The notes beneath the pieces were generated by a model. That model was not told the DNA's origin, searched no databases, and saw nothing but the letters and a program-made list of their open reading frames with translations. A DNA stretch of 35,155 bases, taken from the NCBI GenBank assembly GCA_030828105.1, contig JAURDE010000006.1, positions 1 to 35,155 of the forward strand, written 5' to 3'. The stretch is from Bdellovibrionota bacterium (GTDB lineage: Bacteria; Bdellovibrionota; Bacteriovoracia; Bacteriovoracales; Bacteriovoracaceae). The first letter of the stretch is position 1; every line of letters starts with the position of its first letter. The position numbers and the translations under genes are program-made. This document shows, piece after piece, positions 1-35,155 of the stretch.

Positions 1-1320
1 ATGTCTATATTCATAGGAATTTTAAGTATTAAAATGCCTCAATTAAATGACGGTCAAAAGTTTTTAATTAGTGAACTAATGGATCTTTTTCCTTCAACGG
101 GAAAAAGGTTCGCTCTCAATCCTAGTTCATCTTTGTGGAAACAGAGAGACGTTCCCAATCTTCACTGGATGGAAAAGATAGACGACCGTCATCCATGGGA
201 TGTCTATATTCATATCCCCTTTTGCAAGAGTATTTGTACATTTTGTGGATGTAATATAAAAACAGCACAGGGACATGAGCAAGAAGGTGTATATATTGAT
301 AAAGTTCTTCAGGAGTGGAGTTTCTATCAAAAAGAACATCCCAATAATACTGTTAAAAACCTCTTCATTGGAGGAGGGACACCAAACGCTTTAAGTGAAA
401 AAAACATCTCTCGATTACTTGAGACATTTAATGCTCAAAATATCTATATTGAATTATCACCTCAACTTTTTAATGAGTCCCAAGCAAAGGCCCTTTCGTC
501 GTTCAATATTAAAAGAGTAACTTTTGGGATTCAGGATTTTAATAAAAAGGTATTAGATAATGTAAATAGGACTCAAAGCTTGAGTAAAGTGCATGAAGCT
601 ATTTACTTTTCTAGAAAATATAACTTAGGTGAAATTGCCACTGACCTTATCTATGGCCTTCCTTTTCAAAACCAACAATCAATAAAAGAGACATTGAGGC
701 AGATTCTAGAAATCGAACCTGATTTAATTCATTTTTACCCTCTTGCCCCCGTCCCTTGGCAAGAAGCAAGGCAAAGAGCATATGGACAATTTGAACTAAT
801 TCCTCAAAAACAAAAAAATATCCTCTATGACCTAGGCGCTTCAGATCTACTCAAAAATGGTTATAAAAACCTTGGTTTTAATGTTTTCCTTAGTAAGTAC
901 ACAACAATAAAAAACAATTCTTTACTAGATCGTAACATATGTGATGTGGCATCTGAATTAAGCACAACCTTAATTGGTTTAGGAGTTTCATCAATTTCTT
1001 ACTCAAAAGATATGTATGTACGAAACCATAAGATATTGGAAAAATACCTGTTTCAAGAACATAAAGAAAAGAAGCATTTTCCACTAGGACATTTTAGAAG
1101 AGCATCCGAAATAGAACTAGAAGCTTTATATAAAACCATTTTTATGAATGGGAAATTTAAGTGGGACGGAGATGATTTCCTTGAATTCTTAAAACATGGA
1201 CTGCTCGTCAAAAATAATGACCAATACCTAGTCACCGACATTGGCCGTCACTTTCTTCCTCAGCTTTATGCTAAAATTGAAGAAGCAAAATCCTCTTTAA
1301 TCAGCTCTAGACCGTACTAA
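1..1320 (+). CDS. hemN: Oxygen-independent coproporphyrinogen III oxidase (radical SAM, HemN)
   Basis: A radical SAM enzyme of haem synthesis that decarboxylates coproporphyrinogen III to protoporphyrinogen IX without oxygen, in the cytoplasm. Residues 70-84 carry the HemN form of the iron-sulphur motif: HIPFC, then C79, C82 and C84 (CX3CX2CXC). Further HemN marks are the glycine-rich FIGGGTP near residue 122, FGIQDFN near 175, and DLIYGLP near 218. The later part (residues 245-430) follows the HemN C-terminal region. The length (439 aa) is close to the family's roughly 450. The first ATG lies at base 1, so the true start could be upstream of the window, or at the in-frame ATG at 34. It ends 6 nt before the convergent fabI stop, leaving no room for a separate terminator. 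HemN-like proteins also include HemW, but the fourth cysteine of CXC and the length favour true HemN. Confidence 0.88.
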   Translation: MSIFIGILSIKMPQLNDGQKFLISELMDLFPSTGKRFALNPSSSLWKQRDVPNLHWMEKIDDRHPWDVYIHIPFCKSICTFCGCNIKTAQGHEQEGVYIDKVLQEWSFYQKEHPNNTVKNLFIGGGTPNALSEKNISRLLETFNAQNIYIELSPQLFNESQAKALSSFNIKRVTFGIQDFNKKVLDNVNRTQSLSKVHEAIYFSRKYNLGEIATDLIYGLPFQNQQSIKETLRQILEIEPDLIHFYPLAPVPWQEARQRAYGQFELIPQKQKNILYDLGASDLLKNGYKNLGFNVFLSKYTTIKNNSLLDRNICDVASELSTTLIGLGVSSISYSKDMYVRNHKILEKYLFQEHKEKKHFPLGHFRRASEIELEALYKTIFMNGKFKWDGDDFLEFLKHGLLVKNNDQYLVTDIGRHFLPQLYAKIEEAKSSLISSRPY

Positions 1321-1326
1321 AACTTT

Positions 1327-2097
1327 TTACATTCCAATAATTGAAATTCCGGAGTCTACGTACAGGACTTGTCCGGTTACATTATTAGAAAGATTAGAAG
1401 CTAGATAAACCGCAGTCCCTCCAATGTCATCAGGAGAAACATTTGTTCTAAGTGGTGCCCTTTCTTCAACGGTTGCTGTTAAACCTCTAACTCCCTTGAC
1501 CGCTGATGAGGCCAAAGTCTTGATGGGCCCAGAAGAGATGCAATTCACTTTTATACCCAATCTTCCTAAATCGTTAGCGAGGTATCTCATTGAAGCTTCA
1601 AGGGCAGCTTTTGCAACTCCCATGACATTATAACCATCTAATACCTTCTGAGACCCATGATAAGTCATGGCCATAATTGAGCCTCCTGGGTTCATTAAGC
1701 TCTGAAGATGATTGCTAATTCCAATAAGGGAAAATGCAGATATATCACATGCTAAGGCAAAGCCCTTTCTTGTTGTCTTCGAGAAATCAGACTGAAGGTC
1801 ATTTTTATCAGCGAAGGCAAGAGAGTGAACTAAAATATCAAACTTACCCCATTTTTGTTCAACTATGCTTTTAAGTTTGTCATAATGCTCATCATTAGTA
1901 ACATCCAGTTCGAAAACAAAATCTGCTGCGATTTCTTCGGATAGTGGCATTACTCTCTTTTTTAACTGGTCATTGAGATAGCTAAGAGCAATGGACGCCC
2001 CTTGCTTTTTCAAAGCTTTGGCAATCCCCCAAGCTATGGACTTATCATTTGCCACACCTAATATAAGTGCTTTTTTTCCTTCAAGTAATCCCGCCAT
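1327..2097 (-). CDS. fabI: Enoyl-[acyl-carrier-protein] reductase (NADH), FabI
   Basis: This enzyme reduces trans-2-enoyl-ACP in the last step of each round of type II fatty acid elongation. It is a short-chain dehydrogenase with the FabI nucleotide loop GVANDKSIAWGIA (residues 14-26), HSLAFA near 91-96 and the catalytic set Y146, Y156 and K163. With the start at the second of two adjacent ATGs (2097), these residues take exactly the E. coli FabI numbers, which is why I chose it. The SD AAGGAG (2105-2110) lies 7 nt from this ATG and 4 nt from the one at 2100. A TTG start at 2115 is possible but unlikely. The SD and start codon lie inside the 3' end of the upstream response regulator gene, so translation is probably coupled. 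The target of triclosan and isoniazid-type drugs belongs to this family. Confidence 0.95.
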   Translation of the reverse strand: MAGLLEGKKALILGVANDKSIAWGIAKALKKQGASIALSYLNDQLKKRVMPLSEEIAADFVFELDVTNDEHYDKLKSIVEQKWGKFDILVHSLAFADKNDLQSDFSKTTRKGFALACDISAFSLIGISNHLQSLMNPGGSIMAMTYHGSQKVLDGYNVMGVAKAALEASMRYLANDLGRLGIKVNCISSGPIKTLASSAVKGVRGLTATVEERAPLRTNVSPDDIGGTAVYLASNLSNNVTGQVLYVDSGISIIGM

Positions 2098-2782
2098 CAT
2101 TTGACTCCTTATCAAAAAAATAACCTACAGAACGCAAACTTCTAAAATATATAGGATTTTTTGGGTCTTTTTCAAAGTATTTTCTAAAACGGACTATAAA
2201 ATTATCCACGGTCCTTGTGGACATATCGGAATTATAACCCATAGCGTCTTTTATGATTCGCTGTCTAGAGACTGGAACTCCCTGGTTTTCAAAAAAGAAT
2301 TTCAAAAGTTTGGTCTCTTGATCGGTAAGCCTAATTGGCCCCTTTTCAGTTTTTCCAGCTCCTGTCTTAAGACAAACTTTATTAGGCCCAAAGGAAAAGT
2401 CTTCGGTGATACTAAGTTTTGCACTTCTTTTTAATAAACTTTTTACCCTTAGCAATAACTCTTCTAGGTCAAAAGGCTTGGTTAGGTAATCATCTACCCC
2501 GTTTTTAAAGCAGTTGTTTTTAGATCCCTGTATATCCTTTGCCGATAGAACAAGAATGGGAATATCTTCATCGACGTCCCTAATTGACTTAAGGACATGT
2601 TCCCCGCTTAATTTTGGTAGCATAAGATCTAGGATAACAATATCACAACGCATAGAGTTATAAAGATCTAGCCCATCTACTCCATTTTTGGCCAAATAGC
2701 ATTCATACCCTTCCATTTCTAAGTTCAACCTTAGCCCTTCAGCAATATGAGTTTCATCTTCTATTAGAAGAACTTTAGTCAT
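2081..2782 (-). CDS. OmpR-family response regulator
   Basis: This is a 233-aa two-component regulator with an N-terminal receiver domain (IEDE acid pocket at residues 7-10, phospho-acceptor D52 in ILDLMLP, lysine in LTKPFDL near 102) and a C-terminal winged-helix DNA-binding domain (about 135-225, with RLTDQE and STRTVDNFIVRFRKYF typical of the OmpR/PhoB fold). The start at 2782 gives the canonical MTKVLLIEDE N terminus and has GGGAG 5 nt upstream; the longer open frame to 2842 is unlikely. The start overlaps the kinase stop by 8 nt and the stop lies 17 nt inside fabI, so kinase, regulator and fabI form one tight operon. Its targets cannot be read from the sequence; the link to fabI suggests a role in envelope lipid control, which is inference. 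Confidence 0.93.
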   Translation of the reverse strand: MTKVLLIEDETHIAEGLRLNLEMEGYECYLAKNGVDGLDLYNSMRCDIVILDLMLPKLSGEHVLKSIRDVDEDIPILVLSAKDIQGSKNNCFKNGVDDYLTKPFDLEELLLRVKSLLKRSAKLSITEDFSFGPNKVCLKTGAGKTEKGPIRLTDQETKLLKFFFENQGVPVSRQRIIKDAMGYNSDMSTRTVDNFIVRFRKYFEKDPKNPIYFRSLRSVGYFFDKESNDGGIT

Positions 2783-3740
2783 AAGATCTCCCAGGCACAT
2801 CCCCAGCAGGGAAAGAAAGGGTAAAAATAGCTCCTTCACCATCCCCTACACTTTCGGCCTTTATTTTTCCTTTATGAATTTTAGCGATGGCCTTAACTAG
2901 GTAAAGCCCTAGACCACTTCCTCGTGCAGAGTTTTTACCTTGGTAAAACTTTTGAAAGATATCCTTTAATTCATGTTTTTTCAGCCCATTCCCATTATCT
3001 TGAATTTTTAAAGTTACTCTTTTTCCTGTTTGATCTAGAAATATTTTAATTTTCGATTTTCCCTTATCATTGTGAAAAATACTGTTACTAAGAAGATTAG
3101 AAACCATAATATCAAAAAGACTTGGGTTTAAATTTAGAAAGATCTTTTGATCATCACCATCTATTATCTCCACTTCTGCTTCATCTAAAAGTGTCGAGTT
3201 TTTATCTAATACTTCTTTTAATATCTTTTTAACATCTGTAGGCCTTAAGGCGAATGCCTTTTTACTTTCATCTACTCGAGAAAAATTAAGAATACTTTCA
3301 ACGTTAGATGATAGCCTCTCCACATCTCTTCCCATGAACCCAAGATACTCTAATTGTTTTTCTCTTGGTAAATTATGTTTTTCCATAGTATTGAGAAACA
3401 ATTTCAAGGAGGTAATGGGCGTTTTAAGTTCATGAGTAAAGCCATTAAAAAAATTTTGTTGTTTTCTATAAAGCGACACCCATTTACTATAATAAACAAA
3501 AATTATTATCAGACCTGCAATTATACAAGCAACAAGAACGGCCAATGTAATAATCACAATCCAGTTTTCTTTTGAAGAAATGGCCGAAGGATCTAAATTA
3601 AATTTAAGGATTAATTTGTCCACAGTTTGATAGAGCTTAAAATACCAGTGAATATAGATATATAATGAGGCAACTAGGGCCAAAATAGAGAATATAAATA
3701 CAGACAATGGGTGAAATAACCACCTTCTATGACTCAACAT
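2775..3740 (-). CDS. Membrane sensor histidine kinase, partner of the 2081-2782 regulator
   Basis: A 321-aa inner-membrane kinase. Two membrane segments (about residues 13-30 and 60-84) enclose a short periplasmic loop of only about 30 residues, so it has no large sensor domain and may sense the membrane itself or a partner. HisKA follows with H103 in FTHELKTPITS, then the ATPase N box (NLLSNSIFHN), G1 box (DNGNGL) and G2 box (GSGLGLYLVKAI). It overlaps the regulator start by 8 nt. The start is uncertain: ATG 3740 gives MLSHRRW and is preceded by TGCTATAAA ending exactly 6 nt upstream with no SD, which looks like a leaderless promoter. An in-frame ATG at 3761 and a TTG at 3767 are alternatives, also without a clear SD. 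Confidence 0.9.
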   Translation of the reverse strand: MLSHRRWLFHPLSVFIFSILALVASLYIYIHWYFKLYQTVDKLILKFNLDPSAISSKENWIVIITLAVLVACIIAGLIIIFVYYSKWVSLYRKQQNFFNGFTHELKTPITSLKLFLNTMEKHNLPREKQLEYLGFMGRDVERLSSNVESILNFSRVDESKKAFALRPTDVKKILKEVLDKNSTLLDEAEVEIIDGDDQKIFLNLNPSLFDIMVSNLLSNSIFHNDKGKSKIKIFLDQTGKRVTLKIQDNGNGLKKHELKDIFQKFYQGKNSARGSGLGLYLVKAIAKIHKGKIKAESVGDGEGAIFTLSFPAGDVPGRSYD

Positions 3741-3746
3741 GCCATG

Positions 3747-3755
3747 TTTATAGCA
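3747..3755 (-). promoter_or_regulatory. Extended -10 element for a possible leaderless kinase mRNA
   Basis: On the reverse strand TGC-TATAAA is followed by six bases and then the ATG at 3740. With normal start-site spacing, transcription would begin at or next to that A. No SD precedes the ATG. No good -35 is visible, which an extended -10 can tolerate. It overlaps the alternative upstream start codons, so both cannot be right. Confidence 0.35.
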
Positions 3756-3826
3756 CACCATGACCAAAGATTAAAGTACGCTTTTTACCTAAATTCTGAT
3801 TCAAATGATCCGAAAAGCTCAGGTAT

Positions 3827-4558
3827 ATGAATAGCTCAGATGATGATAATGAATACAAAAAACTCGTCATGGTCCTTTGCCATGACCTGAATAATAGTAT
3901 TGGCATTATCAAAAACAGCATTAAGTTGATTAGAAAGATGGGCGAACATCCACACCCTAAATTTCCACCTACAATGGATAAGATTGAAAGAGCGATTGAT
4001 AATGTTAACGAACTTGTTACTTCTATTAAAGATTATGAGGCCATTAAAAATGGTAAGAAAGAATTTGAATTAGAAGATGTACCCTTTGATGATATCATTA
4101 ATCATACCATGTTCATGTTTCAAGACAAGGCCGAAGAAAAAGATATCAAACTCATTTTTATAAATGAAATACCAAGTGAAACCTTTCTTAAAATTGAACC
4201 AACTAGTTTTAAAAACAGTGTTATAAGCAACCTACTTTCCAACGCAATTAAATTTACTCCTAGAGATAAGAGTATTGAAATAAAGGGATGGGTTGATGGC
4301 GACCAGATTATGATAAGCGTAAAAGACCAAGGAATTGGGATTCCTCAAGAGCTTATTGATAAACTCTTTAATCCAAATGAAAAAACAACTCGTGATGGAA
4401 CCGGAGGAGAAAAAGGTACTGGATTTGGAATGCCTTTAGTTAAACTCTATTTAAATAAATTTAATGGTGATATAAGAGTTGAATCAAAAGAAAAAGATAA
4501 ACACCCAGAAGATCACGGTACTACAATGGTGTTAAATCTACCAATAGTTAAAGAGTAG
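3827..4558 (+). CDS. Soluble histidine kinase without a sensor domain
   Basis: A 243-aa cytoplasmic protein made only of a kinase core. The likely phospho-accepting histidine lies in VLCHDLNNSIG near residue 20, followed by a helical dimerisation region. The HATPase domain shows NLLSNAIKFTP (N box), VKDQGIGIP (G1) and GTGFGMPLVKLY (G2). There is no membrane segment, PAS or GAF domain in front, so input must come from another protein. The HDLNN form is seen in many kinases of complex sensory systems. It is divergent from the 2775-3740 kinase and tail-to-tail with cheR, overlapping it by 11 nt. No response regulator is adjacent on this strand. Start ATG 3827 has only a weak AGG 3 nt upstream. 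A phosphotransfer partner is unknown. Confidence 0.85.
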   Translation: MNSSDDDNEYKKLVMVLCHDLNNSIGIIKNSIKLIRKMGEHPHPKFPPTMDKIERAIDNVNELVTSIKDYEAIKNGKKEFELEDVPFDDIINHTMFMFQDKAEEKDIKLIFINEIPSETFLKIEPTSFKNSVISNLLSNAIKFTPRDKSIEIKGWVDGDQIMISVKDQGIGIPQELIDKLFNPNEKTTRDGTGGEKGTGFGMPLVKLYLNKFNGDIRVESKEKDKHPEDHGTTMVLNLPIVKE

Positions 4559-5378
4559 CTTTTTTTTCTTTCTGATAGATCGTCATTCCTTCAAAAGTTA
4601 CTCTTTTAAAATCTGACTCTATGCTAATTAAGCTTTCCCCATTACCTAGAAACATATATCCACCTGGCTTAAGGGCCGAATATATATGATTAATAACATC
4701 ACTTTTATTTTTAACATCCTGGTAAATAAGAACATTTCGACAAAAGATAATATGATATTTGTTAGCTGGGTAGTTTCCTGTAAGTAAGTTAAACTCTGAG
4801 AATAACACCTTATTCATAATTTTCTTAGCAATCTGCCAATCTCCAGTTTCTAATTGAGTAAAGTATTTCATGAGAAGGTCGATTGGAAGTCCACGCTGTA
4901 CGTCCAAACCATTGTATATTCCGCTCTTAGCTTTTTCCAAAATTTTTTTGGAGATATCACTCGCATCAACGCTCGTTAGCTGAAAATTTTTCGGAGGAAG
5001 ATCACTATCTATAGACATGAGAATTGAATATGGCTCTTGTCCAGAACTACAAGCACAAGACCAAATTTTTAATGGGTCATTTGGATAAACCTTTTCTAAT
5101 TCAGGTATAACAAAATTAGTTAACGTTTTAAAAGGCTTAATGTCTCTAAAGAAAAAAGTTTCGTTATTTGTTGAGATATTATTTAAAACAGCTTCCATAT
5201 CGGGTGTAATTTTTTCCTTAAACAACCAATACAACGCCTGGGTATCCTCAACTTCAAAAAGTTTAACCATATCTTTAATTCTAGATTCCAAACGATAGTA
5301 ATCTTTTTCCAAATAGACCATTCCACTTCTATCGTAAATTAAATCTGCAAAAAATTTAAAAACCTCTTTAGGTATCAT
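4548..5378 (-). CDS. cheR: CheR-type chemoreceptor glutamate methyltransferase
   Basis: This enzyme transfers methyl groups from S-adenosylmethionine to glutamates of chemoreceptors. The N-terminal helical CheR domain (about residues 5-75) is followed by the SAM domain, with NNETFFFRD near 70-78, the SAM loop CACSSGQEPYS near 108-118, DASDIS near 139 and IIFCRNVLIYQ near 210. The 276-aa length is normal for CheR. SD AAAGG lies 7 nt before ATG 5378. No cheB, cheA, cheW, or receptor gene is in the window, so this is an orphan CheR, possibly serving a non-chemotaxis pathway with the neighbouring soluble kinase. The 3' ends of the two genes overlap by 11 nt. Confidence 0.93.
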   Translation of the reverse strand: MIPKEVFKFFADLIYDRSGMVYLEKDYYRLESRIKDMVKLFEVEDTQALYWLFKEKITPDMEAVLNNISTNNETFFFRDIKPFKTLTNFVIPELEKVYPNDPLKIWSCACSSGQEPYSILMSIDSDLPPKNFQLTSVDASDISKKILEKAKSGIYNGLDVQRGLPIDLLMKYFTQLETGDWQIAKKIMNKVLFSEFNLLTGNYPANKYHIIFCRNVLIYQDVKNKSDVINHIYSALKPGGYMFLGNGESLISIESDFKRVTFEGMTIYQKEKKATL

Positions 5379-5453
5379 TCTCAGACCTTTAGTAATTTGT
5401 TTTTCCTATTTTTTTTCGGTATTTTAAATATATACATTTAAAAAAATGTCATT

Positions 5454-5801
5454 ATGGATAGAAAAGAGATATTAATTCAAAAGAGCTGTACCTTTTTACT
5501 GTGTTTAATAACCTTTTCTCTTCTTTCATGCTCAAGTATATCTATAAACAAAGCGCCTAAGGTAAAAAAAACAAAAAAGTATATATCAATTAAACCAAAA
5601 CAAGAGTTTAACAAATATCGGGCCATAATAGATCAAAAGTTATCCTATTATTGCTTTCTATCCAAAAATTTAAAAAAATTTAATACTGAACAAAAGTGTA
5701 TTGAATATATTAATTCGACCTATAGAAGATGTATGGACAAAAATGAATGGATAGAGTCTCCCCAGCTCGTCCAATGCATTGATAAATATCTTAATATTTG
5801 A
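5454..5801 (+). CDS. Small cysteine-rich lipoprotein, unrecognised
   Basis: A 115-aa predicted lipoprotein: basic N terminus, hydrophobic stretch FLLCLITFSLL and lipobox LLSC with the lipidated Cys near residue 26. After a lysine-rich linker, the C-terminal half holds four further cysteines (YYCF, QKCIE, RRCMD, VQCID), spaced as in a small helical domain closed by two disulphides. This would suit a periplasmic or outer-membrane location. I do not recognise the family. ATG 5454 has no clear SD. It reads in the same direction as the next lipoprotein gene, 46 nt away, which has its own SD. Confidence 0.65.
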   Translation: MDRKEILIQKSCTFLLCLITFSLLSCSSISINKAPKVKKTKKYISIKPKQEFNKYRAIIDQKLSYYCFLSKNLKKFNTEQKCIEYINSTYRRCMDKNEWIESPQLVQCIDKYLNI

Positions 5802-5847
5802 CAATCTAATTTCTAAATCTGAAAATTTAATTATATAAGGAGACACT

Positions 5848-6294
5848 ATGAAAGCATTATTGCTATCAGCATTACTTCCATTATTTTTGTTATCTTGTAC
5901 TTCTATTAATAAAGGCCATTTAAACTCAGGAATTCATCTTTCTGTAACAAGTGAAATGAATGCTCGTATTGAAGTTGATACTACAAAAAAGCTGACTGGC
6001 TACGCTTCAGGTGTCTATCTCCTTCACCTTTTCAAAGTCAGTGGGGACTCAAAATATGCTGACGGAATAAAGTATGGAAATGTAGAGGCAAGTTTCCTAG
6101 AAAAATGGTTTAGTAAGGTATATGACGTAAAGGCCGCCGCTAGTTACAATGCAATTCGAACAAGCAACGCTGACGTCCTTGTTTCTCCTCAGTACATAAT
6201 TGAAACAAACAACTGGAACCCTCTCTACAAGCAAATAAAAGTCAAAGTGACTGGTTACCCCGGAAGAATTGTTAGTATAAAAAATAAGCTATAA
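5848..6294 (+). CDS. TRL-like small lipoprotein
   Basis: A 148-aa predicted lipoprotein with signal peptide and lipobox LLSC (lipidated Cys at residue 17). The mature part includes AASYNAIRTSNADVLVSPQY and a terminal KVKVTGYPGRIVSIK strand. That layout, an alanine/asparagine helix, ADVLV-P-Y and a GYP strand, resembles the TRL-like / small envelope lipoprotein families of Gram-negative bacteria; the match is from memory of the pattern, not a search. The start has the SD AAGGAG 6 nt upstream. Its stop codon overlaps the next start as TAATG, so the two proteins are probably made together. Confidence 0.75.
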   Translation: MKALLLSALLPLFLLSCTSINKGHLNSGIHLSVTSEMNARIEVDTTKKLTGYASGVYLLHLFKVSGDSKYADGIKYGNVEASFLEKWFSKVYDVKAAASYNAIRTSNADVLVSPQYIIETNNWNPLYKQIKVKVTGYPGRIVSIKNKL

Positions 6295-7031
6295 TGAAAA
6301 AGTTAATTTCATTCTTGATTGTTTTACATTTAAACGTAGTATTCGGACTTGAGGTTGAAAATAAACTCATATTTAGAATCATTTCCATCTCTTCCTCCAA
6401 GAAAACAATTCTTATAAATAAAGGACAGGAGGATGGCCTTAAGATTGGTGATCAAGCTAAATTTATAAATAAAGATGGCACTAGCTACGCATTGGCGACA
6501 GTGAGAAAAACAAGCCCTGGAAGAAGCCTCTGGTCAATATTTAGAATAAATAGCACTACTGAATTATATAAAAATAACGTAACACAGTTAAAGATCATTG
6601 AGCCGGTTAAGCTAACTGAGGATAGCTCAAAGCTTATTTTAGGGGAAAAGCCTGTAGGCATGAGTTCAGAAAAAATTCCTCTTGCTCCTACCCAACAAAA
6701 AAATGGTATCGTAAGCTACAGGGATGTAACGAATATTAAAAAATATAGAAATTATTCCAGTCTTGAAGATCATTTTTCAAAAAAAAGAGATCCTAGTGTA
6801 AGCTGGGAAAGAATAGATCAAGATTATTTTCCTTATTCTGATAAAGTCAAAATTAAAAAGATTTTAGTTAAAGAAAGCTTTAAATCTCTAGAAACAAAAC
6901 CCCAGTCTGCAAAAGTCCTATTGAGTTTACGCAAAGAGTTTTCATCTATTTTAGATGAACCCCCTTATAAAATCAGCAAAAAAGAGATTGAAAAAACTTA
7001 CTCATCCTTAGAAGACTTCGATTACCGTTGA
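6294..7031 (+). CDS. Exported protein with FlgT-C-like small beta domain, unrecognised
   Basis: A 245-aa protein with a cleavable-looking signal peptide (MKKLISFLIVLHLNVVFG). Residues about 25-100 contain a segment of the type N-x-G-x-x-DGLKIGD-x-x-x-F, seen in FlgT C-terminal and related SH3-like envelope domains. The remaining 140 residues are charged, low in hydrophobicity and unrecognised. It is translationally coupled to the upstream TRL-like lipoprotein gene by a 1-nt overlap, so the two may act as one envelope unit. The 3' end overlaps the convergent gene 7022-7720 by 10 nt. The FlgT comparison is tentative; no flagellar genes are nearby. Confidence 0.7.
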   Translation: MKKLISFLIVLHLNVVFGLEVENKLIFRIISISSSKKTILINKGQEDGLKIGDQAKFINKDGTSYALATVRKTSPGRSLWSIFRINSTTELYKNNVTQLKIIEPVKLTEDSSKLILGEKPVGMSSEKIPLAPTQQKNGIVSYRDVTNIKKYRNYSSLEDHFSKKRDPSVSWERIDQDYFPYSDKVKIKKILVKESFKSLETKPQSAKVLLSLRKEFSSILDEPPYKISKKEIEKTYSSLEDFDYR

Positions 7032-7720
7032 GGCAATAACGTCGTTAGCATTTTTTCATCACCAACAGATAAAAGGTAACGCGAAATATTTCTCATTAAT
7101 AAGTTTCTATTTTCTGAACTTAAGGAATTATAAATTGTTAAGAAACCTTTTGCAGAAGAAATTAAGCTTTTTAACTTTTCCATACCTAAAAAGTCCTTAA
7201 AATGTAGCATTAACAGAATCATAACATCAGTCTGAGCAATTCTATTACTCGATATTTCGATAAGAGATTTGAAGTTTTTATCTCTAATAATAGAAACAAT
7301 TTCTTTGGCATATGCTGGGTTTTCTCCTTGTAGTTCCCAAAGCTTGAAATAAAAACCTAAGAGATAGGCTCGAGAGAAACCTTGTACTGAATATAAAGAG
7401 TAATCTTCTTCCAAGTCAACCAGATCATGAATAAGCGTTGTCTCAAGCTTCTTAGAGTACTGATTATATTTGGCAAAATGTAAATATTGATTAGCTAATT
7501 TGTCACGAACGCCATGCCAACCTAACTTTTTTAATATGACAGAAAAATCAAACTCCTCTCCCGATTCAGAAGGAAAAGACATTTTCGCCAAGCTATAAAA
7601 AGCTTTGTTACTGACGGCCTTAGTGGGTAAGGATTTAAAAGATATACCAACGCTTTCCATGTTCACCTGAAAAAGGCGAGCAAATTCAACGGGCATAGTG
7701 ACAAATTCAAAGTATTCCAT
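7022..7720 (-). CDS. Unrecognised protein, largely helical
   Basis: A 232-aa protein without signal peptide or membrane segment. The sequence looks mainly alpha-helical, with leucine-rich stretches near the C terminus (VMILLMLHF, NLLMRNISRYLLS). I do not recognise a family or catalytic motif. The start ATG 7720 has no SD; instead TAATAT lies exactly 6 nt upstream, as in the divergent gene 7797-8309. The 3' end overlaps the exported-protein gene by 10 nt. Base composition and codon use look like the neighbours. Confidence 0.6.
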   Translation of the reverse strand: MEYFEFVTMPVEFARLFQVNMESVGISFKSLPTKAVSNKAFYSLAKMSFPSESGEEFDFSVILKKLGWHGVRDKLANQYLHFAKYNQYSKKLETTLIHDLVDLEEDYSLYSVQGFSRAYLLGFYFKLWELQGENPAYAKEIVSIIRDKNFKSLIEISSNRIAQTDVMILLMLHFKDFLGMEKLKSLISSAKGFLTIYNSLSSENRNLLMRNISRYLLSVGDEKMLTTLLPQR

Positions 7721-7726
7721 GTTTTT

Positions 7727-7732
7727 ATATTA
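7727..7732 (-). promoter_or_regulatory. -10-like TAATAT, possible leaderless start
   Basis: On the reverse strand TAATAT is followed by six bases (AAAAAC) and ATG 7720, and no SD is present. The spacing would place the transcription start at the start codon. No clear -35 is seen, and in such AT-rich DNA the match alone is weak. Confidence 0.22.
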
Positions 7733-7784
7733 CAAAACTTAGCTTGTTTAAAACAGAAAATTTTTATTAATCATTAATTTAGAT

Positions 7785-7790
7785 TATAAT
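7785..7790 (+). promoter_or_regulatory. Perfect -10 TATAAT, possible leaderless start
   Basis: TATAAT is followed by six bases (TTATTT) and ATG 7797. There is no SD before this ATG, so the mRNA may begin at the start codon. The -35 region is AT-rich without a good match to TTGACA. Confidence 0.4.
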
Positions 7791-7796
7791 TTATTT

Positions 7797-8309
7797 ATGA
7801 AACTTCCACTATATGATGAGCTTAAAATTAAAAATTTTAAAGTAGACAATCTCGTAGAGCGATTCAAAAAGGCAAATGTTGGAGAATCCCCTTACTACAT
7901 CCATATTGATCACATTGAGATGAGCTCATCTGAGGTTATCAAAAACATTGAGCAAGCTCTAAAAGAAATAGGTATTTACCCGGGTATTCCTTACCCCTTG
8001 GCCATTATTACAAAGGAAAATATACAGGAGAATTGTAAATTAAAAGTCTTTAGCTCAAAAGAGAACGTCACACCCTATTTTAGTAATTTAAAACCCAAAA
8101 GATTAAAGGGCAAAGAAATTGGATTACTGAATAAGGTTGATGCTTTAACTCAAAAAATTAAAAACCTTGATATTTACCCGATCATGGATGAATTCCAAGA
8201 AAAAATAAAAAAACAGAGATTATTATCTAAAAATATTAACTTTCTGAGTAAATTAGAACACACAATAAACAATATCAAACCTACAGATGATGAAATAGAG
8301 GATGAGTAA
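7797..8309 (+). CDS. Unrecognised cytoplasmic protein
   Basis: A 170-aa protein with no signal peptide or membrane segment. The N-terminal half looks like a mixed alpha/beta domain (YYIHIDHIEMSS, then IGIYPGIPYPLAII). The C-terminal half is lysine-rich and helical, possibly coiled coil, ending in the acidic tail DDEIEDE. I recognise no family. The next gene begins 5 nt after the stop, so the two form a small operon and may encode partners. The start lacks an SD and has TATAAT exactly 6 nt upstream. Confidence 0.6.
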   Translation: MKLPLYDELKIKNFKVDNLVERFKKANVGESPYYIHIDHIEMSSSEVIKNIEQALKEIGIYPGIPYPLAIITKENIQENCKLKVFSSKENVTPYFSNLKPKRLKGKEIGLLNKVDALTQKIKNLDIYPIMDEFQEKIKKQRLLSKNINFLSKLEHTINNIKPTDDEIEDE

Positions 8310-8314
8310 CAACA

Positions 8315-8653
8315 ATGTCAGGTAAATCAAAAAATGACCTTAGCGGTTTTGAGGAAGTTCTTGATCTCGTTAATGAAAAAAAAAGAGGTCAAAGAGAAGA
8401 AAAAATAGGTGCCGAGTATGATATCCAATCTTTTCTAGAAATGGAAAGGGAACGCCTTGATAAGACCTACTCTTTTTTAAAAGTTGTATCAAAAATATTT
8501 AATCAACATCCCCAAACCGCACCATTGATAAGTAAATCTGAGAATGAGATTAGCGAAAAGGAAAATATTCTTATTAAATCCTTAACTAGTGAAAAATCTT
8601 TTTTTATTCGTAATTTAAATTCACTATTTGATAGTTTTTATCCAAAAAGCTAA
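8315..8653 (+). CDS. Unrecognised small helical protein
   Basis: A 112-aa highly charged protein, probably helical throughout, with a possible coiled coil in residues about 40-95 (MERERLDKTYSFLKVV, SENEISEKENILI). No signal peptide. GAGGATGAG just upstream, inside the end of the preceding gene, can act as the SD for ATG 8315. It follows gene 7797-8309 by 5 nt, suggesting a shared job, perhaps as a complex. Its stop overlaps the convergent 535-aa gene by 4 nt. Function unknown. Confidence 0.58.
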   Translation: MSGKSKNDLSGFEEVLDLVNEKKRGQREEKIGAEYDIQSFLEMERERLDKTYSFLKVVSKIFNQHPQTAPLISKSENEISEKENILIKSLTSEKSFFIRNLNSLFDSFYPKS

Positions 8654-10257
8654 TGTGTATTTAAAACTAAAGGCCCACCAAGAAATTTCACCTTTTCATT
8701 TTGTACATCGTCCAAGCTGTACCCTGATAAATGGAAATCAATTAAGTAACTGATGTAATCTATAGAAAGCTTTAAACTAGATAGCCCAAAAGATTTACAG
8801 AATTCTTTTATTAAAGAGTAAACTGATTTATCCATTACTTTAACTAACAATAACTTATACTCATCTATTGTTACTCCAAGTTTTTTATCCTGTTGCATTT
8901 CTAGTCCACCATTTACATAGTTCGCCAAACAACTCAACATTAAAATCTCAAAGTCAATTTCTTCGACATTATAATTAATATAATATGTATTGATGAGCTC
9001 GCCAGAATTTCTCATTTTTTCAAAGGTACTATAAAAGGCAGCAAAAAACTTACAGAAACCAACAAACTCATTGATATAAAAGCACCATTTCAAATAACTT
9101 TCATAATCGATAACTTCTAAAGAAAGATCATCTAATGTTTTAAAGCTAACAATTCCGTCTACGAGGCAAGATTCATAAAAATTATACCAGTACTCTCCAA
9201 CGAAAGACTTACTGAAATAATCCTCTGAGTTATATTTTTTAAGCTTCGCTTGTTCAATTCTTATCAACGAATTACCAATTAAATAAAGATCCCTAAAGTC
9301 TAAGGATTCAAGTACATTATTCCTCTTAAGTGAAGCGTAATCAAATCCTAACCTAATTCTATTCATGGCACGCAAGTTAACATTTTTGGTAGCGACTTTT
9401 CCCTTCCTTAAACTTTGCTGAAAGGACAATGTCATGTTTAAAGTATTAATAAGCGATAAGTCTAGGAACTCACGACGTGCAGGACATGTGATCGCGTCTA
9501 AGGCCTTTTTTAACTTATCATTTTCAAAAACAACGGGAGAATATCCGTCCTCTTCTTGAAAGCTCGCTTCATTTTTAAGTTTGTTTGGTTTACACCCAAT
9601 AATGAATGAATCAATAAGCCCAATATTCCTTAATGGCGTCTCATATTTAAGAGTATCGTAATAATCTACAAATCCAAAGTCCTCTAGTCTCTTCTTTTTA
9701 GCAAGGTAAGAAACTTCCCTATAACTTGAAAAATCCTCAGCGACAGTCTTAAATATAAAACTATATGCCTTTTCTACTCCCATCTCAGAATATAGGAGAA
9801 AAACCATCTCTTTAACTTCATCAACATAAGCAAATGTGTCATCGTATTCAAATAAGAGTAGGTTATCTTCAGTTAAGAAATAATTATCATGATCCGGATA
9901 TTGTGGATCTTCAATGTCAAAAGTATAAATATTAAATTTAGATTTTAGAAATAATTGAAACTGTTCACTTTGACAAAACTCAATCACCAAATTTGGTTGA
10001 TCATTTTGTAACTCACCATAAGTTTGTATCCAGAACAAGAAGCTTTCAATTGACACCTCATCTTTAACCCAAAGATCTATATCAAGCAAAGCACTCCTTT
10101 GCTCGGGTGATGCTTTTTTAACAAGTGACAAGGTAGAATGTATATCACTTGATTTAACCGCTAGATAGAGAGGTGACAACGGAAGTCTTTGCACTTGTTC
10201 AGGGCCAAGGGTCATCGACTGCTCTTTTGAAATATCGTATGTTGTAAGTTTATTCAT
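8650..10257 (-). CDS. Large DUF6178-like protein
   Basis: A 535-aa soluble protein without signal peptide. The N-terminal third has features I associate with DUF6178 proteins: a helical repeat region with ASPEQRSALLDIDLW, then YFLTEDN, and KKKRLEDFGFVDYYD near residue 190. The rest is helical with many aromatic residues. The function of this family is unknown. The assignment rests on remembered family pattern and needs a profile search. ATG 10257 has no obvious SD; the 107-nt spacer upstream is AT-rich with two GGCC sites and nothing else I can name. It lies convergent to the 7797-8653 pair with a 4-nt overlap. Confidence 0.65.
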   Translation of the reverse strand: MNKLTTYDISKEQSMTLGPEQVQRLPLSPLYLAVKSSDIHSTLSLVKKASPEQRSALLDIDLWVKDEVSIESFLFWIQTYGELQNDQPNLVIEFCQSEQFQLFLKSKFNIYTFDIEDPQYPDHDNYFLTEDNLLLFEYDDTFAYVDEVKEMVFLLYSEMGVEKAYSFIFKTVAEDFSSYREVSYLAKKKRLEDFGFVDYYDTLKYETPLRNIGLIDSFIIGCKPNKLKNEASFQEEDGYSPVVFENDKLKKALDAITCPARREFLDLSLINTLNMTLSFQQSLRKGKVATKNVNLRAMNRIRLGFDYASLKRNNVLESLDFRDLYLIGNSLIRIEQAKLKKYNSEDYFSKSFVGEYWYNFYESCLVDGIVSFKTLDDLSLEVIDYESYLKWCFYINEFVGFCKFFAAFYSTFEKMRNSGELINTYYINYNVEEIDFEILMLSCLANYVNGGLEMQQDKKLGVTIDEYKLLLVKVMDKSVYSLIKEFCKSFGLSSLKLSIDYISYLIDFHLSGYSLDDVQNEKVKFLGGPLVLNTH

Positions 10258-10364
10258 AGAATGGTTTAAATAGCCAAAAACACATGAAATTTAAAGGGCC
10301 TAGGAAAATAATATACAAGGCCAACTACCTGATATTTGTAGACTAATGACAAAAGACCTTAATT

Positions 10365-11039
10365 TTACAGGAAATTTGACTCAAAGAATGTCTCTTCTTT
10401 ATTCTTTAGGATATCTAGGACTTCATTAATGTTTCTTTGATTTGGATTTAACCACGAGTCCAAAAATTTTTCACTAAGGAAAATAGGACAGCGGTCATGG
10501 CCCTTCTCTAAGATTTCTTTTGGTGGATCGTCCGTTATGATAGCAAATGACGTAATTGAATATTGTTTTTTCGAATCTTGCCAATGATCATAAAGACAGG
10601 GGGCCCACATAATATCTCTGTTTTTAGGAAAGAATGAGATTAACTTTTTTTTACCATCTACATCTACCCACTCATAAAACTTGGTAAAAGGAAATAGACC
10701 GTGATTTCTGCCAATAAGAGACTTCCACGTTTTACGTGTTGTTAAAGAGTCATATCGTGCATTAAATAAATTATACTTTGAGGGAACCTCTTTTTCAGCA
10801 TAATGTGGCATAACCCTATATCTCATTGGAGTAATAAACCTTTCATTTTTGCTATTGTTCAAAATAATAGGAGCAAAATAATTAGGATATACTCTATTGT
10901 CTTGACTAGGAGTTTTATACACATCAGGCATTTTTCTTTTCATGCTATCGAGATCATAAAAGGCTTTCTTATCAACTGTTGCTTTAAATATATCTGAAAG
11001 TTTCTTGAAATCTCTACTAACTTCAACGGAAAAACACAT
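10365..11039 (-). CDS. SRAP / HMCES-YedK family protein (abasic-site shield)
   Basis: SRAP-domain proteins crosslink covalently to abasic sites in single-stranded DNA through the cysteine exposed when Met1 is removed, protecting replication forks. Here C2 follows the start (MCFSV), and the other conserved residues are present: N93 in FNARYD, E123 in FYEW and H181 in GHDRCPIF. Length (224 aa) is typical. I place the start at 11039 because only this exposes Cys2; a frame extension to 11051 would bury it. The gene overlaps the stop of the upstream oxidoreductase gene by 1 nt (TAATG), implying coupled translation. The N-terminal sequence CFSV replaces the more usual CGR/CGRF. Confidence 0.92.
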   Translation of the reverse strand: MCFSVEVSRDFKKLSDIFKATVDKKAFYDLDSMKRKMPDVYKTPSQDNRVYPNYFAPIILNNSKNERFITPMRYRVMPHYAEKEVPSKYNLFNARYDSLTTRKTWKSLIGRNHGLFPFTKFYEWVDVDGKKKLISFFPKNRDIMWAPCLYDHWQDSKKQYSITSFAIITDDPPKEILEKGHDRCPIFLSEKFLDSWLNPNQRNINEVLDILKNKEETFFESNFL

Positions 11040-12010
11040 TAATCTCTCCAACTAATCAAAACTTTTCCCGTGGACTTCTTTTGCTCAATATACCTTTGTG
11101 CCTTACCAATTTCACTGGCCTTAAAAATGATAACTTCAGGGGCCTTGATATCAAAAGTAGTAAGTTTACTCAGTGCCTGCTGAATAATTTCTGGAGTAGA
11201 AAATAAATTTAAAACGTTAAGACCAAAAACACCCTTATTTTGATTAATCAACCTTACAACCCAAAACCAAGGCATCGTTAAAAGAGTTTTCCACTTATTA
11301 AAAAAAGAAGCATTTAAGGCATTTGATATGCCGATAGAAATTAAACGACCATTAGGTTTGAGCCGCTTAAAGTCTTGCTTTAGAGTGCCTCCCCCTCTCG
11401 AGTTTAAAATTATATCAAATTTACGATTACCTAATTCTGTTGGAAGAAGAATCGTTTTTCCTTTCTGCTTGAAGTATTCTTTTTTATTAGGAGAGCTCGT
11501 CAATCCAATAACGTCTACATTCTTTTTCTTTAGTATTTCATAGGATAAAAAGCCTAGTGCCCCCGTTGCACAATCAATAAGGATTTCATCTCCCTCTCTC
11601 GCCCTTGCTTGCTCAATAAAAACCATATAACTCGTTAAATAACTAACTAGAATTGAGGCTCCCTCAGCAAGAGAGAAATGATTAGGTAAGGGTATGACCT
11701 GTTCCTCAGGAAGGGTTATTTCAGAGCAATACCCGTTGAATAACGTACCCCCAATAACCTTCTCACCCACATTATATTTTGAGTCCTTTCCAACTGCAGT
11801 AATAATACCTGAGATTTCATAACCTGGAGTAAATGGAAAAGCAGGAGCATCTTGATAAAGTCCTTGGCGCATCAAGCAATCTGCAAAGTTTACTCCCGAG
11901 TAGTATACTTCAATTTTTACCTCTTTAGGCCTTGGATCAGGACATTGAAATTCCTGTGTTTTGAAAACCTCATAACTCCCTTTGTTAGGAAGAACTATTC
12001 TATGCCCCAT
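11039..12010 (-). CDS. Zinc-independent quinone oxidoreductase-like MDR enzyme (VAT1-like)
   Basis: A 323-aa medium-chain dehydrogenase/reductase. The N-terminal GroES-like domain shows SGVNFADCLMRQGLY and PFTPGYEISGII, typical of quinone oxidoreductase / VAT1-type enzymes, and it lacks the catalytic zinc ligands of alcohol dehydrogenases. The Rossmann part has ATGALGFLSYEIL near 148-160 and FDIILNSRGGG near 200 for NAD(P)H. Substrate unknown; quinones or conjugated aldehydes are usual. GAGGG lies 3-4 nt before ATG 12010. It is co-directional and coupled with the SRAP gene, and divergent from the desaturase, which starts 81 nt away. Confidence 0.88.
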   Translation of the reverse strand: MGHRIVLPNKGSYEVFKTQEFQCPDPRPKEVKIEVYYSGVNFADCLMRQGLYQDAPAFPFTPGYEISGIITAVGKDSKYNVGEKVIGGTLFNGYCSEITLPEEQVIPLPNHFSLAEGASILVSYLTSYMVFIEQARAREGDEILIDCATGALGFLSYEILKKKNVDVIGLTSSPNKKEYFKQKGKTILLPTELGNRKFDIILNSRGGGTLKQDFKRLKPNGRLISIGISNALNASFFNKWKTLLTMPWFWVVRLINQNKGVFGLNVLNLFSTPEIIQQALSKLTTFDIKAPEVIIFKASEIGKAQRYIEQKKSTGKVLISWRD

Positions 12011-12091
12011 TTTCCCTCAAATTCATTTGATTTAATGACACCGCTTTTATATCATGCCCAGCTTAAAACACAAAAGCTAAAGGTCTATTTG

Positions 12092-13054
12092 GTGAAAAGT
12101 GATTATACTTATACTCAAAATGAAAATCCACACATAGCCCGAGGTAGAGAGATATTAAAAAAATACCCTGAGGTAAGAAAATTTATAGGACATTATCCTC
12201 TATCAGGCCTTTATATTACCCTCCTCGTATTATTTCAGTTTACCTTAGGTTATTTTCTAAAGGATCAATCTATTTGGTTATCAATAATAATGGCCTACCT
12301 ATTAGGTGCCATTATCTCTCACTCCTTATTTGTTATGATCCACGAAGCTTGTCATAATCTTATTTTTAAAAAAACATGGGCGAATAATCTCATGGGACTC
12401 CTTTGTAATATTGGTCAAGGCTTTCCAAGTTACTTTGGGTTTAAAACTTTTCACCTTATGCACCACACTAATTTAAATGAATACGATTATGACGCTGATC
12501 TGGCCTTTCACTGGGAAGCAAAGTTAGTAAAAAACAAGTCGTGGAGAAAGGTTTTTTGGCTTATTGCCTTTTGCTTTATTGAGGCGATTAGGCCTGCCAA
12601 ACTTAAAGATAGTAAGGTTATTGATGGCCCCAGTATATTTAATATTGTGTTAATTGTTTGCACCAATGTTCTGATCTACAATTTTCTAGGGCCAAATGCC
12701 TTTTATTATGTTTTCTTCTCAACATTTTTTGGCGTCGGACTACATCCAGTCGGTGGTAGATGGATTCAAGAGCATTACACATTCAAAAAAGGTCAAGAGA
12801 CATATTCTTATTATGGATTAGGAAATAAGGTGGCCTTTAATATCGGCTACCATAACGAACATCATGATATTATGACTATTCCATGGGTTTATTTACCTAA
12901 ACTTAAGGCCTTGGCGCCGGAATACTACAATCATTTGATGGCCCATAGGTCTTGGACAAAAGTCTTAATGGCCTTTCTTTTCAATAAAAACTTTGACTTA
13001 TACAGCAGGATTGTAAGAAATAGGCCATCTGGACCGATTAAGGCCACGCCATAG
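12092..13054 (+). CDS. DES1-like sphingolipid (dihydroceramide) delta-4 desaturase
   Basis: A membrane di-iron desaturase closely resembling animal and fungal dihydroceramide delta-4 desaturase (DEGS1/DES1). It has all three histidine boxes, H84-x3-H88 (HEACH), H121-x2-HH (HLMHH) and H254-x2-HH (HNEHH), and DES1-specific stretches: REILKKYPEV near 19-28, GLHPVGG near 216-222, EHYTFKKGQETYSYYG near 227-242 and LAPEYYNHL near 274-282. Four or so membrane segments lie between. A GTG start at 12092 with AAAGG 8 nt upstream gives 320 aa and aligns with the DES1 N terminus (about 323 aa); the same AAAGGTCTATTTG context precedes the GTG start at 34829. In-frame ATGs at 12035 and 12002 are alternatives; the second would run into the divergent gene. 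It would introduce the 4,5-trans double bond into a ceramide-type lipid. Confidence 0.88.
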   Translation: MKSDYTYTQNENPHIARGREILKKYPEVRKFIGHYPLSGLYITLLVLFQFTLGYFLKDQSIWLSIIMAYLLGAIISHSLFVMIHEACHNLIFKKTWANNLMGLLCNIGQGFPSYFGFKTFHLMHHTNLNEYDYDADLAFHWEAKLVKNKSWRKVFWLIAFCFIEAIRPAKLKDSKVIDGPSIFNIVLIVCTNVLIYNFLGPNAFYYVFFSTFFGVGLHPVGGRWIQEHYTFKKGQETYSYYGLGNKVAFNIGYHNEHHDIMTIPWVYLPKLKALAPEYYNHLMAHRSWTKVLMAFLFNKNFDLYSRIVRNRPSGPIKATP

Positions 13055-13138
13055 AAAATTTAAATGACTCTACCTTTTTGATTCCCAATATCTCCATTAT
13101 CGTGTATTAACCTCTAAAATTTGCGGGGTTAGTGTGCA

Positions 13139-15064
13139 GTGGAAGATAATATTGAGTCGTCCATAGATGATAGAATTGAAAATATTTACCACATCAAAAG
13201 ATGGGGTGAAGGCTATTTTAATGTCACTTCAAAGGGCACACTTGGAGTTCTACCTAGTAAAGACCCCAATGGCCCTTGTATAGACATTCAAAGTGTTCTT
13301 CAAGAAATCAAGCAAAAAAATATTCAGATACCTGTCGTTATCAGATTTCATGATATTCTCAGGTCACGGGTCAAAATATTAAATGAAAGCTTTAATCAAA
13401 AAATAAAAGAGGCCAATTATAAAGGTCATTATGTTGGAGTTTACCCTATTAAGGTAAACCAAATGAGAGAGGTCGTAGAAGAAGTCTTAGATGCTGGACA
13501 TGAGTATCGATTTGGACTTGAGGCAGGTTCAAAGCCCGAACTGCTATCTGTTTTGGCCTTAAATGATAACCCAGAGTCTCTTATTATCCTGAATGGCTAC
13601 AAAGACAAAGATTATTTAAGACTCGCACTGCTTGGTCGAAAGTTAGATAAGAAAACCATCGTTGTTATAGAAAAATTCAGTGAATTAACTGATCTCATCG
13701 ATATTAGCAAAGAAATGAATGTAAAACCGTTAATAGGTTTCAGAACAAAGACCACTGTTAGAGGTAGTGGTAAATGGTCTGAATCAGGTGGTGAAAAGGC
13801 AAAGTTCGGACTCTCAATATCTGAGGTTATTAATGGCTTTGAGCTCCTAAAAAAAGAAGATATGCTTGATTGTCTTGAGCTCATCCACTTTCATATAGGA
13901 AGCCAAATAACCAATATTAGAACAGTCAAAGACTCTGTTACTGAAGGAGCGAGAGTTTATTGTGAACTCTACAAGATGGGGGCCCAACTTAAATATATTG
14001 ATGTAGGTGGTGGACTAGGTGTCGACTATGATGGTTCCCAGTCAACAAATGACTCCTCCAGAAACTATGATACTGATATATACGCATCTGATATTATCTA
14101 TTCTATAATGCAAATATGTGATCTAGAAAAAATACCTCACCCAGATATTGTTTCCGAGTCTGGTAGAGCCATAACTGCACACCATAGCTGCGTTGTCGTT
14201 GAGGTGATTGATAAAATTGATAGTACAGAAGTTGAGTACCCTGGTGCTTTTCAAGTAAGTGATAAAGAACATATCCTTGTTAAAAATATCAGAACAATTC
14301 TCGAATTCATAAATGAGGAAAATATTCAAGAAAGCTTTAGTGATGCTCTTGCCATTAAAAATGATACTGAAAATGCATTTAAGCTAGGGGTCCTTTCCAT
14401 ACGCGAAAAGGCAACCATTGAAACAATTTTCTGGAAGATTTGTAAAGCTCTCAAAGAGAAAGTTAAAAAAATGAATTTTATACCTGAGGATTTTGAAAAC
14501 TTCAGTGATAAACTCTCTTCACAATATCTTTGTAATTTTTCTGTTTTCCAATCTCTTCCGGATACATGGGCCATAGATCAACTCTTGCCTATAGTTCCTC
14601 TTTCAAAGTTAAATCAAATACCGCAAGAGAAATGTACGCTCGTTGATATCACTTGTGACTCGGATGGAAAGATTGATAACTTTATAAACTTAGGTGACAC
14701 AAAAAGAACATTACCACTCCACAACTTCACTAAAGATGAAAATTACTACTTAGGTTTTTTCCTTACTGGTGCCTATCAAGATGTTATGGGGGATATGCAT
14801 AATTTATTTGGAAGAGTTAATGAGGTTCATGTCTTTCTAGACGATGACTCAGAGGATAATTTTTATATTGAAGAAGTCATACCTGGCTCTAGTGCAAGAT
14901 ATGTACTCTCTCAAATGCAATACAACCCTGACCACCTATGTTATACAATCAAAAAGGCGATTGATAAGAAGGTTGCCAGTAAAAGCATAACGCCTCGTGA
15001 CGGAGTGCGCCTTATAGATTTTTATGAAGATTGTCTTAATGGGTATCCCTACCTCAAAAAATAG
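13139..15064 (+). CDS. speA: Biosynthetic arginine decarboxylase
   Basis: A PLP enzyme that converts arginine to agmatine, the first step of the arginine route to putrescine and other polyamines. The 641-aa length fits SpeA (about 630-660). Visible marks: N-terminal WGEGYFNV near 22, the PLP lysine K105 in GVYPIKVNQ, GLEAGSKPEL near 125, HFHIGSQ near 250, the glycine-rich DVGGGLGVDYDG near 287 and SESGRAITAHHS near 340; DMHNLFGRVNE near 555 belongs to the C-terminal beta domain. It starts with GTG at 13139; upstream GCGGGG is a poor SD at long distance, so the start is the least certain part. The amino-acid permease gene follows after 43 nt, which suggests a common role in arginine or polyamine metabolism. 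Confidence 0.95.
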   Translation: MEDNIESSIDDRIENIYHIKRWGEGYFNVTSKGTLGVLPSKDPNGPCIDIQSVLQEIKQKNIQIPVVIRFHDILRSRVKILNESFNQKIKEANYKGHYVGVYPIKVNQMREVVEEVLDAGHEYRFGLEAGSKPELLSVLALNDNPESLIILNGYKDKDYLRLALLGRKLDKKTIVVIEKFSELTDLIDISKEMNVKPLIGFRTKTTVRGSGKWSESGGEKAKFGLSISEVINGFELLKKEDMLDCLELIHFHIGSQITNIRTVKDSVTEGARVYCELYKMGAQLKYIDVGGGLGVDYDGSQSTNDSSRNYDTDIYASDIIYSIMQICDLEKIPHPDIVSESGRAITAHHSCVVVEVIDKIDSTEVEYPGAFQVSDKEHILVKNIRTILEFINEENIQESFSDALAIKNDTENAFKLGVLSIREKATIETIFWKICKALKEKVKKMNFIPEDFENFSDKLSSQYLCNFSVFQSLPDTWAIDQLLPIVPLSKLNQIPQEKCTLVDITCDSDGKIDNFINLGDTKRTLPLHNFTKDENYYLGFFLTGAYQDVMGDMHNLFGRVNEVHVFLDDDSEDNFYIEEVIPGSSARYVLSQMQYNPDHLCYTIKKAIDKKVASKSITPRDGVRLIDFYEDCLNGYPYLKK

Positions 15065-15079
15065 GTTTAGACATTTTCA

Positions 15080-15101
15080 ACGTCAGTTCTTAAGATGACG
15101 T
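15080..15101. promoter_or_regulatory. Dyad ACGTCA...TGACGT in the speA-permease spacer
   Basis: A perfect 6-bp inverted repeat with a 10-nt spacer that itself contains the palindrome TCTTAAGA. It lies just before ATG 15108, which lacks an SD. It could be an operator, or an RNA hairpin controlling translation of the permease. It is not followed by a T-run, so it is not a standard terminator. Confidence 0.3.
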
Positions 15102-15107
15102 CATATA

Positions 15108-17279
15108 ATGAAAGAAATTAAACATAAATTAGGCCTTTGGCCTATCATATCAATTAGTATTGGATCGATGCTCGGAAGTGGTATATTTGTACTTCCCGGC
15201 ATCGCATTTAGTTTAACTGGGCCCTCTACATACCTCGCTTACCTTCTTTCTGCCCTTCTTGTATTACCTGCGGCCTTATCTAAATCTGAGTTGGCCACGG
15301 CCATGCCTACCTCGGGGGGTACATACATTTACTTAGAAAGGACCTTTGGCCCTTTAACAGGAACCGTTGCTGGAATAGGGCTTTGGCTTTCGGTTCTTCT
15401 CAAAAGTGCATTTGCTCTTATAGGTTTTGGGGCATACCTTTCTGTGTTTACTAATGTAGACCTCACCACGGCCTCTCTTTTTATTCTTGTTGTTCTCGTA
15501 TTTCTCAATATTTTAGGTATTGGAAAAGTAAGTAAAGTTCTTATGTTTGTCGTACTTACCTGCATAATTGGTTTATTACTCCTTACAGGTAAGGCCTCAT
15601 TCACTCATTCATTCGAAAACTTTCAAAACTTTTTACCTCATGGTTTTTCGGGGCTTTTTGCTGCCACTGGATTAGTTTTTGTTTCTTTTGCAGGAGTAAC
15701 AAAAGTTGCAGCAATTGCTGATGAAATTCATGAGCCTGAAAAAAACCTTCCGAAGGGAATTCTTATCTCATTACTAATCGTAAGTGTTCTATACGCCCTT
15801 ATAAACTTTTTTCTTGCTGGTCAGTTTACAATGGGAGAACTCAGTGGAAACCTTCGTCCCATTTATGACTTTGCAGTTAAAGTTGGTGGCCCAATTATAG
15901 GGTATCTTTTTGCGGGACTGGCCATTCTTACAATGAGTTCAATGGCCAATGCAGGAATTTTGGCCGCATCCCGTTTTCCTTTTGCTATGAGCCGAGACCA
16001 TCTCTTACCAAGTTTTCTTGGTAAACTTGGACAAAAGTCACTTACTCCTATTGCTAGTATTGTGGCCTCCGGTATTGTAGTTGCTATTTCAATTTTAAGC
16101 CTGGACGTACCTTCTATAGCAAAGTTGGCCTCTGCCTTCATGCTCATTATTTATATAGCAGAAAACATAGCTGTTATCGTTTTACGTGAGTCACGTGTTC
16201 AGTGGTATAAGCCAGGTTTTAAAAGTCCTTTTTATCCATGGGTTCAAATTTTAGGAATATTTGGTCTCTTATATATTTTAGTTTCTATGAAGCTTGTTGG
16301 ACTCTATGCTATTTTGGTTATTTCTTTACCGAGCGTTATCCTTTACCTTCTATATGCAAGAACAAGGGTCAATCGAAGAGGTGTTGTTGGAATTAGAGGA
16401 GCACGAAAAGACTTATTTGAAGAGGCGCCTCAAAGTATTACACTTCCTCACCATTATGAGCAGGTGGACTTTAGTAAAAAGGTAAATATTATTGTCACTC
16501 TATTTGGTAGAGAAAGATCACCCGAAACGTTAGTTGAAGTTGGTGCAGCTTTGGTTGGTCGCTTAGAAATGGAGGTTGCTCATTTAATTGAAGTTCCTGA
16601 GCAAACAGTTGTAAGGGATCTTAGAGAAGAGTTTACGATCGTACGTTCCTTAAGGCGAAGATTAGAGGCCATGGAATCTAACCTTGATATAAAACTACGT
16701 TATGACCCGATTGTTTCTCACGATATCTTAAAAAATGTTCATGAAATAAGCTCTCGTCTTGATTGTCACTGGCTACTTACTGAGTGGGGAGGTAGAACAA
16801 CTGGTGCATTTACCATAAACAATCCTATTGCCTGGCTAAAGGACCATCTTTCTTGCTCCATAGCCGTTTTTAGAGATGCTGGAGTTAGGAACTTTAAAAA
16901 AATTATGGTTGTTGTTCAGGATATAGGAACAGAGAATGTCGTTCTTTCTGTTGCCAACCATTTATCTAATGTCTTTAATGCTCAATGTACGTTAATCCGC
17001 TATATTCCAAATAAAGAAAGTGAAGAAAATGTTCAAAGAGAGAGGCTTGCTTTATTTGATACCTCAAAGAAACTTAAATTCCCTGCCAATGTTCTCATTC
17101 TCAGGGGTGATGATAAAATTAAGAGTTTGGTATCTGTAACTGCTGAATATGATTTATTATTATATTCTGATTTTAGACCTAACACTTATATTGATAAGGT
17201 ATTTGGAAGCCGCTTCGATAAGCTAACCTCTAAGGCCGCATGTAGCGTGCTGAGCATTCAAAAGTACGTTCCTCATTAA
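15108..17279 (+). CDS. APC-family amino-acid/polyamine permease with two C-terminal universal-stress domains
   Basis: A 723-aa inner-membrane transporter. Residues about 8-420 form an APC-fold permease with roughly 12 membrane segments; the first has the family signature SIGSMLGSGIFVLPG. Other marks are MPTSGGTYIYLERTFG near 65-80 and FVSFAGVTKVAAIADE near 190-206. Residues about 450-723 are soluble and look like two tandem universal stress protein (USP)-like domains, ending with GSRFDKLTSKAACSVL, the usual USP close. These probably sense nucleotide or energy state. Substrate cannot be read directly; position behind speA suggests arginine, agmatine or another polyamine. No SD is seen at ATG 15108, and a dyad lies just upstream. 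The stop overlaps the convergent gene by 4 nt. Confidence 0.9.
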   Translation: MKEIKHKLGLWPIISISIGSMLGSGIFVLPGIAFSLTGPSTYLAYLLSALLVLPAALSKSELATAMPTSGGTYIYLERTFGPLTGTVAGIGLWLSVLLKSAFALIGFGAYLSVFTNVDLTTASLFILVVLVFLNILGIGKVSKVLMFVVLTCIIGLLLLTGKASFTHSFENFQNFLPHGFSGLFAATGLVFVSFAGVTKVAAIADEIHEPEKNLPKGILISLLIVSVLYALINFFLAGQFTMGELSGNLRPIYDFAVKVGGPIIGYLFAGLAILTMSSMANAGILAASRFPFAMSRDHLLPSFLGKLGQKSLTPIASIVASGIVVAISILSLDVPSIAKLASAFMLIIYIAENIAVIVLRESRVQWYKPGFKSPFYPWVQILGIFGLLYILVSMKLVGLYAILVISLPSVILYLLYARTRVNRRGVVGIRGARKDLFEEAPQSITLPHHYEQVDFSKKVNIIVTLFGRERSPETLVEVGAALVGRLEMEVAHLIEVPEQTVVRDLREEFTIVRSLRRRLEAMESNLDIKLRYDPIVSHDILKNVHEISSRLDCHWLLTEWGGRTTGAFTINNPIAWLKDHLSCSIAVFRDAGVRNFKKIMVVVQDIGTENVVLSVANHLSNVFNAQCTLIRYIPNKESEENVQRERLALFDTSKKLKFPANVLILRGDDKIKSLVSVTAEYDLLLYSDFRPNTYIDKVFGSRFDKLTSKAACSVLSIQKYVPH

Positions 17280-17818
17280 AAACCAAGGTTAAAAAAGACT
17301 CCGGTGTGTACTTCATTATCATCTGTAGTTGATACTTTTGAACTAATTTCATCACTGATTTTTTTATCAAGAGTTAGTTTCCATAAAAAGTCTTCACCCT
17401 TTAGGTCTAGTTTAGTATCCACACCACCAAAGTTCTTTTTCTCAACAGAAGCGGAAAGGCGCTGAAAGCGATTCAATTTGATCTCTGTTTTAAGGCCATA
17501 CTCTGAACTAACGATCTCACCTCTTTGTTTAAGAACATCTAAAGAGTAACTTGTTGCTGGAGATGAAGTTTGAACAGCAGGCCTCTTTTCAGAAACGGCC
17601 TCAGTTCGTTCTTTACTATTGCTCATCTTTTTAGTTTTTTTCGTAGACGTTTCGAACACGATATTACTTTTTAGGTCTTTATAGAAACTTGTTTGATAAA
17701 GTTTTTTCAACAGTTGATTAGATACCGTTTCTATGGCCTTTTCTTTGTCACCCTTTCCAGCTTGAAGCTCGAAGCTTATGAGCAGGGTTAAAGAAATGAA
17801 GAGTTTTAGTATTCTCAT
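17276..17818 (-). CDS. Exported protein with predicted beta-strand C terminus, unrecognised
   Basis: A 180-aa protein with a signal peptide (MRILKLFISLTLLISFELQA, cleavage near 20). A middle lysine/serine-rich low-complexity region (about residues 58-88) leads to a C-terminal part of alternating residues (YGLKTEIKL, LSASVEKKN, DTKLDLKG, WKLTLDKK) ending in GVFFNLGF, whose final aromatic residue is like that of outer-membrane beta proteins. It may be a small outer-membrane or periplasmic protein, but eight or more strands would not fit easily. Start ATG 17818 has a good SD (AGGAG, 5 nt). The gene is divergent from the esterase gene across a spacer with a perfect 11-bp inverted repeat. Confidence 0.7.
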   Translation of the reverse strand: MRILKLFISLTLLISFELQAGKGDKEKAIETVSNQLLKKLYQTSFYKDLKSNIVFETSTKKTKKMSNSKERTEAVSEKRPAVQTSSPATSYSLDVLKQRGEIVSSEYGLKTEIKLNRFQRLSASVEKKNFGGVDTKLDLKGEDFLWKLTLDKKISDEISSKVSTTDDNEVHTGVFFNLGF

Positions 17819-17842
17819 ATTATCTCCTGCCTATGAGATTGC

Positions 17843-17874
17843 AAATTATATGCCTGTCTAAAAGCATATAATTT
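17843..17874. promoter_or_regulatory. Perfect 11-bp inverted repeat between divergent genes
   Basis: AAATTATATGC, 10 nt, then its exact complement GCATATAATTT. Each arm contains TATAAT reading outward for one strand or the other: 17850-17845 for the exported-protein gene and 17867-17872 for the esterase side. It could be an operator shared by divergent promoters. A second TATAAT on the + strand (17914-17919) is nearer the esterase start and may be its real -10. Confidence 0.4.
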
Positions 17875-17952
17875 CAATAAGTTAAGCTATTTAAACGACT
17901 AAATTTTGGCCACTATAATAGACTTACGACACCTATACAGATACAAAGGGTT

Positions 17953-18594
17953 ATGGATAAAAAAAGACTAAAAGTTGAGAGTTTCCACTACGCTGATATT
18001 CAGACATTAGGCCCTGAAAGTTCGGATCAACTTTTTCTACTCCTTCACGGCTTTGGTGAAGATGGACAGAAAATGCTTAAAAGGCTTAAAGGGTACCTCC
18101 CATCTAACTCCCTACTCTTGGCGCCTAATGGCCCCTATCCACTACCTCAAAAAACAGAAGAAGGTATTCATTTAGGCTATGCTTGGTACTTCTATGACTC
18201 TATAAAAAAGCGATACTACATAGATTACGAATTACCTGCGAGCTTTCTTGAAGGTCTAATTAAAGCAATAGGTTGGGAAAAAAAAGAGCTGACTATAATT
18301 GGCTATTCTCAAGGAGGCTATTTGGCCCCTTTTGCTGGGCTTAAAATGCCAAAGTGCAAGCAGGTTATAACGGTTAACGCAAACTATAAATATGACATGT
18401 ACGACTATCCTATAAATTTTCAATTTGATGGCCTAAATGGAATGAAAGATGAAATGGTAGATCCCCATACAGCTAAGGAGAGCTTTCAAAAATTGATAGA
18501 AAAAGGGGTAAGAGGAAGTTTTTACGAGTTCCCAGAAGAGGGACATAGGTTTTCTAAGACATTCTTGAAAAAAATCAAAGATTTGACCCAGTAA
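17953..18594 (+). CDS. Alpha/beta-hydrolase, carboxylesterase/phospholipase family
   Basis: A 213-aa cytoplasmic serine hydrolase of the small carboxylesterase (YpfH/acyl-protein thioesterase-like) type. Visible marks: LLLHGFGEDG (residues 29-38, oxyanion-hole region), LLAPNGPYPL (55-64), nucleophile S119 in GYSQGGY, an acidic residue in KDEMVDP (D166 or D170) and H198 in EEGHRF. Together these complete a Ser-Asp-His triad. No signal peptide. The substrate is probably a short acyl ester or lysolipid, not determinable here. ATG 17953 has AAAGGG only 2 nt upstream; -10 TATAAT at 17914-17919 is a candidate promoter. egtB follows after 67 nt with its own SD. Confidence 0.85.
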   Translation: MDKKRLKVESFHYADIQTLGPESSDQLFLLLHGFGEDGQKMLKRLKGYLPSNSLLLAPNGPYPLPQKTEEGIHLGYAWYFYDSIKKRYYIDYELPASFLEGLIKAIGWEKKELTIIGYSQGGYLAPFAGLKMPKCKQVITVNANYKYDMYDYPINFQFDGLNGMKDEMVDPHTAKESFQKLIEKGVRGSFYEFPEEGHRFSKTFLKKIKDLTQ

Positions 18595-18661
18595 ATTTTG
18601 CGCAATTCCTTTAAAAATTTCAACTTCAGGTTATAACAATAAAAAAAAAGAGGAGAATTTC

Positions 18662-19861
18662 TTGATACTTAAAGATCTATATCAAAAGGTCAGAAAGACA
18701 AGTGTAGATATCTGTGCCCCACTACAGATAGAGGACTATGTCATTCAAAGCTGTCTAGAGGTCAGTCCACCTAAATGGCATTTGGCCCATACAACGTGGT
18801 TTTATGAAACCCTCGTTTTAGGCCGGTATCAGGCAAATTTTAAGGAATTTAACCCAGAATTTAATACCTATTTCAACTCATATTATAAAAGTTTTGGAAA
18901 GCACTGGCTTAGGGACCAAAGAGGTATTTTAAGCCGTCCTGGTGTTGGTCAAATAATGGAATATAGAAATTATGTCGACCAAAAGGTCCTAGAATTCTTA
19001 AACCAATCCCCCTCTCAGGAGGCCTTAGAAATTCTTGAGCTTGGCCTTCATCATGAACAACAACACCAAGAATTACTATTAATGGATATAAAAAATATAT
19101 TTAGTGTCAATAATGTCACATACTCATTAAATACCCAACCTGCCAGTACTCAACGTACAGATGGATCTTGGACATTTAATGAAGGTGTATATGAGTTTGG
19201 TCACAATAACGATGGTTTTTCCTACGATAATGAGGGGCCCTATCATAAAAGTTATATTCACTCGTTTGAACTCGAAAAGTCTATGATTACCAATGGTGAT
19301 TTCCTAAAGTTTATTGAAGATGGTGGTTATCAAAAAGAATTACTTTGGTTAAGTGATGGGCTAACTTATATTAAAGAAAATAATATCAACTCTCCTCTAT
19401 ATTGGGAAAAAGGATCAGAGGGCTGGAATGAATTTACCCTTTACGGTAAACAACCTCTCGATTTAAATACACCTGTATCTCATATAAGTTACTATGAGGC
19501 CCAGGCTTTTGCTTTATGGGCAGGAAAAAGACTTCCAACCGAATACGAGTGGGAGTTAGCGGCCAAGACGTTACAAGAAGATACTCAAGCCTTCCTTGAG
19601 GGCCAAACTCTTACCCCAACTCAAAGTTTAAAGGGTTCGCTTTGGCAATGGAGTTCAAGTAGTTACGATCCCTACCCTGGTTATTCAAGAGAAGCAGGCC
19701 CACTAGGTGAATACAACGGAAAGTTTATGTGTAATCAAAGAGTTCTTAAAGGTGGATCCTTTGCAACGTCCAATTGGCACTATAGAAACACTTATAGAAA
19801 CTTTTTTTACCCCAAGGACAGGTGGCAATTCTGTGGACTAAGACTGGCAAAAGATGCCTAG
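18662..19861 (+). CDS. egtB: Ergothioneine biosynthesis protein EgtB (hercynine C-S lyase-forming sulfoxide synthase)
   Basis: A non-haem iron enzyme that joins hercynine to gamma-glutamylcysteine or cysteine, using oxygen, in ergothioneine synthesis. The N-terminal DinB-like domain (about 1-150) has the three iron ligands: H43 in HLAHTTWFYET, and H131 and H135 in HHEQQHQELLL. The C-terminal formylglycine-generating-enzyme-like domain (about 170-399) has GKRLPTEYEWE, WQWSSSSYDPYPGY, GEYNGKFM, RVLKGGSFAT and YRNFFYP..RWQFCGLRLA, the EgtB pattern. The 399-aa length fits EgtB, not the longer OvoA. It begins with TTG at 18662, backed by GAGGAG 6 nt upstream. The methyltransferase egtD, which makes hercynine, is not in the window. 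Confidence 0.93.
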   Translation: MILKDLYQKVRKTSVDICAPLQIEDYVIQSCLEVSPPKWHLAHTTWFYETLVLGRYQANFKEFNPEFNTYFNSYYKSFGKHWLRDQRGILSRPGVGQIMEYRNYVDQKVLEFLNQSPSQEALEILELGLHHEQQHQELLLMDIKNIFSVNNVTYSLNTQPASTQRTDGSWTFNEGVYEFGHNNDGFSYDNEGPYHKSYIHSFELEKSMITNGDFLKFIEDGGYQKELLWLSDGLTYIKENNINSPLYWEKGSEGWNEFTLYGKQPLDLNTPVSHISYYEAQAFALWAGKRLPTEYEWELAAKTLQEDTQAFLEGQTLTPTQSLKGSLWQWSSSSYDPYPGYSREAGPLGEYNGKFMCNQRVLKGGSFATSNWHYRNTYRNFFYPKDRWQFCGLRLAKDA

Positions 19862-19967
19862 CATATAACAGTTTTAGTCGGTAAATTTTAATCTCCTTGT
19901 CTTAGTATAAAATAATTTGATAAATTAAAGATGTGAACGATCTCTTAATCATGGATGATAGGAGCGC

Positions 19968-20249
19968 ATGCTGATGAAAACGAATTTAATTAGGTGCTTT
20001 GTGATAGCTGATGATTACAAGTGGCACGTCCTCACCGACTCTATCGAAGAGTATTTTGAATACACCAAAGCCTATCTTGAGCTTATGAACTCCTCTAAAA
20101 AAGAAAATCATTATTTTTTTAAAAATATATTTCTTGATGAAATGGAATTCAGACAAATTCAAAGAAATATGTCCTACCAAAATAGACGCTACGACCAAAA
20201 AGATAAAAAACTCGAAAATAAACAGGCCCATTTAAGATTGGTTGAATAG
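19968..20249 (+). CDS. Small unrecognised protein
   Basis: A 93-aa soluble protein (91 if the second ATG at 19974 is used). The SD AGGAG (19960-19964) lies 3 nt before the first ATG and 9 nt before the second, so 19974 is at least as likely. The N-terminal part looks alpha/beta (LIRCFVIADDYKWHVLTD), and the C-terminal part is a charged helix (RRYDQKDKKLENKQ). I recognise no family. An 81-aa open frame on the other strand is a shadow: it has no SD. The nitroreductase-like gene follows after 30 nt, so co-transcription is possible. Confidence 0.6.
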   Translation: MLMKTNLIRCFVIADDYKWHVLTDSIEEYFEYTKAYLELMNSSKKENHYFFKNIFLDEMEFRQIQRNMSYQNRRYDQKDKKLENKQAHLRLVE

Positions 20250-20279
20250 CTTCTGCTTTTCTTTTATACTCCCTAGACC

Positions 20280-20840
20280 ATGGGAAATATAAAAAAAATA
20301 ATAAGCTCAAGACGTACTACTCACACTTTTCTCAACAAAAAGATTGATGAGGCCTTTCTGCTTGATTGTATGGAAGCCTCACTTAATGCTCCAAACCATA
20401 AACTCACCCAACCTGTTCGCTACTATCTTGCAGGAGAACAAACAAGAGAAATGGTGTTTGATTTTTTGGTGGAAACAAAACAAAAAAAATCGGGGCCTCT
20501 CAATGAGTCTCAGAAAGAGTCATTTAAAAACAAGTTTATCAATCCTTCCCATCTCATTATTGTTTCCCAAGTTCTAAACTCTGATCCAATCGTCTTGAAA
20601 GAAGACTACGCAACCTTGGCGTGCACACTTCACAACTTGGCCTTGTTATTATGGGAAGAAGGAATAGGTACGAAATGGAGTACTGGAAACAAAATTAAAA
20701 GTTCTAAACTCCACGATATAACCAATATTGATGCTCGCAAAGAATCTATCGAGGCCCTATTTTGGGTAGGCGTTCCTAAAATCATACCTTCCGCTCCTCC
20801 AAGAGGATCACTTGATCAGTTTTTAAAAAGGTTAAAATAA
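20280..20840 (+). CDS. Nitroreductase-family flavoprotein
   Basis: A 186-aa FMN-dependent NAD(P)H oxidoreductase of the small nitroreductase (YdjA-like) type. The N terminus has the FMN phosphate motif ISSRRTTHTF (residues 8-17), followed by EASLNAPNHKLTQPVRYY near 28-46. LACTLHNLALLLWEEGIGTKWSTG (split near 116-139) is the conserved helix-loop of the family, and FWVGVPK near 160 lies near the flavin. Natural substrate unknown. No SD is visible; TATACT lies 9 nt before ATG 20280, so the leader may be very short. The aminotransferase start follows its stop with no gap. Confidence 0.87.
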   Translation: MGNIKKIISSRRTTHTFLNKKIDEAFLLDCMEASLNAPNHKLTQPVRYYLAGEQTREMVFDFLVETKQKKSGPLNESQKESFKNKFINPSHLIIVSQVLNSDPIVLKEDYATLACTLHNLALLLWEEGIGTKWSTGNKIKSSKLHDITNIDARKESIEALFWVGVPKIIPSAPPRGSLDQFLKRLK

Positions 20841-21986
20841 ATGAAAAGTTTCTCATCTCCAGTCGAAAACTTTAAAGAGTCCATTTTCGCAACGATGAGT
20901 AAGCTCGCACTCGATCATAAGGCGATTAACCTCTCCCAAGGCTTTCCTGATTTTGAGGCACCCTCTTGGATTATTGATAAAGCGTTTTTGGCCATGAAAG
21001 AGAATCACAATCAATATGCCCCTCTGGCCGGAATTCTTTCATTACGGCAAGAGCTCTCAAAACATTTTAAAAATTCTTATGATATTGAATATGACCCTCA
21101 TCAAGAAATCACAATCACTAACGGAGCAACCGAAGGAATTTTTTCTTCTCTTATGGCACTTCTTAACCCTGGTGATGAAGTGATTATTTTTGAGCCTTTT
21201 TACGACTCCTATCTCGCCACAATTGAGCTTTGCCGGGCAAAACCAGTACCCGTAACATTACAATCTCCTCACTTTAATTTTGATCCAAGTGAGCTTGAAT
21301 CTGCCTTTTCAAACAAGACAAAATGTATCATTTTAAACTCTCCTCATAACCCTTCAGGAAAGGTTTTTAACCTCGATGAGCTGCAAATGATAGCCAAGCT
21401 CGCCATTAAAAATGACTGCTATGTTATATCAGACGAAGTCTATGAGTTTCTCACTTTTGATTCAAAAAAACATATCCCTATTGCCAGTCTTGAAGGAATG
21501 AAAGAAAGAACAATTACAATATCAAGTGTTGGAAAAACATTTTCTTTAACCGGGTGGAAGGTTGGATGGTGTGCAAGCTCAGAAAAAATTACTCACCATA
21601 TACGAATGGTACACCAGTATAATACTTTTAGTGTTTCACACCCTTTCCAACATGCCGCTACATATGCTCTACAAAACATACATAAATACTTACCTGACTT
21701 TATGGATTCTTATAAGACAAAAAGGGACATACTTTTAAATGGTTTAAAAGAAGCAGGACTAAAACCGATAACACCTGAAGGAACTTTCTTTATTCTTTGT
21801 GAACTAGATGAAGAAGATGATATCGCCTATTGCCAAAACTTAATAAAAACAAAAAGAGTGGCCACAATACCAACCTCTATTTTTCATCTTAAAAGTCATC
21901 AAGGGAAAAAACTCATCCGCTTTTGCTTTGCGAAGAAAGAGAAGACTCTAGTTGAAGCCATAGATCTCCTAAATGCCCACTGTTGA
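20841..21986 (+). CDS. PLP aminotransferase, methionine/kynurenine type (YbdL-like)
   Basis: A 381-aa fold-type I aminotransferase. Marks: NLSQGFPDFEAP (30-41), YAPLAGILSLR (59-69), NGATEGIF (94-101), NSPHNPSGKV (166-175), SDEVYEFL (197-204), PLP lysine K232 in SSVGKTFSLTGWKVGW, and the arginine in LIRFCFAKKE near 355. The GFPDF start and SVGKTFS motif place it with YbdL / kynurenine-oxoglutarate aminotransferases, which act on methionine, glutamine, phenylalanine or kynurenine. ATG 20841 directly follows the nitroreductase stop. The last 74 nt overlap the convergent CBS gene; the overlapped part encodes the usual C terminus of this family. Confidence 0.92.
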   Translation: MKSFSSPVENFKESIFATMSKLALDHKAINLSQGFPDFEAPSWIIDKAFLAMKENHNQYAPLAGILSLRQELSKHFKNSYDIEYDPHQEITITNGATEGIFSSLMALLNPGDEVIIFEPFYDSYLATIELCRAKPVPVTLQSPHFNFDPSELESAFSNKTKCIILNSPHNPSGKVFNLDELQMIAKLAIKNDCYVISDEVYEFLTFDSKKHIPIASLEGMKERTITISSVGKTFSLTGWKVGWCASSEKITHHIRMVHQYNTFSVSHPFQHAATYALQNIHKYLPDFMDSYKTKRDILLNGLKEAGLKPITPEGTFFILCELDEEDDIAYCQNLIKTKRVATIPTSIFHLKSHQGKKLIRFCFAKKEKTLVEAIDLLNAHC

Positions 21987-22902
21987 GATATCTAATTAAA
22001 TCTACGGGCTCAAGAACCTTTAACGGAACTAGATCTCTATCAACAACAAGTACTCTCCTTGAATTATTATTTCCAAAGGCAGTTAACCCGTGACCCACTA
22101 AATGTTCCTCAAGTAAAATCTCCGGTGGTGGAATCAAATAATCACTTACGGGAATTTGGTAAAGCTCTTTAAAGTTTCTTTCATAGAAGTGTTGAAATAA
22201 TATACGGTCAGTAATAGCACCAATCATATCTCTACCGTACTTACATTTTATAAACATATTAGCACCTTCGCGAACTAAGCTCTCTATAACTTCACCGACA
22301 CTTAAATTTAGCTCCGAAACCACTGGTCTTGTTCCCACAACTCTTTTCAACGGTGAGACTAAATGAAGAATTTTAAGTTCATCTTCTAAGTCCTCAATAT
22401 TCTTGTAGTCATCTTCTGGCACCAATTTAAAAAAATTATTTTTATTAACTGCTCCTAAGCCTTCTAAAGAATCTTTAAAAACCTCACATAAACGGGTTAT
22501 TATATCTCTCATCCAAAAATTGTGAACAACCTTTCCTTTTTCATCTATCACTGGAAAAACTGCCTCAGGTCGAAAATTGCATTGATGTAACACTTTTATG
22601 AGAGGATCTGTTAAATAAACATCAAGAGGGTTTTTAAAAATAATTTCTTTTAAAGGTGTTTCAATAGACACTTGTTTATACAAAATCTCCTGCATAAAAA
22701 AACGTACGGAAAAGAACCCATAAAGGACTTTATTTTCATCAACCACGCCAAGTGATAAGAACCCATTTTCAATCATAAACTCGCAGGCTTGCTTAACATT
22801 CATATTAATATCGAGCGTCACTCCATCATGGAGCTCTAAAACAGAAATATCCCCAAACAATTCTTTTTTTTGTACTGATTTTAATTTTGCGACTTGGGAC
22901 AT
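21913..22902 (-). CDS. Four-CBS-domain protein
   Basis: A 329-aa cytoplasmic protein built of two CBS pairs (Bateman modules). The first pair spans about residues 25-135 (VKQACEFMIENGFLSLGVVDENKVLYGFFS, in part, then DPLIKVLHQCNFRPEAVFPVIDEKGKV, in part). The second spans about 195-310 (VGEVIESLVREGANMFIK, then LTAFGNNNSRRVLVVDRD). Such modules bind AMP, ATP or other nucleotides and regulate partners, but no effector domain is fused here. ATG 22902 has the SD AAAGGTG 4 nt upstream. The 3' end runs 74 nt into the convergent aminotransferase gene; its last 20 or so residues (serine-rich tail) come from this antisense stretch. Confidence 0.82.
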   Translation of the reverse strand: MSQVAKLKSVQKKELFGDISVLELHDGVTLDINMNVKQACEFMIENGFLSLGVVDENKVLYGFFSVRFFMQEILYKQVSIETPLKEIIFKNPLDVYLTDPLIKVLHQCNFRPEAVFPVIDEKGKVVHNFWMRDIITRLCEVFKDSLEGLGAVNKNNFFKLVPEDDYKNIEDLEDELKILHLVSPLKRVVGTRPVVSELNLSVGEVIESLVREGANMFIKCKYGRDMIGAITDRILFQHFYERNFKELYQIPVSDYLIPPPEILLEEHLVGHGLTAFGNNNSRRVLVVDRDLVPLKVLEPVDLIRYLNSGHLGDLWLQLESSLSSQSKSG

Positions 22903-22991
22903 AAATCACCTTTAATTTCCCTTTATGACTATGTTAACCTAAGCCTTCAATTGTGTGTCATAATTTTTAAAAATAAAGGTTCAGTAAATAA

Positions 22992-23864
22992 ATGATTCTT
23001 ATAGGCGAGCTTAAAGATATTGAAATTGCGAAAAAGATCGTAGAAGACCTCAAAAGAAATAATATTGATTCTGAAATTCGCTTTGACGGTCAAAACCATA
23101 AATATCAATTATGGATACACAACAAAGAACATGCTCAAAAGGCCTTTGACACTTATAGATTGGCCATGGGGCATGGAAAGACATTCGAAATACCCCAAGA
23201 GTGGCAGCTTATTCAGTCAATCCCCGTCGGGCCTTTAACTAAAATTTTCATTATAATTTCTATTTTATTATTTGTTGTACAAAAACTTTCTGACACAACA
23301 GGGTTCATCGATTACTTTCGATTTGCTGATAGGGCCGGTCTTCCATTATTTAAAGAAATACTTTCAGGTCAAATTTGGAGATTATGGACTCCTATTTTTT
23401 TACACTTTAGTTTGGTTCACATTCTTTTTAATATGTTATGGCTCAAGGATCTTGGAAAACTTCTTGAGTATTTTCATGGACGCTATTTTCTTGGCCTTTT
23501 TATACTTCTAACAGCATTACTATCAAATACTGGTCAATATATCATGCATGGGCCCTTTTTTGGTGGAATGAGTGGTGTTGTCTACGCGATGCTTGGCTTT
23601 ATTTGGACGGGGAAAAAATTGAACCCAGACCTTCAATACGGTCTCCCCAAATCTGATCTTATTATGATGATCGTTTGGTTTTTTCTTTGTGCCTTTAACG
23701 TAATACCACAAGTGGCCAATATGGCCCATGCCGTTGGCCTTTCTTCCGGTATGCTTATTGCTGTTGGTGCCTTTTACAAAAAGGCCAAAAAATCCCATAT
23801 ACTAATCTATTCAATGACCTCGATTATTTTTACCCTTGTTATTGTCCTTATCGATCTTATCTAA
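22992..23864 (+). CDS. glpG: GlpG-like rhomboid intramembrane serine protease
   Basis: A 290-aa inner-membrane protease that cuts substrates within the membrane. Residues 1-70 form a GlpG-type cytoplasmic domain (alpha/beta, with EIAKKIVEDLKRNNIDSEI). Membrane segments follow from about 83 to 290. Catalytic and supporting residues are all present: H143 and N147 in HFSLVHILFN, S194 in GGMSGVVYAMLG and H246 in ANMAHAVGL. Their spacing closely copies E. coli GlpG (150, 154, 201, 254). Natural substrates are unknown. SD AAAGG is rather far (12 nt) from ATG 22992. The aminopeptidase gene follows, with its own strong promoter. Confidence 0.93.
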   Translation: MILIGELKDIEIAKKIVEDLKRNNIDSEIRFDGQNHKYQLWIHNKEHAQKAFDTYRLAMGHGKTFEIPQEWQLIQSIPVGPLTKIFIIISILLFVVQKLSDTTGFIDYFRFADRAGLPLFKEILSGQIWRLWTPIFLHFSLVHILFNMLWLKDLGKLLEYFHGRYFLGLFILLTALLSNTGQYIMHGPFFGGMSGVVYAMLGFIWTGKKLNPDLQYGLPKSDLIMMIVWFFLCAFNVIPQVANMAHAVGLSSGMLIAVGAFYKKAKKSHILIYSMTSIIFTLVIVLIDLI

Positions 23865-23867
23865 GCT

Positions 23868-23896
23868 TTGACAATAGGCACTAATAGGAGTATTTT
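23868..23896 (+). promoter_or_regulatory. Sigma70-type promoter of the M18 aminopeptidase gene
   Basis: A perfect -35 TTGACA (23868-23873), exactly 17 nt, then -10 TATTTT (23891-23896). Transcription would start near 23903, about 20 nt before the ATG and just ahead of the SD AAGGAG (23911-23916). It is the best consensus promoter in the window. Confidence 0.55.
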
Positions 23897-23923
23897 CAAA
23901 ACCTGTCTTTAAGGAGATTATTC

Positions 23924-25222
23924 ATGGCGAAAAATACAAGTTCCAAGGCCAAACAACTCAATACCGAACTCATCAGTTTTCTAAAAAACTCTCCAACTCC
24001 TTTTCATGCAGTTAAAAACATGGAAACAATCCTAAAAAAGAATGGATTTAAGGAAATTAAAGAGTCTCAAAAGTGGGATATAAAAAAAGGCGGCAACTAT
24101 TTTTTGAAAAAAAATGACAGCTCTATATTGGCCTTCCGAAGCGGTAAAAAAGATTTCCTTAAGACCGGTATAAGAATGGTTGGTGCTCATACAGATAGTC
24201 CTTGCCTTCGTGTTAAACCGACACCTAATAAACATTATAAAAACTACTTTCAACTAAGTGTCGATATCTACGGTGGCGCCCTTTTAAACCCGTGGTTTGA
24301 CAGAGACTTATCCATGGCAGGAAGGGTGAACTATATAAATAAAAAGGGTGAAATTGTCTCTGAACTTATAGACTTTGAAAAACCAATAGCTTTCATTCCC
24401 TCATTGGCCATTCACCTAGACCGTAAAGCTAATGAAAATAAAACCGTTGCAAAACAAAAAGATTTAAATCCAATCATTTTACAAAATAATGATAAAATGG
24501 ATTTTCATAAGATGCTTACAAAAGCACTCAAAGGCCAAGTGAAGAAAATCCTTGAGCATGAAATATATCTTTATGATTGTCAGGAACCAAATATCGTTGG
24601 TCTTGAGGAAGATTTCATAGCCAGTGCAAGGTTGGACAATTTGTTAAGCTGTTTTTTAGGTCTTAAATCGCTACTCAATAGCAAAGGTGATATACCCTCC
24701 CTATTAATATGTAATGATCATGAAGAAGTTGGTTCTGCATCTGCTTGTGGAGCTGAAGGCCCTATGCTCAAGTCTTTTTTAGAAAGGCTTCTTGGTAATG
24801 CTGAAAACGTGGCCAGGACCATTGACTTATCAATGATGGTATCGGCCGATAACGCTCATGGTATTCATCCTAACTTTAGTGATAAGCACGATGAAAATCA
24901 TGGCCCATTATTAAATGCTGGGCCAGTCATCAAAATAAATAATAACCAAAGATATGCAACAAATAGTGATTCCTCATCAATGTTCGCATTCCTTTGTGAA
25001 AAAGCTAAAATCCCCTACCAGAAATTTGTCGTTCGTAATGATATGGGCTGTGGTTCAACAATAGGTCCCATTACAGCAACAAGTATTGGAATTAAAACTG
25101 TCGATGTGGGAGTTCCTACTTTTGGTATGCACTCTCTAAGGGAATTAGCTGGCTCACAAGACCCTCATCACCTCATGAAGGTTTTGGAAGAGTATTATAA
25201 TTCAAATAAGGTAATGCCATGA
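23924..25222 (+). CDS. apeB: M18-family aminopeptidase (aspartyl aminopeptidase-like)
   Basis: A 432-aa di-zinc metallopeptidase that removes N-terminal residues, usually acidic ones. Marks of M18: SPTPFHAVKNM near 23-33, zinc ligand region GAHTDSPCLRVKP near 86-98, GGALLNPWFDRDLSMAG near 114-130, CNDHEEVGSASACGA near 263-277, MVSADNAHGIHPNF near 305-318 and GMHSLRELAGSQD near 401-413. The SD AAGGAG is 7 nt before ATG 23924. The stop overlaps a possible 28-codon frame as ATGA. It is soluble and cytoplasmic, with no signal peptide. Its role is probably peptide recycling, which would suit a predator digesting prey protein (inference). Confidence 0.93.
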   Translation: MAKNTSSKAKQLNTELISFLKNSPTPFHAVKNMETILKKNGFKEIKESQKWDIKKGGNYFLKKNDSSILAFRSGKKDFLKTGIRMVGAHTDSPCLRVKPTPNKHYKNYFQLSVDIYGGALLNPWFDRDLSMAGRVNYINKKGEIVSELIDFEKPIAFIPSLAIHLDRKANENKTVAKQKDLNPIILQNNDKMDFHKMLTKALKGQVKKILEHEIYLYDCQEPNIVGLEEDFIASARLDNLLSCFLGLKSLLNSKGDIPSLLICNDHEEVGSASACGAEGPMLKSFLERLLGNAENVARTIDLSMMVSADNAHGIHPNFSDKHDENHGPLLNAGPVIKINNNQRYATNSDSSSMFAFLCEKAKIPYQKFVVRNDMGCGSTIGPITATSIGIKTVDVGVPTFGMHSLRELAGSQDPHHLMKVLEEYYNSNKVMP

Positions 25223-25305
25223 TAAAAAATGAACGATTCGGTCTTAATGACATTACTTTAATCGTAATTTTTCTATTTATAATGTTTGTTAGTTTGAGTT
25301 TTTAG
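25219..25305 (+). CDS. Possible 28-residue single-membrane-segment peptide
   Basis: An open frame starting at an ATG that overlaps the aminopeptidase stop (ATGA), the classic coupling overlap. It encodes a short charged start (MIKNERFGLND) and then one strongly hydrophobic stretch of about 17 residues ending at a TAG, like known small membrane proteins. It fills almost the whole gap and runs 17 nt into the convergent thioesterase gene. No independent SD. In AT-rich DNA such a frame can occur by chance, so this is only a candidate. Confidence 0.3.
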   Translation: MIKNERFGLNDITLIVIFLFIMFVSLSF

Positions 25306-25672
25306 GTACTGCTCTAGGTCTTCGATCTCTATCCACGGCAACATAAGTGAATATACCCTCAGTCACCTTAATATGGCTGAAATCTCTACGCACCCAGGCC
25401 TCTATTTTTATTTTCATTGAGGTTCGTCCAATATTGATAACTTCGGTATAGCAGCCTAAGATATCTCCAACGAGAACTGGCCTAATAAAAGTCATACTTT
25501 CTACAGCAACAGTAACAGATCGTCCTCTAGAAGTTTCTGATGCAACCACTCCACCTGCAATATCCATTTGAGATAATACCCACCCCCCAAAAACATCTCC
25601 ATGTGGATTTGTATCTCCAGGCATGGCCAAAGTACGTGTTGCAGGCTCGCCGTGAGGAACATCTTTACTCAT
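25289..25672 (-). CDS. yciA: YciA-type acyl-CoA thioesterase
   Basis: A 127-aa hot-dog-fold enzyme that hydrolyses acyl-CoA thioesters. The family signature NPHGDVFGGWVLSQMD (residues 22-37) contains the catalytic aspartate, and AVESMTFIRPVLVGDIL (55-71) and TSMKIKIEAWVRR (81-93) follow as in YciA and related acyl-CoA hydrolases. The length is typical. SD AAGGAG lies 5 nt from ATG 25672. A candidate promoter is TTTGTC, 16 nt, TATACA on the reverse strand (25751-25724). Cytoplasmic; likely balances CoA pools and supplies free fatty acids for lipid work. Confidence 0.9.
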   Translation of the reverse strand: MSKDVPHGEPATRTLAMPGDTNPHGDVFGGWVLSQMDIAGGVVASETSRGRSVTVAVESMTFIRPVLVGDILGCYTEVINIGRTSMKIKIEAWVRRDFSHIKVTEGIFTYVAVDRDRRPRAVPKNSN

Positions 25673-25758
25673 AAAAACTCCTTTTAATTCATTAAAACAC
25701 GAGTTGATGAGTTGGCAAAGCTGTGTATACCTGATTTAGCTAGTCGACAAAGATAGAA

Positions 25759-25780
25759 GCCGGGCCATTTTAGGCCCGGC
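25759..25780. terminator. Perfect GC-rich hairpin GCCGGGCC-6-GGCCCGGC
   Basis: An 8-bp uninterrupted GC stem with a 6-nt loop (ATTTTA). On the reverse strand it is followed by the pyrimidine-rich TTCTATCTTT, which would make a second, weaker terminator behind the regulator operon. On the + strand no T-run follows, so there it would act only as a structural element. Confidence 0.45.
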
Positions 25781-25820
25781 TCTAGTCAAAAAGGCAGGAG
25801 AAAAATGAAAAAACACTAAG

Positions 25821-25855
25821 AAAAAAAGGCCAGAAGAACGAGGCCCGAACTTCTG
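25821..25855 (-). terminator. Rho-independent terminator of the kinase-regulator operon
   Basis: On the reverse strand, stem CAGAAG (25855-25850) pairs with CTTCTG (25836-25831), then GCC and a run of seven T (25827-25821). It lies 90 nt beyond the stop of the response regulator. It overlaps the + strand terminator-like stem ending in T5 at 25870, giving a two-way termination region. Confidence 0.5.
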
Positions 25856-25944
25856 AGGCGGGCTGTTTTTGCAACCTTTTCTTCAAATACTATACCCACC
25901 ACTTTTGTAAATAATGTCAGACCTTTGCAAATTGTTTGTCAAAT

Positions 25945-26610
25945 TTAGGCCTTCATACGATAACCTATACCGCGTAGAGTCTCGATAAGGTCGTCCTTTG
26001 TTTTTTGTCTTATCTGTAAAACATGAGTATCAACTGTTCGTGTTGATGGATAATTTTCCATGCCCCATACTTTGTTTAATATTTCCTCTCGACTAAAAGC
26101 ACGACCTGGCTCTCTGGCCATTAACCTTAACAGCTCATATTCCATTTTAGTTAATTCAATTTTATGGTCCTCAAAGTAGACCTCTCTTTTTAAATCATCA
26201 ATATGTAAGGCCCCAAGATCTAAATGGTCTGACTCTAAAAATTCGTGTGACGATTTTACATTCCTAAGCTGAACTCGAATCCTAGCAACCAACTCTCTTG
26301 GCTCAAATGGTTTCGTCATATAGTCACTAGCGCCAGTTTCGAGACCGAGGATTCTATCTACAAGATCTGCTCGGGCAGTAAGCATAATAACTGGTATATT
26401 AATTTTCTGTGCCCTAAGTTCCCTTAAGAAATCAAGTCCCTGCCCATCTGGTAACATCCAATCCAGTATAATCATATCAAATTTTTTAGGATCCCTTTTG
26501 GCCAATTTTAGTGTTGCCACTAACTCAAGAGTAAACCCCTCATCTTCAAGATATTTCTTCAAACTTGGACCTAAATTTTCATCATCTTCGACAAGCAAAA
26601 TTTTTGACAT
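25945..26610 (-). CDS. OmpR-family response regulator (possibly VxrB-like)
   Basis: A 221-aa regulator with receiver domain (VEDD acid pocket at 7-10, phospho-acceptor D50 in IILDWMLPDGQG, TKPFEPRELVARI near 99-111) and a C-terminal OmpR-type winged helix (IELTKMEYELLRLMA and STRTVDTHVLQIRQK). ATG 26610 overlaps the kinase stop as TAATG, and its SD AAGGAG lies in the last codons of the kinase, so both are translated together. Three direct repeats ahead of the kinase gene (28226-28253) are its best candidate binding site. The name VxrB is inference from the kinase sensor domain. Confidence 0.93.
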   Translation of the reverse strand: MSKILLVEDDENLGPSLKKYLEDEGFTLELVATLKLAKRDPKKFDMIILDWMLPDGQGLDFLRELRAQKINIPVIMLTARADLVDRILGLETGASDYMTKPFEPRELVARIRVQLRNVKSSHEFLESDHLDLGALHIDDLKREVYFEDHKIELTKMEYELLRLMAREPGRAFSREEILNKVWGMENYPSTRTVDTHVLQIRQKTKDDLIETLRGIGYRMKA

Positions 26611-28193
26611 TAGGACTCCTTATTTTTATTAGCAGGTATTTTGACAACAAAACGAGTTGGATTCTTCTTAAAATCAATCGTCGCGTTTATCTTTTTTAAA
26701 GAGTTTTTAACAATATTCATTCCTAAACCACTTCCTTGGCTAGATTCACCTTTAACGAACTCTTCTGCCATTTCGTTAAAATTATTAAAAGCACACTCAC
26801 CCTGATCTTCTACTATCAAACCGAGGAGGCTTTTTTTATACTTAATTACTTCAACTCTAACGGGCGCTTTACCGTGAACACAAGCATTCTCAATAAGGTT
26901 TCTTAAAATTAAGGCCACCCAATAGGTATCCATTTGAAAACTCATATCCTCTTTCAAAAGTTGGACATCAATTTCATATTCAAAGCCTTCTACAATGTTG
27001 AGTATAAAATCATTAACTGAATCACAGGAAAAATAAGGAGATGAATGAAAATTATTTTTATTCTGTGCTTTAAGATAATTACGGCTAGACTCTGTCAATC
27101 TTTGTAATCGATATACGTCATTGCTCAGTCGAAGAAAAGTTTCTTGTAAATCATGATTTAAACTGGAAAAACCTTTTTGAACTCTTTCAATCTGCAAAAG
27201 CATACTAGAAATAGGTGTTCTAAATTCATGGGTTAGCACTCTTAAAGCGAATCGTTTATTTTCATCTTCAATTTTTTGCTGCTTAATCTTGTAGTAGAGT
27301 AACCAGCTTAAAAAGATCACTAAACCAACACAGAGTATTGCAAATATGAGATTACTCTTATCTGAGTTTTTCAAAAGATATCTTGTATTATATCTCCAAC
27401 AATAAGGTCCATCTCTATAAAAACATTCATGGCCTTCTATAAATTTAACCAATTCAAATGGCTCCTTCTTAAGAAAAAGATCAAGAGCTTCTTTAGGATA
27501 AACCCCATACTCAAGAGAAAAAGGAGACATAGGATTTAAAATTCGAGCAAAAAGATAATGAGGTGTCAGGAAATAATCCTTTCCCTTACTTAAAGAATCT
27601 AAGGATAAATTATCAAACTCACCTAATATTGAGAACTCAACAGGAAATGTACCAACAAACTTTCTAACATCCTTTAGTTCACTTGCATGAAAATAATTAA
27701 GGTTATTGTATATCCATTCTTTCGAGTTAAAACTAGAGTTCTTTACCATAATGGCCAAAAATGCATAACTTATACCTGAAGGGTGCATATAGGGTGGTCT
27801 CGAGAAGAAAGAGGCGGGAAGATGCGCTCTAACACCACATCTATACTCTTCCCATTTAAGGACCTTATTTTCTTTTAGAGAATTGATGAGAGTTAATACA
27901 TTTGAAAAGCAATTCTTTTTTGAGGAGTATTTTTTTCTAGCTTTGATCAAGTCTCGTTCATCTATTTTTGGGTGAGGCGTGATTAATTCTACAAACTCAT
28001 TATTACCGAAAAGTTTAGAAATATTTAAAAAAGCATTTGGTTTATGTGTATTTTGAAAAAGAACCTTAGACTGGATTACACGAACAATATCATTTGGTGT
28101 TGCCTGATTATTTCCTCTCCATGAGAGTCCATAGTAACCGGCCAAGAATGCAAGGAAAACGGCCGTCAATATAAGGGTGATATACAGTCTCAT
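26610..28193 (-). CDS. Sensor histidine kinase with large periplasmic domain (DUF3404/VxrA-like)
   Basis: A 527-aa inner-membrane kinase. One membrane segment near residues 5-22, a periplasmic domain of about 255 residues, a second segment near 281-301, then HisKA (H322 in LTHEFRTPISS) and HATPase (NLIENACVHG, GSGLGMNIVKN). The periplasmic domain has four cysteines (C95, C119, C257, C265) that could form two disulphides, plus MHPSGISYAF near 136-145 and CFYRDGPYCWRYN near 257-269. This pattern recalls the DUF3404 sensor of VxrA/WigK, the Vibrio kinase for cell-wall damage; that is from memory and needs a profile search. Start ATG 28193 has only a weak SD. ABC transporter genes lie directly upstream on the same strand. 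Confidence 0.9.
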   Translation of the reverse strand: MRLYITLILTAVFLAFLAGYYGLSWRGNNQATPNDIVRVIQSKVLFQNTHKPNAFLNISKLFGNNEFVELITPHPKIDERDLIKARKKYSSKKNCFSNVLTLINSLKENKVLKWEEYRCGVRAHLPASFFSRPPYMHPSGISYAFLAIMVKNSSFNSKEWIYNNLNYFHASELKDVRKFVGTFPVEFSILGEFDNLSLDSLSKGKDYFLTPHYLFARILNPMSPFSLEYGVYPKEALDLFLKKEPFELVKFIEGHECFYRDGPYCWRYNTRYLLKNSDKSNLIFAILCVGLVIFLSWLLYYKIKQQKIEDENKRFALRVLTHEFRTPISSMLLQIERVQKGFSSLNHDLQETFLRLSNDVYRLQRLTESSRNYLKAQNKNNFHSSPYFSCDSVNDFILNIVEGFEYEIDVQLLKEDMSFQMDTYWVALILRNLIENACVHGKAPVRVEVIKYKKSLLGLIVEDQGECAFNNFNEMAEEFVKGESSQGSGLGMNIVKNSLKKINATIDFKKNPTRFVVKIPANKNKES

Positions 28194-28225
28194 AGCTGCT
28201 TATCTTCTCTTATTTATGAAAGGTA

Positions 28226-28253
28226 ATTGTCAAAGTATTGTGAAAAAATTGTG
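28226..28253 (-). promoter_or_regulatory. Three direct repeats with exact 11-nt period ahead of the kinase operon
   Basis: On the + strand ATTGTC, ATTGTG and ATTGTG begin at 28226, 28237 and 28248; on the coding strand they read CACAAT, CACAAT, GACAAT. Direct repeats of about one helical turn are the usual binding sites of OmpR/PhoB-family regulators. They lie 33-60 nt before the kinase start, in the only gap between the ABC genes and the kinase, so self-regulation is likely. Confidence 0.5.
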
Positions 28254-28268
28254 ATTTTTAATGCCGCG

Positions 28269-29084
28269 CTACAATTCTTTACGCTTAAAAACGAAAAAGG
28301 CACACCACATCCATAAGCCAGAAGTTATAACGAAGTGTGTAGATTGGGATAAAACCTGATTCATTGATTGTGGATCCTTAGAAAATAAAGAGCTCCCCAT
28401 CCAAACCATATTTCCAAACTGAGGAAATAAATAATGAACCAAAAGGGCCAAAGAACTGTATATCCCAAGCCCTTGCTCTAAAATTTGGTCTGTGGTTTTT
28501 AAACTCACATAGATGTTTGACGTATAAATAAGAGTGAAAACGAGTAACGTAAACATCAACCCAATTTTCTCAGATGTAAAAAGATTGATCAAAACTGCAA
28601 TTAATAAAGACGAAAAATTCACCGCAAACAAAATTAATAAACACAACAAGGTTTTACCAAAATAGGACAAGGAGGATAATTGTGCCCAATTAAAAATATA
28701 AATAACAACAATACAAATAAATAGAAATAGTCCTAAAATTAAACTCCCCCCGAAAAGCCTTGATAATAAATAAGTACTTCTTTTTAAAGGGAGTACTAAA
28801 AAGGTGGAAATTATATTGTTATTAAATTCACTATTAATAAGACCTGTTCCCATAATCGCACAAATAAAAACGGCCCAGAACTGAACAAATGATAAAGTGA
28901 AGGTCAATCTTTGATCTTTAAAATTAATAAATCCATCAAAACCGGACGCTTTTGCTGTTTCCTCAATGGCCTCTAAACCATAACTGACTCCAAGTATGTA
29001 GGCGAAGGTGACCAAAAAAATGGGAATTAAGCTTTTATTACGATATTCCTTAATAATTGTATTTAGAACAAGGGTTTTGATCAT
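28269..29084 (-). CDS. ABC-2 type transporter permease
   Basis: A 271-aa inner-membrane protein with six predicted membrane segments (about residues 18-36, 66-86, 108-130, 140-165, 172-192 and 245-263). It is of the ABC-2 type, used for export of drugs, lipids or surface polymers. The start overlaps the ATPase stop by 4 nt (ATGA), so it is certainly the partner of that gene. No substrate can be assigned. The cluster with a periplasmic-sensing kinase suggests a role in envelope stress or antimicrobial defence. A 75-nt gap with regulatory repeats separates it from the kinase. Confidence 0.87.
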   Translation of the reverse strand: MIKTLVLNTIIKEYRNKSLIPIFLVTFAYILGVSYGLEAIEETAKASGFDGFINFKDQRLTFTLSFVQFWAVFICAIMGTGLINSEFNNNIISTFLVLPLKRSTYLLSRLFGGSLILGLFLFICIVVIYIFNWAQLSSLSYFGKTLLCLLILFAVNFSSLLIAVLINLFTSEKIGLMFTLLVFTLIYTSNIYVSLKTTDQILEQGLGIYSSLALLVHYLFPQFGNMVWMGSSLFSKDPQSMNQVLSQSTHFVITSGLWMWCAFFVFKRKEL

Positions 29085-29812
29085 TCGTTACCACCTGTCG
29101 TATTATTTAAGAAAAACTGCTCAAGATCATTTCCTACCTCAGAAATGGCCCCTTGAAACTTTATCTCGGCCCTATCTATAATAATAACCTGATCACAGAT
29201 TTTTTCTATCTCGGCCAATATATGAGAGCATACTATGATTGTTTTTCCCGACGCTCTCAACTCTTTTATAAGATCTTTCAATTCTCTAATACCGAGCGGA
29301 TCTAACCCCGAAAAAGGCTCATCAAAAATCATTATTTTTTTATTGCTCAAATAAATTGAAGCAAGCCCTGCTCTTTGCATCTGCCCTTTAGATACCTTAC
29401 CCAATTTCTTGCTTCTTAATTCAGTTAATCTAAACTTCTCAAGGGCCATTTCAATATGTTCTTGGAGCCCCTCTCTGGGTAGGCCATAAAGCTGAGTCAT
29501 CATTTTTATAAAGTCTTCAACTGTATAGAAAGGAAAGAAATAGAACTTTTCGGGAAAGTAAGCAATATCCTTTCTAGATAAAGGATCAGTGGAGTCTTTT
29601 CCGTTTATTGTAATTTTACCTTTTTGAAAATTGACTAAATCAAGAATAGATTTCACCAGGGTTGTTTTACCTGCACCATTTGGCCCAAGAAGCCCTGTAA
29701 TAATATTATTACTAAAATCGAGATTAACATTTTTGAGGGCCGTGAAACTCCCATAATTCTTATAGAGATTTTCAACTTTTAAAATTGTTTCCATGCCAAT
29801 TTTTTCAACCAT
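29081..29812 (-). CDS. ABC transporter ATP-binding protein
   Basis: A 243-aa ATPase that powers the 28269-29084 permease. Walker A is LLGPNGAGKTTLVK (41-54), the Q-loop lies near YFPEKF, the signature is VSKGQMQRAG (a lysine replaces the first glycine of SGGQ, common in ABC-2 exporters), Walker B is IMIFDEPFSGLDP and the H-loop is VCSHIL. I chose ATG 29812 because AGGA lies 8 nt upstream; ATG 29794 (METILKVENL) and a TTG at 29830 are alternatives. Cytoplasmic, bound to the permease. Together with it, this is the first pair of a reverse-strand run that continues into the kinase and regulator. Confidence 0.93.
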   Translation of the reverse strand: MVEKIGMETILKVENLYKNYGSFTALKNVNLDFSNNIITGLLGPNGAGKTTLVKSILDLVNFQKGKITINGKDSTDPLSRKDIAYFPEKFYFFPFYTVEDFIKMMTQLYGLPREGLQEHIEMALEKFRLTELRSKKLGKVSKGQMQRAGLASIYLSNKKIMIFDEPFSGLDPLGIRELKDLIKELRASGKTIIVCSHILAEIEKICDQVIIIDRAEIKFQGAISEVGNDLEQFFLNNTTGGNE

Positions 29813-29900
29813 TCTGACAATCCTAAACAATATTTAGTGGTTTTTAAAACCAAAAAACAGTTACTTTTCTATTCAAGACACTAAGAAATAGAAATCGACT

Positions 29901-29906
29901 TATAAT
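29901..29906 (+). promoter_or_regulatory. Perfect -10 TATAAT, possible leaderless start
   Basis: TATAAT, six bases (CCCACC) and then ATG 29913, with no SD. Expected transcription start coincides with the start codon. No clear -35 is seen. Confidence 0.4.
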
Positions 29907-29912
29907 CCCACC

Positions 29913-30143
29913 ATGGCTCTTAATATAAAAGCTTTTTTTCCTTTTTCTCATCCTCTTCCGACTTCTAATCCTTTAGGAGTTGAACTTGGTACGGTTTCTA
30001 ATGAGCATCAGAAACAAGAGCGTGAAAAAGATGACCACCCACATGAAAGACCGGCCTATCAAATTTATAAAGAGGCCCTATTAGGACTAGATCCCTTGTT
30101 GGCAGCTCGTATAAGAAAGCCTAACGAGCACACTCAAGACTGA
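29913..30143 (+). CDS. Small proline/histidine-rich protein, unrecognised
   Basis: A 76-aa soluble protein. The first half is hydrophobic and proline-rich (FFPFSHPLPTSNPLG), the middle is charged (EHQKQEREKDDHPHERP) and the end is a short helix (YKEALLGLDPLLAARI). No signal peptide or known motif. No SD precedes the ATG, but a perfect TATAAT lies exactly 6 nt upstream, which supports a real leaderless gene. The 3' end overlaps the convergent lipoprotein gene by 23 nt. Function unknown. Confidence 0.5.
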   Translation: MALNIKAFFPFSHPLPTSNPLGVELGTVSNEHQKQEREKDDHPHERPAYQIYKEALLGLDPLLAARIRKPNEHTQD

Positions 30144-30546
30144 CATTATGTTTGTGGTCAGGTTCATAAACAATTATTTCTCTTTTTCTCAACAATGCGC
30201 CCATTCTATCGCTAGAAAGGTAGAAGTTATGCTGGTGGGAACCATCCAATAACACGTAATTTCCCCCAACGGCCTTATGAACCTCCGTTAGTGAAAGGCT
30301 TCTTACTTGATGTGTATGAGTATAATCACCAATCATGGATGATCTTATCGCTGAATTGCAATAAATTGAGTCTTTAGGCACTTCGTCTGCGCCCTGCATT
30401 ACACTTCTTCCTTTAAGATGGGGGTCTGGGTTAAAATCATAACCACAAGAGCTCATAAAACAAGGCATCAAGCTAACGCACAAAATCATTAGAAATCTTA
30501 ATGAACGGTGATTAGTATTTATAATTTTTCCTAATACCATTGGCAT
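30121..30546 (-). CDS. Histidine-rich lipoprotein, possibly metal-binding
   Basis: A predicted lipoprotein of about 141 aa: basic start (GKIINTNHRSLR), hydrophobic stretch FLMILCVSLMPCF and lipobox-like MSSC. The mature part contains three histidine pairs of the HxH type, DYTHTHQV, GSHQHNFYL and DHKHNVSLEC, evenly set in short strands, plus two cysteines (IYCN and LEC). Such HxH pairs commonly bind zinc or copper, so a periplasmic metal-binding role is possible. ATG 30546 is directly preceded by TATAAT; ATG 30540, six bases after TATAAT, would be the leaderless start. A GTG at 30558 is less likely. I do not recognise the family. Confidence 0.65.
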   Translation of the reverse strand: MPMVLGKIINTNHRSLRFLMILCVSLMPCFMSSCGYDFNPDPHLKGRSVMQGADEVPKDSIYCNSAIRSSMIGDYTHTHQVRSLSLTEVHKAVGGNYVLLDGSHQHNFYLSSDRMGALLRKREIIVYEPDHKHNVSLECAR

Positions 30547-30552
30547 ATTATA
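30547..30552 (-). promoter_or_regulatory. -10 TATAAT at the lipoprotein start
   Basis: On the reverse strand TATAAT is followed by six bases (ATGCCA) and ATG 30540. With normal spacing the mRNA would begin at the second ATG, so the annotated first ATG would not be transcribed. No SD is visible for either. Confidence 0.35.
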
Positions 30553-30613
30553 ACTCACTTCAATCAGAGGGTCATATTCGTTTTAAATGGACATGTCTTT
30601 CATTGTTTTATAG

Positions 30614-30641
30614 ACCTGATCCCTGCTAGGGGTCAGGTTTT
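30614..30641 (+). terminator. Strong hairpin followed by T4, between divergent genes
   Basis: ACCTGATCCCT, GCT, AGGGGTCAGGT: an 11-bp stem with one G-T pair, then TTTT (30638-30641). It looks like a + strand terminator, yet the nearest + strand gene ends about 470 nt earlier. The CCTGA/TCAGG stem also resembles REP-type palindromes. It may insulate the protease gene or attenuate a longer leader. The rest of the 30547-30776 spacer holds the inverted repeat below and AT-rich DNA without a clear promoter. Confidence 0.45.
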
Positions 30642-30654
30642 ACCCTTTAAATTG

Positions 30655-30671
30655 GCACAAAGCGTTTGTGC
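30655..30671. promoter_or_regulatory. Inverted repeat GCACAAA-GCG-TTTGTGC upstream of the protease
   Basis: A perfect 7-bp inverted repeat with a 3-nt centre, 106 nt before the protease start. Its size and symmetry fit an operator for a dimeric repressor or activator; as RNA it would form a small hairpin. The protein that would bind is unknown. Confidence 0.35.
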
Positions 30672-30776
30672 TAGTGCATTGTTCAGAGATAAACTTTCTT
30701 ACTTTACCTTACAAAATTAGTATTCTTACGCATTTATTATTATTGTCTATTCTCTCTAATAATAAAGGAGCAATAG

Positions 30777-32297
30777 GTGCATAAGTTTTTTCGTCAGTCT
30801 CTTGTTTTTACTGCACTGCTAGGGCCCGCAGTAACCCTGGCCAATTTTCTTGATGTTTCATATTTCAAAAATGGTAATCCTCTAAATGATTCTGATGTAA
30901 CCGTTAGCTCTTTAAACGGATATTTTATCAGTACTGATAAATTTAAAATTGTACGTAGTGACTATCAATTTGAGATCACAACAGCATTTGGATTAGGTGA
31001 CCCACAAGAAAATGGTAAGCCAGAATTAAAACCATATGAGGGTTCTGAAGAAATAAGATATGAAGAAACTTTAGACTTCGATTCAAGTGACGTAAGATTT
31101 GGGGCCTCAAATCTCACTTACTGGTTAGGTAAAACCGTAGATAAAATTGTGGATCTAGGATACTTAGGCTCTAAGAAATTAGACATAAAGGTATATTCTC
31201 ACTGCAAGGATATGCTTAACGCTTATTATTCTCCTGTCGACAATGTTATTTGTGTCGGACACCTTCACAAGACCCTTGGAAAAGAATCATTAGAAGGGAT
31301 GGCAAGTCTCGCGTGGGATGCGGATGTAATCGTTCATGAGCTTGGCCACGGTGTTTATAATAACCTTACAACGATGACCAGAAATAACTACGTAAGCTTT
31401 GGTAACGATATGGTCAGCGCGATGAATGAAGGTCAAGCTGACTTTATGGCCCATGTTGTAACAGGTGCTGAGATTTTAGCTCCTTGGATGATGAATATGG
31501 CCAAAGAGTATTATAAAAAAATTGCACCTCACGTATACCCATACGTTAAAGATAAACAAGGGCTTAGACATATTGCCAATGACTTTAAACTTAACACTCA
31601 CTTCTTTGGAGAAATTCATGATGATGGTTCAGTCATTGCGGGAGCTCTTCAAAAGGTTGCAGATAAAATTGGCAAAGAAACTTCACTCAATATATGGCTT
31701 GAAACGATTACTAGAATTCATGAGGCCAACAACTTCTATGATTTTGGTAAAATTATGGAACAAGTTGATGAAGAGCAAAACAATGGGGTGAACAAGCAGG
31801 CCATAGAGGAAAGTTTTAAAGATCATGCCATATATGGAAACCCTGAAATGCTTGAGGGTGACATTGTAGCGGAAGCTAAAATTGTTGACGATAAAGAGAC
31901 TCTTATTGAAATTCTTAAATCACTAGGAATAGATAAAGAGGAGACACTTAATCAACTGACTGAAAATAATAATGGTAATGGTCAACTTGATAAAAATGAG
32001 TGTATCTCATTAGAAGTTGCCTTTAAAAACGTCAGCGATAAAGATCTTGTAGGTCTTGAAGTTTTCATTCCAAAACATATGGTGCCTAAAGGTCTTAGCA
32101 ACCAAGGACAGAATAGGAATTATCTCGGTTTTCTAAAACCAGGGATTACTTTCCCTATAGAGGTAAACTACAAGAACAAGAGAAGACCATGGTTTTATGT
32201 TTGCGCTACTGAGGACTTCGAGCAAGAGCAAACACTTCCTGTATTTGTAAGAAACTCAGGTGAAAATACTGTTAAAATTGAAGTAAAAATTAATTAA
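30777..32297 (+). CDS. Secreted zinc metalloprotease (gluzincin, M4/M36-like) without propeptide
   Basis: A 506-aa exported protease. Signal peptide near residues 1-22 (ending VTLA). The zinc motif is H187-ELG-H191, and the third ligand is E218 in MNEGQADF, 27 residues on, close to the spacing in fungalysin (M36). ICVGHL before the active site and ADVIVHELGH fit fungalysin/thermolysin-like enzymes. The usual N-terminal FTP/PepSY propeptide is missing: only about 160 residues precede the active site. Residues from about 398 (NGNGQLDKNE) form a C-terminal beta-sandwich domain of the type that begins NGNG-x-LxPGE. GTG 30777 has SD AAAGGAG 6 nt upstream. The next gene, 4 nt away, encodes a propeptide-like protein. 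Probably acts outside the cell or on prey (inference). Confidence 0.85.
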   Translation: MHKFFRQSLVFTALLGPAVTLANFLDVSYFKNGNPLNDSDVTVSSLNGYFISTDKFKIVRSDYQFEITTAFGLGDPQENGKPELKPYEGSEEIRYEETLDFDSSDVRFGASNLTYWLGKTVDKIVDLGYLGSKKLDIKVYSHCKDMLNAYYSPVDNVICVGHLHKTLGKESLEGMASLAWDADVIVHELGHGVYNNLTTMTRNNYVSFGNDMVSAMNEGQADFMAHVVTGAEILAPWMMNMAKEYYKKIAPHVYPYVKDKQGLRHIANDFKLNTHFFGEIHDDGSVIAGALQKVADKIGKETSLNIWLETITRIHEANNFYDFGKIMEQVDEEQNNGVNKQAIEESFKDHAIYGNPEMLEGDIVAEAKIVDDKETLIEILKSLGIDKEETLNQLTENNNGNGQLDKNECISLEVAFKNVSDKDLVGLEVFIPKHMVPKGLSNQGQNRNYLGFLKPGITFPIEVNYKNKRRPWFYVCATEDFEQEQTLPVFVRNSGENTVKIEVKIN

Positions 32298-32301
32298 GAC
32301 C

Positions 32302-33036
32302 TTGAAAAAAGCAATTATTCTATTGGCCCTGATTCTTATCGGGGCCTTTTTATTCACTCAAAAAAAGCCTGTGTCCATCAAAAAGGAGCTAACTTTAACT
32401 AAAGTTTCGTCCCCTGTTTCTAAAGATTCTCCCTTGCCGGCCTCAAAAAAAATAGTCCATCAAAATAAAAAGGTTATTGATAAAGTAGAGGAATCATTTG
32501 ATGGCTCGTGGAAAAAAATTAAATTTAAAAAGGGCGAGCAAAGCTCTTTTCTTTCTAAAGACAGCTTTCAACAGCAAGTCCTTGCTAAGTATCCTTTTCT
32601 CCTAGAAGACCTTCCCAAAGGAGTAAGAATTGACCAGCAATCATTTAATGAAACCCCGACCAATAATATTGTTATTTGGAAGTACTCCTATAATGGAGTT
32701 CCATATCCTGGACAAAAGGTCTTTTTTCTAAGAAAGGATGATCGATCATTTGGTAGTCTTTTTCAAATCAACAATGATGTCCCTTTACTTCTAAACTTCA
32801 ATAATTGTAAAGCAATGGCAGAGTCTGATGCACTTAAAATTATCCAAGGCCTTCATAATGCGGATCTGAGCAATATTAAAGTTACAAAAAAATATTTTCC
32901 TGACTCTGGCCAAACGGCCAGTCTTGGTTATGAGTTTACCTATGATTTAAAAAAACTTAATAATAGTTTTTTGGTTGCGATTGACGCTTGTAAGGGAAAT
33001 CTGATTAAAGGCCCTGTAAGCATTCTTGAACACTAG
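32302..33036 (+). CDS. Separate FTP/PepSY propeptide-like protein, partner of the metalloprotease
   Basis: A 244-aa protein with an N-terminal membrane anchor or signal (KKAIILLALILIGAFLF). A lysine/serine-rich linker follows. Residues about 110-150 (IVIWKYSYNGVPYPGQKVFF) match the FTP motif of thermolysin/fungalysin propeptides (YNGVPV-G-x-V). Residues about 165-240 look like a PepSY domain: CKAMAESDALKII, LGYEFTYDL and LVAIDACKGNLIKGP, the usual DA-x-x-G close. In relatives these parts form the N-terminal inhibitor-chaperone of one polypeptide; here they are a gene of their own. TTG 32302 is the only close start, 4 nt after the protease stop, with a poor SD. The 3' end overlaps lipB by 32 nt. 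Confidence 0.75.
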   Translation: MKKAIILLALILIGAFLFTQKKPVSIKKELTLTKVSSPVSKDSPLPASKKIVHQNKKVIDKVEESFDGSWKKIKFKKGEQSSFLSKDSFQQQVLAKYPFLLEDLPKGVRIDQQSFNETPTNNIVIWKYSYNGVPYPGQKVFFLRKDDRSFGSLFQINNDVPLLLNFNNCKAMAESDALKIIQGLHNADLSNIKVTKKYFPDSGQTASLGYEFTYDLKKLNNSFLVAIDACKGNLIKGPVSILEH

Positions 33037-33760
33037 TCATTTCTCGACTGACTAGTTCATTTTTAAAGAGCTTCCAAAATTCGTCATAGACATCACTGCC
33101 CTTTAAGATCTCTTGAAGAGATACATAAACAGATCCTGGGAGTCCGCAGGGGTAAACTTTTTGAAGCTGTTGATTCATAACTTCATCTTGTAAAACATTC
33201 AAGGCCATTCCGTGATAAGTTATAAAGCGAGTAACCGCTATCCCAATGGAGGCCAATTTTTTCTTATTCCACCAAAGGCCAAGAAGCTTTTGCTTGTAAG
33301 AAAGGTCATTTAATCCATACTTTTGGATAAGTGTTTGTGTGGCAATATCAAGCAGGTAATTCATAACTTTATACACATCAAACTTTTGTCCTAAGGAACA
33401 TATAGGGTAACAAATAAGCTGACCTGGATAATGAAAAGTTAGCCCTCCCCCTCTTTTAATATCATATAAAGGGATCGTGAGCCTTTGCCTCAGCTCTGGA
33501 TTGAAGTCTATCAACTCAACGCCATCAAGCTCCTTGTTTCTTTGAAGCCCTCTACCTAGGGTGAAACAATGAGGATGATTGCATATTATAAAAATTCGTA
33601 CCTTTTTATTTTCTCTTACATAGTCGACACAATCTTTTTGAAAGTTATGGGCCAAATTATAGTCCCAATTTTTTTTCTCAATAAGAATAAAGCTGTCACT
33701 ATAGCGAGTTACATTTTCTTCTTTCAGATCGTAATGAGTAAGTGAATTAAATGGATTCAA
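33005..33760 (-). CDS. lipB: Octanoyl-ACP:protein N-octanoyltransferase
   Basis: This enzyme moves octanoate from ACP to lipoyl domains of pyruvate and 2-oxoglutarate dehydrogenases and the glycine cleavage system, the first step of lipoate assembly. It has the LipB signature RGGGLTFHYPGQLICYP (near 102-118), the lysine in KKLASIGIAV (near 171) and the catalytic cysteine in VYPCGLPG (near 205). At 251 aa it is somewhat longer than the usual 210-230, with extra residues at the N terminus. ATG 33760 overlaps the lipA stop as ATGA, so lipA and lipB are translated together. The 3' end overlaps the propeptide gene by 32 nt. Confidence 0.95.
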   Translation of the reverse strand: MNPFNSLTHYDLKEENVTRYSDSFILIEKKNWDYNLAHNFQKDCVDYVRENKKVRIFIICNHPHCFTLGRGLQRNKELDGVELIDFNPELRQRLTIPLYDIKRGGGLTFHYPGQLICYPICSLGQKFDVYKVMNYLLDIATQTLIQKYGLNDLSYKQKLLGLWWNKKKLASIGIAVTRFITYHGMALNVLQDEVMNQQLQKVYPCGLPGSVYVSLQEILKGSDVYDEFWKLFKNELVSREMTSVQECLQGL

Positions 33761-34722
33761 ACCTCTATTCCCTTAGAACGAAGATGTTTAAGATAGTCAG
33801 CTGCCTTATAAGAACTCCGTACTAAAGGTCCTGACGCTACAAACTCAAATCCAAGTTCATAGGCCATCTCCTTTAGTTGCTCGAACTCATCGGGATGATA
33901 ATATTTTTCAACTTTAAGATGAGCTGGTGTCGGTCTTAGATATTGGCCTATAGTTAAAATACCAACGCCTACGGAACGAAGATCTTTTAAACAATCTTTA
34001 ATCTCCTCCATATCTTCACCAAACCCTACTTGAATAGAGGATTTGGTTGTGATGTGGGGAAATGTTTCTTTATAGAACTTGAGACAATCTAGGGTTTTCT
34101 TATAACCGGCCCTTTTGTCCCTCACTTTGTGAGTGAGCCTCTCAACTGTTTCAATATTTTGAGCTATAACGAATGGGTCACTCTGACCTAAAATTTTCAT
34201 ATTGTTTGGAGAAGCATCAAAATCTGGAATTAAAACTTCTACTTTGGTTTCAGGGTGCTCTGATCTTATTTTTTTTACGACATTAGCAAAATGTGATGCT
34301 CCACCATCGGGAAGGTCATCACGGTCTACACTTGTAATCACAATATACTTAAGCCCCATTGTGGCCACCATCTGGGCACTTTGTTCTATTTCGTCTTTAT
34401 TAACCACTCCTTTGGGGTTTCCTGTATCAACGTTACAGAATCTGCAAGCACGTGTGCATGTTCCCCCTAAAATCATAATGGTGGCCGTTTTAGCATCCCA
34501 ACACTCACTCAAATTAGGACAAGAGGCTTCTTCACAAACAGTCCAAAGGCCTTTTTCTCTTAAGTTACTTTTAACCTGCTTATAGTTGGACCCTTTTGGT
34601 AGTGGAACTTTTAACCAGCTCGGTTTCCTTTCGAGGTCTTTTGGACGTTCATAGTAAAGGGATTTACTTTTTCTTTTTTCTTGAACCTTTTCACGGGCCT
34701 TTTCGTAGTTATACTCTGTCAT
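33757..34722 (-). CDS. lipA: Lipoyl synthase
   Basis: A radical SAM enzyme that inserts two sulphur atoms at C6 and C8 of the protein-bound octanoyl group. It has both iron-sulphur motifs of LipA: C63, C68 and C74 (CX4CX5C, auxiliary cluster) and C89, C93 and C96 (CX3CX2C, SAM cluster), and the C-terminal RSSY (near 306-309) whose serine ligates the auxiliary cluster. ITSVDRDDLPDGGA near 133-146 and GQYLRPT near 270 are typical. The 321-aa length is normal. ATG 34722 has AGGA 6 nt upstream. It forms an operon with lipB. The cluster makes the window's organism self-sufficient for lipoate. Confidence 0.97.
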   Translation of the reverse strand: MTEYNYEKAREKVQEKRKSKSLYYERPKDLERKPSWLKVPLPKGSNYKQVKSNLREKGLWTVCEEASCPNLSECWDAKTATIMILGGTCTRACRFCNVDTGNPKGVVNKDEIEQSAQMVATMGLKYIVITSVDRDDLPDGGASHFANVVKKIRSEHPETKVEVLIPDFDASPNNMKILGQSDPFVIAQNIETVERLTHKVRDKRAGYKKTLDCLKFYKETFPHITTKSSIQVGFGEDMEEIKDCLKDLRSVGVGILTIGQYLRPTPAHLKVEKYYHPDEFEQLKEMAYELGFEFVASGPLVRSSYKAADYLKHLRSKGIEV

Positions 34723-34828
34723 ACTTTATCCTAGCAGTTGTGCAGCATTAAATCTATTGACGCGCCGCCAGCTTCCATTTCCCTTTCAACTAAGATGTGT
34801 TAATCCATATTTAACAAAAGGTCTATTT

Positions 34829-35155
34829 GTGAAAGTAAAATTAGTATGTGGAATCGATATAGAAGGGATAAATGAGAGTCTCCTAACTAAAGGAGTAAAC
34901 CCTCAAAAAGACCGAGTTTTAGAAATTGGTGCTGTAATGTGGGATGTTGAGCATAAACAACCCGTAAGCCTCATTTCAGAGCTCATCAACGAAGAAGACA
35001 GACTTCCTATCACAGAAGAAGTTCAAGGAATTACAGGCCTTAATGATGAGATCATTAACAAATACGGTAAAAAAGATGACGAGATTAAAACTTTCATCCT
35101 CAATCTAAAATCCCTCATGGAAAAAGCAGATTTTATTATGGCCCATAACGGTGAC
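34829..35155 (+). CDS. DnaQ-like 3'-5' exonuclease, 5' part only
   Basis: The first 109 codons of a gene cut by the window end. The DEDD motif I is VCGIDIEG (D10, E12), EIGAVMWD follows near 32-39, and the third block starts as FIMAHNGD at the very edge (the D ends at 35155). ITEEVQGITGLND near 63-75 is the usual link of DnaQ/RNase T-type exonucleases. GTG 34829 has AAAGG 7 nt upstream, and the frame has no stop to the edge. It may be a proofreading or RNA-trimming exonuclease; the remaining sequence would decide. It is divergent from lipA over 106 nt. Confidence 0.85.
   Translation, partial: MKVKLVCGIDIEGINESLLTKGVNPQKDRVLEIGAVMWDVEHKQPVSLISELINEEDRLPITEEVQGITGLNDEIINKYGKKDDEIKTFILNLKSLMEKADFIMAHNGD

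Follow-up and report, generated by a model that had tools for sequence, protein, structure and literature searches.

Sphingosine-type and phytosphingosine-type long-chain bases are usually treated as eukaryotic, and in animals the protein DEGS1 acts as a desaturase. A second animal enzyme of the same family, DEGS2, performs both desaturation and hydroxylation at C4 of dihydroceramide (PMC10140171). Among bacteria, the ceramide pathway enzymes of Caulobacter are Spt, bCerS, and CerR, the last of which acts in the periplasm (PMC11087976). Our search, which covered the open-access literature, returned no paper on a bacterial DES and no assayed bacterial homologue. DES is an established family with models in Pfam; what is new is the member described here, which lies within a sizeable bacterial branch. 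It is encoded in the window, by which we mean the whole analyzed stretch of 35,155 nucleotides from a Bdellovibrionota bacterium.

The DES gene of the window and its family

The predicted DES-family ceramide C4-desaturase/hydroxylase gene occupies positions 12092–13054 of the plus strand and encodes 320 aa from a GTG start codon, at whose aligned position most homologues have ATG. A probable ribosome-binding site, AAGG (12080–12083, plus strand), weak and picked by eye, lies ~8 nt upstream of the GTG. The product consists of an N-terminal Lipid_DES domain (PF08557; residues 2–36, 12095–12199, plus strand), a domain found at the N terminus of sphingolipid delta-4 desaturases, and an FA_desaturase domain (PF00487; 12275–12949, plus strand). 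The former scores 43.7 bits against a Pfam cut-off of 23 and the latter 91.1 bits against 29.7, and both are present in 42/42 bacterial homologues of our alignment A1. The three histidine boxes are HEACH (residues 84–88, 12341–12355), HLMHH (residues 121–125, 12452–12466), and HNEHH (residues 254–258, 12851–12865), all on the plus strand. Of the eight box histidines, seven (H84 and H88; H121 and H124; H254, H257, and H258) do not vary among the 42 homologues, and H125 is at least 90% conserved. The features that an earlier note had read from this gene are all borne out by the translation, namely the length of 320 aa, the three boxes, and the stretches REILKKYPEV, GLHPVGG, EHYTFKKGQETYSYYG, and EYYNHL.

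The AlphaFold2 model of the window protein has a mean pLDDT of 93.5, and its top PDB matches of known function are, with modest scores, AlkB and stearoyl-CoA desaturase, which are membrane di-iron enzymes. A PDB sequence search with the window protein and the A1 profile gave zero matches up to E = 1, so there is no solved DES relative. The scan of viral contigs gave pattern matches, yet no relative, and the plasmid search found none either; the BFVD fold search returned generic giant-virus acyl desaturases alone.

The window protein resembles animal DEGS1 in its two domains, in the position of the histidine boxes at the same alignment places, and in its length (~320 aa), with ~38% identity over 313 residues to a provisional copy of the human sequence, with which it also shares the stretches SYYG and HNEHHD. 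It differs in that the MGS/MGN N-terminal start of the human proteins, the known myristoylation site, is missing, and in that it falls in a separate bacterial clade and has a predicted function. Closer relatives with the same two domains are the Lipid_DES proteins of Bacteriovorax sp. BSW11_IV (63% identity) and a Halobacteriovoraceae MAG (54%). Those of Mucilaginibacter spp. also carry both domains (~35%) and differ in lying across the deepest well-supported branch from the window protein, alongside human DEGS.

Since the general FA_desaturase domain and the membrane di-iron fold belong to the window protein as well, and since its gene stands outside any sphingolipid operon in its own genome, flanked by a divergent alcohol dehydrogenase-like (ADH-like) gene, an arginine decarboxylase, and an amino-acid permease, the protein might be a desaturase of the ordinary acyl-lipid (fatty acid) type with no more than a resemblance to DES. 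We consider this improbable in view of the scores. Lipid_DES lies above its cut-off, whereas the best NCBIfam acyl-desaturase model reaches 24.5 bits against a curated cut-off of 500. In BLAST with the window protein, DES homologues align with at least 239 bits and other PF00487 proteins of the family with at most 48. In the tree with outgroup, the DES rows group together against the three outgroup rows with a support of 94; the outgroup branches are very long, and because they reach 8–10 changes per column the root of this tree was not used. DES also co-occurs with serine palmitoyltransferase (SPT) across Bdellovibrionota, as detailed below. Judged from its sequence, the window protein is a true member of the DES (Lipid_DES) family rather than a chance resemblance. 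The window genome contains four FA_desaturase matches and a single Lipid_DES match, that of the window protein; the other three, on contigs C182, C42, and C206, comprise by eye one AlkB-like and two delta-9-type proteins.

Ceramide pathway genes elsewhere in the genome

The earlier note had reported neither an SPT nor a ceramide synthase in the vicinity. This holds within the window, but not genome-wide, where an SPT gene and a ceramide synthase (CerS) candidate stand together on another contig, C101, separate from that of the DES gene. The SPT gene (C101:9384–10586; L019/L061:9384–10586) was named from its best PDB and NCBIfam matches. In the PDB it matches Sphingobacterium multivorum SPT most closely, with 386 bits, the next enzyme scoring 283, and the best NCBIfam match is the SPT model SerpalmtaseCFB with 499 bits; because this falls under the curated cut-off of 640, the name is strong but formally uncertified. 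With the SPT found, a source of the sphingoid base is present. The two observations that the earlier note held to count against its reading, a place among ordinary acyl-lipid desaturases and an absence of sphingoid bases and of SPT, fail as far as testable here, because the window protein belongs to the DES family and the genome encodes SPT and a ceramide-type locus. Three other candidates for SPT were rejected. L022 is BioF, lying in a biotin operon with bioB, bioD, and bioA as neighbors; L017 passes glycine C-acetyltransferase models; and the aminotransferase of the window (20841–21986) was excluded from the alpha-oxoamine synthases on its sequence, which is that of a general class I aminotransferase.

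The genes adjoining the SPT encode a GNAT-family protein, an NAD-epimerase-type protein, a PAP2 phosphatase, and an FA_hydroxylase that matches yeast Scs7, a ceramide fatty-acid hydroxylase, with 84 bits. By protein type and adjacency, the GNAT protein is a candidate CerS and the epimerase-type protein a candidate CerR. The locus as a whole (L061:5152–10586) thus reads as SPT, GNAT-type CerS candidate, CerR-like reductase, PAP2 phosphatase, and Scs7-like hydroxylase. A 222-aa protein encoded there has no Pfam match and is kept beside the locus in a relative (L101). The adjacent SPT, N-acyltransferase, and reductase match the Spt/bCerS/CerR set of Caulobacter by protein type; the difference lies in the SPT, which is classed, with SerpalmtaseCFB as its best NCBIfam model, in the Bacteroidetes/delta-proteobacterial subgroup.

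The earlier note had further linked the gene to sphingophosphonolipids as in Bacteriovorax stolpii, a link that finds no backing in the gene content. We found no PEP mutase for a phosphonate head group in the window genome, which is an estimated 93% complete. Only two PEP_mutase-family matches occur, and both were rejected as PEP mutase. Judged from neighbors and sequence, the first is PrpB, beside citrate synthase-like and PrpD-like genes, and the second is isocitrate lyase. The absence of PEP mutase at this completeness is suggestive evidence against such lipids.

Co-occurrence with SPT and the predicted reaction at C4

Lipid_DES was detected in 53/291 Bdellovibrionota genomes (18% of the sample) and SPT, called at E ≤ 1e-100, in 136/291. 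SPT is present in 50 of the 53 DES-positive genomes versus 86 of the 238 DES-negative ones (Fisher 5.6e-16, a p value inflated by shared ancestry), and the three DES-positive genomes without SPT (G172, G207, and G217) are all 77–87% complete. Counted by hand per genus, SPT accompanies DES in 32/32 cases versus 50/130 genera without DES (p 1e-11, which shared ancestry likewise inflates). The dependence is one-sided, since DES is missing from many SPT genomes, a pattern that a modifying enzyme should give. In Bacteroidota, Lipid_DES occurs in 40/396 genomes (10% of the sample), and SPT in 34/40 DES-positive versus 252/356 DES-negative genomes; this association (p 0.06, not significant) is too weak and was discounted as evidence.

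DES is occasionally linked to sphingolipid genes. One locus (L100) contains SPT, CerS, an Scs7-like FA_hydroxylase, and DES in a row, in another (L118) DES adjoins an Scs7-like FA_hydroxylase gene, and in a third (L101) it lies ~5 kb from a complete sphingolipid locus, while in the majority of the examined loci it is unlinked. In a further relative (L102:4966–8119), a CerS paralogue, a CDP-alcohol phosphotransferase, and DES stand in a row, which represents a candidate ceramide head-group cassette.

The reading we favor, and consider likely, is that the window gene encodes a bacterial DES enzyme oxidizing C4 of dihydroceramide that the cell makes itself. What we observe is that the protein belongs to the DES family and has intact catalytic motifs, that the pathway genes are present, that DES co-occurs with SPT, and that it is occasionally linked to sphingolipid genes; dihydroceramide as substrate, C4 as position, and the outcome of the reaction are predicted. 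That the window DES works in an endogenous bacterial ceramide pathway is very probable. In the proposed pathway, SPT would condense serine with acyl-CoA, the GNAT-type CerS would add the second acyl chain, and the CerR-like reductase would yield dihydroceramide, the acyl chain of which the Scs7-like enzyme may 2-hydroxylate. The histidine boxes of DES would provide the ligands of an inner-membrane di-iron centre. Should the reductase be periplasmic, like CerR of Caulobacter (PMC11087976), and should the active site of DES lie on the cytoplasmic side, DES may need to use 3-keto-ceramide, or a lipid that has been flipped back, as its substrate.

The sequence alone is compatible with a product bearing either a 4,5-double bond or a 4-hydroxyl, and we know of no residue that discriminates the two outcomes. 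The long-chain bases of B. stolpii are reportedly mainly iso-C17 phytosphingosine, not sphingosine, and occur with 2-hydroxy acyl chains, a combination that fits a gene set of DES and an Scs7-like hydroxylase. Provided that B. stolpii has a DES of its own, these bases would favor a hydroxylase role in the window lineage. It is a realistic possibility, as a sub-case of C4 oxidation, that the window DES is mainly a dihydroceramide C4-hydroxylase giving ceramide with 4-hydroxysphinganine (phytosphingosine) and scarcely any sphingosine, if at all, as DEGS2 of the same family carries out both reactions (PMC10140171). On the other side, two further FA_hydroxylase-family genes of the window genome, on C108 and C173, could be Sur2-like C4-hydroxylases. 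With DES tied to SPT in predatory-type bacteria, the formation of delta-4 or C4-hydroxy ceramide by a bacterial DES becomes directly testable.

The bacterial branch of DES and its relation to eukaryotic enzymes

To place the window protein, we used a main tree of 69 rows, which is unrooted, has no outgroup, and represents eukaryotes by provisional copies of two human sequences. The window protein nests first among 13 Bdellovibrionota members (100/99) and then in a Bdellovibrionota clade of 30 (99/96). On one side of a branch supported at 99/97 lie 42 sequences from Bdellovibrionota and 15 from Bacteroidota; the smaller set on the other side comprises the two human DEGS, Mucilaginibacter, three further Bacteroidota sequences, and three from Bdellovibrionota. 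The window DES belongs to an old, widespread bacterial branch of the family. The label "eukaryote-like" given in the earlier note was accordingly too strong, as DES homologues occur in the sampled Bdellovibrionota and Bacteroidota at the rates given above (18% and 10%).

The same note had also offered transfer from a eukaryote as one origin of the gene, and the window protein is indeed clearly similar to human DEGS1. Nevertheless, a recent horizontal transfer of eukaryotic DES1 into the window lineage is hardly credible. Besides nesting in the two Bdellovibrionota clades, the window protein resists being grouped with the human sequences. The penalty for constraining human DEGS (the two provisional sequences) with the window clade is 79.6 log units (p-AU 1.6e-9); with the window protein alone it is 109.5 log units (p-AU 1.6e-4). 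Because these constraint trees fail, a recent transfer from animals to the window lineage is rejected. Additionally, the base composition of the DES gene resembles that of its neighbors.

Two proteins, L027 (from a genome of the same family as the window genome) and L125 (from Bacteroidota), are closer to the provisional human DEGS1 sequence (48–50% identity) than the window protein is. A doubtful but testable idea is that ceramide C4 oxidation was a bacterial invention, and that eukaryotic DES1/DES2 derive from one branch (the clade of L027, L125–L128, and Mucilaginibacter) of an ancestral Bdellovibrionota/Bacteroidota family. If this were true, eukaryotes would have acquired their sphingosine chemistry; the existence of a bacterial DES family makes the source of eukaryotic DES open to such testing.

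Two further observations concern the diversity of the family. The L027 gene (631–1623; G262:C75) encodes a second, more eukaryote-like type of DES, with 49.5% identity to the provisional human DEGS1 sequence; its genome is of the same family as the window genome, and its neighboring genes are bacterial. One Bdellovibrionota genome, G031, carries two DES genes (L105:3993–4952 and L106:5784–6812), which come from opposite sides of the deepest supported branch.
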